IMG/VR virus record: IMGVR_UViG_3300017917_003409 | Coordinates: 1-45,549 of that record | Reading direction: 5' to 3' (one strand) | DNA length: 45,549 nucleotides | Source of the DNA: a virus | Shown: piece by piece, positions 1 through 45,549 of the stretch | How positions within the stretch are numbered: position 1 is the stretch's first letter | How the letters are laid out: every line of letters begins with the position of its first letter | Notes under the pieces: generated by a model | Databases searched by the model: none | What the model was told of the DNA's origin: nothing | The model's input: the letters and a program-made list of their open reading frames with translations, nothing else | Translations under genes and position numbers: made by a program

Positions 1-835
1 CAGCATGTATAGCATCGGCGAATTTCTTAGCCTGTGCAATATCAGGTGTACTAGTTTCGAACCATAAGAGATCAGCGTAAGGGGCATAAGCAAGACCTCG
101 GCTAATACAAGCATCAATGCCGTTTTTAAATTTGTAAAAACCTTCTTCAGTGCGTTCATCAATAATAAAATCCTTGTCCAGCGGATCATGGTCGCTGGTG
201 ATCAATGTTGCTGATTCTGCATCGGTGCGAGCCATGATAACTGTGTCGACACCTGCTACATCAGCAGCCAGTCTAGCAGCGTTGAGAGTTCTAATCATTT
301 GTGACGTCGGAACTAGAACCTTGCCACCCAAGTGGCCGCATTTCTTCTCGCTCGCCAATTGATCTTCAAAGTGTACACCTGCGGCACCTGCTTCGATCAT
401 GGCTGTCATGAGTTCGTATGCGTTTAGAGCACCGCCAAAGCCTGCTTCGGCATCAGCAACGATGGGCAGGAAGTAGTCAACATCGGTCTTTCCTTCGCTG
501 TATTCAATTTGATCAGCACGACGGAAAGCGTTGTTGATGCCTTTGACCACACGAGGTACTGAGTCTACTGGATACAAGCTTTGGTCTGGATAAGTTTGAT
601 TGCTGGTATTGTTTGCAGCAGCCACTTGCCAACCGCTCAAGTAAATTGCCTTGAGACCTGCCTTGGCATGTTGCACAGCCATTTGACCATTGTAAGCACC
701 TAGTGTGTTTACATAGGGCTCGTTGGCCAACAGTTCGCGAAGCTTTGCAGCACCACGCTTGGCCAATGTGTGTTCAACTTGAACAGAGCCTTGCAAGCGG
801 CGGACTGTTTCTGGTGTGTAGTTACGTTTTTTCAT
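1..835 (-). CDS. aceA: Isocitrate lyase, 3' end cut by window edge
   Basis: Isocitrate lyase splits isocitrate into glyoxylate and succinate, the first step of the glyoxylate shunt. The 278 visible residues follow the bacterial family closely: the [27 protein letters not shown] and [17 protein letters not shown] blocks are present, and the catalytic signature KKCGHL lies at about residues 164-169 with Cys166 (Cys195 in E. coli AceA). The N-terminus is about 28 residues shorter than E. coli AceA; it begins just before the family's conserved Y-x-x-E-x-V-x-x-L-x-GSV block. The ATG at 835 follows a TAAGGA ribosome site, only 8 bases after the nrdA stop, so the two genes are probably co-transcribed. 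No malate synthase is visible. The C-terminal third lies outside the window, so completeness is unknown. Identification is firm; its role in a phage is inference. Confidence 0.95.
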
Positions 836-843
836 TTGTTTCC

Positions 844-3162
844 TTAAAGTTTACAAGCTTCGCAGTCTTCTTCGTTATCAAAGTCAATTGCTTCTAAAGG
901 TGCTGCTGCATCTTCTTGCTGCTTACTGCCTTGCTTGTTGATCAAGCTGTAGTAGAATGTCTTGATACCCCAATAATGTGCCAACATAAGATTCTTGGCA
1001 ATCAGTGTGGTAGGTACTTTGCGTTCAGCAAAGTGTGCAGGATTATAAAAAGTGTTGGTACTGATACTTTGATCAACATAAGCCTGCAACACAGCAGCAG
1101 TCTTTAGATAGCCAACACAATCAGTTTGTTCCCACATCAGCTGATATTTGTTCTTGAGTCGGTGATATTCAGGAACAACTTGTGTAAAGCTGCCTGCTTT
1201 GCTTTCCTTGGTCGAAATCAAGCTCATGGGCATTTCGATACCGTTGGTTGAGTTGATCACAACCGAGCTAGACTCCACAGGGGCAATGGCCATTAATGTA
1301 GCGTTACGCACACCATATGCTCGCATTTCGGCACGTAGACCTTCCCAGTTCAATTCAGGGCTGAAACTAGTAAGTTCGTCTACACCCTTAGATCTACGTT
1401 CCCAAGGAAAGATACCTTGACCATAAAAAGTTTTATCTGAATCTTTGCAACGGCCACGTTCCTTAGCAAGTTCCACAGTGGCTTCAGTAAGATAGAACGC
1501 CTGATGTTCCATCCAACTCTTGACTTCAGCAAGTGCATCCGACTCACCGTATTGTAGACCTCGCTTGGCGTGCCAGTAAGCAAGATTAGTAATTCCAATG
1601 CCCAGAGGTTGGATCTCTTGATTGGATAACTCGCTTTGAATTGAGAGAAAGTCCTGGTAGTCAAGGATGTTGCACAGGCTTCGCTGCAAAATACGGCAAG
1701 CACGACGCATATCCTCCGGATGACGGAACGCACCCCAGTTGATCGAGCCAAGAGTGCAGAGTGCAATACGCCCTTCTGGATCGTCCAGGCGTTTGAAAGG
1801 TCTTGTAGGAAGTAAGATTTCACAGCAAAGATTACTTTGATAGATTGTATGATACTCAGGATCAAATGGTCCTTGGTTCATTACGTTGTCAATGAACACA
1901 AGATAGATACGACCTGTGTCTGTGCGTTCTTTGAGAATGCCGCCTTTGAACACTTCCTCAGCTGGCATGGTTTTCTTTCTCAACTTAGAATCAGCTTCGT
2001 ATTTGACATAAAGCTCTTCAAACTTTGCTGTGTCTTTGTAGAACGATTCGTAAAGGTCCGGTACTTCATTGGGGTCAAAGAAAGTGATATTCTCTTTGTT
2101 TTTAAATCTACGCCAAAAGAAAGCAGATAGCACAACTCCGTAGTCCATATGACGGACTCGAGTTTCTTCGGTTCCTTGATTGTTCTTGAGAACAATGAGA
2201 TCATCGAACTGATGATGCCATATGGGATAAAAAACAGTCGCACTTGCATTACGGATACCACCTTGTGAGCACGAGCGTAGATCACCAAACCACTTTTTAA
2301 GGAATGGGATCATGCCTGTGTGCATGATCTCGCCACCACGAATAGGTGAGCCGAGTGGACGCAGGCGCCCAATCTCTAAACCAATGCCAGCACGTTTGCT
2401 AGCATACTTGGCCATCATTTCGCCACTAGCAAAAATGCTATCAAGGTCATCGTCGCTACGAATGAGAACACAGGATGAAAATTGCTTAGTGGGAGTACCA
2501 AGGCCTGCAAGCACAGGAGTAGCCAAAGTAAAAAGCCCATCACTTGCCGCATTGTAGTACTCCTTGATTAGTCGCATACGAGCTGACTGTGGCTCTTCTT
2601 TGTGCATCACAGTGGCAGCAGCAATCATATAACGCACCTGCGGCGTTTCGTAAATTTGTCCTGTGGCACGATTGCGGACAAGATATTTTTCAATCAATTG
2701 CTCAATGGCTGCATAGCTGTATTGCTCGTCCTTTGAGTGATCAATGAACTCGTCCATTCGGTTCCACTCATCTTCACTGTACCACTCTAAGAGCTCATTT
2801 GTATACAAACCGGCTTCGATGTTGCGTTTGACAATATCGTATAGCCTGGGAGGTTTGTAGTCTCCATAAACATCTTTACGCAACATGCTCAAACGCTGTT
2901 TGCCCGCTACGTATTGATAGTTTGTGTGTCCTACATCTGGATTAGATTCAACGTCAATTAGATCTACAATAGCACGTAAGGTAATGCCGTCTATTTCTTT
3001 GGTACTAATTCCGTCGTAAAAGTGAAGTTGAGCTTTGATTTCTACCATCGACTGGCTCACGTCCGCTATACCTGAACAAACTTTTGCAATTTGTCCTTGC
3101 CATTTTTCCAACGCCAACGGCTCGCGAGTTCCGTCACGCTTCAAAACAGTGATTTGTTTCAT
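844..3162 (-). CDS. nrdA: Class I ribonucleoside-diphosphate reductase, alpha subunit
   Basis: The protein reduces ribonucleoside diphosphates to deoxy forms for phage DNA synthesis. At 772 aa it is full length (E. coli NrdA is 761 aa). An ATP-cone-like N-terminus ([11 protein letters not shown]) is followed by the catalytic barrel. The redox pair Cys231 (SSCVLI) and Cys469 (ALCTLG), the active-site triad Asn444-x-Cys446-x-Glu448 (NLCCE), the paired tyrosines near the C-terminus (TFYYSL) and the C-terminal CEAC redox tail are all visible, so the enzyme looks functional. It needs a radical-bearing NrdB partner, which is not in this window; the position after nrdA is taken by isocitrate lyase. 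An AAGG site precedes the ATG, two bases after the previous stop. Confidence 0.97.
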
Positions 3163-3164
3163 TT

Positions 3165-3593
3165 TTACCTTAATTGTATTTTTAATTGTTGCTGTGTAAT
3201 GCAGTGTCGAGGATTTTTCTTATCCCCTGGGTTGATATTTACAATAGTTTCCGGATCCCAATTCAATATATATTTCTCATTGTCGATCAGGACTAAATTG
3301 TCTCCGCCAACCTCGATCAACTCAGAATCTTGTATATCTGGGTGATCTATCAATGTAATAGTATACAACATTCCCAGGCCTCTTGCAAGACCACAATAGA
3401 TATTATCGTCTAGTAGTTGCCAAGGATCGGGCCAATCTGCTCGATCGTCCCAGTGCAAATGGTAAGGAATCCACGGCGTCTTAAACCACCAAGAATTGAT
3501 TGCACCAAGTGCTTGAATTTTATCTAAATTGGCGGCTTGCTTCCTGAGCTCATTCCAAGAAGCAAGCCTGTTTGAAAAATCTTTAGGCCACAT
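3165..3593 (-). CDS. Conserved T4-like hypothetical protein (142 aa)
   Basis: I recognise no function. The protein is soluble-looking and rich in Trp and Asp (SWWFKTPWIPYHLHWDD, then WPDPWQLLDD), and I recall similar small proteins in T4-like marine and freshwater phages, without a known role. Its ATG shares a base with the tailspike stop codon (TAATG), so translation is probably coupled to that gene, and it ends two bases before nrdA. There is no signal peptide or membrane segment. Placement between a tailspike and nrdA does not settle its role. Confidence 0.75.
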   Translation of the reverse strand: MWPKDFSNRLASWNELRKQAANLDKIQALGAINSWWFKTPWIPYHLHWDDRADWPDPWQLLDDNIYCGLARGLGMLYTITLIDHPDIQDSELIEVGGDNLVLIDNEKYILNWDPETIVNINPGDKKNPRHCITQQQLKIQLR

Positions 3594-5347
3594 TAACCGA
3601 GATTAGTAATTGAATATTTGATGGATCCGTTGATGCCTGTGTTAGAAGCAGTGTATGCAATAGTAACAGTGCCAGTGTTGTCAGTAGCAGTTAAAGTGAC
3701 GCCAGTGGAACTATTTTCAACATAGTCGTCAGTATACACAAATCCTGTGCCACTTGCAACAGTGAGTGTTCCGCTGCGATAGCTGGTGTCTCGAATTATG
3801 GTATAATCCACTTTGAATGCTTTGATACCGTTGCCACCAGAGTTGGTAACAATTACAAGGTTTGCGCCAGCATTATTCAAAATTGTGTCTTGAATGCCTG
3901 CAGTTCTGCTATAGGTACCAAGATCAAGTGTGTTGGCCAGTCCAGTGACTTGAACATTGTTTTGATAAAAACTTAGAGCACGAGAGTTCATGCTCATGGC
4001 CATTGAGTTAGTATTGTTTAACTTAATTCGTGAATATGTTGTGGATTGTGTGTTATTTCTTACAAACATATCACCAACGCTGATATTGTTATTGGCATCA
4101 ATGTCGATGATTGCAGTTGCCGGACTAGCGTACCCTTGGAAATGATTACCTACATCGTAGAATGTGTTATACCCTGTGGCGTTGAGACTAACATTGGTTA
4201 TTACTATACCTTCGTTGTAGATATTATCAAACGTGTTTTGTAGAATTCTAACTCCAGTTGGTCCACCGTCAGTGGGACTAACATCACCAAGAACAATACC
4301 CTGGTGCAGGGTATCAAACAAACTATTGCTGATTGTTACGCCTTCTATTTGTTGATCTGTAGAAGTAGCATAATCAAACTTAGAAAAACTGCAACTATCC
4401 CAGACAATATTTCTGCAAACCAGACTGGGACTACTGATCCAACGTATTGCGGCAATGTCGTCGGTCGCTGTATTTAAATTTGCTTGTACCAGTGGGCCTT
4501 CGACAGCAACATCTTTAAAAATGCAATCTGGTGCTTTTTCAATCAGCACGCCATTTTGTATTACATTGGTCATAAATTTAATACCAGTGATCGAAATGTT
4601 GCCAGGTGAAGTTGCACCATTGGTAGCAATGTTCGTACCAGTTTGTTGCAAACTGTCAGCAGTTTGTACGATATATGCCGGCAAGGTTTCTGCAGCCCAG
4701 TATGTTCCATTTGTGACCAATGTTCCAATAGGAACACTGGCTAGACTTCGATAATACAATCCTCCAGAGCTAACAAGAACACCTGCAGAATATGCAATAG
4801 AAGATGTGTGCGGTTGCACATAAAAATAAATGATTGTGTTCTCTGAGCCTTCTCCATACAAAGTGGCATACGGAGGAATATCTAGGGTGTCAGTGATAAC
4901 GTATACACCTGCTGGAAAAAATATGCTGCGTCGAATTTGTGGGTTGCTTTGGCGGCAATAAATTTGATATAATGCACGATTGATATTGGAGTGAACGTCG
5001 GTGATACCGTCACCGGTGGCTCCAAAGTCTGAAATTACTGCATAACTGTCAAGTCTACGTTGCAAACTTTGACTGACAGGAGTACCCGATGTAGCACCAG
5101 TTTGTACAGTGTAACCTGCATTTTCGCCCTTGTAGGTATATTCTGTAGCAAAACTTAAAATATCAGAAAATTCTGTTAAGATTTCTGTGTTGCCTACAAC
5201 TGGCGCACCTTCTTCCAAGGTACCGTTGCCAATGAACAGTCTGCGTTGATCTGCTGCCCAACCCAACTCGGCTGATGCCAGCGGTTGCGGTAAATCTTCA
5301 ATTAAACCCTTGCGCTGGGTGATGCGTGAAATCTGTACTATTGCCAC
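3593..5347 (-). CDS. Tailspike/tail fibre with pectate-lyase-like beta helix
   Basis: A 584-aa adsorption protein. The first ~60 residues (VQISRITQRKG...ELGWAADQRRLFIGNG) resemble the small attachment domain found at the N-terminus of phage receptor-binding proteins such as Mtd. From about residue 80 the block DFGATGDGITD followed by IFFPAGVYVITDTL is the typical entry to the Pectate_lyase_3 right-handed beta helix, which binds or cuts polysaccharide. The middle and C-terminus are Asn/Thr/Ser-rich beta repeats. The chosen start is GTG at 5347, with AAGGA upstream; a TAAATA late-promoter-like box lies about 25 bases upstream. Polysaccharide depolymerase activity is plausible but catalytic residues cannot be assigned by eye. 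The following 142-aa gene is translationally coupled. Confidence 0.85.
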   Translation of the reverse strand: MAIVQISRITQRKGLIEDLPQPLASAELGWAADQRRLFIGNGTLEEGAPVVGNTEILTEFSDILSFATEYTYKGENAGYTVQTGATSGTPVSQSLQRRLDSYAVISDFGATGDGITDVHSNINRALYQIYCRQSNPQIRRSIFFPAGVYVITDTLDIPPYATLYGEGSENTIIYFYVQPHTSSIAYSAGVLVSSGGLYYRSLASVPIGTLVTNGTYWAAETLPAYIVQTADSLQQTGTNIATNGATSPGNISITGIKFMTNVIQNGVLIEKAPDCIFKDVAVEGPLVQANLNTATDDIAAIRWISSPSLVCRNIVWDSCSFSKFDYATSTDQQIEGVTISNSLFDTLHQGIVLGDVSPTDGGPTGVRILQNTFDNIYNEGIVITNVSLNATGYNTFYDVGNHFQGYASPATAIIDIDANNNISVGDMFVRNNTQSTTYSRIKLNNTNSMAMSMNSRALSFYQNNVQVTGLANTLDLGTYSRTAGIQDTILNNAGANLVIVTNSGGNGIKAFKVDYTIIRDTSYRSGTLTVASGTGFVYTDDYVENSSTGVTLTATDNTGTVTIAYTASNTGINGSIKYSITNLG

Positions 5348-5371
5348 TTTTGTGATCCTTGAGTGATCACA

Positions 5372-5378
5372 TATTTAG
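5372..5378 (-). promoter_or_regulatory. Late-promoter-like box for the tailspike
   Basis: CTAAATA on the minus strand, resembling the T4 late consensus TATAAATA. It overlaps the TAA stop of the upstream nuclease gene (ATGCGCTAAATA). The same ATGCGCTAAATAT string sits at the terminase stop near 41258-41270. The short leader also has a 6-bp inverted repeat (GTGATC/GATCAC, 5352-5370) that encloses and partly pairs the AAGGA ribosome site. Confidence 0.55.
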
Positions 5379-6085
5379 CGCATCAAATAGTATAACTCAA
5401 CTCGTTTCATCCACTCATTTGACCAGTATGCAAACTCGTCTTTTTGCACTTCAAACTCTAGATATTCAGGGGTAGAATAAGAGCCATCTGCCAACAGCTT
5501 GGGCTGGCAAGCCATTAAAATAACACCGTCTTCGATGTTGGTACCGTGCGTTTCGTTGTGTGCAGCAGCATAGGCAGCTAATTGTAGGAAATAATCCTCA
5601 ATCCACTCTCGCTTCTTGGGCTTGTTGGTTTGTTTAAAATCCATGATTGCAGGACGACCTTTCCACACACCCAACAAGTCTGTGGTACCTGCATATAACC
5701 CACTATAATACAACGGAACTTCAACACCCCAATACTCGTCAACGTGCTGTAGACCTTTGAGAATAATTTCTGCTGCCATGAACCAGCTGGGATGAGCATA
5801 CGGGTTGGAGGGCAAAGGTTTCATGTCTGCTGACATCACATAATGCTCTAAGTAGGCATGCATCCTTGTGCCACGATTTGCAGCTTCTGTGGTAATTTCC
5901 TGAGCACGTTTTTCGCCTACGGCCTTTTTCCAGTTGTCAAGAGCTTGGCGTTTTTCTTGTGGTTTTGTGCGGTCAAGAATGGTAGTAACCGAAGGTACTT
6001 TGCTGCCGTCAGGCAAACAGTAATGTCGCTTGCCGTCAATGGTAGTGCGGTCTAAAGGTGTGTAATTATAGCGTGGTGTAATCAT
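5375..6085 (-). CDS. PD-(D/E)XK superfamily nuclease (RecB/Cas4-like)
   Basis: A 236-aa nuclease of the type phages use in DNA recombination or host-DNA breakdown. The expected core is visible in order: RGTRMHAYLE with His76, VEVPL (Glu122), YAGTTDLLG with Asp136, PAIMDFKQTNK with Asp149-x-Lys151, and the QLAAYAAA helix with Gln168. The C-terminal four-cysteine Fe-S cluster of Cas4/AddB nucleases is not visible; only isolated cysteines occur. The ATG at 6085 shares a base with the stop of the preceding 55-aa gene (TAATG). It is the last gene of the 8272-5375 operon. Family is firm; substrate is not known. Confidence 0.88.
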   Translation of the reverse strand: MITPRYNYTPLDRTTIDGKRHYCLPDGSKVPSVTTILDRTKPQEKRQALDNWKKAVGEKRAQEITTEAANRGTRMHAYLEHYVMSADMKPLPSNPYAHPSWFMAAEIILKGLQHVDEYWGVEVPLYYSGLYAGTTDLLGVWKGRPAIMDFKQTNKPKKREWIEDYFLQLAAYAAAHNETHGTNIEDGVILMACQPKLLADGSYSTPEYLEFEVQKDEFAYWSNEWMKRVELYYLMR

Positions 6086-6252
6086 TAGATAACTTTGAAA
6101 AATTCTGCTTCGGTTAGTATTTGTTTTAATTGAGGAATAACTTTGGCATCGAGGACAACTTTGTAGCCTTCCCGGAGAGTAAAAACTAGCTTACCGTCTT
6201 TTACTTCTACAGTGCAGTATACATCACCTGCGGGCGTAACAATATTCCTCAT
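6085..6252 (-). CDS. Small conserved-position protein (55 aa)
   Basis: Reading the minus strand from the ATG at 6252 gives a 55-aa protein starting MRNIVTPAGDVY and ending EAEFFKVI. It looks like a small beta-strand-then-helix domain, with no membrane segment. Both ends are coupled: the ATG overlaps the dCMP deaminase stop (ATGA) and the stop overlaps the nuclease start (TAATG). This tight fit, and the absence of any other gene in the gap, are the main support. Function unknown. Confidence 0.7.
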   Translation of the reverse strand: MRNIVTPAGDVYCTVEVKDGKLVFTLREGYKVVLDAKVIPQLKQILTEAEFFKVI

Positions 6253-6680
6253 ATTTTGTTTACTTCAATTCCTGACTGCTGGAGAAAATTAACCCCAGAA
6301 TTATTCCTATACTCACTGCCAAACCAAACCCTACGAATACCAGATTGGTAGATAAGCTTGGCACAATCAAGGCAAGGAGCATGAGTAACAAATATATCAG
6401 CACCAACCCCGCTGTTATGGCTTCTAGCCAGCTTTGCAATCGCGTTTGATTCTGCATGCAATACCTCAGGTCTTGTGACCAAACTTGTTTGTTTTGTTTG
6501 TGGATCAGTCCACTCAAATTCACAGTTGTTGTCCCAACCTGCAGGCATGCCGTTGTAGCCGTAGCTGATCACTGTGTCATCTTTGACAATAACTGCACCT
6601 ACATGCAGACGTTGGGCATGGCTGAGTTCGGCTGTGCGACGAGCCCAGTCCATGTATAAATCAATGTATTTTTGTTTCAA
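6249..6680 (-). CDS. Deoxycytidylate (dCMP) deaminase
   Basis: The enzyme converts dCMP to dUMP, feeding dTMP synthesis. The zinc site of the family is complete: His75-Ala-Glu77 (VLHAESNAI) and Pro-Cys103-x-x-Cys106 (APCLDC). The GYNGMPAGWDNNCE block binds substrate in dCMP deaminases and separates it from RNA-editing relatives. The 143-aa length fits phage members. The start is TTG at 6680, overlapping the iscA-like stop as TTGA, which supports a coupled start; a later ATG at residue 10 would leave less of the first helix. It works in the same pathway as nrdA. Confidence 0.93.
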   Translation of the reverse strand: MKQKYIDLYMDWARRTAELSHAQRLHVGAVIVKDDTVISYGYNGMPAGWDNNCEFEWTDPQTKQTSLVTRPEVLHAESNAIAKLARSHNSGVGADIFVTHAPCLDCAKLIYQSGIRRVWFGSEYRNNSGVNFLQQSGIEVNKI

Positions 6681-7000
6681 ACTCTAAAACTTTCTCCGCA
6701 GCCGCAACGATCGCGTTCGTTGGGATTACGGAACTCAAAACCTTCGTTTAATCCATTACGCACATAGTCTATGGTTATACCGTATAGATAAGGCCTGTGT
6801 TTGGGATCCATAAAAACTCGTACCCCGTTGCTTTCGTGGTGTTCTACACAATGAGGATGTTCGTGGTCTTGATATTCTAACACATACGCAAGTCCAGAGC
6901 AACCTGTGGTTTTGACACCAATTCGAATTCCTAGTCCTTGGCCACGTTTTTGAATTTGTTGTTGTATTTTACGAGCAGCAATGTCAGTGACTGTGATCAT
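6677..7000 (-). CDS. iscA: IscA-type Fe-S cluster assembly protein
   Basis: A-type carrier of the ISC system, which passes iron or Fe-S clusters to client proteins. The three ligand cysteines are present: Cys34 in TTGCSGLAYVL, and Cys99 and Cys101 in the C-terminal CGCGESF. The length of 107 aa equals E. coli IscA, and the C-terminal GLNEGFEFRNPN...CGCGESF block is nearly that of E. coli. The segment between residues 44 and 60 is His-rich (DHEHPHCVEHH), unlike typical IscA. The gene overlaps the GNAT gene start-side by 17 bases and the deaminase by 4. IscU is encoded one gene upstream; no IscS, HscA or ferredoxin gene is visible. Confidence 0.95.
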   Translation of the reverse strand: MITVTDIAARKIQQQIQKRGQGLGIRIGVKTTGCSGLAYVLEYQDHEHPHCVEHHESNGVRVFMDPKHRPYLYGITIDYVRNGLNEGFEFRNPNERDRCGCGESFRV

Positions 7001-7559
7001 TTATCTTACCTGTCCAGTTTCGCAGCCAGGCACGTTGCAGACGCACAATGTCTGCTGCTAGTTCACCTTGTTCTCGAACAAAGTTTGTAGTGTAATCGAG
7101 CACAGTAGGATCGGGTAACTTTACTTTGGCAGTGAGTTCGTGCCCTGCTCTTTCCATGCTCTTGAGCCCGTGTTTGCGAGCCAAGTGTTGAATCTTTTGA
7201 TTTTCTGTAATGCAGTGCATGTACAAGACTTCGACGCCGTGTGTCTTGCCCCAATCAATCATGTGGTCCATGAGTTCGTTGGCAATGCCGCGTCCTTGAT
7301 ATTCTTTTTCAACGCTGACTGCCAACTCCCAATCCGAACCTTCGCGAGCTAGGTGCCCAAATCCTACAATTCGATTGTCTGTGTAGTATGTAAAGATGTG
7401 ATGATCATCCCGATGATACAGGATGTTGAGAATTATAGAATCAATGGTTCCTGCAGATGCAGCGAAACCAAACCTAGTGTAACGATCTTCGTTTGTTAGG
7501 TTTTTTAAATGCTCGGCGTATTCTTTGAGATATTCAATGCGGCTGTGCTGTATTTTCAT
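6984..7559 (-). CDS. GNAT-family N-acetyltransferase
   Basis: A 191-aa protein with the GNAT acetyl-CoA loop YQGRGIANELM at about residues 107-117 (Q/R-x-x-G-x-G/A), preceded by the WELAVSVEKE strand and followed by a helix and VEVLYMHCITEN strand. About 40 residues after the core domain (from LPDPTVLDYT) form an extra helical tail. The substrate cannot be read from sequence. It sits between iscU (26-base overlap) and iscA (17-base overlap), which is unusual for ISC loci and suggests it is co-expressed with them. Possible targets include a host protein, a phage protein or a small amine. Confidence 0.85.
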   Translation of the reverse strand: MKIQHSRIEYLKEYAEHLKNLTNEDRYTRFGFAASAGTIDSIILNILYHRDDHHIFTYYTDNRIVGFGHLAREGSDWELAVSVEKEYQGRGIANELMDHMIDWGKTHGVEVLYMHCITENQKIQHLARKHGLKSMERAGHELTAKVKLPDPTVLDYTTNFVREQGELAADIVRLQRAWLRNWTGKINDHSH

Positions 7560-7929
7560 GACGTTTTTTATAATCTTCTACAGCCGCTTTGATTGCATCT
7601 TCAGCAAGGATTGAACAATGGATTTTGACTGGGGGCAGGGCAAGTTCTTCAGCAATCTGGCTATTTTTAAGAGCTGCGGCTTCGTCCAACGTTTTGCCTT
7701 TAACCCACTCGGTAACAAGACTACTGGATGCAATCGCACTTCCGCAACCGTAGGTTTTGAACCTGGCATCAGTGATAACTCCGTCTTCAACTTTGATTTG
7801 CAATTTCATAACGTCACCGCAGGCAGGTGCACCGACCATACCGGTACCAACAGTGGGATCGTCTTTGGCAAAGCTACCCACGTTGCGTGGGTTTTCATAA
7901 TGATCGATAACTTGATTACTGTAAGCCAT
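7534..7929 (-). CDS. iscU: IscU Fe-S cluster scaffold protein
   Basis: IscU is the scaffold on which IscS and iron build [2Fe-2S] clusters. The 131-aa protein keeps the three cluster cysteines Cys37 (GAPACGDVM), Cys62 (YGCGSAIASSS) and Cys105 (KIHCSILAED), plus Asp39 and His104. It also keeps the LPPVK motif (98-102) that binds the HscA chaperone. By eye it is very close to E. coli IscU along its whole length, so it should plug into the host ISC machinery. It overlaps the His-rich gene by 14 bases and the GNAT gene by 26. The close match suggests a proteobacterial origin. Confidence 0.97.
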   Translation of the reverse strand: MAYSNQVIDHYENPRNVGSFAKDDPTVGTGMVGAPACGDVMKLQIKVEDGVITDARFKTYGCGSAIASSSLVTEWVKGKTLDEAAALKNSQIAEELALPPVKIHCSILAEDAIKAAVEDYKKRHENTAQPH

Positions 7930-8224
7930 TTTGTACTAATACCCATCGATAACAATTGCAGTTGGCATCCAACAACTGCTCATAACGATATCCCATTGGA
8001 GGCACTGGCAAGGTTTGGGGAATGTTGTAAACCACTGGCGGTGGAGGAGGAGGGGTCGCTGCTCGTGTGGCTCCGTACACTACCAAACCACCAATCACTG
8101 CTGGTGCTACCCAGCCCCAGTCGTTGCCGCCGTGGTGATGATGATGGTGGCGATAACCATGATAAGGACCTGCTTGTGCAGCCGCACAGCTCAGAGCAAA
8201 AAACAAAACAAGCAATTTTTTCAT
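7916..8224 (-). CDS. Small exported His-rich protein
   Basis: A 102-aa protein with a clear Sec signal peptide (MKKLLVLFFALSCAAAQA, cleavage probably after AQA). A run of six histidines follows (GYRHHHHHHGG), then a glycine-zipper-like hydrophobic stretch (WVAPAVIGGLVVYGATRA), a six-proline run, and a C-terminal domain with CNC (LLDANCNCYRWVLV). The His run and Cys pair could bind metal in the periplasm; this is inference. It is the first gene after the 8244-8272 promoter, with AGGAG before the ATG, and overlaps iscU. The form is that of a bacterial envelope protein rather than a virion part, suggesting a host-derived gene. Confidence 0.85.
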   Translation of the reverse strand: MKKLLVLFFALSCAAAQAGPYHGYRHHHHHHGGNDWGWVAPAVIGGLVVYGATRAATPPPPPPVVYNIPQTLPVPPMGYRYEQLLDANCNCYRWVLVQNGLQ

Positions 8225-8243
8225 TTGCGACTCCTATGTAGAT

Positions 8244-8272
8244 AGTATACTACAATAACGTTATTGAGTCAA
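8244..8272 (-). promoter_or_regulatory. Sigma70-type promoter of the His-rich/iscU operon with palindrome in spacer
   Basis: Minus strand TTGACT, 17-base spacer, TATACT. The predicted start (about 8237) leaves a short leader with AGGAG. The spacer contains a perfect 14-base palindrome, CAATAACGTTATTG (8253-8266), positioned as an operator would be. A repressor or activator site is inference. Confidence 0.8.
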
Positions 8273-8291
8273 TGTTGGTTGACCCAAAAGA

Positions 8292-8651
8292 TTAAACGCC
8301 GCGATCTTTTCCGGCAGCTTTTTTGGCTGCTGCTGCCACAATATCCTGTGCCTTGTTAACAGGCATATTTGGTGTTTTGGTTTCACCGCCTTTGAACACC
8401 ACAGGGTCATTGGTATTTGGTGTAAGAGGTTCGAGTACGTTGCTCAAAGGAGGCTGGTTTACCAATTCGGGGAGATTGTTTCGGGTAACCATGATTCCCA
8501 AATTACGGGCAACGTCTATAAATGCAGCTTGATCGATTTGTTTGCGAGAATTGGTATCCTCGGCGCGACCTGCAAGAAAGTCCACCAAGCCCAACAATTT
8601 GTCAGAACTTGGTGTACCTGGCATTGAAGTATCAACTTCAAAGATTTTCAT
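8292..8651 (-). CDS. Probable virion-associated protein (119 aa)
   Basis: Function unknown. The protein starts MKIFEV, giving an Ile-x-Glu at positions 3-5 like its neighbours, which fits N-terminal trimming by a T4 gp21-type prohead protease (inference). Residues 20-60 are helical, the middle is Pro/Asn/Thr-rich and the C-terminus is a Lys/Ala helix (DIVAAAAKKAAGK). It is translationally coupled to the 308-aa gene upstream (ATGA at 8651). No membrane segment or signal peptide. Confidence 0.7.
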   Translation of the reverse strand: MKIFEVDTSMPGTPSSDKLLGLVDFLAGRAEDTNSRKQIDQAAFIDVARNLGIMVTRNNLPELVNQPPLSNVLEPLTPNTNDPVVFKGGETKTPNMPVNKAQDIVAAAAKKAAGKDRGV

Positions 8652-9577
8652 TATCGCTTGGCTCGTCCCAGTGCAGCACCAGCTGCTTCAGCATCGGCAT
8701 CAAGCTCTGCACCAACGTCAGCACCAGCCTCTGCACCCATTTCAGCACCTGCAGCAGCACCCATGTCAGCACCCATGTCAGCACCCATTTCGGCTCCGGC
8801 TTGAGCGCCAGCAGCGTCCATGCCTGGAACAGCAGGAGCAGCCTGACCAGTTACTACGCCCAAGGCCTGATCAAGTTGACCTTTGGCTTGTTGTAGACTT
8901 TGCATCAATGCTGTAAGAGCAGCAGTAACATCTGTGTTGAATTGTTGAGCTTGATCCATACCAACTTGATTCTTGATTGAATCAACCAGTGCAGGAAGTT
9001 CTTTGAACTGTAGTTCACTGACATCTTCTAACATGCCCTGCATGCTGTCAACCATGTCTTGAGCAGCAAGAACAACTTGAGCTTGTTGAACTTCACTTTC
9101 TTTGAGCATGCGATAAGCGCGGCTCACACGGCTTTCGGTATGCATTAATGCAATACCAGCAACCAGCTTTTGCTCATCAGGAGTAAGGTTTTGTCCTTTG
9201 CTGGCCTTGGTAAGTGCAGCCTTGACTTTGGGATCTTTTTGTGCAGCAATATTTTTTGCTACTTCGCCGGCAGAGCCCGCAGCTGGTGCAGCACCAGTAG
9301 ATGGTTGAGCAGCACCTTGTACGGCCATTTGCTCAGCGATACGGCTGGTCAATGCCTGTTCCATCATAACAAGCTTGAGATACTCAGGGTTTCTCTCGCT
9401 GGTATGACTTGCAGTGGAACTACGCTGCTCGCCTAGAATTGATTGCACACGACCAAGCATGTATTGAGCTTGACGAATGTTTAATTTGTCAAACTTAATT
9501 TTTCCACCAAAGTAACTTTCGAAAACTTTGGAGATTTGTTTGCTAGGCGACGTGGCCGCTAGTTCATACAGTTTCAT
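8651..9577 (-). CDS. Probable virion/internal head protein with Ala-Gly-Glu repeat tail (308 aa)
   Basis: Function unknown. The N-terminus (MKLYEL, then a helical region with YFGGKIKFDKLNIRQAQYMLGRVQ) and the long helical middle suggest a structural or scaffold-like role. The last ~65 residues are built from degenerate repeats of GAEMGADMGA and similar acidic Ala/Gly motifs, encoded at about 8660-8830. MKLYE gives a Leu-x-Glu at positions 3-5, a possible prohead-protease site. It has its own late-promoter-like box (9601-9607) and an AGAGGA ribosome site. Confidence 0.75.
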   Translation of the reverse strand: MKLYELAATSPSKQISKVFESYFGGKIKFDKLNIRQAQYMLGRVQSILGEQRSSTASHTSERNPEYLKLVMMEQALTSRIAEQMAVQGAAQPSTGAAPAAGSAGEVAKNIAAQKDPKVKAALTKASKGQNLTPDEQKLVAGIALMHTESRVSRAYRMLKESEVQQAQVVLAAQDMVDSMQGMLEDVSELQFKELPALVDSIKNQVGMDQAQQFNTDVTAALTALMQSLQQAKGQLDQALGVVTGQAAPAVPGMDAAGAQAGAEMGADMGADMGAAAGAEMGAEAGADVGAELDADAEAAGAALGRAKR

Positions 9578-10025
9578 TGTTGAATCCTCTAATTTGTAAA
9601 TATTTAGCCGAAATTATACATTTCTCGAGTTCGCGAGTTACCAATTCTAAGTTGGATATCTTGGGCTCAATCTTCATATTTACAATTTCGTAAAATGATT
9701 GGTGTCGGCTTTTGTTGCCCAGGGTTTGTCTGCAAGATACATCTGCTAGCAAAAGTTGACGCTTTTGATCCAGAGATATAATGTTGTTTGCACGTTGATA
9801 TTGTTTGTATTTGTCAAACACACACCAAGCCATTGCTGTGCGTTTGTTATGAAATTTATGTATCAGTCTAGTATGCTCAGTTACTTGCCACAGTTGGTCC
9901 AGAGGTTGCAGATGATATTTTCCAAACACAATGTATCCGCCTTGTTCGTCGGGAATAATTGTGTTTTGGGCATGACGCTCAAATTCAATTTCAGCAAAGC
10001 GTTCTACTTTTTGTTCTTGGTTCAT
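9564..10025 (-). CDS. Conserved phage hypothetical protein (153 aa)
   Basis: The start is placed at the ATG at 10025, which overlaps the stop of the upstream gene (ATGA), rather than at an ATG 69 bases upstream that lies inside that gene. The protein is soluble, with a beta-rich first half (GGYIVFGKYHLQPL) and a helical second half (SLDQKRQLLLADVS...LELVTRELEKCII). I recall similar proteins in environmental T4-like phages without known function. It overlaps the 308-aa gene by 14 bases. Confidence 0.7.
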   Translation of the reverse strand: MNQEQKVERFAEIEFERHAQNTIIPDEQGGYIVFGKYHLQPLDQLWQVTEHTRLIHKFHNKRTAMAWCVFDKYKQYQRANNIISLDQKRQLLLADVSCRQTLGNKSRHQSFYEIVNMKIEPKISNLELVTRELEKCIISAKYLQIRGFNNETV

Positions 10026-10288
10026 TTGAATACGTAGTGTGTTAACAACCAACCTATAACTGCAACCAGTGTGCCAATGATACCAACGCCCCAATTGAGT
10101 AGCTGATTGCTGCGTTTCTCTGCTAGCTTGGAAACTAATTCATGTGTTTTTTCAGAAACTTCCTTGACTTCGCAGATGTCTTTTTTTACTTCATTGAACT
10201 GAAGTTCTAAGTTTCGATATCTTTCTGCACACAGTTCAACGTGTGCTTCGAGACTCTTTTTTTCAATGTCGGTAGTTTCTATTGGCAT
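10022..10288 (-). CDS. XhlA-like small protein: coiled coil plus one C-terminal membrane helix
   Basis: The 88-aa protein has a long charged helix (residues 5-62) and one membrane segment near the C-terminus (WGVGIIGTLVAVIGWLLTHYVF). This layout matches haemolysin XhlA-type phage proteins, which are membrane-anchored lysis helpers, but the match is of architecture only. ATG at 10288 is preferred to the TTG two codons upstream. A GTAAATA late-like box lies 7 bases before the ATG. A host-lysis or membrane-tether role is inference; no endolysin is seen nearby. Confidence 0.65.
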   Translation of the reverse strand: MPIETTDIEKKSLEAHVELCAERYRNLELQFNEVKKDICEVKEVSEKTHELVSKLAEKRSNQLLNWGVGIIGTLVAVIGWLLTHYVFK

Positions 10289-10290
10289 AA

Positions 10291-10695
10291 TCAACTATTT
10301 ACCAATTCAAACCAAATGTTCTGTCCGGGAACCAATGGTGACGCAGTGCCCATGCCGTGTATATCAGCAACCATTGGCACATTTTCAGCATCTTGCTTTA
10401 GGCATCCCAGTGCATCACCATCCAACAAAAACACATTTTCGTTTTCGCTTTCAAAAGTAAATTCCCAGTTAGAATCGGTTTGAACAGGATCAGTTATGTT
10501 TTGTGGTTGGGTTCGAAGGCCAAATAGTTGCAGCAATGTTTCGTAATTGCGTTGTTGGTTGCGACTGCGTATCCAGTCTGATTGACTGCTGACTTGTTGC
10601 CTTGCTTGATCAACAAATGGCAAGTTGTCCAATCGCATCCTTCCGGTGACACCGGTTCTCCGGCAATCAAAAATAGTTCGGCATAAAATCTTCAT
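10291..10695 (-). CDS. Conserved T4-like phage protein (134 aa), probably virion-associated
   Basis: Function unknown. It starts MKILCRTIFDC at the ATG at 10695; a longer TTG start would run through the TTAAATA late-like box (10704-10710) and is rejected. Features include an Arg/Gln-rich helix (SDWIRSRNQQRNYETLLQL) and an acidic beta-strand region (WEFTFESENENVFLL). I recall similar proteins in T4-like cyanophages. The last codons overlap the box for the downstream XhlA-like gene. Confidence 0.65.
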   Translation of the reverse strand: MKILCRTIFDCRRTGVTGRMRLDNLPFVDQARQQVSSQSDWIRSRNQQRNYETLLQLFGLRTQPQNITDPVQTDSNWEFTFESENENVFLLDGDALGCLKQDAENVPMVADIHGMGTASPLVPGQNIWFELVNS

Positions 10696-10723
10696 TATGC
10701 GGATATTTAACGCCAAAAGAAAA

Positions 10724-10746
10724 CCCCGGATTTTTTAAGTCCGGGG
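10724..10746 (-). terminator. Rho-independent terminator after the 136-aa gene
   Basis: On the minus strand a GC-rich 7-bp stem (CCCCGGA/TCCGGGG) with a 9-base loop is followed by TTTTCTTTT. It lies 21 bases beyond the stop of the 10768-11178 gene. Confidence 0.85.
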
Positions 10747-10767
10747 CTGGTTCAACAACTAATTGAA

Positions 10768-11178
10768 TTAGTTAGTGAAAGTTGCGCTGGCAGCGGTTGT
10801 AACAGCATAGCCAAGAGCAGCAGTCAAAGCAGCGTCAAGATCGCCACCGTTGGTGAAGTCCCAAGCACCAGTTGGGTACACAGCCATAGCTAGTGTGGCA
10901 GTGTTAGAACTGTTGGTTGTGAATTCATACATAGCGATGGTAGCTTGTTGTTGAATTGTCTGGATAGCGATAGCCAAAGAGCTGCCGCTGACAGTAGCGT
11001 TACCTGTGAAAGTAACAGTACCGAAGTCCAGCTTAGGACCAGCAACGTTAACGGTAACACCGCTAACAACTGTGTTGATACCGGTGTTGTAACCAGCACC
11101 AGGTGATGTGGCGTTAACGCCTTGATCCATTACCACTACTGGTTGGAAGTCGCCACTTGTACGTGTAAATACAGCCAT
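10768..11178 (-). CDS. Probable abundant virion protein, Ala/Thr/Gly-rich (136 aa)
   Basis: Function unknown. The composition (Ala, Thr, Gly, Val, Asn; almost no charged residues, no Cys) and beta-rich pattern (TVNVAGPKLDFGTVTFTGNATVSG) are typical of phage decoration, tail or fibre-type subunits. It stands alone between its own late box (11218-11224), a strong AAGGAG site, and a strong terminator (10724-10746), the arrangement expected for a highly expressed structural gene. No similarity I can name. Confidence 0.7.
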   Translation of the reverse strand: MAVFTRTSGDFQPVVVMDQGVNATSPGAGYNTGINTVVSGVTVNVAGPKLDFGTVTFTGNATVSGSSLAIAIQTIQQQATIAMYEFTTNSSNTATLAMAVYPTGAWDFTNGGDLDAALTAALGYAVTTAASATFTN

Positions 11179-11217
11179 TTTAAATCTCCTTAAAGTATGG
11201 GCCTTTGACCCTACTCT

Positions 11218-11224
11218 TATTTAG
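11218..11224 (-). promoter_or_regulatory. Late-promoter-like box for the 136-aa gene
   Basis: CTAAATA on the minus strand about 40 bases before the ATG, inside the 66-base gap after the ligase-like gene. The leader carries AAGGAG. It fits a T4-type late promoter. Confidence 0.5.
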
Positions 11225-11244
11225 TCAAACGGCAAAAAAACGGT

Positions 11245-13128
11245 TCATTGAGGGTTGTTTCGGGCACGATTTCTAGCAGTGAAATCAAAGCGATTCACAG
11301 CTTTTGCGTAGCCTGCAGGAGTAGCCATGACCCAGCCTTCGTTGCCTGGACTTTGTTGATCTAACTGTTGTAGCACATTCATCTTGAGCTCGTGCAACTG
11401 CAAGAACAGTGTAAATGCAGCAGCTAGGCCTTGTGTATTGCTGGCCGGGCTCTTGAGATATTCCACAATATTGGCAAACTTGCGCGGTGTAACCTTGGTC
11501 TGTAACCACTCACCAAACTCAGGCAGTAAATTGTCAAAGTTTCCTGACGGGATTTTGTAGTTGATGAAGTCAATACAAAGCTTGGCCAAGTCAGTGATCT
11601 GTGCTGCTCGCAGTTCTGCAGGGTTAAACAAGGTATCCACTGCTGCTGCACTTTGACGCAGTGTAGATCGTATTTGTTTTACTAGGCCTGGATCTGCTGC
11701 AACTTGTTTGGCAGCAATTGGTTCAATCAACAGCAGGCCGGGAACATCATTAAATCCCACACGTTTCAGCGGCTGTCGTTCATCACCTTGGTCAGCATAC
11801 ATCGAGTGCATGGCTATGCCAATGTTGCTGTTGCCAATTCTTTGTCCCAAACTGCTTTTTGCAGGAATTCTGTATTCCACAGTGTTGGGTTGGAAAACAT
11901 AATTGCCGGCAACCACAGGAGGAGTTTCTGTATACAGTAAGTCGCCCTTGACATATCCACGGAAGTTTGCAGGAAGAGCAGCCTCCAACGCAGGCCACAA
12001 ACGAGTGTATAACTGTATAAGCCCACTGCGTTCGCCACTGCGTTGGCTTTGGATCTGTGCCATCATTTTAGGACTGGTCGCAAGTCCATCGTAGCCTTTG
12101 GCTTGGAATCCTGAATCATCTGTAAGCACAAACTCACCTGTGCTGGGCTTGCGACCAAACACCACAGCAGGCTTGCCGTCCCACTTTACTGTGGTAGTAG
12201 CAGGTTGCTCAGCAGCATGCGACAGTATATCCAAGGCCTGTTGGACACCGCGACTACCGCTGCGGAACACTAGGTCTTCCAAGTGTTCAATACCTTTGGC
12301 ACGACCGCCCACGCCGGCTTGTTCGGCTTCGACCAGTGGTTGCATACCTTGATTAACGATACGATCACGTAACCTAGCAAGAAAACTAACGTCATTTTCT
12401 TTGACTGCCGAAGGACTAGGCAGTCCTTCCTTGGCCAAGTGTTCTTCAAAGTCTGCAACTTTTTTGGCACGATCGGGATCTTTGGCCAGTGCAGCATAAA
12501 TGCTTTCCACAGTAGACAGATCCTGTCGTGTGGCCTTGGGACCTAGAATAATTCTAGCAACTTCGTCGGGATCTTGGCTGACCAATTGGTTAGTTGTTCG
12601 TAAAAACATGCCATTGGCACCAATTTTCAAACCCTGTTGCTTGGCAATAGAGCTCATGAGTATAGCACGATTCATACCTTTGTAAGCTGAATCGGGTCCC
12701 GATGAATAGTAGAATATACCCCAATCTACATTAGGGAAAAACATAAAATCAGTTTGCACAAATCCGTTGTTTGCATCGCCAGCAATGGGTGTTCGGAAAT
12801 GTACTTCTCCTGCAGCCTTTACAAATTCTCGAGGATCTTGTCCTTGGCTTTGAACAAACTGTGTAAGTTTAGCTGCAAGCTCGGCCTTGGATATGGTGCT
12901 GGTGTCAACTGCAAGATCAAGGTCACCAGAGTCGGGCTTTTTGCCTGTGCTACCTAACCAGTGACTAGGATACCCTGTTGTAGGATCTTCGGGTCCTGTT
13001 AAATCTAGGCCTGTGACAGCCTCTAACCACTGAACAGTTGCTGGAATATCTTCTTGTTTGATGCGTTGGGTAAGCGGTACGCCCATTTTGTCTTTGAATA
13101 CGTTACCGCCTTCAAGTAATCTGTTCAT
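11245..13128 (-). CDS. Pol-beta-like nucleotidyltransferase fused to a ligase-like (DUF6267-type) domain
   Basis: A 627-aa protein with two apparent catalytic modules. Residues 1-~180 carry the nucleotidyltransferase pattern: Gly59-Ser60, Asp69-x-Asp71 (SGDLDLAVD) and a third Asp127 (VQTDFMF). Residues ~280-627 begin with EHLEDLVF and carry TVKWDGKPAVVFGR, a KxDG motif (Lys315-Asp317-Gly318) like motif I of ATP-dependent RNA/DNA ligases, then YVKGDLLYT (motif III-like), FQPNTVEYRIP, and near the end EGWVM plus YAKAVNRFDF (motif IV/V-like). The second module resembles the DUF6267 family of T4-like cyanophages as I recall it. The ATG overlaps the previous stop (ATGA). It sits among virion-type genes, so it may be packaged. 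Activity is untested inference. Confidence 0.75.
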   Translation of the reverse strand: MNRLLEGGNVFKDKMGVPLTQRIKQEDIPATVQWLEAVTGLDLTGPEDPTTGYPSHWLGSTGKKPDSGDLDLAVDTSTISKAELAAKLTQFVQSQGQDPREFVKAAGEVHFRTPIAGDANNGFVQTDFMFFPNVDWGIFYYSSGPDSAYKGMNRAILMSSIAKQQGLKIGANGMFLRTTNQLVSQDPDEVARIILGPKATRQDLSTVESIYAALAKDPDRAKKVADFEEHLAKEGLPSPSAVKENDVSFLARLRDRIVNQGMQPLVEAEQAGVGGRAKGIEHLEDLVFRSGSRGVQQALDILSHAAEQPATTTVKWDGKPAVVFGRKPSTGEFVLTDDSGFQAKGYDGLATSPKMMAQIQSQRSGERSGLIQLYTRLWPALEAALPANFRGYVKGDLLYTETPPVVAGNYVFQPNTVEYRIPAKSSLGQRIGNSNIGIAMHSMYADQGDERQPLKRVGFNDVPGLLLIEPIAAKQVAADPGLVKQIRSTLRQSAAAVDTLFNPAELRAAQITDLAKLCIDFINYKIPSGNFDNLLPEFGEWLQTKVTPRKFANIVEYLKSPASNTQGLAAAFTLFLQLHELKMNVLQQLDQQSPGNEGWVMATPAGYAKAVNRFDFTARNRARNNPQ

Positions 13129-13628
13129 CGTCGTTTTCTTTGTCGTTGTGGTCCACGGGCAACGGGTTTTACTGGTGCCTTGGGAATAATTTCTTCTTTG
13201 CCTAGCCCTTGATCAGCCAAACGTTCTAGATATGCAACACCAGTTGCTCCGACTGGTTGATTAATTTCGTTGAACCATCCTTTGACAGTTTTAAAGTAAA
13301 CTCCGCGGGTTTTTGGATCAACAACACGAATTCTGCGTCCGGGTGCTACCATAATTCCCTGATCCTGTGCAGCAGGTGTAGGGGCAGCGGCAGCGGCAGG
13401 GACAGCAGGGGCAGCAGCGGCAGGTGTAGAAGCAGCAGCAGGAGCAGCAGCGGGTTCGGTTGTTGCACTTGCCGGGTCAGCTACTTTGCTAGTTGCTGTA
13501 GCAGGGACTTTTTTTCCATATCGATCTTTTTCAAAAGCATCGACACCAATGGCCGATTGTGTAAATCTGTTTGCCATTGCTTTGCCAATTTCCCCTGCAA
13601 AACCTTCAGTGATTTCACGAATCTGCAT
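13125..13628 (-). CDS. Probable virion-associated protein with Ala/Pro linker (167 aa)
   Basis: Function unknown. The N-terminus MQIREITEG has two Ile-x-Glu sites (possible prohead-protease cleavage). A low-complexity Ala/Pro/Thr stretch spans about residues 45-90. A small beta-rich C-terminal domain (PGRRIRVVDPKTRGVYFKTVKGWFNEI) follows, and the protein ends in a basic tail (PQRQRKRR), suggesting nucleic-acid contact. AAGGAG precedes the ATG. It is coupled to the nucleotidyltransferase-ligase gene (ATGA overlap), so the two probably act together. Confidence 0.7.
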   Translation of the reverse strand: MQIREITEGFAGEIGKAMANRFTQSAIGVDAFEKDRYGKKVPATATSKVADPASATTEPAAAPAAASTPAAAAPAVPAAAAAPTPAAQDQGIMVAPGRRIRVVDPKTRGVYFKTVKGWFNEINQPVGATGVAYLERLADQGLGKEEIIPKAPVKPVARGPQRQRKRR

Positions 13629-13863
13629 GTGTTCTCCTTACGCTGCGAGAGAACTTGCCAGCATCTTTGCAGCGAATGGCATTTAATAACTTGCGTGTGA
13701 GATTTTCTGCTTGGTCGGGTGGATAAGCATCTTCAATTTGTTCTACTAGGCGTATGGCACTGGCAATTATATTGCTAGCACGGCTTTCAATCAGCAGGCG
13801 CTGATCACGCTCGATATACAACGAGTCTAGTTCTTCTAAAATGCTCCGTGTCTTTTTTTGCAT
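13615..13863 (-). CDS. Small helical hypothetical protein (82 aa)
   Basis: An all-helical, charged 82-aa protein (RSILEELDSLYIERDQRL...) with no membrane segment and no recognised family. It is the first gene of the leftward late cluster, 20 bases after a GTAAATA box, and overlaps the 167-aa gene by 14 bases. Confidence 0.65.
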   Translation of the reverse strand: MQKKTRSILEELDSLYIERDQRLLIESRASNIIASAIRLVEQIEDAYPPDQAENLTRKLLNAIRCKDAGKFSRSVRRTHADS

Positions 13864-13883
13864 GTTATCGTGGGCCTTTGGAT

Positions 13884-13913
13884 TATTTACCTATTTCTTA
13901 GTAACAATAAATA
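13884..13913. promoter_or_regulatory. Divergent late-promoter-like boxes
   Basis: The 82-base gap between divergent genes holds GTAAATA on the minus strand (13884-13890) for the 82-aa gene and AATAAATA on the plus strand (13906-13913) for the fibre gene, which also has AAGGA before its ATG. Back-to-back TAAATA boxes fit a bidirectional late control region. Confidence 0.55.
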
Positions 13914-13945
13914 TCTAATAGTAGCACACCTACAAGGAATAATCA

Positions 13946-15559
13946 ATGACTAGTTCAATCAACCCCAACAACATCGACGGCAATTATCCAACTGCCGGCG
14001 TGCCCAACAACACCCAAGGTTTTAGGGATAATTTTACCAATACAAAAACAAATTTCCAATATGCTGCCAATGAAATCACCGAATTACAAAGCAAGTCTAT
14101 ATTGAAATCTGCTCTTACAGGTACTACCCTAAACAACAACATGAATGATAATCCCATTTATGCTGTTGAACTTAGAGATGTTAGTTATACATATCTTCCG
14201 CTGACTGCTACATCCGGATCAATTATAATTGATTATTCTGCAGCACCATTTCAGCAGGTAAATTTAACAGGGTCCGTTAGTTTAAGTTTTACTAATTGGC
14301 CTATAACTGGCAAAGCTGGCACTGTTCGAGTAGCATTTAACATCACCAACACTGCTTACACTGTTACGTTGCCTGCCGCAGTGAGTCAAGGTGTTGATCT
14401 TATTGCTGGTATTAGCCCAGGTACCGCAGGCGTAACAAATACCATTACATTTGGAACCACTGGCAATTATGCATTTGAATTTGTCACTGTTGACGGTGGC
14501 ACTACTATTTGGATTTTTGACGACAGTCGCAGCCCGGGCAAAATTAATACAACTCTAAACATCACCAACACCACTGCCAGTACCAGTAAAACCACAGGTG
14601 CGTTGGTAGTAGCTGGTGGTGTTGGTATAGGAGGCAACCTAAATGTTGGCGGTAATTTAAGAACTTATAACAGCAGCACAGGCAACATTGCATTCCAAGC
14701 TGATACCAACGGTTTTGTTACTATCAATGCTCCTACTATTCCTGCCAACACCACTGGTGCATTGCAGGTAGTGGGTTCTACAGGTGGCTTTTATCAACCG
14801 ATCCTCAATGCTGGTGGAATGATACACGTCACCGGCAATGATGGAACTGCTAGTAGAATTACCAATGACAGTTTTGGTACCGCAGCTAATGCCTATCCAT
14901 TGATGGTACAACGTCGAGGTCGAGGAACCGCTGCTTCGCCCAGTGCTGTGCAAACCGGTGACATTTTAGCAAGATACGGCGGCACTGGATACGGCAATGT
15001 TGGATATGTGGTTGCTACTGGTAACGTTGCTACCAATACCATAGATTTTGTGGCCTTGGAAAACTTTACCACAGCCAATGGTGGCGCTGCAATACAACTG
15101 TATACCAGCCCTGTTGGTTCAGTAACTAGAACACTCAGCGCCAACGTTACTGCTGCGGTTACCACGTTTCCAGCCAACGTAGCTGTAGGAGGTTCGGGAG
15201 GACTGAGTCTAACAGATGGCGGCACGTTGGGTTACGGTGTGGGTGCAGGCGGCACTGTGGCACAGTCGGGTAACAAGAGTGGTGGTGTAACACTCAACAA
15301 ACCCAGCGGTGAGATTACCATGCAGAACACTGCACTCGGTGCTGCAACTATTGTTAGTTTTGTGTTAACCAACAGTACTATCGCTGCAACTGACGTTATT
15401 GTTGTCAATCATGTCAACGGTGGCACTGTGGGTGCTTACACTGTAACTGGCGCTTGTGGCGCAGGATCAGCAACAATCTATGTTCGCAACAACACAGCCG
15501 GCTCATTAAGCGAAGCACTTGTGTTGCGTTATGTTGTGATCAAAGGATCAACGACTTAA
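13946..15559 (+). CDS. Tail fibre-like structural protein (537 aa)
   Basis: The N-terminus (NPNNIDGNYPTAGVPNN, then QGFRDNFTNTKTNFQYAANEI) is the conserved head of fibre proteins in T4-like cyanophages as I know them. A beta-rich Thr/Gly/Asn region follows, with the common fibre segment TTGALVVAGGVGIGGNLNVGG near residues 213-234, and a C-terminal beta domain. It is one of the few plus-strand genes. Its stop overlaps the helicase stop on the other strand (TTAA at 15556-15559), so the two transcripts converge. Host-binding role is likely; receptor unknown. Confidence 0.85.
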   Translation: MTSSINPNNIDGNYPTAGVPNNTQGFRDNFTNTKTNFQYAANEITELQSKSILKSALTGTTLNNNMNDNPIYAVELRDVSYTYLPLTATSGSIIIDYSAAPFQQVNLTGSVSLSFTNWPITGKAGTVRVAFNITNTAYTVTLPAAVSQGVDLIAGISPGTAGVTNTITFGTTGNYAFEFVTVDGGTTIWIFDDSRSPGKINTTLNITNTTASTSKTTGALVVAGGVGIGGNLNVGGNLRTYNSSTGNIAFQADTNGFVTINAPTIPANTTGALQVVGSTGGFYQPILNAGGMIHVTGNDGTASRITNDSFGTAANAYPLMVQRRGRGTAASPSAVQTGDILARYGGTGYGNVGYVVATGNVATNTIDFVALENFTTANGGAAIQLYTSPVGSVTRTLSANVTAAVTTFPANVAVGGSGGLSLTDGGTLGYGVGAGGTVAQSGNKSGGVTLNKPSGEITMQNTALGAATIVSFVLTNSTIAATDVIVVNHVNGGTVGAYTVTGACGAGSATIYVRNNTAGSLSEALVLRYVVIKGSTT

Positions 15560-17025
15560 CTTGCTCTGATTTTGCCCAATAACTGCTTGAGTTTAGCACT
15601 TTGCACATCAGCAGTTATCTTGGGTGCATCATCTGCTTGAGCCATGGGTTTGTCCCAGGCATGTGTACCGCCAGAGGGTTTTTCCCACACTGGCGGTTTT
15701 TCTTCGCTGTTGGGTGTGACATTAGCCTTGGCTTTGATTGAATCCATGATGTTGGAACTAGGCTTACGTGCAAATCCGCCACTGGTATCACCGTCATCAC
15801 CGCCGGCATCTGTAATACGCATAGTTTCGATGTTGTATTCTAAATCGATCTTTTGACCGACACCCGTAGAACTACGACTCTTCATACACTGGATTTGATA
15901 CTTGCCGCGCTCTTTCATTGCTCGGCTTGTAAAGATACCAAACACGTTGTCTGCTGTGTTGATCTTTGAAATACCACCCGAGATATGGCTGTGATCAAAT
16001 TCAATCTCTTCCACAGCAGATCTGTTTAATTGCGATGCAGTAACCATGAGTATGCCTAGCTCTTTGGCTAGATTACGAAGTTCTTCGCTTACATACTTGT
16101 CTTTGACAAACAAGTCATTGGGGCTGACTTTTGCACTCACCGGCATCAACAAGTCCAGATAGTCAACCATCATAAAGTCAACTCGGCGTCCTGTTTTGAT
16201 TTGATACTCTTTTAAAAAAGCACGAATATCATTGATGTTGCTTTGTGCTGGCAATGCTTTGACCTGATAGCTGCCTGCTTTTTTGCCCACCATCTTGACT
16301 TTGAGTGCTGCGGTTTCTTTGTCTCTGCGAATATCTTTGGTGCTCATGTCGGTAAGCATGGCCGCTGTGCGCAAGCCTGTTAGTTCTTCTGAGAGTTCCA
16401 ACGAAATGTAAACACCATGCAGGCCTTGTTGCACCCAGTTCAGTGCAATGTTCATCATGACCAAAGATTTACCTGAACCTGAGCCACCAGCAAAGATGTT
16501 TAGTTCACCACGACTGAATCCACCGTACAACAGCCTATCCAACTGTGGCCAACCTGTTGAAACTTGTCCGCCATTGTCAAAGTAACGTGAAAACATGCCT
16601 TCAGGGTCATTCCAAAAGTCCATGCCTAGATCTTTGGTCAATGATATTTGCACAGCATCTTTGATCAGTTTTTCAACTGGTTCAAATTCACCTTTTTCCA
16701 ACAGGTCTGCTGCCTTTAAGATAGCACGTTCTAGTTCTTGGCGTTTGGTAAAGCCTTCAAACTCAGACATAAACCAGTCATAGTGTCCTTCGTTTAGATC
16801 AGGTACTGGTTGTAGTTTGACACCTGTTGCTGCTGCAATTTGTGTGCGGTCCGGCAGTGTGTTATATTTGTCCGAGTGTTCTTTGATGAACTCGGCTGCT
16901 GCTCGTAGATTTTTATCAAAGTTTTGCGGATTGTAAATGTTTTGGACACGCACATAACTAGATGCGTCTTCCAACATCATTTCTAAAAACAACCGCTGTA
17001 CATCAACTCCGTAGTCTTTTAACAA
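15556..17025 (-). CDS. DnaB-like replicative helicase (T4 gp41-like)
   Basis: A 489-aa hexameric 5'-3' helicase for the phage replisome. It has a helical N-terminal domain, then the RecA-fold core: Walker A AGGSGSGKS (about 179-187), the VYISLELSEE strand-helix, Walker B DFMMVDYLDLL, and TASQLNRSAVE (DnaB motif H4-like). The C-terminal ~90 residues are low-complexity and Pro/Lys-rich, likely a flexible tail for primase or loader contact. It overlaps the primase gene by 23 bases, matching the T4 pairing of gp41 and gp61 in function. Confidence 0.93.
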   Translation of the reverse strand: MLKDYGVDVQRLFLEMMLEDASSYVRVQNIYNPQNFDKNLRAAAEFIKEHSDKYNTLPDRTQIAAATGVKLQPVPDLNEGHYDWFMSEFEGFTKRQELERAILKAADLLEKGEFEPVEKLIKDAVQISLTKDLGMDFWNDPEGMFSRYFDNGGQVSTGWPQLDRLLYGGFSRGELNIFAGGSGSGKSLVMMNIALNWVQQGLHGVYISLELSEELTGLRTAAMLTDMSTKDIRRDKETAALKVKMVGKKAGSYQVKALPAQSNINDIRAFLKEYQIKTGRRVDFMMVDYLDLLMPVSAKVSPNDLFVKDKYVSEELRNLAKELGILMVTASQLNRSAVEEIEFDHSHISGGISKINTADNVFGIFTSRAMKERGKYQIQCMKSRSSTGVGQKIDLEYNIETMRITDAGGDDGDTSGGFARKPSSNIMDSIKAKANVTPNSEEKPPVWEKPSGGTHAWDKPMAQADDAPKITADVQSAKLKQLLGKIRAS

Positions 17026-17986
17026 GATTCTTCTTCCTCAACTCAATTTTAATTTTGCTTGTTTCTCTTGATTGCATGATACTTAGTACAGTGCCCAGCT
17101 TGCCGTACTTCTTCACTGCATCGTTTACGTCTTTGCAATCTTCCCAGTTGGGTATGCTTACTGCCCACCCTAGTTCTACTGCACGATCGATTAATTCCAA
17201 GCCTGCTTTGTCTTGGTCGGGTATCACTGTTATTTGTCGATCCAGACTGCGAATTAATCTTGCTTGTGCATCCGAAATTGTGTTGTGCATCACAGCAAGC
17301 CCGCCGATCGAAAGTGCATCAAAGATACCTTCCATTACAAACACATGCTGCCAATCTTCGGGCTGTTGATCTATGCCAAACACATAGCCCGGCTGGCTGT
17401 CTGAAATAAACTTGGGCTGCTTTCCATCTATGAATCTAGAGGTCCATCCTACCAGTTTGTTGTCATAAGTGAAAGGAACAATAACGCTGGGCCTGGTCCA
17501 ATGTATGCCATCTGTGCGTATCTGCGTCATCAACGGAAAGTCTTCAGGAACATGTCGAACTCTAGCATATTCCCAATACTTTGGAAGATCCGGAGTAATC
17601 AGTTCGGCAGCAGGTGGTAGCTCACGCTCTTCAAAAGCGATACCTTGCAGTGTGTTGGATACACGCAGTCGATCATCCAAGATGCCATGTATGTTTTTGT
17701 GTCGCAGACTTTCAATTGTGAGTGCTTCAATTTCTTGTTCTGGTACACCCATCCATTCCATTAATCTTCGAGCTTTGAAGCCAATGGATCTGCCCATTTG
17801 AAAACTAGCAGTGTATCCGCAGTTGAAGCAATGATAGCTCCAACCCAATTCATTGAATTTCATACCCCCGCGCTGGCGTCGGTCTGAGTTTTGTCCGTTG
17901 TGGTGACAACACACTGCATTGAAACTGATCCACCCACTGGGGCTGGATTTTCTTTTAGCAGGTAGATAAGAACCGATGTCAAGCAT
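17003..17986 (-). CDS. TOPRIM primase (T4 gp61-like)
   Basis: A 327-aa DnaG-type primase making RNA primers for lagging-strand synthesis. A zinc-binding N-terminus has Cys26/Cys27-His-His and Cys53-x-x-Cys56 (YHCFNCGYTA). The TOPRIM core has Glu219 (VMEGIFDAL) and Asp257-x-Asp259 (IPDQDKAG). The C-terminus is basic. It lies directly upstream of, and overlaps, the helicase gene, so the primosome pair is co-translated. No strong promoter is evident in the 31-base gap before it. Confidence 0.92.
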   Translation of the reverse strand: MLDIGSYLPAKRKSSPSGWISFNAVCCHHNGQNSDRRQRGGMKFNELGWSYHCFNCGYTASFQMGRSIGFKARRLMEWMGVPEQEIEALTIESLRHKNIHGILDDRLRVSNTLQGIAFEERELPPAAELITPDLPKYWEYARVRHVPEDFPLMTQIRTDGIHWTRPSVIVPFTYDNKLVGWTSRFIDGKQPKFISDSQPGYVFGIDQQPEDWQHVFVMEGIFDALSIGGLAVMHNTISDAQARLIRSLDRQITVIPDQDKAGLELIDRAVELGWAVSIPNWEDCKDVNDAVKKYGKLGTVLSIMQSRETSKIKIELRKKNLVKRLRS

Positions 17987-18017
17987 CAGTGTATTTTAGC
18001 AAAAAGTTTAAGCAAAA

Positions 18018-19091
18018 TCAACGATAATGGATGTTGGTAACTTCGCCGTTGGAGATCAAAGCCACAGCATAAAGATTGTTACCAAATATTTCAGGAATGT
18101 ATCCCGAACCTCCTGCAACTACATTGTAACTGGTTACAGCATTGCCGGTGATATTGGCAGTGACCACTGCCCCAGCGCCGGTGCCCAAAATCTGCACTCG
18201 AGGAGAAGCAATGTATTCATAACCACCATTGACTGGTATAACCGAAGTGACCACACCGTTGGTTACTTCAACGTTGGCAGATGCTCCATAACCAACTGAG
18301 CTGTTGAGTGCTACACGCAGCAATGGATGATAACCAATTACATTGAAGTACACAGATTCTGTGGCATTCAAATACTGTCGGCTTTCAGTTACATTGTACC
18401 ATTCACTTTGATAGTTTGGAGCACCTTGTATTTTGATTGTGCCTGTAAACTGAATCAAGTCCATCTTGATGGTAGTAAATCCAGATTCGTTGCTGGGAAT
18501 GTAGCTGCTGTAATATTCTGTTTGTTTGTAGTAGCTCAGTGGCTGCGGATTTTGTGCCCAGTCCGGCCAGTTGGTAGGCTGCACATTCATGCTGCCCATG
18601 TTCTCATTGCCGTAGATGTCAGGCACTGTGATCGCTGCACTGGGAATGAACTGAGGAAATACGCTGTCAACAACATTGCAATCTGCTCTGGCCCCCGCAT
18701 TAGCATCTACAAACACAGCTTGTTGGTAGTCACCTTGATTGCGTTGGATACTGTAGCTGGCGGGTTGCGCTTCGATGTCGTCTGTATCTTCGGGGGTCAG
18801 CACAACTTTAACCCGTCCCAGTGGTGCAGAAAGCACTTCCATTTGTTTTTCAACAAACAATTCTGTACCGTTTTGACTCAGTAAGCGAAACACAAATGTG
18901 GACCCTGTGATGTTTACAGGTTTTTGTGCTTGATTGATAAATTCAAAGAGTAGAACATTGTCTACTCCTTTGTTAACTGTTAGGGTTTTTGCGTACACGG
19001 GTTCATACCTCATAGTGAAGTACCCGCCACTGGTGTCAACTAAGAGTACCCTGGTGATTTGTTGGTATAAGTATGCAGTGGTCGAATACAT
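18018..19091 (-). CDS. Fibre/baseplate-type virion protein with BppU-like N-terminus (357 aa)
   Basis: The first ~100 residues (KTLTVNKGVDNVLLFEFINQ, then FVFRLLSQNGTELFVEKQM and VVLTPEDTDDIE) resemble the immunoglobulin-like N-terminal domain of baseplate upper proteins and related fibre proteins, a domain that docks receptor-binding parts to the tail. The remainder is Asn/Tyr/Gly-rich beta structure, ending in repeated glycine-rich strands (NGGYEYIASPRVQILGTGAG). An ATAAATA late-like box and CGAGGA ribosome site precede the ATG. Function as a virion protein is likely; exact position in the particle unknown. Confidence 0.75.
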   Translation of the reverse strand: MYSTTAYLYQQITRVLLVDTSGGYFTMRYEPVYAKTLTVNKGVDNVLLFEFINQAQKPVNITGSTFVFRLLSQNGTELFVEKQMEVLSAPLGRVKVVLTPEDTDDIEAQPASYSIQRNQGDYQQAVFVDANAGARADCNVVDSVFPQFIPSAAITVPDIYGNENMGSMNVQPTNWPDWAQNPQPLSYYKQTEYYSSYIPSNESGFTTIKMDLIQFTGTIKIQGAPNYQSEWYNVTESRQYLNATESVYFNVIGYHPLLRVALNSSVGYGASANVEVTNGVVTSVIPVNGGYEYIASPRVQILGTGAGAVVTANITGNAVTSYNVVAGGSGYIPEIFGNNLYAVALISNGEVTNIHYR

Positions 19092-19112
19092 AAAGATCCT
19101 CGAATAGTATTT

Positions 19113-19490
19113 ATGGGTAACAATATTTTTGAAAAACTGACGGAGAAATACCCCTTTATAACATTATGCCTGTATGCCAACCAGGAATATGTGGGTGTGG
19201 TACAAAACAGAGACGAAACTGTGACCACTATCTATGACTTTGGAAGTATTCAAAGTCAGGAAGACAAGTTAGAATTCTTGGAATTAGCTGGACAATGGTG
19301 GTGGGAAAGCAATAGATCTATCCCAATCAACATATTTTTGCGGCACGATTGGGATAAATTTCGAGGGACCTTGCGTACATTTATAAACAAAGATTTAGAA
19401 ATATTACACGGTCCGACCTGTAGCTTGCTGGACCTAAGCCGCAAAAAGACCAAACGCAAATCTATTACACTTGTTCGCCGTCTTGACTGA
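19113..19490 (+). CDS. Conserved T4-like phage protein (125 aa)
   Basis: I recall this family in T4-like cyanophages without known function. The conserved core is LCLYANQEYVGVVQNRDETVT and QWWWESNRSIPINIFLRHDW; the protein ends in a basic segment (SRKKTKRKS). It starts 21 bases from the divergent 357-aa gene, with no clear ribosome site, and its 3' end overlaps the DnaE-like gene on the other strand by 26 bases, so the two transcripts form a short antisense overlap. Confidence 0.8.
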   Translation: MGNNIFEKLTEKYPFITLCLYANQEYVGVVQNRDETVTTIYDFGSIQSQEDKLEFLELAGQWWWESNRSIPINIFLRHDWDKFRGTLRTFINKDLEILHGPTCSLLDLSRKKTKRKSITLVRRLD

Positions 19491-20037
19491 GCAAATTCAT
19501 ATGCAGCGCAACCAATTGCGCATAGCCCAATGCATGTGACTTTTTAAATGTGTAGCCCCGGCTATCATCACCATCCCATACGCTGGCAAAAACTTCGTCC
19601 CAAGGACGCCGCTGCAAATGCGCCTTACCGGGACGAATAATCGAAATAAAAGCAGCCATCCTGGGTATCGAGTCTGGTTGCATTTGCACCATTAAATCCA
19701 CATAGTTTCCTACATGCACTAACTGAGAGGCCCAAGGTTCATCAGTCCACAGCCTTGCCCAGTTGGGCGTTTGCTGTAGCATTTGTTCATAATGTTCGGG
19801 GCTTTTGACCAAACTGTAAACACTCATGTTTAAAAAGTCTAGCTTGAAGTAACCGCGACGTTCTGCAATTTCGTAGTCAATGGCTGCACAATTGTTGACT
19901 GGGTCTCGCGGGATATCAGTGACATAGATGCCCGAGTTGTGTTTTCGACCTGTATCGTCTAGCCGTGCTGGAACGTGCTGAATCAGTTTCAGTAATGCGT
20001 CCCTGTCGGGCATGTCGATGTCGATGTCTGCACTCAT
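19465..20037 (-). CDS. Miniature DnaE-like protein (190 aa)
   Basis: The protein reads as a shortened bacterial DNA polymerase III alpha subunit. It opens with ADIDIDMPDRDALL, like the palm motif carrying two catalytic Asp in DnaE. It continues with HNSGIYVTDIP (DnaE G-x-V-I-S-D-x-P), RGYFKLDFLNMSVYSLV (DnaE KxDFLGLxxLT), SIPRMAAFISIIRPGKAHL (DnaE LxALxALYRPGP) and FKKSHALGYAQLVALHM (DnaE KSHAxAYALVxY). The order matches DnaE, but the PHP domain, most of the fingers and the HhH, clamp-binding and OB parts are missing. Its ATG overlaps the previous stop (ATGA). Polymerase activity seems unlikely for so small a protein; a role in replisome binding or regulation is speculative. Confidence 0.65.
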   Translation of the reverse strand: MSADIDIDMPDRDALLKLIQHVPARLDDTGRKHNSGIYVTDIPRDPVNNCAAIDYEIAERRGYFKLDFLNMSVYSLVKSPEHYEQMLQQTPNWARLWTDEPWASQLVHVGNYVDLMVQMQPDSIPRMAAFISIIRPGKAHLQRRPWDEVFASVWDGDDSRGYTFKKSHALGYAQLVALHMNLLSQDGEQV

Positions 20038-20402
20038 GCGTTGTCCACTAGTGCAGCTACGACCCGAACTTGTTCTTCGGCTTGTTTAACTGCTTTCAGT
20101 GCATCTGCCACACTGGGATGTTTGGCAGCAAGATCTCGCAGTCTTTGTTCTTCGGCCATTTTTGTCCTAGCCCAATTTACAATAGATTGCACTTCGGGAG
20201 TAAGTTCTACTGTAGTATACGATGAAGACAGTGTTAGCCAAGATATTCCATCATACACTTCCATGTTTTGACTAGAGCCGTTGTAACGAACTTGTCCAAC
20301 TAGTGTGTTGTTTGACGACGAGGAATTGTTATAAAACTGCGGCCAGCTAGTGTAACCGCCGTTGACTTGTACACCGTTGCTGCCGTTGATACCTTTGATC
20401 AT
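20034..20402 (-). CDS. Small protein with fibre-like N-terminus and helical C-terminus (122 aa)
   Basis: Residues 1-65 are Asn/Ser/Gly-rich with TLVGQVRYNGSSQNMEVYDG, a motif common in phage fibre or baseplate accessory proteins (the short 'G-x-x-RYN...VYDG-x-W' unit). Residues 66-122 form charged helices. It is coupled to both neighbours (TAA-A-ATG upstream, ATGA downstream). A structural or adaptor role is inference. Confidence 0.65.
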   Translation of the reverse strand: MIKGINGSNGVQVNGGYTSWPQFYNNSSSSNNTLVGQVRYNGSSQNMEVYDGISWLTLSSSYTTVELTPEVQSIVNWARTKMAEEQRLRDLAAKHPSVADALKAVKQAEEQVRVVAALVDNA

Positions 20403-20403
20403 T

Positions 20404-21078
20404 TTACCATCCTGCTTGTTTTAAAATATCTCGAACCCAGATTTGATCTGCTGGGTAGTCTGCAAATTTCTTTTGCCATGTATCTGAATCAATGTAAGGC
20501 CAAATCATTGTCAACTGCTCGCTGTTGATTTGATTCAAAAATGTTTGTCCAGCATCGCTGTTATAGATAACCCAAGGACTGATTCTACCTGTAGTTATAG
20601 CATAGCACAGCATGTTATTGCTACCATAACGGAGACAGTCTTGTGGTTGTGCTGAATGCTTCTCTGCCCAATCTATGCTATACTCAACAGATCTGGCCAC
20701 TGCATCTGCTGCGGCTTCTGTTCGCAAATAGTCAATGAGATATTCTGTGTACACACGATCTGAACACCACTGATCAATCTTTTTTTGATTCTTCAACAAC
20801 CAATCAATCATGCGACTGGGGTTGATTACTCTAGTGTCTATACAATAGCGTCCAAACTTTACAAAGGCTTTGTAATAAGCACTGTCTGCAAAATCATCAA
20901 ATGACTTGTGTTTGGATCCTTTGTGCATCATACTGTAGAACTGTAGGTATGCTTGGAATCCAATTTGCACTCCACGCTCATTTTGCTCCATGCGTCGACG
21001 CTTGGGTTCACACATGTGTACCGCAATTGTACTTTCTCTGGCAAAAGTTTTCTTACAAAACTCGCACTGATAAGTCAT
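20404..21078 (-). CDS. C2H2 zinc-finger protein conserved in T4-like phages (224 aa)
   Basis: The N-terminus is a classic C2H2-like finger (YQCEFCKKTFARESTIAVHMC; Cys-x2-Cys ... His then Cys, so strictly C2HC). Basic residues follow (EPKRRRMEQ), then a long helical domain ending in SPWVIYNSDAGQTFL, MIWPYIDSDTW and ILKQAGW. The start is set to the ATG at 21078, one base after the upstream stop region (TGAAATG); a longer reading would overlap that gene by 59 bases. DNA or RNA binding is suggested by the finger; function unknown. I recall homologues in cyanophages. Confidence 0.75.
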   Translation of the reverse strand: MTYQCEFCKKTFARESTIAVHMCEPKRRRMEQNERGVQIGFQAYLQFYSMMHKGSKHKSFDDFADSAYYKAFVKFGRYCIDTRVINPSRMIDWLLKNQKKIDQWCSDRVYTEYLIDYLRTEAAADAVARSVEYSIDWAEKHSAQPQDCLRYGSNNMLCYAITTGRISPWVIYNSDAGQTFLNQINSEQLTMIWPYIDSDTWQKKFADYPADQIWVRDILKQAGW

Positions 21079-21079
21079 T

Positions 21080-21526
21080 TCACTTTTTGTCTTCACCGGC
21101 TGATCTAAAGTAAGCATCAATTTCTTTTTGTGAAACAATTTGCATCATGACGTTGATTTCGTCATCTTTGTAATCAGGGAAAATTTCCTGCAATGCTTTG
21201 CGTTTGGTACTGTCGCCCGCTACTTTCTTTTTAGGTGCAATCCAATTATGTCTAAAACTGCCCATATCTGGACTCACAGTTGTTGCACACAGCCATTGCA
21301 GTTTTGGATGCCGGCTGAGATCAAAGAAGTTTTTGTTGAGACGCTCGTTGGTAGAGATTACATAGAATTCCTGCAGATCCCGCGAGCCTTCAACAGCAGA
21401 GCCCCACCGAATCATTAGATAGTTTGAAAACTTCTTGCGTTCTTCGGGAGTAAGATCATCATAGAATGATCTGACCTTGCGGTCAAACATCTTCATCTCA
21501 TTGGCAATGTTTAGTTTATCGCTCAT
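21080..21526 (-). CDS. Conserved T4-like protein, possibly clamp-loader small subunit-like (148 aa)
   Basis: Start at ATG 21526 (MSDKLNIANEMK); a GTG 12 bases upstream is possible. The protein is helical with a conserved run KKFSNYLMIRWGSAVEG and STNERLNKNFFD, then a conserved W-x-A-P-K-K-K loop. The order ANEM...FD...L..KKR/F...W and a late DDEI helix faintly recalls gp62 clamp-loader subunits of cyanophages, but I would not assign gp62 on this. It sits in an operon with replication-type genes and overlaps the 64-aa gene by 11 bases. Confidence 0.65.
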   Translation of the reverse strand: MSDKLNIANEMKMFDRKVRSFYDDLTPEERKKFSNYLMIRWGSAVEGSRDLQEFYVISTNERLNKNFFDLSRHPKLQWLCATTVSPDMGSFRHNWIAPKKKVAGDSTKRKALQEIFPDYKDDEINVMMQIVSQKEIDAYFRSAGEDKK

Positions 21527-21710
21527 CTTGAATTGCACTTTCTAGGTATGCAGTTACCTTTCTTTTACCGTCCCATAAACCACGTTCTATTGTAACCAAT
21601 CTCCATCCTAGACCGCCAAGTTTGTTTAGATCATCTTGTATTTTTTGATCGTTAATGAGATCGTTGTTCTTATCAGTCCACGAATAGACATAGTATTGAT
21701 ATCTGTTCAT
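21516..21710 (-). CDS. Small DUF4177-like protein (64 aa)
   Basis: A compact alpha-beta protein (YYVYSW, then LNKLGGLGWRLVTIERG) with the helix-GW-strand layout of DUF4177-type small proteins. The ATG overlaps the stop of the upstream gene (TAATG). Function unknown. Confidence 0.7.
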   Translation of the reverse strand: MNRYQYYVYSWTDKNNDLINDQKIQDDLNKLGGLGWRLVTIERGLWDGKRKVTAYLESAIQDER

Positions 21711-21952
21711 TATTCTTTGCGTAAATTATACAGCACAAACATTTTGTCCAACAAATCTTTCATGTCCGGATGTTGTTCACACATAGCCAACACCTGATTC
21801 ATTTCGTTCATGTAGTACCGACGTTCGGCCGTTTCTTGTTGCTGGGTATCATACCCTATCAACTGACGCTCAGTCTTGCCAAACTCTCGTGCATAGACAC
21901 GACCGTCAGCTCGTTCATAGATGTAAGTTGCACCGGGTTTGAGAGTGCCCAT
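21710..21952 (-). CDS. Small conserved phage protein (80 aa)
   Basis: The protein opens with KPGATYIYERADGRVYAREFG, a beta-hairpin I recall from other environmental phages, followed by a helix ending LLDKMFVLYNLRKE. No function known. Its start overlaps the cupin stop (TGATG) and its stop overlaps the next start (TAATG), so it is part of a continuously coupled operon. Confidence 0.75.
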   Translation of the reverse strand: MGTLKPGATYIYERADGRVYAREFGKTERQLIGYDTQQQETAERRYYMNEMNQVLAMCEQHPDMKDLLDKMFVLYNLRKE

Positions 21953-22287
21953 CAGTGATTCCGTTTTCCGTCAAACACACAGTTAAACACAAGATTCATT
22001 TCGCCGTCGTTGATCACTCGATGAAATGCACCGTTAGGAATCAGCACAATATCGCCCGGATTGACTCTGAACTTTTCTTCGTCTACAATCATCATGCCTG
22101 TGCCTTGCACAAAGAAATAAACTTCTTCTTGTCCTGCATGACTATGTCCGCGAGTCATTTGTCCGCGATACAGTTTAGTTGAACTCAACACAAGATTGTT
22201 CAGCGTCTTGTTGTCCTTGAGCAGATAGGTTTCATTGTCTTTGACAATTTCACCACCAATGTCGTGATTATCGTATTTGAGTTTCAT
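21952..22287 (-). CDS. Single-domain cupin protein (111 aa)
   Basis: A cupin_2 barrel. Motif 1 is HSHAGQEEVYFFVQGTG (His-x-His-x4-Glu pattern) and motif 2 is PGDIVLIPNGAFHRVIND, giving the usual metal ligands His, His, Glu and a final His. Small phage cupins of this kind often act in sugar-nucleotide metabolism, but the substrate cannot be read here. Start and stop overlap both neighbours (TAATG and TGATG). Confidence 0.88.
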   Translation of the reverse strand: MKLKYDNHDIGGEIVKDNETYLLKDNKTLNNLVLSSTKLYRGQMTRGHSHAGQEEVYFFVQGTGMMIVDEEKFRVNPGDIVLIPNGAFHRVINDGEMNLVFNCVFDGKRNH

Positions 22288-22787
22288 TACCAGGCCTTGT
22301 TGTAATCTACAATTTCACAGTTTCTACTAATGTCTTTGACAAAATACACACAGTCGGGTTCGGGATCATCGTTGATGGGAACAGCCAACATCTGTCCGTT
22401 TTTTAACTTGGGTGCATACCAACTTACATCGTGGTATACATCTAGAATTTCAATGTCGGGAAAGCTGGGCCTATAACTAGACAGTGGATTAAATTGAAAT
22501 ACCTTGAATCCGCGATCATTGATTGACGTCAATGGCAATACTTCCAGATCACCAATGTCGGGTTCGCCGATCAGTACTTGCCAGTCCATGGGCATCTTGA
22601 TTGTGTTGTTTCCAATACGCAGTACAAGTGCAGGACTGTTAAAACTTTCTAGAAAAATCAACGGAATAAAATGATAGTCAGGATCCTTGGGGTCACTGTT
22701 GTCTAGTATTGCAAATCTCATATCATCTACTTCTTCGGGTAAATGATCTAGATCGTAAAAGGTATTGTCTAAGGTTAATATACGCAT
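22287..22787 (-). CDS. Conserved T4-like hypothetical protein (166 aa)
   Basis: First gene of the operon 22787-19465. It is acidic, beta-rich and Pro-rich, with no named domain; the segment MPMDWQVLIGEPDIGDLEVLPL and the C-terminal PEPDCVYFVKDI look conserved in related phages as I recall. It lies directly after a strong promoter whose predicted start is only about 2 bases before the ATG, so the transcript may be nearly leaderless. Confidence 0.7.
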   Translation of the reverse strand: MRILTLDNTFYDLDHLPEEVDDMRFAILDNSDPKDPDYHFIPLIFLESFNSPALVLRIGNNTIKMPMDWQVLIGEPDIGDLEVLPLTSINDRGFKVFQFNPLSSYRPSFPDIEILDVYHDVSWYAPKLKNGQMLAVPINDDPEPDCVYFVKDISRNCEIVDYNKAW

Positions 22788-22795
22788 ATGATATT

Positions 22796-22824
22796 ATTGT
22801 ATAGATTGAAGTGGATAAAGTCAA
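22796..22824 (-). promoter_or_regulatory. Sigma70-type promoter of the cupin/DnaE-like operon
   Basis: Minus strand TTGACT, 17-base spacer, TACAAT, starting three bases after the uvsW stop. Predicted start near 22789, two bases before the ATG at 22787; no Shine-Dalgarno site is present between them. Confidence 0.75.
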
Positions 22825-22826
22825 CC

Positions 22827-24296
22827 TTAGGCCAACTTCATCCATTCTAATTTTTCTGTAGTAAAAGGATAATTGGCTTCTTTGTAGTAGGCTTTGCGTT
22901 TGGTTAGATGTCGCTTGGCAAATTTACAAGTAGAAGTTATGTCCCAGATTTCAACATGATCTTTGTCCTCAGCTTTCCGGATACCACGACCAATCGATTG
23001 GATAACCCTAACAAACGACTTGCCAGGCTCGACAAGAACAAGATTAAAAATACGAGGAATGTTAATACCAACCGCAGCCACGCCGTATGTAGCCACGATA
23101 ATTTTGTCATTGGCTTCTGCCACAGATTCATATTCTTCCTGTCTATCTTTTGATTTGGTTGCGCCTGACACAAACACTGCACGGTCTCCTAGGCGTTCTA
23201 CTAGTGCGTGTCCAGCTGCCACACGATCAACCAGCACCAATGTATTGCCTGTTTCGTTTACTTGTTGTATCAATGCTGCCATTGCGTCCAGTCGTCCAGA
23301 CTCTTCTAACAAGTATTTCAACTCACTTTGATAATCTTTGTACTCAACGTGATCAACTAATTGTACAATATTCACATGGCAATTTGCAAGCACGCCTTGC
23401 TGTTGTAATTCGTTGGCACTGAGCCTGCTGACCACTGGTCCCAAGCTGACCAACAAAGCCATGAATTCGTACTTCTCCTTGGGCACTGTGCCTGTCAAAC
23501 CCCAGCGAATTGGCACTTGCGACATAATGCCTGTTAGCAGTGTTTTCAATGCATCTGCTTTGGCCATGTGTACTTCGTCGACAATCAAACACACAACATC
23601 TTCAATAAAATCTTGGATAGTGATTTCGGCTACCCCGTTCTTGGTATTCTTCAACAATACGTTGAGGCTTTGCCATGTGCAGATGGTATGCTTATGTCCG
23701 TGCTCCTTGCGATCACCAAAGTATACGCCCACGTCCAGTCCTACATTGCGATAGTCCTTTTCGGTTTGTCGCACAAGGTCTTTGTTGGGCACAATCACAA
23801 TGCTTCGACCATATGCTTCCACTGCGGCACTGAGTGTGGCAGTCATGATTGTTTTTCCTGCACCTGTGGCCACTTCTTGAATGCTCTGCGGGTTTTGCAA
23901 AAAGTTGTTGACAATCTCTACCTGATAGTCACGCAACATAATGGGCTGTCCTTCTGCAGGATGCCCTTTGGGCCATGTTTTGTGTGCCCAACTGTGCTCT
24001 TCTACTTGGTTAAAATCAAAAGTGTTTGAATATGTACGCTGGTCATCTAGCTCAATGTCGTAATCATATTGTTCCAGTATAGGCACAATTTCCGGCAGCA
24101 GGTTTGTAAACGTAGAGCCACCCAACTGAAAATAACTTACCTTGCCGTCCCAACGTCCTAGTCGCACAGCAGGAAGATAACGTGCATAAGGTACGTCATA
24201 CTTGAATGTGTTTACTAATTTTTTGCGGCAATCTAAATCAAGTCCTTCGATCTTGATGTTGACTTCGTCCTTGATAACAATAGTTGCTTGTTTCAT
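22827..24296 (-). CDS. uvsW: UvsW-like DNA/RNA helicase
   Basis: A 489-aa superfamily 2 helicase; in T4, UvsW unwinds R-loops and branched DNA in recombination-dependent replication. An N-terminal DNA-binding domain (LGRWDGKVSYF) leads to the Q-motif region (LRDYQVEIV), Walker A ATGAGKT (143-149), the DEVH box (240-243), motif III GLTGT, and motifs V-VI (VGINIPR, QSIGRGIRK). All helicase motifs are intact and the length matches T4-like members. The ATG overlaps the radical SAM stop (ATGA). Confidence 0.93.
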   Translation of the reverse strand: MKQATIVIKDEVNIKIEGLDLDCRKKLVNTFKYDVPYARYLPAVRLGRWDGKVSYFQLGGSTFTNLLPEIVPILEQYDYDIELDDQRTYSNTFDFNQVEEHSWAHKTWPKGHPAEGQPIMLRDYQVEIVNNFLQNPQSIQEVATGAGKTIMTATLSAAVEAYGRSIVIVPNKDLVRQTEKDYRNVGLDVGVYFGDRKEHGHKHTICTWQSLNVLLKNTKNGVAEITIQDFIEDVVCLIVDEVHMAKADALKTLLTGIMSQVPIRWGLTGTVPKEKYEFMALLVSLGPVVSRLSANELQQQGVLANCHVNIVQLVDHVEYKDYQSELKYLLEESGRLDAMAALIQQVNETGNTLVLVDRVAAGHALVERLGDRAVFVSGATKSKDRQEEYESVAEANDKIIVATYGVAAVGINIPRIFNLVLVEPGKSFVRVIQSIGRGIRKAEDKDHVEIWDITSTCKFAKRHLTKRKAYYKEANYPFTTEKLEWMKLA

Positions 24297-25411
24297 TCTA
24301 TAAATTTAGCTAGTTCAGGAAACACAGATGCAAAATCGGTATTCCTGTATTGATCATGTTGCTTTAGGTAATGTTTAAAGCTGTTCCAATGCTCACTGTC
24401 ATCGGTGTTTTCAACAATGCTTGCCCAGGTATTAACGTCTGTGTCTGTGCTGTTTTTTAAATGCTGCGAAATTATCTTTCTCACTGGCTCTGGCCAAACA
24501 CCCAGTCTCATGTGACTGGGGTTGTGAACGCGGCCTAGCCATGGTCTAGGCAGACCTTGATTATAGCACCATTGAACAAACTCATCAAGATAAAAGATAT
24601 TGTATGCACTGACTGTGTGGCTGATGCTGAGTCTAAAATTGGCATCTTTGACTGACTGGTATCGGGCAACATTGGTTTGCAGTGTGCTCCAGTCTGCAGG
24701 ATATCGTATATATTCGTATCTACTGCCAACACCATCAATACTGAGTTGCATATCAATTTCTCGAAAATGCTGCCAGCGATCCCACCAACTTTGGTCAGGG
24801 TATATTGTTGCATTGGTAGTGTAATGCAGTGTAATGTCTTTGGCCTGTCCGGTTGCAATGTAAAAATCCATCAAAGATTTTTGCTCGTCAACGCCGCTTA
24901 AGAACGGTTCGCCGCCGGGAATGTCTAGGTGTATTAGGTCTGGAACACAACTTGTAAATTGTTTAACAAAATCCTTGCGATAAAAATGCAGTGGACGATG
25001 TTCGATATTGTAAATTTCTTTGTATTCCTGATGCCATTTACTCGATGAATAGCTGTTGCATGTGATGCACTTTAGATTGCAAGTGTTTCCAAATGCAATA
25101 CTGGCAGTAAGGACTTTATCAGTCTGATGCTTATCGTAGTGAGAGTGCCAGCGTTGGCGATCTAAAATCCGTTTGCTTTCGACGCCGTTTTGCTCGTCAA
25201 TTTGGCATCGCTCGCAGCCGGCAGGCCACCGGTCCTGTTTTATTTCGGTTTTTAATTGCTCAAGAAAATTGCTTTGCAGATACTCGTCAACCCCGTCATC
25301 GAGTATATTGTAAATTTTGTCATAGTGTTTGAGCTGAAATTTACAGCATGGAGACAGTGTTCCGTTGGGGCTGATATCTACATTGGTCCAAGGGGAAAAA
25401 CAAAAAGGCAT
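24293..25411 (-). CDS. Radical SAM protein with N-terminal SPASM-like cysteines
   Basis: A 372-aa Fe-S enzyme. The radical SAM cluster motif is Cys111-x3-Cys115-x2-Cys118 (CNLKCITC), followed by LDIPGGEPFLSG. Before it lie CFSPW...CC and CERC cysteine pairs, the usual site for an auxiliary cluster. The start is ATG 25411, aligned with MSNFFCAAPW of the paralogue at 42867-44009; a longer TTG reading would pass through the promoter -10. The substrate is unknown. It overlaps uvsW by 4 bases. It would depend on Fe-S supply, which may relate to the phage iscU and iscA. Confidence 0.85.
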   Translation of the reverse strand: MPFCFSPWTNVDISPNGTLSPCCKFQLKHYDKIYNILDDGVDEYLQSNFLEQLKTEIKQDRWPAGCERCQIDEQNGVESKRILDRQRWHSHYDKHQTDKVLTASIAFGNTCNLKCITCNSYSSSKWHQEYKEIYNIEHRPLHFYRKDFVKQFTSCVPDLIHLDIPGGEPFLSGVDEQKSLMDFYIATGQAKDITLHYTTNATIYPDQSWWDRWQHFREIDMQLSIDGVGSRYEYIRYPADWSTLQTNVARYQSVKDANFRLSISHTVSAYNIFYLDEFVQWCYNQGLPRPWLGRVHNPSHMRLGVWPEPVRKIISQHLKNSTDTDVNTWASIVENTDDSEHWNSFKHYLKQHDQYRNTDFASVFPELAKFIE

Positions 25412-25420
25412 AGTATATTT

Positions 25421-25449
25421 AATATACACTGATGCCAAGCAAAAGTCAA
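25421..25449 (-). promoter_or_regulatory. Sigma70-type promoter of the radical SAM/uvsW unit
   Basis: Minus strand TTGACT, 17-base spacer, TATATT. The -35 shares bases with the T-tract of the upstream terminator (25453-25474). Predicted start is about 3 bases before the ATG at 25411, with no ribosome site. Confidence 0.75.
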
Positions 25450-25452
25450 AAA

Positions 25453-25474
25453 AGTAGGCACCGAAGTGCCTACT
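25453..25474 (-). terminator. Rho-independent terminator with UUCG loop
   Basis: On the minus strand a perfect 9-bp stem (AGTAGGCAC/GTGCCTACT) closes a TTCG tetraloop and is followed by TTTTTT. It ends the transcript from the AAA ATPase and the four small genes, and its T-tract runs straight into the next -35 box. Confidence 0.93.
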
Positions 25475-25480
25475 ATAAAG

Positions 25481-25514
25481 CCTAGGGCCGGAGCCAACCG
25501 TATGTTGCCCTAGG
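25481..25514 (-). other. Second stem-loop upstream of the terminator
   Basis: Perfect 8-bp inverted repeat CCTAGGGC/GCCCTAGG with an 18-base loop that can form a small inner CGG/CCG pairing. It lies between the 59-aa gene stop and the terminator. It is not a tRNA. It could be an RNA-stability or processing element; function unknown. Confidence 0.6.
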
Positions 25515-25519
25515 AAAAC

Positions 25520-25699
25520 TTAATCCATATTTACTGTGCGAACATCGAACCCTGTTTCAAAATAATGATTAGCTTCGTCGGTGTCATCTACACAAAACAA
25601 AAACACATCGCCATCCCAAATTTCGTACATATTGACCCTTAAAAAATTGCGTTGGCTGCTGCTGCCGCGTTCCATGCTGAGAAAAAAATGTTCATCCAT
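25520..25699 (-). CDS. Small acidic protein (59 aa)
   Basis: Minus-strand frame from ATG 25699 encodes 59 aa beginning MDEHFFLSMERG and ending FDVRTVNMD. The acidic second half (VFLFCVDDTDEANHYFETGF) looks like a folded domain. It overlaps the 50-aa gene in another frame by 61 bases; a shorter start at an internal ATG (about 25625) would avoid the overlap. It is the last gene before the terminator. Function unknown. Confidence 0.55.
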   Translation of the reverse strand: MDEHFFLSMERGSSSQRNFLRVNMYEIWDGDVFLFCVDDTDEANHYFETGFDVRTVNMD

Positions 25700-25791
25700 C
25701 CTAGACCATTGTGGCCATTTTCAAAATCTCGCTTGGCCCATTTTAGCATAAGCCACGACAGGAAGATGTTTAAAACGACCCAGACGCTCAT
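25639..25791 (-). CDS. Small membrane protein (50 aa)
   Basis: Frame from ATG 25791 (MSVWVVLNIFLSWLMLKWAK) has one hydrophobic helix at the N-terminus and a small-residue second hydrophobic stretch near the C-terminus (FFSAWNAAAAANAIF). The ATG overlaps the previous small ORF's stop (ATGA). Function unknown. Confidence 0.6.
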   Translation of the reverse strand: MSVWVVLNIFLSWLMLKWAKRDFENGHNGLGWMNIFFSAWNAAAAANAIF

Positions 25792-25928
25792 AGTATTGCA
25801 ACCAAAAATATAAAAAATGCCACAACTGGATGTCCAAACAACAAGGCCATCATAGCCAGCACAGTGCCAAAGAATGCTTTATCGGATCCCACTACGGTCT
25901 TTCCGAGCCATCCAAACCAATGGCGCAA
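25788..25928 (-). CDS. Small membrane protein (46 aa, TTG start)
   Basis: Frame opening with TTG at 25928 gives about 46 aa (RHWFGWLGKTVVGSDKAFFG then a long hydrophobic helix AMMALLFGHPVVAFFIFLVAIL). It overlaps the 57-aa gene by 50 bases and is coupled to the next gene (ATGA). The hydrophobic pattern and the coupled ends support it; the start is uncertain. Confidence 0.5.
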   Translation of the reverse strand: MRHWFGWLGKTVVGSDKAFFGTVLAMMALLFGHPVVAFFIFLVAIL

Positions 25929-26052
25929 AGATTACTGCCATGAACACTACCCAGGGCAATATCAATTTAACAAAGTCGGCACTGCCCAAAATCCACAGCA
26001 TGTAAAGAGAAAATGCTGTAAGAATGTAAATCAGATATGCAACAATGCTCAT
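25879..26052 (-). CDS. Small membrane protein (57 aa)
   Basis: Frame from ATG 26052, with AAAGGA upstream, encodes 57 aa with two hydrophobic helices (VAYLIYILTAFSLYMLWIL and LILPWVVFMAVIFAPLVW) and a basic tail (MARKDRSGIR). It follows the AAA ATPase gene by 58 bases in the same transcript. Small early phage membrane proteins of this kind often alter the host envelope or block superinfection, but nothing here proves that. Confidence 0.65.
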   Translation of the reverse strand: MSIVAYLIYILTAFSLYMLWILGSADFVKLILPWVVFMAVIFAPLVWMARKDRSGIR

Positions 26053-26110
26053 GTTATTCCTTTAACGAAACGGGACTTATTGGCACTGCCCGTTACGCAC
26101 ACGGCAGGGG

Positions 26111-27136
26111 TTATTCTGCAGGTTTCATACAAGTGGTTTCTGCCAGACGCTTCCACTTGGTTTCGCTCATCTTGCGCAGATCAGCAATCTTGATTGCCAT
26201 GCGCAGGCTAACTTCACGCAGACGATTCTTGTTGTCATCCATGAAGTCAATGATCTCGTTTTGCACAACTTCATCAAAATCATAGTCGGCAAACAACACG
26301 CCGTCTTTGGCGATCTGTTTGATACGCAGGATCTTGTCACGCATGGTGTCCAGCGTAAGGTCCAGATAGTGACAACGGCTCTGCAGAGCATCCAAGTGAT
26401 CACGCAGTTTCTGCGACTTCATCTTGTCAAACTTGAGGTTGGTGATGAAGATCACTGAGCCCTTGAACTCGAAGCTGTCGGGGATGCCTTCTTGACGCAG
26501 GATGCGACTGTCAGCAAGCCACGAAATCTTGCGCTTCTTGCCCGAGTCCAGCGCACCTTTCAGCAGGTTCAGTGCAACGTCATCTAGCAAGATGCTGTCA
26601 CAGTCGTCAAACACAATCACGCAGTTAGGGTCACTGTACTTGTACAGAGTTTGGTACAGGCCAATAGGCGTTGCCGAACCTTTGACAACCTCGGCGCGGA
26701 GACGCTTGCCGGCAATCTTGTCAAACATAGTGGCCTTGTCAATTTCTTGCTCAACACCAAAGCTCTTGCCAACACCAGGAGGGCCTGACACGATCATTGC
26801 ACGAATGTCGCCGGAGGTAGCGGCCTTGGTCATTTCGTGCAGGATTTCAAAGCGCTCGCGAATGCGCTCAATGGCTTGTTCGTCGGTTTCTTGCACGACT
26901 GCGGCCTTTTCAAAATGTACGGTGTTGTCTTGTGTCATGCCGCTAGTATACTCGATATCCGAAATATCTTCAACCCGCACACGGATCGTTTCCGGGCACT
27001 TAGGGAAGACGCCACCATTCTTAACAGTAACGTAGGCGCCCCTGGCTCCAGTTTGGAAACCAGACACTAGTTCAAACACAGTGTCAATGACAGGGATACC
27101 GCGGTAGTTACCGTTGATGATGCGAATAGTACTCAT
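26111..27136 (-). CDS. AAA+ ATPase
   Basis: A 341-aa ATPase. After an N-terminal beta-rich region (residues 1-75) come Walker A GPPGVGKS (118-125), Walker B CVIVFDDCD (172-180), a sensor-1-like FITNL and a helical lid. This type occurs in other large phages without a fixed role, and the closest relatives by eye are MoxR/ClpX-like or replication-type AAA+ proteins; it is not a clear gp44 clamp loader. It is the first gene after the near-consensus promoter at 27176-27204, so early expression is likely. A GGAG site precedes the ATG. Confidence 0.8.
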   Translation of the reverse strand: MSTIRIINGNYRGIPVIDTVFELVSGFQTGARGAYVTVKNGGVFPKCPETIRVRVEDISDIEYTSGMTQDNTVHFEKAAVVQETDEQAIERIRERFEILHEMTKAATSGDIRAMIVSGPPGVGKSFGVEQEIDKATMFDKIAGKRLRAEVVKGSATPIGLYQTLYKYSDPNCVIVFDDCDSILLDDVALNLLKGALDSGKKRKISWLADSRILRQEGIPDSFEFKGSVIFITNLKFDKMKSQKLRDHLDALQSRCHYLDLTLDTMRDKILRIKQIAKDGVLFADYDFDEVVQNEIIDFMDDNKNRLREVSLRMAIKIADLRKMSETKWKRLAETTCMKPAE

Positions 27137-27175
27137 GTTGGCTCCAGTGAGTGGTTGTTTTGTTACTGTTCTTGT

Positions 27176-27204
27176 ATTATAGCAGGTTGCGAATTATTGG
27201 TCAA
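27176..27204 (-). promoter_or_regulatory. Near-consensus early promoter of the AAA ATPase unit
   Basis: Minus strand TTGACC, 17-base spacer, TATAAT with an extended -10 (TGC before TATAAT). The -35 lies in the last codons of the 75-aa gene. The leader is about 33 bases with TGGAG. Confidence 0.9.
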
Positions 27205-27421
27205 CCTTGGTGTTTTGTTCAAATTTCAGTTGGCTTACACGGATCTGGTACACTAGGTTCATAAAGATGCCCAGCACCACAACACCGAGCCCAGCAATGA
27301 TAGCCTGCGGACCGTAGTTTTCCATTATATAGTCTAGCCCTGTGCTGACCAGCACCGCGACAACAATAAAACCCACAGTGCCCAAAAGCACTTCAACTCC
27401 AGCACGTAAACGAATGTTCAT
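27194..27421 (-). CDS. Small membrane protein (75 aa)
   Basis: A 75-aa protein with two hydrophobic helices (GFIVVAVLVSTGLDYIM and AIIAGLGVVVLGIFMNLVY) and a charged tail. It has its own strong promoter (27444-27472) and AAAGGA before the ATG. Its last codons form part of the next promoter's -35. No recognised family; an early envelope-directed role is a guess. Confidence 0.7.
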   Translation of the reverse strand: MNIRLRAGVEVLLGTVGFIVVAVLVSTGLDYIMENYGPQAIIAGLGVVVLGIFMNLVYQIRVSQLKFEQNTKVDQ

Positions 27422-27443
27422 ATGTTTTCCTTTCTATGCCATT

Positions 27444-27472
27444 ATTATAGCATTTGGCGAATTTTGAGTCAA
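27444..27472 (-). promoter_or_regulatory. Near-consensus early promoter of the 75-aa membrane protein
   Basis: Minus strand TTGACT, 17-base spacer, TATAAT with extended -10 (TGC). Spacer contains AAATTCG like the neighbouring promoters. Confidence 0.9.
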
Positions 27473-27477
27473 CCGGA

Positions 27478-27501
27478 AAAGTAATACTCAAGTATTACTT
27501 T
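27478..27501. repeat. 11-bp palindrome at the end of the 67-aa gene
   Basis: AAAGTAATACT, two-base loop, AGTATTACTTT; it contains the stop codon (27495-27497). It is AT-rich without a T-tract beyond, so more a binding site or weak terminator than a strong one. The half AGTATTACTTT recurs upstream of the promoter at 27726-27754. Confidence 0.7.
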
Positions 27502-27698
27502 GCCAGCGTTTGCAGAAACATGTTTTTGAGCTCTTCTACGTCCTCGTATTCCACGTAGAAGTCGGTAGTAGGATCGTAGTACTTTCCTGCCTTGGGATCG
27601 TAGTACAGCACCTGACCGTTGGGATAGAAAAAGGGACCCTCAAGACCCTTGCGGGGTTGGTACTTGGCATCACGCTCACGCAGAACTCGGTATCCCAT
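27495..27698 (-). CDS. Small acidic early protein (67 aa)
   Basis: Tyr- and acid-rich small protein (FFYPNGQVLYYDPKAGKYYDP, then EDVEELKNMFLQTLAK) of unknown function. The start chosen is ATG 27698, with a strong AAAGGAG site 6 bases upstream. An in-frame ATG at 27719 coincides with the predicted transcription start and could give a leaderless 74-aa form. It is driven by the promoter at 27726-27754. Confidence 0.7.
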   Translation of the reverse strand: MGYRVLRERDAKYQPRKGLEGPFFYPNGQVLYYDPKAGKYYDPTTDFYVEYEDVEELKNMFLQTLAK

Positions 27699-27725
27699 TG
27701 CTGGCTCCTTTGTTGACATGTTCTA

Positions 27726-27754
27726 ATTATAGCTGATCAGGAATTTCGGGTCAA
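27726..27754 (-). promoter_or_regulatory. Near-consensus early promoter of the 67-aa gene
   Basis: Minus strand TTGACC, 17-base spacer, TATAAT. The TGA stop of the upstream 92-aa gene lies in the spacer. Confidence 0.88.
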
Positions 27755-28015
27755 GTCAGCAGAAAGTAATACTAAAGTAAGATCAGTTTCCCTGCGGAAT
27801 GTGATCCAGTAAGTTTTGCGGTCTGAATGCCCGTTTGCGGCACCAAAGTAACTGCACCAGTCTGCTTGGCGATTCCAGCCTGAACCACCCAGCCGCTGTT
27901 TAACAAGATGCTCCATGGTCGCGGCTTTTTCAGTGTAACTGGGGAAGCGCAGGGCAACAGTGTGTCCGTTCTCACGGAACTGCCGGAATCTGCGGTTTAA
28001 CTTAACTACTTTCAT
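27737..28015 (-). CDS. Small basic early protein (92 aa)
   Basis: A basic N-terminus (KVVKLNRRFRQFRENGH) and a compact domain with WCSYFGAANGHSDRKTYWITFRRE. Function unknown. The ATG at 28015 falls exactly on the predicted +1 of the promoter at 28022-28050, six bases after TATAAT, and no ribosome site exists; a leaderless mRNA is the simplest reading. The next in-frame Met is at residue 34. Confidence 0.65.
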   Translation of the reverse strand: MKVVKLNRRFRQFRENGHTVALRFPSYTEKAATMEHLVKQRLGGSGWNRQADWCSYFGAANGHSDRKTYWITFRRETDLTLVLLSADLTRNS

Positions 28016-28021
28016 TGCCCA

Positions 28022-28050
28022 ATTATAGCAGATCGGGAATTATTGGTCAA
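28022..28050 (-). promoter_or_regulatory. Near-consensus early promoter of the 92-aa gene
   Basis: Minus strand TTGACC, 17-base spacer, TATAAT with extended -10 (TGC). The TGA stop of the glycosyltransferase (28047-28049) is inside the -35 TTGACC. Confidence 0.9.
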
Positions 28051-28784
28051 CGCCACAGGTCTGTGATCACAGGGTCATGCACTTGATGTGGTTTTGGTGT
28101 GCCGTGAAATACTACTACGCTGGTATTTGGTTGTATGCGTACACCGGTGCCAGGGGTGCGATGTGTTCTGCGTTTAAAGTCGTAACCGCCGTCTACACAT
28201 TGCCAGCGATAACTTTCAAAATATCGATCTTCAAAAAAACGCCTGCGGCTCATGGGTATTGCATCTGTGATATAATCTTGATCTCCGGGCCAGCAATTGA
28301 ATACTGTACTGAGATTTTCTTTTTGAAATTTATACCATACATCTGCAAATGCAGGCACATTCCACCACATCGCACTGGAATTCAACAAGTGATTGTTGTC
28401 TCGCTGCAGGTATCTAAAATCTCTTATTGCCCAAAACATGTTGGGATCAAGGTCTCTGACCCAGTCTAATTCTCTTGCAATTACTACATCCAAATCAAAG
28501 TATAGTAAATTGCCTTGATGATGTTCGGGATTGAACAACTGCATTTTATACCACCAACTCTTTCTAGGAGCACTGGACTCCCACAGTGTTAGCGCATGTT
28601 TGATCATGTGACATGGAACTTCTCTACTGGGCTCAGTGTACACATGAAAGCGTATGCCGCCGTTGAACACACGCATCAACATGTTGTACAAACGGTCTAC
28701 GTAGTCCCAGCTATAGCCTGTGCCATGTATCACACATGCACAGTCAATTACGCCTGTAATGCGGGCAAAATTCTTTTGAGCCAT
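28047..28784 (-). CDS. GT-A fold glycosyltransferase-like protein (245 aa)
   Basis: The N-terminus (GVIDCACVIHGTGYSWDYVDRLYNML) and the metal-binding Asp97-x-Asp99 (LLYFDLDVVI) are those of GT-A glycosyltransferases such as the GT8-like group. Later residues WNVPAFADVW and CWPGDQDYITDA fit the acceptor side, and the C-terminus ends in a His-rich loop (VVVFHGTPKPHQVHDP). It overlaps the upstream gene by 37 bases in another frame. Sugar donor and acceptor are unknown; a role in a surface glycan is inferred from its neighbours. Confidence 0.82.
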   Translation of the reverse strand: MAQKNFARITGVIDCACVIHGTGYSWDYVDRLYNMLMRVFNGGIRFHVYTEPSREVPCHMIKHALTLWESSAPRKSWWYKMQLFNPEHHQGNLLYFDLDVVIARELDWVRDLDPNMFWAIRDFRYLQRDNNHLLNSSAMWWNVPAFADVWYKFQKENLSTVFNCWPGDQDYITDAIPMSRRRFFEDRYFESYRWQCVDGGYDFKRRTHRTPGTGVRIQPNTSVVVFHGTPKPHQVHDPVITDLWR

Positions 28785-29587
28785 AATCCTTGTTTTATTT
28801 CGTCTAATGTATATTCAGTGTGACAGATCTGCGTAAGCCAAAGGTCTCGATCCACAGTATATCTTTGTTCAATGTCTGAGTACTGTATGCTCACAGGGTG
28901 TGCAAGACTGCTGCTGTCAACTATACATCTGGTTCCTGCTATGGCCGCTTGAACCCCAGGTCCTGAATTATAATTCACTACGGCATGACAATCAAAATTT
29001 AAATCGTAACTGTCGTATGTGCCAGTGATCTTTTGTGGCCATTGAAAATCAATGCCGGGTATTGCTGCCAATTTGGACCTGGGATGAGGCCTTACTACCA
29101 CAGGTCTATCTGTGTATTGCTTTAAAGATTGAACAACATCCTTGATCCACTGTTGCATGTTTATGTTTTGCACTTGCAAACTCCGACCATGCTGTGCCGC
29201 AACAACAATGTAAGGTTGTGTTGGTTCTAATTTTTTCAACACGATTCCTAGTTTGGCAGGCCTATCCCAATCCAAGTTGTCTGTGTGCCCGTAGTACCCA
29301 TTTGCTGTGATATTGTTGACTGCAATCTTCCATGTTGATCCTCTATGCAAGCAACCAATTTCAATAATGATCACAGGTTTGTTTTGCGACCTATAGTGCT
29401 CGTACACTGCTCTATTGGCTTGCATGCGTCCTGCCCACAACACTGACCAAATTACAGCGGCATCAGCATGCATTGAGTTTTCAACTGTGGCAATGCCATT
29501 TTCTTTGATACAATCCAATACAGCACTCAGAACAGGTCCACTGTTCAACGCAGATTGCAAAGGAAAATAGGCTAAGTTTTTGATCAT
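28748..29587 (-). CDS. Capsule-synthesis-like glycosyltransferase, paralogue A (279 aa)
   Basis: Start at ATG 29587, nine bases from the divergent gene at 29597; a longer reading would run antisense through that gene and is rejected. The core WIKDVVQSLKQYTDRPVVVRPHPR and VVNYNSGPGVQAAIAGTRCIVD corresponds to the C-terminal part of KpsS/KpsC-type capsule proteins (R-P-H-P then a ySS/NSG segment). It shares this block with three more proteins in the cluster. Transferase activity and donor are inference. Confidence 0.72.
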   Translation of the reverse strand: MIKNLAYFPLQSALNSGPVLSAVLDCIKENGIATVENSMHADAAVIWSVLWAGRMQANRAVYEHYRSQNKPVIIIEIGCLHRGSTWKIAVNNITANGYYGHTDNLDWDRPAKLGIVLKKLEPTQPYIVVAAQHGRSLQVQNINMQQWIKDVVQSLKQYTDRPVVVRPHPRSKLAAIPGIDFQWPQKITGTYDSYDLNFDCHAVVNYNSGPGVQAAIAGTRCIVDSSSLAHPVSIQYSDIEQRYTVDRDLWLTQICHTEYTLDEIKQGLWLKRILPALQA

Positions 29588-29596
29588 AAGTACGGT

Positions 29597-30379
29597 ATGA
29601 AATACTGTGTAGTTACCACGTTTAACGCCGACGGCTATAATCGTTACGGCAGTAAAATGATTGACACGTTTTTGGCAACTTGGCCGCAGGAAGTTGCTTT
29701 GTGGGTGTATTCTGAAGATTGTGTAGTAACACAGCAAGCACCAAATTTGCACGTTTTTGATCTTCATCAAGCCAGTCCGGAACTGGTGGCATTTAAAAAC
29801 AAATGGAGGGATGTGCCCAAGGCCAATGGCAATCCGTTTCCCGGAGCAGAACGCAAAGCATTTAAATGGCAAGCGGTTCGTTTTAGTCACAAAGTGTATG
29901 CAATATTTGACGCTGCTCGTCGATGCAACAAAGATTGGCTAATATGGATGGATGCTGACATGGTTTGTCATTCTGCTATTGATTGTCAACAGCTTGAAAA
30001 GTTCTTTCCAGCAGACAAAGAAATTTGTTATGCAGGAAGAAAAAACAAGTTTACAGAATGCGGCCTCTATGGATTGAAATTAACTTCCAACAGCATTCAG
30101 AAATTTTTGCAAGAATTTCAACGCATGTACGACGATGCCGAAAACGGTATTTTCACACTAGGCGAGTGGCACGACAGTTTTGTGTTTGATGCAGTACGTA
30201 AAAAATTTGTGCTAAACGAATTAAACTGGAGCCTGGGACTGATCACTGGCGAAGGACACCCGCTGATCAATTGTGATTGGGGCGCATACATAGATCATCT
30301 CAAAGGCAGTCGTAAACAATCTGGAAAAAGCCTGACAGGTGATTTAATTGCGCCACGTACTGAAGCTTATTGGCAATGA
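29597..30379 (+). CDS. GT-A fold glycosyltransferase-like protein (260 aa)
   Basis: First gene of the three-gene plus-strand block. The nucleotide-sugar metal motif is Asp119-Ala-Asp121 (WLIWMDADMV), preceded by KAFKWQAVRFSHKVYAIFDA and followed by an acceptor half with GEWHDSFVFDAV. It ends in LINCDWGAYIDHLKGSRK, a tail I recall from phage glycosyltransferases. The ATG lacks a clear ribosome site. The next gene starts inside the stop (ATGA). Confidence 0.82.
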   Translation: MKYCVVTTFNADGYNRYGSKMIDTFLATWPQEVALWVYSEDCVVTQQAPNLHVFDLHQASPELVAFKNKWRDVPKANGNPFPGAERKAFKWQAVRFSHKVYAIFDAARRCNKDWLIWMDADMVCHSAIDCQQLEKFFPADKEICYAGRKNKFTECGLYGLKLTSNSIQKFLQEFQRMYDDAENGIFTLGEWHDSFVFDAVRKKFVLNELNWSLGLITGEGHPLINCDWGAYIDHLKGSRKQSGKSLTGDLIAPRTEAYWQ

Positions 30380-31188
30380 GTAACTGGATCTATCTCAGCA
30401 AAAAAGGGCAGGACGAATACATGCAGATGCTGGCATCAGGTGCTGGCGCCAATGTTACTGTGCTTGAAACATGGGACTACGACAGCAGCAAAAATCCAGT
30501 GGTGCTTAGAGGTATCATGAAACAAAAGATAATTCGTCGTTGTTGGGAAGATTCTAGAGATTTTTATTACATGGATTCGGGATATTTTGGTAATCGCCCG
30601 AGCATGCAAAATCCCAACGGCTGGAAGTTTTGGCATCGCATTGTACCAAACAATTTGCAACACGGAAATATTGTGCAACGTCCCGACGATCGCTGGCGCA
30701 GGCACAATATCAAACTGATACCTCGCCGCAGTGGTAGAAAAATCTTGATTGCAGCGCCTGACGAAAAGCCGTGCATATTTTATGGCATAACTCTGCAACA
30801 GTGGTTAGACAACACTGTTGCTGAAATCAAAAAGCACACAGACCGTCCCATTGAAATTAGACAAAGACCCGCTAGTAGAACAGATAGAAAAACACAATCT
30901 GCAGCAAATTGGTTAGACGATGTTCACGCACTGGTAACTTTCAACAGTGTTGCAGCCACCGAATCTATTATGTGTGGGGTTCCTGTGTTTGTGACCGCGC
31001 CTTGTAATGCAGCGATGCCTGTTAGCAACAAAGATTTAACTATGATTGAACAGCCCTGGTTTGCAGATCAGGACCAGGTATATGCCTGGGCGTGTCATTT
31101 GGCGTATGGGCAGTTTCATACTGAAGAACTAGGCAACGGAGTTGCACAACGTATATTAGAAGAGACCAAGGAGATATCAAATGCGTGA
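30376..31188 (+). CDS. Capsule-synthesis-like glycosyltransferase, paralogue B (270 aa)
   Basis: Start at ATG 30376, overlapping the previous stop by 4 bases; a TTG two codons upstream is less likely. The pattern DFYYMDSGYFGN, KILIAAPDEKPC, WLDNTVAEIKKHTDRPIEIRQRP and VTFNSVAATESIMCGVPVF is nearly that of the protein at 32730-33674, so the two are clear paralogues. The block is that of capsule glycosyltransferases of the KpsS/KpsC type, but no enzyme activity can be assigned. Confidence 0.72.
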   Translation: MSNWIYLSKKGQDEYMQMLASGAGANVTVLETWDYDSSKNPVVLRGIMKQKIIRRCWEDSRDFYYMDSGYFGNRPSMQNPNGWKFWHRIVPNNLQHGNIVQRPDDRWRRHNIKLIPRRSGRKILIAAPDEKPCIFYGITLQQWLDNTVAEIKKHTDRPIEIRQRPASRTDRKTQSAANWLDDVHALVTFNSVAATESIMCGVPVFVTAPCNAAMPVSNKDLTMIEQPWFADQDQVYAWACHLAYGQFHTEELGNGVAQRILEETKEISNA

Positions 31189-31828
31189 ATTCATGGGCTG
31201 GTGGTTTCCAGACATAGAAAGTCATTTCCCAAAAATGTTAAAGAAAAATGTCGACAAAGGCGGACCAGCTGAGTATCAACAACCAGTAAGGTTACGCAGT
31301 TTAAGGCACATCAAGCAACATCGATTGGCGCTGGACGTTGGTGCAAACGTTGGACTGTGGAGCCGTGATTTAGTGCAACATTTTGATCGTGTGATGGCAT
31401 TTGAACCAGTGGATATGTTTAGGGAATGTTTAGAAAAAAATGTGACTGCCCAAAACTTTGAAATAAGTCCATTGGCACTGGGTGATTATGACATGAACGC
31501 TACCATGATAATTACCGAAGGCAACACAGGACACAGTCACATTGATCCAAATTCAACTGGTGGCGACATACAAGTGATTAGGTTAGACAACTTAAATCTA
31601 ACCAATGTCGATTATATCAAGATTGACTGCGAGGGATATGAATACAAAGTAATTCGTGGCGCAGAAAGAACTATCAAACAATGTCGTCCTGTTGTTGTAC
31701 TAGAACAAAAACCACACGATATGTATTCCAAAGAATACAGTCAACACGCTGCAATTGGGTTGCTGCAAGAATGGGGAATGGTCAAATTAGATCAAGTCAA
31801 GGACGACTGGATCATGGGTTGGCAGTGA
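31181..31828 (+). CDS. FkbM-family SAM methyltransferase (215 aa)
   Basis: The SAM-binding motif ALDVGANVGLWS (about 50-61), FEPVDMFRECLEKNV, IKIDCEGYEYKVIRGAE and VVVLEQKPH are the standard FkbM blocks. These enzymes usually O-methylate sugars or polyketides; in phages they are common next to glycosyltransferases. It overlaps the previous gene by 8 bases, and its stop abuts the convergent gene at 31829. Sugar methylation is inferred from context. Confidence 0.9.
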   Translation: MREFMGWWFPDIESHFPKMLKKNVDKGGPAEYQQPVRLRSLRHIKQHRLALDVGANVGLWSRDLVQHFDRVMAFEPVDMFRECLEKNVTAQNFEISPLALGDYDMNATMIITEGNTGHSHIDPNSTGGDIQVIRLDNLNLTNVDYIKIDCEGYEYKVIRGAERTIKQCRPVVVLEQKPHDMYSKEYSQHAAIGLLQEWGMVKLDQVKDDWIMGWQ

Positions 31829-32737
31829 TTACAAATAACTGAGGAACTTTTTGTAAATCAGTCCTTGCTGACCGTCGGCATCACTCCAGTGTGCCGCAGC
31901 CAGATCATATATCCATTGTGTGCAATCAAAACTCTGGGGAGTTTCAATTTGTGAAACATCTTTGTTTGCCACTGCCCAGGTTACTGCGGACTGATCATCA
32001 ACAAACACTGGTACACCTTCGCACACAGCAGCAACACTGGCAGAACTATTAAAAAATACTGCCGAATGCGCCAATCTTAGATTGTCCAGCAATGTAGATT
32101 TTTCTGGATGTACAACAGAAATACCCGGCACATTGTATTTTGCAAAATCCTGCATGTTGTATTGACCCGGATGCGGACGTATCACAATAGGCCTTTTGGT
32201 ATACTTGCGGATTTGCTGTATCTTGCTGTCTAACCATGTCATGGGATCCAACGATTTCATTGCGAACCCGCCATCCCTTTGCATGCCAAGCAATATATAC
32301 CCATTGTCTAAATTTCTTTGTGGCTTGAGATCAATGTTCAATGCTTGACTAATTTCAGTCCACTTGGTTCCTGAGCTGTTTTTGTTGGCATATTCTGCGC
32401 GATCGTAAAACGGGCCTCCTAGACTGTATCTTAGGTATGTTCCTTGATTGTCAAGATACTTCCAACAACTTGCATCTATGCACATGGTTTTGTGATTTCT
32501 TCGCTGTTGATCTGCAATGATCTGCTTTCGTAAAATAACATTACGTCCGCCTACATTGGTTGTGGCCCAGCCCAGTATCACTGCCAAACGACTTGGGGTA
32601 TACTTGTGTTCCCACTCTACCACTACACTACCACCAGCATGTCTGACACCTTCAGCAAAGCTCTCAAGGCACTGAATCTTACGACTATGCTTTTTGGGGT
32701 TAGCTACAGAGCTAACATAAACAACAACATCAACCAC
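31829..32737 (-). CDS. Capsule-synthesis-like glycosyltransferase, paralogue C (302 aa)
   Basis: An N-terminal Rossmann-like half (VDVVVYVSSVANPKKHS, then RLAVILGWATTNVGGRNVILRK) is followed by the shared block WLDSKIQQIRKYTKRPIVIRPHPG, LRLAHSAVFFNSSASVAAVCEGVPVFVDD. Of the four paralogues it best shows the RPHPG and FNSS motifs expected of KpsS/KpsC-type proteins. The ATG overlaps the previous gene by 8 bases. Confidence 0.72.
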   Translation of the reverse strand: MVDVVVYVSSVANPKKHSRKIQCLESFAEGVRHAGGSVVVEWEHKYTPSRLAVILGWATTNVGGRNVILRKQIIADQQRRNHKTMCIDASCWKYLDNQGTYLRYSLGGPFYDRAEYANKNSSGTKWTEISQALNIDLKPQRNLDNGYILLGMQRDGGFAMKSLDPMTWLDSKIQQIRKYTKRPIVIRPHPGQYNMQDFAKYNVPGISVVHPEKSTLLDNLRLAHSAVFFNSSASVAAVCEGVPVFVDDQSAVTWAVANKDVSQIETPQSFDCTQWIYDLAAAHWSDADGQQGLIYKKFLSYL

Positions 32738-33674
32738 CGTTTAATATCCGCCAAGCAGTACCGTCGCGCATTTCATCTTCATTGAACTGGCAGTATGCAA
32801 TGTGTGCTGCCCATGCTTCGACTTCATCCAAAGTAGGTATCCTTGGATTTTCAATTTCTGTTAAACTCTGACTGCACAAAGGTGCAGCCGCATTTGGACC
32901 CAATGTTATAGCAGGTTTTCCCAACAACAATGCTTCGCCGGCAGCAATGCTGGAAAAAGTTACAAGACAAAACACATCGTTGGCTAGCGCCATTTCCATG
33001 GTATCTGTGCTTTGTCGTTCGGCCCGACCTTTCTTTAAACGTATTTCGATGGGTCGGTCAGTGTTGCGTTTGATCTCAGCTATGGTTTCATCGAGCCAAG
33101 TTTCAAGATTTATGTCATAGAGATTCAATAATTTCTGGCTAGGTGGTGCCAGTAAAATTTTACTGCCTTGGCGCCGAAACTTGGTTAGACCGATGTTGCA
33201 TTTCTCTAACCGGTCTCTTGGTCGGTCAATGATTGGTCCAAAATTTTGCACATCATTCTTGGTGATGCGATGATATGTTTTCTTTTTACCGTTACCAAAG
33301 TACCCTGTATCAATGTAATAAAAATCTCTGCCGGCTGCGCGACAAGCTTCCATGTGTTTGCGTTTGGTCACTCCACGCAACACAACAGGGATGCTGTTAT
33401 TTTCTTGTTTGTCCCAGCTGCTGATTTGTCCCCCAGCACCTTGAACAAAGCTTTGTAATATGGGATCGTACATATGATCTTTTTTCTGGTATAGACCGTC
33501 GTTGTCTACTGCAACAATATTGTTGACCGGCAATGTGTCAATTTGTTGTTTTAACAAACTTGACGTTACTCCATAGTATTCGCCTGTGGGGTCAACTCGA
33601 TATTTAAGAATATTATTGAAAAGTTCTTTTACATCAGCAGGCACTGTGTCAAAAATGTTGTAATCCTTGCTCAT
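32730..33674 (-). CDS. Capsule-synthesis-like glycosyltransferase, paralogue D (314 aa)
   Basis: Shows DFYYIDTGYFGNGKKK, KILLAPPSQKLL, WLDETIAEIKRNTDRPIEIR and VTFSSIAAGEALLLGKPAI, a close match to paralogue B with an extra N-terminal ~50 residues (FDTVPADVKELFNNILKYRV). It starts inside the previous stop (ATGA). The same reading as the other paralogues applies; donor and product unknown. Confidence 0.72.
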   Translation of the reverse strand: MSKDYNIFDTVPADVKELFNNILKYRVDPTGEYYGVTSSLLKQQIDTLPVNNIVAVDNDGLYQKKDHMYDPILQSFVQGAGGQISSWDKQENNSIPVVLRGVTKRKHMEACRAAGRDFYYIDTGYFGNGKKKTYHRITKNDVQNFGPIIDRPRDRLEKCNIGLTKFRRQGSKILLAPPSQKLLNLYDINLETWLDETIAEIKRNTDRPIEIRLKKGRAERQSTDTMEMALANDVFCLVTFSSIAAGEALLLGKPAITLGPNAAAPLCSQSLTEIENPRIPTLDEVEAWAAHIAYCQFNEDEMRDGTAWRILNGG

Positions 33675-34351
33675 AATTTCTGCTGGCAGTATTCTGTGTA
33701 GATTCGTTCTCTATGCCACTCTTCTCCCTGTGGTGTATCAGCAAATTCGTGAAAGCAAGGAGTACCCAAAGTGTAATGCAAGAGCTTGGCATTGGGGTTG
33801 GCACCGTATTCATCGGGCAACCAATTCCATTCTTTGGGGAGTTCGCCAATGCGTTCGTCCGTCAGCCACGAGAAGCGGTGGAGGAAACTACCCGTGGATT
33901 GCTGGACGAACTCAGGGGTAAGTTTCCTGTTAGGAAAGCTAGCACAATTCCACAAAATAACACTAGACCAATTTTTTCTAGGATAATCTTCATTTTTTGC
34001 TCCTAAATATTTTACAGGCATTCGAGTTCGATAATCATGTTTGACCACTTGAACATCGCAGGTAGGATCTCGCATGCTCCATAATTCAGCTATATCTCCA
34101 CGCACAATCATGTCGCCGTCAATAAAAATAGCATGCCCTTCGTAGTCCTGCAAATAAGGAACCAAAAATCGTGTGTAGATAAAATGATTAGAACCGTCGG
34201 TGTGCGTTTCATTATAATCTTGAAATAAGTTCAACGCCACAGGAACTATGGCCACTGGCCTCGAACTATTGCGAATAATTGAATTAGCACAAGTATGGTA
34301 TGCAATGGCTTCTCTTGGATCATACCCAATGTAAACAGGAATAGCTTTCAT
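33671..34351 (-). CDS. GT8-like glycosyltransferase (226 aa)
   Basis: The N-terminus KAIPVYIGYDPREAIAYHTCANSI and the Asp78-Gly-Asp80 metal motif (AIFIDGDMIVRGDIAELW) are typical of GT8-like retaining transferases. The C-terminus has a conserved LLHYTLGTPCFHEF loop. It is coupled to the cytidylyltransferase-cupin gene upstream (ATGA) and to paralogue D downstream (ATGA). Confidence 0.85.
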   Translation of the reverse strand: MKAIPVYIGYDPREAIAYHTCANSIIRNSSRPVAIVPVALNLFQDYNETHTDGSNHFIYTRFLVPYLQDYEGHAIFIDGDMIVRGDIAELWSMRDPTCDVQVVKHDYRTRMPVKYLGAKNEDYPRKNWSSVILWNCASFPNRKLTPEFVQQSTGSFLHRFSWLTDERIGELPKEWNWLPDEYGANPNAKLLHYTLGTPCFHEFADTPQGEEWHRERIYTEYCQQKL

Positions 34352-35112
34352 TTGCGCTCAATGTCCTCTTCTACACAGTTATCTCCATACTGTATTTCAA
34401 TGAGTTTTAAAGGCTCATCGGTTTCGTTGCACAACTGATGCCACTCATTGAGTTTGATCCATGTTGATTGATGTTTTGTTGGCTTAGACATTACATCATA
34501 GTCTGTGCTGTTTGGATCTACGGTGTAAACAGTGGCCTGCCCTTCAGCCACAAACCAAAATTCAGCTCTGTGCTCGTGGCGTTGCATGCTTAGGCAGGTT
34601 TTTGGTGCCACCGTAAGTTCTTTGAGCTTTACGTGATTACCTACTTCGTGCAGCACACGATAGTATCCCCAGGTGCGCTCAGTCTTGGGCTTTTTCCAGT
34701 CTTCAAGAATCCAGCTAGAACTATTCTTTTTATCTTCTCCCCCGACCCCAAAAACAAAGGTCAAGTTAGAATCCACTAAATCCATTTCGGGTATATTATC
34801 TTTTGTACGATCGCCGCCATTGGCAAATACAATTTCGGCATTGGGGTACTGCTTCCTAACACGAACAATAGCATCTCGGCTAGAACCATCGTCGTCGTTG
34901 TAAGTGATAACTTCGTCTACAATCCGTAGAGAACTAGTCAGCGCAAATCTTTCGCTCATTGGCATGAATGGTCGACCTTTTTTACGAGTCAACCATTCAT
35001 CGCTGTTGAGTCCTACAATAAGTCTGTCGCCGAGTTGTTTTGCAGCATGAAAGTATGCCAAATGCCCGCTGTGAATTGGGTCAAAGCCACCTGTTACTAA
35101 TACGATCTTCAT
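34348..35112 (-). CDS. Nucleotidyltransferase-cupin fusion (254 aa)
   Basis: Residues 1-~135 are a HxGH nucleotidyltransferase (VTGGFDPIHSGHLAYF, His14-x-x-His17) like the C-terminal domain of HldE/RfaE or glycerol-3-phosphate cytidylyltransferase, which makes activated sugars. Residues ~150-254 are a cupin (MQRHEHRAEFWFVAEGQATVY, then WHQLCNETDEPLKLIEIQYG) like the mannose-6-phosphate isomerase C-terminal domain. The fusion could both activate and modify one sugar; this is inference. A GTAAATA box lies six bases before the ATG, with no clear ribosome site. Confidence 0.85.
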   Translation of the reverse strand: MKIVLVTGGFDPIHSGHLAYFHAAKQLGDRLIVGLNSDEWLTRKKGRPFMPMSERFALTSSLRIVDEVITYNDDDGSSRDAIVRVRKQYPNAEIVFANGGDRTKDNIPEMDLVDSNLTFVFGVGGEDKKNSSSWILEDWKKPKTERTWGYYRVLHEVGNHVKLKELTVAPKTCLSMQRHEHRAEFWFVAEGQATVYTVDPNSTDYDVMSKPTKHQSTWIKLNEWHQLCNETDEPLKLIEIQYGDNCVEEDIERK

Positions 35113-35117
35113 GAAGG

Positions 35118-35124
35118 TATTTAC
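35118..35124 (-). promoter_or_regulatory. Late-promoter-like box upstream of the glycan cluster
   Basis: GTAAATA on the minus strand, five bases before the ATG of the nucleotidyltransferase-cupin gene, in the 25-base gap after the 150-aa gene. It could make the leftward glycan genes late-expressed. Confidence 0.45.
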
Positions 35125-35137
35125 AGAGTCTGCATAA

Positions 35138-35590
35138 TCACACTGTAATATCTTCCATACCTGCTGTGCGAAGTTTTACAATATGTCCCATTTGCCATTG
35201 CTTGGCATCAAGACCCTTCATAATGCCTAGCCATTTGTTACGCAGAAGAGCAACTTCGTTGATAATAGTTTCAAAGTCAATGACTTCGTCTTCACCATCT
35301 ACATACTTTTCAGCGTCGCGACTTGTCAGCGCACGAGCATACGCTTCAAGGTATTTTTGAAAATGTTTCCTACGAATTTTTCGCAACTGAATGTTGAGAA
35401 AATTAAGCACCGCTTCAATCTCTTGTAATTGATTAAAGCGGAGCTCAGTGATGCCGGGGAGCTCTTTGATATTTTTTTCAATCAAGCCGCCGACCCGGCA
35501 ATCTTTTTTGGCTTCGTCGAGTTCGCGTTCGTAGTGTTGTATGAAATCGGGTATGGCGCCAAGATCAGCAACTACACGACTATACCACAT
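35138..35590 (-). CDS. Helical protein next to uvsX, possible UvsY-type mediator (150 aa)
   Basis: A long-helix protein (FIQHYERELDEAKKDC, then LEAYARALTSRDAEKYVDGEDEVIDF and LLRNKWLGIMKGLDAKQWQMG). Its place two genes after uvsX and the SRDAEKY plus K-x-W-Q pattern recall UvsY-like proteins annotated in T4-like cyanophages. UvsY helps UvsX displace gp32 from single-stranded DNA. The match is from memory and weak, so I call it possible only. Its ATG overlaps the 81-aa gene's stop (TAATG). Confidence 0.7.
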   Translation of the reverse strand: MWYSRVVADLGAIPDFIQHYERELDEAKKDCRVGGLIEKNIKELPGITELRFNQLQEIEAVLNFLNIQLRKIRRKHFQKYLEAYARALTSRDAEKYVDGEDEVIDFETIINEVALLRNKWLGIMKGLDAKQWQMGHIVKLRTAGMEDITV

Positions 35591-35835
35591 TAATAGTCCT
35601 CGTCTTCGTCTTCGTACTCTTCTTCTTCAACATACTCTTCTTCTTCGTTGTTGATATACGATGAAAGAGCACGTTTGATATCTGCATCCCCTTTGAATGC
35701 TTCACGAATATCTTCGGCGTCCTCGTCATGATCAATCAACAGAGAAACTACTATTTCGGCAGCTTCTTCCCTGTCAACTGTATTAACATAGCGTTTGAGT
35801 TCGTTCCAAATTTCACTAGCAATATCCGAATACAT
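35590..35835 (-). CDS. Small acidic protein (81 aa)
   Basis: N-terminal helices (SEIWNELKRYVNTVDREEAAEIVVSLLID) and an extremely acidic tail (NNEEEEYVEEEEYEDEDEDY). Such tails can mimic DNA or bind basic proteins. Its ATG follows the uvsX stop with a one-base overlap. Function unknown; linkage suggests a recombination-related role. Confidence 0.7.
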   Translation of the reverse strand: MYSDIASEIWNELKRYVNTVDREEAAEIVVSLLIDHDEDAEDIREAFKGDADIKRALSSYINNEEEEYVEEEEYEDEDEDY

Positions 35836-36896
35836 TAAACCTCCTCGTTGTCAGATTCGCCTGTACTTACCTTATCAAGTTGTTTTCCAAAATCTAACAT
35901 CACCTTGTCAAGGCACCCGTCTTCGTTGCTTTCCCATGCTTTGCGGAAATACTTGAGAATTTCGCCATCGCTGGTTACAAACATCAACCGGTTACCATCT
36001 TTCTTGAGCATGTTTTTCTTTTCAGCAAGATCAACTAGACCTGAATAAGGATTCATACCTGTTTCATAAGGAATTTTAACTTGCACACCTTCAAAGGGTT
36101 TGGCATAACGAGTTTTCATAACTTTGCAAGCTGAGCGAATGCCCATGACATCTGTAACTTTGTTGCCGTCCTCATCCTCTTTAAGTTTGAGTTTCTTCAT
36201 AGCAACAACGATACTACTAGCATAGATAAAGCCTTGACCGCCGCTGATTTTGTCGTCAGGATCAAACATGTCCTGACTTGCGTAGGTGTGGTTAGTACAC
36301 ACAAGCCCGACGTTGTAACTACCAAACATGTTAACGCAGTTGCGAACCAGTGCTGTTAGTGCTTTGGGTTTACGTCCCAAGTCGCCCTTCATTTCACCAG
36401 CTTCAAACTGGTTTATGTCAGTTGGAGTTAACAACATACCAAGGGAGTCGATAACAAACAGAACTTTGGGCCGTTCTCCGTCGGGCAATGCTTTATAATC
36501 GCTCATAAAGGTAGCAATGGTCTTGGCCACGTCGTCAATCATTGCCATCGAAAGTTTCAACAGCTTGCTTTCATCTGTGCTTACGCCCAGAGCATGCAAC
36601 CACGCTTCGTCCAGTGCGTTTTCTGAGTCAATGAGCACAACATAAATGCCTTGTTCTTGTGCGTTCTTGATGATGTTGCCAGAGCAAATATATGATTTAC
36701 CTGCACCAGACTCGCCGGCAAACACAGTGACTTTGCCTAATGGCACGCCTTTGTGAAAGTCGCCGGAGATAAGATAGTTCAGCGCATAGTTGCCTGTAGA
36801 GATCCAATCAGTAGGATCATTGAAGCCAATTGAAAGGCCGTCAATACTTTTTGTAATTTCCTTGCGGAATTTTGAAATGTCAAAAGGTTTTCCCAT
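35835..36896 (-). CDS. uvsX: UvsX recombinase (RecA-like)
   Basis: A 353-aa strand-exchange protein. Walker A GESGAGKS (61-68), Walker B VLFVIDSLGMLL, the DNA-binding loop region with GDLGRKPKALTALVRNC and the C-terminal LVDLAEKKNML block are all present, matching T4 UvsX. The start is set to ATG 36896 (MGKPFDISKF), with AAGGAT upstream and just after the sulfotransferase-like stop; a longer ORF start inside that gene is rejected. The C-terminus is acidic. Confidence 0.95.
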   Translation of the reverse strand: MGKPFDISKFRKEITKSIDGLSIGFNDPTDWISTGNYALNYLISGDFHKGVPLGKVTVFAGESGAGKSYICSGNIIKNAQEQGIYVVLIDSENALDEAWLHALGVSTDESKLLKLSMAMIDDVAKTIATFMSDYKALPDGERPKVLFVIDSLGMLLTPTDINQFEAGEMKGDLGRKPKALTALVRNCVNMFGSYNVGLVCTNHTYASQDMFDPDDKISGGQGFIYASSIVVAMKKLKLKEDEDGNKVTDVMGIRSACKVMKTRYAKPFEGVQVKIPYETGMNPYSGLVDLAEKKNMLKKDGNRLMFVTSDGEILKYFRKAWESNEDGCLDKVMLDFGKQLDKVSTGESDNEEV

Positions 36897-36904
36897 TTTT
36901 ATCC

Positions 36905-37543
36905 TTAATATAGATAATTCACACAATCTTTATATCGAGAGATATCTTCGACAAAGTTTGTTTCAAGTTTTATACGTTCGATGATTTCGTCGAGCATAAC
37001 TGTTTTGTTTAAAAAATTATTATACATGACAATATCTTCTGTATAAACAAAATTGAGCCTTTGCATAACTTCGTTAGATATATCAATTGAAGGTTTCCAT
37101 GTGGAAACATTTTGACGACTAACATTTTGATCAATCAACGACAGTGTACTCAACGGTTGCAAGTTAAATTTAACCGGAAATTTTTTTCCTAAAGTTAATA
37201 GTCTCCAAAATTGGGGAGTAGTATGCGAATCTAAAAAAGTTAGTTTTTTTGCGTCAGTTAGAAATTGATTGATATAACTTTCTGACAATTGATACATTTC
37301 TTTTTGTGTCGCAAGTCCTGATATGAAACGTCCTATTGGATCTCTTATAAACACAGTAACATCTGTCACGCCGGATTGTTCAAAAAATTCCAATCCGTGT
37401 AAAGTATATCGATACGGATCTCGTCTTACCAATTCTCTGATACTCGAAGTTCCGTTTTTTTCTATTAACAAAAAAACACGATTGTGCGCTTTATCACGAC
37501 ATAGTGTCGTGTCTGACAGAAAGTTACTGTAAAAGATCAGCAT
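36905..37543 (-). CDS. Sulfotransferase-like protein (212 aa)
   Basis: Two PAPS-binding motifs are visible: the 5'-phosphosulfate loop as FLLIEKNGTSSIRELV (KNGTSS at 29-34) and the 3'-phosphate site as VTVFIRDPIGRFISGL (RDPIGRF at 67-73). This is the pattern of sulfotransferase family 2 proteins, which sulfate sugars or proteins. It sits alone between gp32 and uvsX, both T4 core genes. It looks more AT-rich than its neighbours and lacks a clear ribosome site, suggesting recent gain. Sulfated surface or virion glycan is a guess. Confidence 0.75.
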   Translation of the reverse strand: MLIFYSNFLSDTTLCRDKAHNRVFLLIEKNGTSSIRELVRRDPYRYTLHGLEFFEQSGVTDVTVFIRDPIGRFISGLATQKEMYQLSESYINQFLTDAKKLTFLDSHTTPQFWRLLTLGKKFPVKFNLQPLSTLSLIDQNVSRQNVSTWKPSIDISNEVMQRLNFVYTEDIVMYNNFLNKTVMLDEIIERIKLETNFVEDISRYKDCVNYLY

Positions 37544-37551
37544 GATAATGT

Positions 37552-37576
37552 AGGAAAGGGGTTTAACCCCTTTCCT
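37552..37576 (-). terminator. Stem-loop after gp32
   Basis: A 10-12 bp perfect inverted repeat (AGGAAAGGGG.../...CCCCTTTCCT) directly after the gp32 stop and 8 bases before the next ATG. There is no T-tract on the minus strand, so it may be a stability or processing hairpin or an attenuator rather than a full terminator. Confidence 0.7.
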
Positions 37577-37580
37577 GTGC

Positions 37581-38594
37581 TTACTTGCTTTGACGAGCGC
37601 GAATCATAGCCAAAATGTCTTCGGCTTTTTGTGCTGGTTTGGCAGCGGCTTGTACAGGTGCAGAAGCTGCTGGTGTTTCGTCAACGTCAAATGGAGGATC
37701 AGTGTCCTCATTGACTTGAGGTTTGGCCACCGGAGCAGATGCAGCCGCACGTGGCGCAGGTGTATCTTCGTCGGTGTGTGCGGCACCGCTGCTACCAGCA
37801 GGTGCTTGCAGTCCAGCAGGACGATAGTATTGGCTCCAACGATCAGGATCGTAGGGTCGACCATCTACGCTGGCTTCGAACATTTCCTTGATGACCTTGA
37901 GTTCAACATCAGTTGGTTTCTTGGGCAGGAATGTGCTCAAATCATACAAACCGTGTGCTTCCACAGCAGCCTGCTCGGCTTCAGTAAGTGCGCTTTCTTT
38001 GCGGGCCCACTTTGAAGTATTGTAATCAGCGTAGCCACCTTTGCTGGTCTTGGTGATACGGAAGTCCAGACCACGCATGTAATCAGTAGGCAGTTCTTCC
38101 AGATCAGGATCCATGAGTGCGGATTTGATCAGGGTAAACAACTGTGGTCCAATGATGAACTTGCGGATTGGATTGTCAGGTGTGGTGTCGTCTGAAAGAG
38201 GATTCTCACGAACAAAGCCTTGGAAAATGTAGCTGCGCTTTTTCCAATACTTGCGACCCATTTCTTCAAGGCTCTTGTCCTTGAACCAGGTGCGCACTTC
38301 GGTGAGGATGGGGCAGGTTTCGCCCCACATTTCTACGCAAGGTACCTGAACCATAACTTGCTTGCTTTCCATGTCGCCCTTGATACCAGCAAATGGTAGA
38401 CGAATCATGGCTCGTTCTTGCCAGAAGAATGTGTTTTTGGGGTTGCCGTCTGGAAGGAAACGTAGTGTGGCGCTTTGGCCTTCTTCCATGTTCCAGTGAG
38501 GGTAAATTGAGCGATCGCCGCCGCCTCCGGAACTGTCTTTGCCTTTGTTTTCAGCTGCCTGTAGTCTTGCTCGAATTTCTGCTAATGATGCCAT
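37581..38594 (-). CDS. Single-stranded DNA-binding protein (T4 gp32-like)
   Basis: A 337-aa SSB. A basic-acidic N-terminal part (ASLAEIRARLQAAENKG), the OB-fold core with RSIYPHWNMEEGQSATLRFLPDGNPKNTFFWQERAMIRLPFAG and CVEMWGETCPIL (possible zinc ligands), and a low-complexity acidic C-terminal tail (DTDPPFDVDETPAASAP...) match gp32. The tail normally contacts partner replication proteins. It has a strong own promoter, a late box and a leader with three GGCAAC repeats. The start has GGAG before ATG. Confidence 0.93.
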   Translation of the reverse strand: MASLAEIRARLQAAENKGKDSSGGGGDRSIYPHWNMEEGQSATLRFLPDGNPKNTFFWQERAMIRLPFAGIKGDMESKQVMVQVPCVEMWGETCPILTEVRTWFKDKSLEEMGRKYWKKRSYIFQGFVRENPLSDDTTPDNPIRKFIIGPQLFTLIKSALMDPDLEELPTDYMRGLDFRITKTSKGGYADYNTSKWARKESALTEAEQAAVEAHGLYDLSTFLPKKPTDVELKVIKEMFEASVDGRPYDPDRWSQYYRPAGLQAPAGSSGAAHTDEDTPAPRAAASAPVAKPQVNEDTDPPFDVDETPAASAPVQAAAKPAQKAEDILAMIRARQSK

Positions 38595-38613
38595 AGTATT
38601 TTCTCCTTAATAA

Positions 38614-38660
38614 GTTGCCTATGTAGTGTTGCCTATCTAAAAATTAGATCTAAGTTGCCT
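38614..38660 (-). repeat. Three GGCAAC repeats in the gp32 leader
   Basis: AGGCAAC occurs three times on the minus strand (38614-38620, 38628-38634, 38654-38660) inside the ~95-base leader before the gp32 ATG, two of them followed by TTA. T4 gp32 represses its own mRNA by binding the leader, so such repeats could be an autoregulatory site; this is inference. Confidence 0.65.
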
Positions 38661-38678
38661 GTGACACACAAACAAGAA

Positions 38679-38707
38679 AGCGCATACACCAAGTAAGTAT
38701 ATGCGCT
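38679..38707 (-). terminator. Stem-loop terminator overlapping the gp32 promoter
   Basis: An 11-bp stem (AGCGCATATAC/GTGTATGCGCT, one G-T pair) with a 7-base loop followed by TTCTTGTTT on the minus strand. It follows the 839-aa gene stop and includes the -10 of the gp32 promoter (38696-38701). Read-through RNA can form it; RNA started at the gp32 promoter cannot. Confidence 0.75.
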
Positions 38708-38724
38708 CTATGCCTTAGTGTCAA
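38696..38724 (-). promoter_or_regulatory. Consensus sigma70 promoter of gp32
   Basis: Minus strand TTGACA, 17-base spacer, TATACT. Predicted start about 38689. A late-like ATAAATA box lies a few bases upstream (38728-38734), so early and late transcription are both possible. Confidence 0.9.
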
Positions 38725-38730
38725 GTTTAT

Positions 38731-41250
38731 TTATGTCTTTTTGACTAAAGCTAATTTTTTCAGTCTATCCAGATCTTCATAGAAGCTGTCAGTGACTGCT
38801 CCGCGATGGTCCATGGAATCGGTTGAATCATCCATTACAGGAGCTACAGCACCGGCCACTGTGCCGCCCATGCTCTCCATGTAGCTGCCGCATTCCATTA
38901 GACCATGTTCTGGGCAATATTCGCCTTCCATGGTATGGTTGCACGAAGATTCTTCGGCTGTGACCACGGGTTTACCCGTACCTCCTACATTGGCTGCGGT
39001 CCCACTCATTTTGCCAGGTTTGCCTGCACCGCCCAGTGTTCCAATATGCTTGCTACCGTAATCGGTTTTTTCACTCTTGCGTGGCTTGTGATATTTGCCT
39101 CTTTGAATTTCTCCGCCACGATTCAAAAACGCTGCAATGGCATCTTCGGTGTCGCCTTCAAAGGTAGCAATGTTGTCGGCTTCGTTTAGACCCAGTTCTT
39201 GGTCTAGTTTCTGAGTTATCCACTCGTATGGATCTCCAGTACGTGCTTTCATTGTACCATAAGGCATTTCGCCTGAGTTGGCATAGTAATCAAACAGTGC
39301 ATCATAAAGATTGTCATCTAAATCGCCGCCTTGTTCGAATTGTTGAACTTCGTATTTGAAACGGTCTAGGATGTGATCCAGTGTTTCGCCAGATTCGTCA
39401 ATAATACGTGCTTCAGCAACAGGTACTTGGGCTAACTTGAGTATCTTGTTTAAAGCTTCTTCTAATTCTTCTGTACCTTCTGCCACCCCAGAACGCTGAG
39501 CCTGGAATTTTTGTGCTTTAGCAGCACTTTGTTCACTTGAACCTTTGAACAATAGCATTACTGCCATTACCATCATCATTGTAGGAATTAAACCTAGGTA
39601 AGCTCCTGCTGCCGCAGCGCCGCCAACTTCTCCAGCTGCTGCTCGGGCTAATACACCATCAATCAATCCCATGGCGTTCATCCATACTGTAGTTAAAATG
39701 CTACCGCCGCCTGCTGCAAGACCGCCCAATTGTTTTAGTACACCAGCTTCGGCAACCGGAGTAGAGGACTGGGACACGAGCTGTTCCATTTTTTGCTTGA
39801 CTTCTTGGCCAGATTTACTAGTCTTCAAAATATCAATTAGCTGTGACTTATATTGTTGGGCCATTTGATAATATTTGCCAATTCCTGGAATCTTTTTAAC
39901 CAGTGCTGTAATAGTTTCAACTGCCCCTTCGTCCAACTGATATCCCTCTGCTACACCTTGCTGTTGGTCAATATCAACAGCATCATCATCTGTTGGCATT
40001 TCAGCAGCAGGTTCTTCTGTAGGCTCCATGCCTGGAATTTCAATGCCAATTTCCTTGAGACGATCAATGATTACAGGACGGGCATCGGCATTGGCATCTT
40101 CTTGTGCCAGTGCTTCCAATTGGTCAAACAATTGATCGTCACCAAAAATATCATACAACTGCTCTGTAGCATTGGTGGCATCAGGGCCTACTTGCAATTC
40201 AGAGGCCAACAAGTCTGCTAGCTTTTGTTTAGACTCGGGAGTATCTGGCAGTGCCCATGTACCTTCTGCAAGGTTGTTGATCCAGGATTCAAAAATATCT
40301 GCTTCTTTCATAGTGCTTCCTTGTTGAATCTTGGCCAGCACAGGTAATGCTGCTTCGATTCTACTGTCAATGGTTTGTTCAACAAACATGGTTTTGATAT
40401 CTTCCACCAGACCTTGATGTTCGTCGATTGTGGCAGGATGCCACGACTCAAAATAGTTGTTGTACCCGCGGCTGCTGCCAAGGTGCTTTAGACTTTCTTT
40501 GAGTTTTTTGTAATATGCTTGTGCTTCTGTTACTAGTTGCTGTGTAGAGCCTTCTAATATGCGTTGACTGCTGGCACGGTTGAAACGGCTCAATACAGCA
40601 ATTTCGCTGACCATTTCGGCAATGTGACAACCACGAACATCATATGGCTTGCCGCCTTGACGCACATGCTCTAACATGGCGCGGCCGCCCGCAAGGCTGC
40701 GGAAAGGTAGTTTGAATCGTTCACCGTCCACTGTTTCAATGAACAAGCTTTCCACATGTCGATATCTGGCATCGTTTTCGCCCAAGTTTTGACTGTGGCG
40801 AATCATGAGTCTAGCCTCTGTGGGCTGGCCAGCATATGAGATTTTGCGGGTGCCGTAATAACCTTCAAACAAGCCTTCTTTGATAGCAGCAATGCCTGCT
40901 AGAGTATGTTTGATTTGATTTAGGTTTTTAGGAGTGAAAGTTTGAAAATTGTGTCTAACAGAAAAATCCTTGAGTTGGCGCATGAACTCAAACCACTCGC
41001 TTTTGTCTTCGGGGTTTTCCATGCTACGACCCAAGTTGTCACCAAAGAACAACATGAGATCGCCGCTGTCACCCAACACAATTACAGCAGTACCATAATT
41101 TTTTCCATTAGACGAAACGTAGTCAAAACTAAATGTAGTTCCATCATTGGGTTCGGTTTCTTGCCCAAATTTGTTGGTAATTTTAGGGTCAAAATTCTTG
41201 GTTAATAACAGATCTTGGAGATCGTTGCCAATGTTTATCTTAGATGCCAT
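38731..41250 (-). CDS. Large probable virion/internal protein (839 aa)
   Basis: Function unknown. The start is ATG 41250 (MASKINIGNDL), after a CTAAATA box; an upstream ATG would extend into the terminase end and is rejected. The protein has an N-terminal folded domain (GTAVIVLGDSGDLMLFFGDN), a long helical middle, a membrane-like Gly/Ala hydrophobic stretch (about 535-585: AAAGAYLGLIPTMMMVMAVMLLF), and a Cys/His cluster near the end (CNHTMEGEYCPEHGLMEC, zinc-ribbon-like). It contains several [V/L]xE-G/A sites (GVAEG, PVAEA, ILEG, NLAEG), consistent with prohead-protease processing. A packaged or injected role is inference. Confidence 0.75.
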   Translation of the reverse strand: MASKINIGNDLQDLLLTKNFDPKITNKFGQETEPNDGTTFSFDYVSSNGKNYGTAVIVLGDSGDLMLFFGDNLGRSMENPEDKSEWFEFMRQLKDFSVRHNFQTFTPKNLNQIKHTLAGIAAIKEGLFEGYYGTRKISYAGQPTEARLMIRHSQNLGENDARYRHVESLFIETVDGERFKLPFRSLAGGRAMLEHVRQGGKPYDVRGCHIAEMVSEIAVLSRFNRASSQRILEGSTQQLVTEAQAYYKKLKESLKHLGSSRGYNNYFESWHPATIDEHQGLVEDIKTMFVEQTIDSRIEAALPVLAKIQQGSTMKEADIFESWINNLAEGTWALPDTPESKQKLADLLASELQVGPDATNATEQLYDIFGDDQLFDQLEALAQEDANADARPVIIDRLKEIGIEIPGMEPTEEPAAEMPTDDDAVDIDQQQGVAEGYQLDEGAVETITALVKKIPGIGKYYQMAQQYKSQLIDILKTSKSGQEVKQKMEQLVSQSSTPVAEAGVLKQLGGLAAGGGSILTTVWMNAMGLIDGVLARAAAGEVGGAAAAGAYLGLIPTMMMVMAVMLLFKGSSEQSAAKAQKFQAQRSGVAEGTEELEEALNKILKLAQVPVAEARIIDESGETLDHILDRFKYEVQQFEQGGDLDDNLYDALFDYYANSGEMPYGTMKARTGDPYEWITQKLDQELGLNEADNIATFEGDTEDAIAAFLNRGGEIQRGKYHKPRKSEKTDYGSKHIGTLGGAGKPGKMSGTAANVGGTGKPVVTAEESSCNHTMEGEYCPEHGLMECGSYMESMGGTVAGAVAPVMDDSTDSMDHRGAVTDSFYEDLDRLKKLALVKKT

Positions 41251-41257
41251 AGTTGTA

Positions 41258-41264
41258 TATTTAG
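41258..41264 (-). promoter_or_regulatory. Late-promoter-like box overlapping the terminase stop
   Basis: CTAAATA on the minus strand; its TAA is the terminase stop (ATGCGCTAAATAT). The next ATG follows after seven bases, so any transcript would have almost no leader. Confidence 0.55.
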
Positions 41265-42847
41265 CGCATGATACTAATAAAAGGCATAGGTTCAATTATT
41301 GTATCTGTGTAATCTCGCATTTGACTGTCGAGATCAGTGTGATAGCTTTGCAGTAGCATCAGCATTCGCACTGCCAGCAATGTTGCCATGACCAAGTCAT
41401 CGGTTTCTCCGGGTTTGGCAGCATAGCTTGTGTTGGCTGCTACAAAGTTTTTGAGTTCACTGATCAATGGCTTTGAATACAGTTTCATGCGCCCAGATTC
41501 TACAAGTATTTTAAACTTGTTACAGGCGCTGATTTTTGCCTTGTTGGTTGTATTAAAGCCCTTGCGATATCTGCGTCCCATTGTTCCTTGTACACTGTTG
41601 TCACTTAAAAAATATCCGGGAATATTTTGTTCGCCAAACTCTGTAATAGAAATCAATGCAGCTTCGCCTAGTGTATTGTTTTCAACGCTGTAATAAATTG
41701 ATTTTTCATCACGAACAACACTGTGTATTTCACGTATGATGTCAACCATGATGCGAACCTGTGTAGGAACATCACTTTTGTTGTGACGCCATTCTGCTAC
41801 CTGGGTGGTTGTTTCTGCTTCAAATACTTGTATAGCTGATGGATCTCCGCCAGTACCAAGACTTGGATCTAGTGCAACAATATAACGCTTGCCGGGGTCT
41901 ATTTCTTTGTACCAACGTACTTGTCCCGTTTTGCGAGTGGGATCGACTCCTTCTAATTCCAACAATTTGATTGGACTAATCAGTGTCTCGTCGTTGATAA
42001 CGAATTCACAGTCCATTTCTCGTCTAAAACGTTCTTCCCCTAGCTGTGCTCGCTGTTCTGCTGCCCACTTGTCATCTCGGTCAGGATGCTCACGCCAGAA
42101 AGCACGGTATGCTTTGAACCCGTTGATGCCCAAGCCGTTGGGATTGGGGTTACCGTACTCATCTTCAGTCTTGTTGGCTCCTTTCCAAATCAGCGCAAAT
42201 TGATCTTCGTCTGAGTTCGGTGTTGATGTAATAATTGCCTTACCACCTGTGCTCAGTGTTGGTGTAATAGAAGTCCAGAATTCTGTGGCAATGGTTGGTC
42301 TAACGAACGCAAATTCGTCTAGGTACAACAGTGTAATAGACATACCACGACCGGTGTTTTCAGTTGTGGTTTGCGACACAATGCGGCTGCCGTTGTCAAA
42401 CTCTATACTTCCCTTGTTGTAGCTTACAGCACCTGCACGAATATGATTAGGACACAGTTCATAGGCATATCGAATACGCTGCATAATTTCTTGGGCGCCT
42501 AGATATTTGTGAGCAGCAATAAGAATGGTCGAGTCGGGCACAAACATAGCGTACCACAATAGATATCCAGCAGCAGATGTAGACTTTCCAGTCTGTCGTG
42601 GCATCAATGAAATTGAAAATCGATTATTGTGATAATTTTCAATCAGTTTGCGCTGATACGGATAAGGATGATACAACATCTTGCCGCGCACCGGATGTTG
42701 TATATAAAAGAAGTTGTCCATGAAATACATGGGACCATCGACCGGGTCCGCACACTTTGCAAAATCTTCTAGTTCTTGTTCGGAATAAATCTCCCTACGA
42801 TGCGGAGATTTAACCAATACTGTATCCATGTTGTTTTTGATAGGCAT
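41261..42847 (-). CDS. Terminase large subunit (T4 gp17-like)
   Basis: The DNA-packaging motor, 528 aa. The N-terminal ATPase has PRQTGKST (Walker A, 83-90) and LLYLDE (Walker B plus catalytic Glu, 173-178), then a STPNS coupling region. The C-terminal nuclease has DPSLGTGGDPSAIQVF with the first acidic metal ligand and a SVENNTLGEAALI block. The start is ATG 42847 with AAAGGA upstream; ATG at residue 7 is possible. All features match T4-like terminases. Confidence 0.95.
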   Translation of the reverse strand: MPIKNNMDTVLVKSPHRREIYSEQELEDFAKCADPVDGPMYFMDNFFYIQHPVRGKMLYHPYPYQRKLIENYHNNRFSISLMPRQTGKSTSAAGYLLWYAMFVPDSTILIAAHKYLGAQEIMQRIRYAYELCPNHIRAGAVSYNKGSIEFDNGSRIVSQTTTENTGRGMSITLLYLDEFAFVRPTIATEFWTSITPTLSTGGKAIITSTPNSDEDQFALIWKGANKTEDEYGNPNPNGLGINGFKAYRAFWREHPDRDDKWAAEQRAQLGEERFRREMDCEFVINDETLISPIKLLELEGVDPTRKTGQVRWYKEIDPGKRYIVALDPSLGTGGDPSAIQVFEAETTTQVAEWRHNKSDVPTQVRIMVDIIREIHSVVRDEKSIYYSVENNTLGEAALISITEFGEQNIPGYFLSDNSVQGTMGRRYRKGFNTTNKAKISACNKFKILVESGRMKLYSKPLISELKNFVAANTSYAAKPGETDDLVMATLLAVRMLMLLQSYHTDLDSQMRDYTDTIIEPMPFISIMR

Positions 42848-42866
42848 CTACGATTCCTTTGTATAC

Positions 42867-44009
42867 TTACTCACACAAATGTGCTAGTTCAGGCCAGAGC
42901 TTGGTAAACATTCCTGCTTGATCGGTGTGGTACAGCATTTCAATGTCGTTGATGTGTTCTTTGAACTTTGGTAAAATTGCTGTGTTGGTAGTTTTAATAA
43001 ATTCATATCTAGACAATGCGTTTTTAAAAAATTCATCTTCGTCGTTGCTAACCAGTCCTAGGTCATACATTTTTTTGATTTCGTCTATTGCAAGATCAGC
43101 AACATGCTTGCCATAGGAAAACGGATCAAGATAAGAAGGTTGGAACAAGTTTTGCCAACGCACTGCTAATCCAAAAGAGTTTGCAAATTGTTTTAGTTCA
43201 CAAAGATGTGTAGCATTATATATGTTATATACAGCATGAATGCCTCCCCAATGTCCGTGCGTGGCAATTAGTTCTTTGACCATGCTAAGATTGTGCTGCA
43301 ATATTTCCCATTGCGCACCATGTCGCACATATTCAAATCGTTGCTCTATGTTGTCAAAACTAATGCTCCATCCCACACGCTTGCGAGCTGTTAGCTTTTG
43401 AAAAATTTTGTTTTTGCTCAGATCAACCGACAAGTTTGTTATCAAAGTAACCACAGTGGAATCGGGTATAACATCTAATAGACGTTCGTTTTCGGGCAAC
43501 AACAAGGGTTCACCTCCAACTAGTGCAACTTCGTGGATGTGGTCTTTGTGCTGCTCCATGAAGTTGCAGACGTCGGCATAATAACTTCGTGTTTCGGACT
43601 TGACTGGAATTTTCTTCAAGCTGGCCCATTTGCTACTGCATGCTTCGGCACAATAGTTGCAGCTTAGATTACAAGTAGTATTCCATCGTATATCAACAAT
43701 AACTGGATAATGATAGTCTTGACCGGCTGTGGTTGGATCAAAGTCTGTGTTGACATTGTTGTGCCATTGACGCTCTGAAGCAGCACCCAGGCGCTCGGCT
43801 TTGATACAGTTATTGCAATATCGATGAGGTTTGCCTTGGGCAATGCTAGAACGTATCTGCTTGAGTACGTCGCTGTTTAAAATCTCGTGAATAGGTTGCT
43901 GGTTAAGGTTACCTAGCATATTTGGATTACCTGCACAACAGGTTTTTACATCACCTGTTGGGTTGATGTGTAATCCTCTCCACGGGGCAGCGCAAAAAAA
44001 ATTGGACAT
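42867..44009 (-). CDS. Radical SAM protein, second copy (380 aa)
   Basis: Radical SAM motif Cys113-x3-Cys117-x2-Cys120 (CNLSCNYC) and VALVGGEPLLLPE (GGE motif). Before it lie CAAPWRGLHINPTGDVKTCC and YCNNC cysteines, the auxiliary-cluster pattern. It is clearly related to the protein at 24293-25411, with which it shares the N-terminal CxxPW and the overall plan. Substrate unknown. A GTAAATA box is five bases before the ATG; no ribosome site is evident. Confidence 0.87.
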   Translation of the reverse strand: MSNFFCAAPWRGLHINPTGDVKTCCAGNPNMLGNLNQQPIHEILNSDVLKQIRSSIAQGKPHRYCNNCIKAERLGAASERQWHNNVNTDFDPTTAGQDYHYPVIVDIRWNTTCNLSCNYCAEACSSKWASLKKIPVKSETRSYYADVCNFMEQHKDHIHEVALVGGEPLLLPENERLLDVIPDSTVVTLITNLSVDLSKNKIFQKLTARKRVGWSISFDNIEQRFEYVRHGAQWEILQHNLSMVKELIATHGHWGGIHAVYNIYNATHLCELKQFANSFGLAVRWQNLFQPSYLDPFSYGKHVADLAIDEIKKMYDLGLVSNDEDEFFKNALSRYEFIKTTNTAILPKFKEHINDIEMLYHTDQAGMFTKLWPELAHLCE

Positions 44010-44013
44010 GTAG

Positions 44014-44020
44014 TATTTAC
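44014..44020 (-). promoter_or_regulatory. Late-promoter-like box of the second radical SAM gene
   Basis: GTAAATA on the minus strand inside an inverted repeat CATGTA/TACATG that spans the ATG. It lies in the 34-base gap after the tail fibre gene. Confidence 0.45.
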
Positions 44021-44043
44021 ATGCCCAATTTAAACTGGATGTT

Positions 44044-45549
44044 TTATTGATTGTTGATCAAAATTTCAATAACACCAGATAGGCCAGCAAAATCCTGAAC
44101 TGCTTTGCCAATGACTGTGCCCACTGCTGGTTCGCTGCAAGCACAAGCATATCCGTTGCCTGCCGATACCATAAAATCTCCCTTTTGTATCGGGCCAAGG
44201 ACTTTGGTAGGAACACGACCGATAAGTCCAATACAAACAACGTTGTTGCCAGTTAATCCTGCGTTCATGACATACGACGGATTTGATGTTACAACACCGG
44301 CAACTCGTCTATCATTTGGTTTATTGCTTATGGTAACTTCTTCGGTTCCGCCAAAACTTACTACAGTGCCCGGGTCGTAAGGTGCATCAGCTAGATAGTT
44401 CTCTGCCAAGTCAGCATATTGAGCAGATGTAGCTTTGACAAAAGCAGTGTTAAAATAAAGTGTAGAACTACCAATGTTACCGGTTAAGTTTGCACCAGTA
44501 TTGATAATACTGTTGGTGTACAAAGTTCCAACTAATCCGCCGCCTGTAACGTTACCAGTCACAGATACTGTGGTACCTGTATGGGTTGTAGCGTTAACGT
44601 TAGCACCGCCCAAGATGTTACCACCAGTGATGTTACCAGTTGCGGATATTGTGCCACCTGTGGCCAAGTTGCCACCTGTGATAGTGCCAGTTGCACTTAC
44701 AGTACCAGCTGTGGCAATGTTGCCTCCAGTAATAGTACCTGTGGCGCTGGCTGTTCCGCCTGTGGCCAAATTGCCACCTGTTATTGTTCCTGTAACCGAC
44801 ACAGTAGTACCTGTGTGAGTTGTGGCGTTGACGTTGGCGCCGCCCAAGACGTTGCCACCGGTGATGTTGCCAGTGGCAGATATTGTGCCGCCCGTGGCAA
44901 TGTTACCGCCGGTTATAGTACCGGTTGCACTTACGGTACCTGCTGTGGCCAAATTGCCACCAGTGATAGTACCAGTTGCTGACGCAGTTCCACCTGTGGC
45001 CAAGTTGCCACCGGTTATAGTACCGGTAGCCGCTATACCAAGTGCTGTTGACCAGCGACTGTTTGGTTGATCGTATGTCCAAGAAGCATATGATGCACCA
45101 ACTGGTCCAACTTCAATACCGCCACCGTTGGCAGCAGAAGCAGTTGCAGCGTTGTTTGCAACAGTAAAGACCAGATCGTTAATGGTTACTGTTGTTGAAT
45201 CGTAAGTAGTTGTGGTTCCTTGCACTGTTAAGTTACCAGCGATAATCACAGTTCCAGTTACACCAGCGGCTGCTGGATCAATTGTTAGTGTTGCACCAGT
45301 GCTAGAAATAGTATTGCTGCTTAATGTAATGCCGCCGCCAGTTAGATTACCACCTGTGATGTTACCTGTAGCCGATACAGTACCTCCAGTAGCCAAATTG
45401 CCACCTGTGATTGTACCGGTTGCACTCACAGTACCTGCTGTGGCAATGTTACCACCAGTGATTGTTCCTGTAGCACTTGCTGTTCCGCCAGTGGCCAAAT
45501 TACCACCAGTGATACTACCGGTTACGCTCAACGCAGATGAAATATTAAC
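44044..45549 (-). CDS. Repeat-rich tail fibre, 5' end cut by window edge
   Basis: The minus-strand frame is open to the last base, so the gene continues beyond the window and an internal TTG at 45531 is not taken as the start. About 13 copies of a 17-residue unit (consensus xSATGxITGGNxATxGT) form two blocks, split by a ~98-residue insert (GNLTVQGTTTTYDSTTVTIND and SRWSTALG). The C-terminal domain (QYADLAENYLADAPYDPGTVV then IGLIGRVPTKVLGPIQKGD) is a common fibre tip in T4-like phages and may be a trimerisation or chaperone-type domain. Receptor binding is likely; the receptor is unknown. Confidence 0.88.
   Translation of the reverse strand, partial: VNISSALSVTGSITGGNLATGGTASATGTITGGNIATAGTVSATGTITGGNLATGGTVSATGNITGGNLTGGGITLSSNTISSTGATLTIDPAAAGVTGTVIIAGNLTVQGTTTTYDSTTVTINDLVFTVANNAATASAANGGGIEVGPVGASYASWTYDQPNSRWSTALGIAATGTITGGNLATGGTASATGTITGGNLATAGTVSATGTITGGNIATGGTISATGNITGGNVLGGANVNATTHTGTTVSVTGTITGGNLATGGTASATGTITGGNIATAGTVSATGTITGGNLATGGTISATGNITGGNILGGANVNATTHTGTTVSVTGNVTGGGLVGTLYTNSIINTGANLTGNIGSSTLYFNTAFVKATSAQYADLAENYLADAPYDPGTVVSFGGTEEVTISNKPNDRRVAGVVTSNPSYVMNAGLTGNNVVCIGLIGRVPTKVLGPIQKGDFMVSAGNGYACACSEPAVGTVIGKAVQDFAGLSGVIEILINNQ
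44524..45033 (-). repeat. Tandem 51-bp coding repeats in the tail fibre (first block)
   Basis: About nine imperfect copies of a 51-base unit, with a larger unit containing NxLGGANVNATTHTGTT repeated twice. A second block of about four copies lies at about 45325-45549. High similarity between units allows length change by recombination. Confidence 0.85.

Follow-up and report, generated by a model that had tools for sequence, protein, structure and literature searches.

The locus at positions 11,245 to 13,128 of this viral DNA raises the question of what an apparently bifunctional nucleic-acid enzyme does and where it would do it. The initial annotation, made from the letters of the window (the whole 45,549-nt stretch, IMG/VR record IMGVR_UViG_3300017917_003409), described a fusion of a polymerase-beta-type nucleotidyltransferase (NTase) with a ligase-like domain, read as a putative end-repair or tagging enzyme that would add a nucleotide before joining ends and that is possibly carried in the virion. 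We followed this up computationally, covering the folds, the integrity of the catalytic residues, the fusion or adjacency of the two domains, the protease cut motifs, and the presence of a matching protease in related viruses.

Architecture of the precursor

The AlphaFold2 model of the 627-aa protein, built on a 30-sequence alignment, has a mean pLDDT of 89.6, with segments below 50 only at residues 1-7, 242-248 and 253-274 (Table 1). The disorder is thus confined to the leader and the linker, each of which bears the T4 prohead-protease motif L/I-x-E. The motifs named in the initial annotation lie where it had placed them (G59-S60, D69-x-D71, D127, K315-W-D-G, G395-D-L-L-Y, E597-G-W-V and K609-A-V-N-R), and its assignment of the two halves to the NTase and ligase superfamilies was borne out by fold searches. 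PADLOC and NCBIfam searches with the window protein returned zero matches.

Table 1 Features of the precursor and its neighbours (positions in the window)
Feature	Position	Strand	Evidence and remarks
Precursor ORF, 627 aa, ATG start; leader, NTase, disordered linker, DUF6267	11245..13128	-	ORF call, Pfam, folds, conserved fusion
Leader MNRLLE, 6 residues, predicted prohead-protease cut E6/G7	13111..13128	-	T4 motif L/I-x-E; disordered in model
NTase domain, residues 7-241, predicted DNA polymerase beta superfamily fold	12406..13110	-	Structure prediction and fold search
NTase motif G59-S60 ... S67-G-D69-x-D71	12916..12954	-	Homologue conservation
VQTDFMF, third catalytic aspartate D127	12739..12759	-	Homologue conservation
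Inter-domain linker, residues 242-279	12292..12405	-	pLDDT <50 at 242-248 and 253-274
Predicted second prohead-protease cut L265-V-E267/A268, between the enzymes	12325..12336	-	Motif counts against shuffles
DUF6267 ligase-like domain, residues 280-620	11269..12291	-	Pfam and folds
Motif I K315-W-D-G, predicted adenylylated lysine	12175..12186	-	Homologue conservation
Motif III G395-D396-L-L-Y	11932..11946	-	Homologue conservation
All-helical insertion, residues 480-592, between motifs IIIa and IV	11353..11691	-	Model secondary structure
Motif IV E597-G-W-V	11329..11340	-	Homologue conservation
Motif V K609-A-V-N-R613	11290..11304	-	Homologue conservation
Ala/Pro-rich neighbour starting MQIREITE/G (L/I-x-E site)	13125..13628	-	ORF; few homologues found
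Neighbour, 'virion structural protein' phrog_11854	13615..13863	-	PHROG
Neighbour, 'virion structural protein' phrog_14154	8651..9577	-	PHROG

The N-terminal half resembles DNA polymerase beta

Pfam left residues 1-279 unmatched. In the model, residues 8-208 aligned with DNA polymerase beta (4jwm; VIA-align Z 10.2, rmsd 3.3, 162 residues aligned, 14% identity), and the best PDB folds in Foldseek were DNA polymerases lambda, beta and mu, with probability 1.0 and weak E-values (1.4e-3, none <0.001). Judged by this model, the half has the predicted fold of the polymerase beta nucleotidyltransferase superfamily, and it also has the GS...DxD...D residues of that superfamily. D69 and D71 are kept in 118 of 118 covering sequences and D127 in 124 of 124, and all three aspartates are likewise invariant in distant NTases (25-32% identity) from phages PA5oct, Phosso and Atu_ph07. 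The loci used for the conservation counts here and below were collected mostly with patterns that lack the motif under test, one of the six patterns containing EGWV.

Beyond the superfamily, the NTase matched none of the named families sought. Among 19 NTase domains, no Pfam model of polymerase X or beta matched at E up to 1, nor did the RlaP model (PF10127), and RlaP was also absent from the six large relatives searched. PDB sequence searches with the NTase profile or the ligase profile gave nothing significant. The initial annotation had suggested comparing the predicted structure with T4 Rnl1/Rnl2 and with CCA-adding enzymes; the ligase half found its expected matches (see below), but among the fold matches listed for the NTase, polymerases beta, lambda and mu come closest and a CCA-adding enzyme does not appear. 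As family X entries occupy that match list, a CCA-adding enzyme may still be the nearest relative of the NTase. A Harvfovirus polymerase family X protein turned up among the viral matches, and the NTase looks like a virus family since the search for cellular homologues gave just two weak matches, in metagenome-assembled genomes. In Flavobacterium phage immuto (L088, positions 4998-8631), an NTase starting MGGNVF is followed by a protein of 907 aa in which an HxGH-like domain and a HEMIHH motif resembling that of zinc proteases accompany a second NTase motif of the polymerase-beta-like type.

The C-terminal half is a putative covalent ligase of the DUF6267 family

Residues 280-620 belong to DUF6267 (PF19782; E 6.2e-32, score 111.8 bits, cut-off 27), and PHROG assigns the protein to phrog_455, of unknown function. 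The initial annotation had described DUF6267 as a family of T4-like phages that is not known to have an assigned activity. The second part agrees with Pfam, which gives no activity, and with our literature search, which found no paper on DUF6267. The first part holds for membership and needs qualification: DUF6267, found in 470 phage records, occurs mainly in T4-like cyanophages and their relatives, where it stands alone and pairs with a different nucleotidyltransferase, of the HxGH type.

Modeled alone, the ligase half reached a pLDDT of 91.3 and a pTM of 0.85, and its best 50 structural matches in VIA-align were all polynucleotide ligases. The top match was the Naegleria RNA ligase 6vt9 (rmsd 4.0, 180 residues aligned), at a Z of 8.8 that barely exceeds the level which that tool calls common, followed by T4 Rnl2 (7.6), human ligase 1 (7.5) and T4 Rnl1 (7.0); Foldseek placed archaeal and human DNA ligases first, at E 2.5e-3 with none <0.001. 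Since none of these scores and E-values is more than modest, the fold argument for the ligase as well as for the NTase relies on the consistency of the match lists and the intact order of the motifs, not on single scores. By motif order and predicted fold, the DUF6267 half would then belong to the superfamily of covalent nucleotidyltransferases (polynucleotide ligases).

The motifs of the two halves are more than coincidence. In the ligase half, K315, D317, G318 and D396 are kept in 106 of 106 covering sequences, E597 in 102 of 102 and K609 in 101 of 102. Thus the residues whose conservation the initial annotation had singled out, Lys315, Asp69 and Asp71, are invariant in the sequences that cover them. 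The motifs KWDG, GD, EG[FWY]V and KxVxR are likewise invariant across the DUF6267 proteins of cyanophages and others at 24-31% identity, with the exception of phage DLP_6, which has KYDG at motif I. Motif III reads GD here versus GE in the ligase superfamily. When K170, E227, E312 and K326 of the Naegleria ligase, which the titles of its structure entries name as mutated residues, are taken as catalytic, their spacing is 57-85-14 compared with 81-201-12 here, and subtracting the helical insertion of 113 residues (480-592), which separates motifs IIIa and IV, brings the middle interval to 88. The secondary structure of the model shows no evident OB-fold domain, and in this it is like the Rnl-type RNA ligases. 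Pfam showed no match to the Rnl2/RNA_ligase family (PF09414), and hhalign against a T4 Rnl2 alignment gave a probability of 0.07%; because the latter comparison was not significant, we do not assign the half to any named family of RNA ligases.

Predicted prohead-protease sites in the leader and the linker

In T4, propeptides of 7-19 residues are removed from Alt and the internal proteins by gp21, which cleaves after L/I-x-E (PMC9026906). The protein studied here begins MNRLLE/GGNVF, the slash marking the predicted cut, and such a leader is present in 153 of 155 distinct homologue N-termini. All 153 have L, I or V at P3 (128, 20 and 5, respectively) and E at P1, while P2 takes 12 different residues over the whole set, giving 21 different tripeptides. 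The two leaderless proteins start M-GGNVF, and the NTases of Phosso and Atu_ph07 start MGG, which is the predicted mature N-terminus. In the N-termini of four neighbouring gene families, about 417 distinct sequences, we found 0 leader-type sites; a fifth neighbouring family, of virion structural proteins, has one. Judged by its N-terminal propeptide ending in L/I-x-E, the precursor would be a capsid-targeted internal head protein of the T4 type.

The linker has a comparable site. The motif L/I-x-E-[AGS] occurs there in 100 of 124 sequences against a mean of 14.7 and a maximum of 26 in shuffles, a relaxed motif occurs in 121 of 124 against 35.7, and the position of the site differs between lineages. 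The homologues are related, so that these counts are not independent events; after thinning to <65% identity, which addresses kinship only partly, the site was kept in 16 of 21 sequences, where shuffles gave 2.4 and windows drawn at random from the folded bodies 0.3. Standalone and split DUF6267 proteins also frequently have a leader site of their own (MILDFINMLTE/A, MKSFLSFISE/S, LLTE/S, LAE/S).

Of 13 related IMG/VR records, three (G002, G003 and G008) encode a gp21-type (S77) protease; all three have the fused gene and a gp23-type capsid protein, and two of them are 252 and 349 kb. The protease is also present in all four isolates with homologues that were checked, PA5oct, Phosso, Atu_ph07 and P-TIM40. 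We did not find it in the window or in four large records of 215-343 kb (G001, G004, G005 and G006), a real gap in the capsid evidence, and the S77 protein of G003 (encoded at L237 1363-2001, minus strand) used as a query against G001 and others found nothing; these records may be incomplete or their protease may have diverged. An HK97-type protease (S78) was sought in the large relatives and none was found. Since the NTases of PA5oct, Phosso and Atu_ph07 are leaderless though these phages have the protease, packaging cannot everywhere need the leader.

The gene cluster in the window includes two PHROG virion structural families (Table 1). The virion structural family at 8651-9577 has an N-terminal site of the V-F-E-S type in 82 of 90 homologues, and the PA5oct homologue of the NTase and most of its neighbours are labelled structural protein, ESI-MS/MS, in a GenBank note. 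The virion carriage that the initial annotation gave as a possibility is much strengthened by this mass-spectrometry annotation and by the protease sites. No tRNA genes were found in the window or in six related loci.

Fusion, split genes and alternative partners

Both domains lie in a single frame in 216 of 236 loci (at least 216 as fetched). Three others (L158, L159 and L161) have split versions, with NTase and DUF6267 encoded by adjacent genes, each with an L/I/V-x-E leader. The initial reading of one fused protein therefore describes the gene well, but the two activities probably part from one chain, because the linker carries a site of the prohead-protease type. At the contig IMGVR_UViG_3300042396_000111 (L157/L195), the NTase half is 63% identical to that of the window and the ligase half 31%, a gap that points to domain-level recombination with a break near the linker.

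A different ligase-like protein is encoded next to the NTase, or close to it, in Phosso, Atu_ph07 and PA5oct, with the motifs KLDGS...EGVV in the first two and KIDG...EGYV...VKIVDK in PA5oct EST35_0228. These weakly annotated proteins of jumbo phages (L086 2306-3646, which is EST35_0228; L085 3806-5041; L087 4013-4987) are mutually homologous (E 8e-10 to 2e-28), and those of Atu_ph07 and Phosso lean to Pfam RNA_ligase at E 0.002 and 0.085, below the cut-off. The DUF6267 profile gave no significant match to the Phosso and Atu_ph07 proteins, though their KxDG motifs align. A polymerase-beta-like NTase is thus paired repeatedly with a ligase, which comes from DUF6267 in one case and from this second family in the other.

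Standalone DUF6267 has another partner, being paired with or fused to an HxGH protein that resembles cytidylyltransferases and NMN adenylyltransferases. This protein adjoins or is fused with DUF6267 at L084 (6174-7247), L165 (3345-4703) and L166 (6369-8450), and a further case is BFVD A0A0M6VVW4 of S-PM2 (591 aa). The HxGH protein of P-TIM40 has a capsid-targeting-like start, MRFLDFIKE/A, and an HxGH cytidylyltransferase is present in virions of cyanophage S-CREM2 (PMC10665884). DUF6267 proteins of the P-TIM40 type in cyanophages have no leader and are sited among replication genes. A tblastn alignment reaching back to query residue 167 had hinted at an NTase upstream of the cyanophage DUF6267, which we rejected since the upstream proteins are not NTases. 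By eye, genes just upstream of standalone DUF6267 resemble PD-(D/E)xK nucleases (for example AKADLEL...FELKEK; L082 4434-5297, L083 4057-5091, L084 4154-4933, L282 2881-3966), with no Pfam match, and a trio of nuclease, NTase and ligase is possible. The window has, at 34348-35112, a cytidylyltransferase-like domain fused with a mannose-6-phosphate isomerase-type cupin.

Proposed mechanism and its alternatives

We propose, with about an even chance of being right, that the protein is a capsid-targeted precursor that is cut into two head-borne enzymes, which heal and seal nucleic-acid ends after injection, RNA being a likelier substrate than DNA. The cutting, the injection of the products, both activities and the substrate are what we infer from the features described above. 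The short leader would draw the precursor into the prohead core, where a T4-gp21-type prohead protease would cleave after E6 and E267 (or at nearby linker sites), releasing the polymerase-beta-fold NTase starting GGNVF and the DUF6267 covalent (lysyl-AMP) ligase. Head-protease cut signals flank both enzymes, so both are probably packed in the capsid and injected; they would be kept in the mature head and delivered to the host along with the genome. There, the NTase would replace missing nucleotides at 3' ends and the ligase would close the break ahead of phage gene expression, the likeliest substrate being RNA, such as tRNA cleaved by host anticodon nucleases, and DNA the main alternative. The fuller reading, a polyprotein repair kit from which the prohead protease yields a template-using or terminal NTase and a member of a new covalent ligase family (DUF6267), both of them injected, is held more tentatively, at slightly less than even confidence. 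We know of no phage head protease for which the splitting of two fused nucleic-acid enzymes has been demonstrated.

The preference for RNA comes from the lack of an evident OB domain, the RNA ligases at the top of the finer comparison, and the phage pairing of RlaP with RNA ligase (PMC7824862). DNA has to be taken seriously as an alternative, since the NTase resembles polymerase X and its nearest listed folds are DNA polymerases. A capsid-borne, processed pair could thus act in gap filling and in nick sealing or end joining of the incoming or damaged phage genome, and the Harvfovirus protein among the viral matches as well as the archaeal and human DNA ligases that lead the Foldseek list agree with this; prompt repair of gaps and nicks would presumably be useful for large genomes and head-full packaging. 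DNA ligases clamp the duplex with an OB-fold domain, however, for which the ligase half has no evident counterpart, the finer aligner ranks RNA ligases first, and the sub-threshold leaning of the Atu_ph07 and Phosso neighbours is to RNA_ligase, so that we regard DNA as an unlikely though credible substrate. The HxGH partner of standalone DUF6267 is a puzzle for the RNA and DNA readings alike. It would be odd for a pure end-repair pair, and would sit better with both domains modifying host proteins, tRNA or small molecules in an AMPylation-like manner, in which case they would be injected to take over the host much as T4 Alt is.

Head-borne enzymes are frequently take-over enzymes (PMC9026906), but the high-Z neighbours of the ligase domain are all polynucleotide ligases and the listed neighbours of the NTase are template-using polymerases, which makes such a take-over role improbable. 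We consider it still less probable that the protein acts as an uncut bifunctional repair enzyme inside the cell, with the L/I-x-E motifs left uncleaved or only the leader removed. The cuts are predicted from motifs, and the standalone DUF6267 proteins of cyanophages are leaderless and lie among early replication genes; against this, the sites have variable flanks, take lineage-specific positions in the linker and are rare in folded bodies, and both PHROG and the PA5oct mass-spectrometry annotation class the cluster as virion-structural. We continue to favour the processed, head-borne pair acting on RNA ends.

If so, DUF6267, present in hundreds of genomes of T4-like cyanophages and relatives, gains a testable function, and the analysis also delineates a polymerase-beta-like family that is without a Pfam model. 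Under the proposal, phages would deliver by injection a pair of break-repair enzymes ready for use, produced and separated by the protease that matures the head. With tRNA as the substrate, the pair would counter host anticodon nucleases pre-emptively; with DNA, it would be the phage counterpart of the polymerase X and ligase repair of large eukaryotic viruses.

Comparison with known systems

By curated score residues 280-620 belong to DUF6267 (PF19782/phrog_455), with which they have all the motif residues in common. The members in phage records are mostly alone (~400 aa) or joined to a cytidyltransferase-like domain, whereas the partner here is a polymerase-beta-like half.

Among two-enzyme systems, the African swine fever virus pair is similar in that there, too, a large DNA virus combines a small polymerase-X fold with a ligase. 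Its ligase has an OB domain, and to our knowledge the pair has no capsid-protease sites. The two viral enzymes, polymerase X and DNA ligase, for which gap-filling repair has been proposed (PMC5330486, PMC6344480), are separate proteins, and no sequence relation to the present fusion was shown. RlaP, a polymerase-beta NTase, and RNA ligase form a repair pairing of phages and bacteria (PMC7824862), and the resemblance to RlaP with Rnl1/Rnl2 lies in the genetic linkage, in large phages, of a polymerase-beta-superfamily NTase to a ligase of the lysyl-AMP type. A linkage of this type to a putative RNA-ligase-type enzyme occurs here as a fusion in 216 loci, as adjacent genes in 3, and as neighbours in Phosso, Atu_ph07 and PA5oct. 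The present NTase differs in not matching the RlaP model, and the ligase is not Rnl1 or Rnl2 by sequence; moreover, the two are fused and apparently capsid-targeted.

In the structure of its ligase half, the protein is comparable to the Naegleria gruberi RNA ligase and T4 Rnl2, sharing the predicted nucleotidyltransferase-domain fold and the ordered motifs I, III, IV and V with comparable spacing. It differs from them in having no significant sequence similarity to Rnl2, Asp in place of Glu in motif III, a large helical insertion between IIIa and IV, and neither their accessory OB domain nor their C-terminal domain. With the internal head proteins and Alt of T4 it shares the short propeptide ending in L/I-x-E, and several relatives have T4-type protease and capsid genes; a second cut that parts two enzymes, as predicted here, is not described for the T4 system (PMC9026906), and would set this precursor apart from it.
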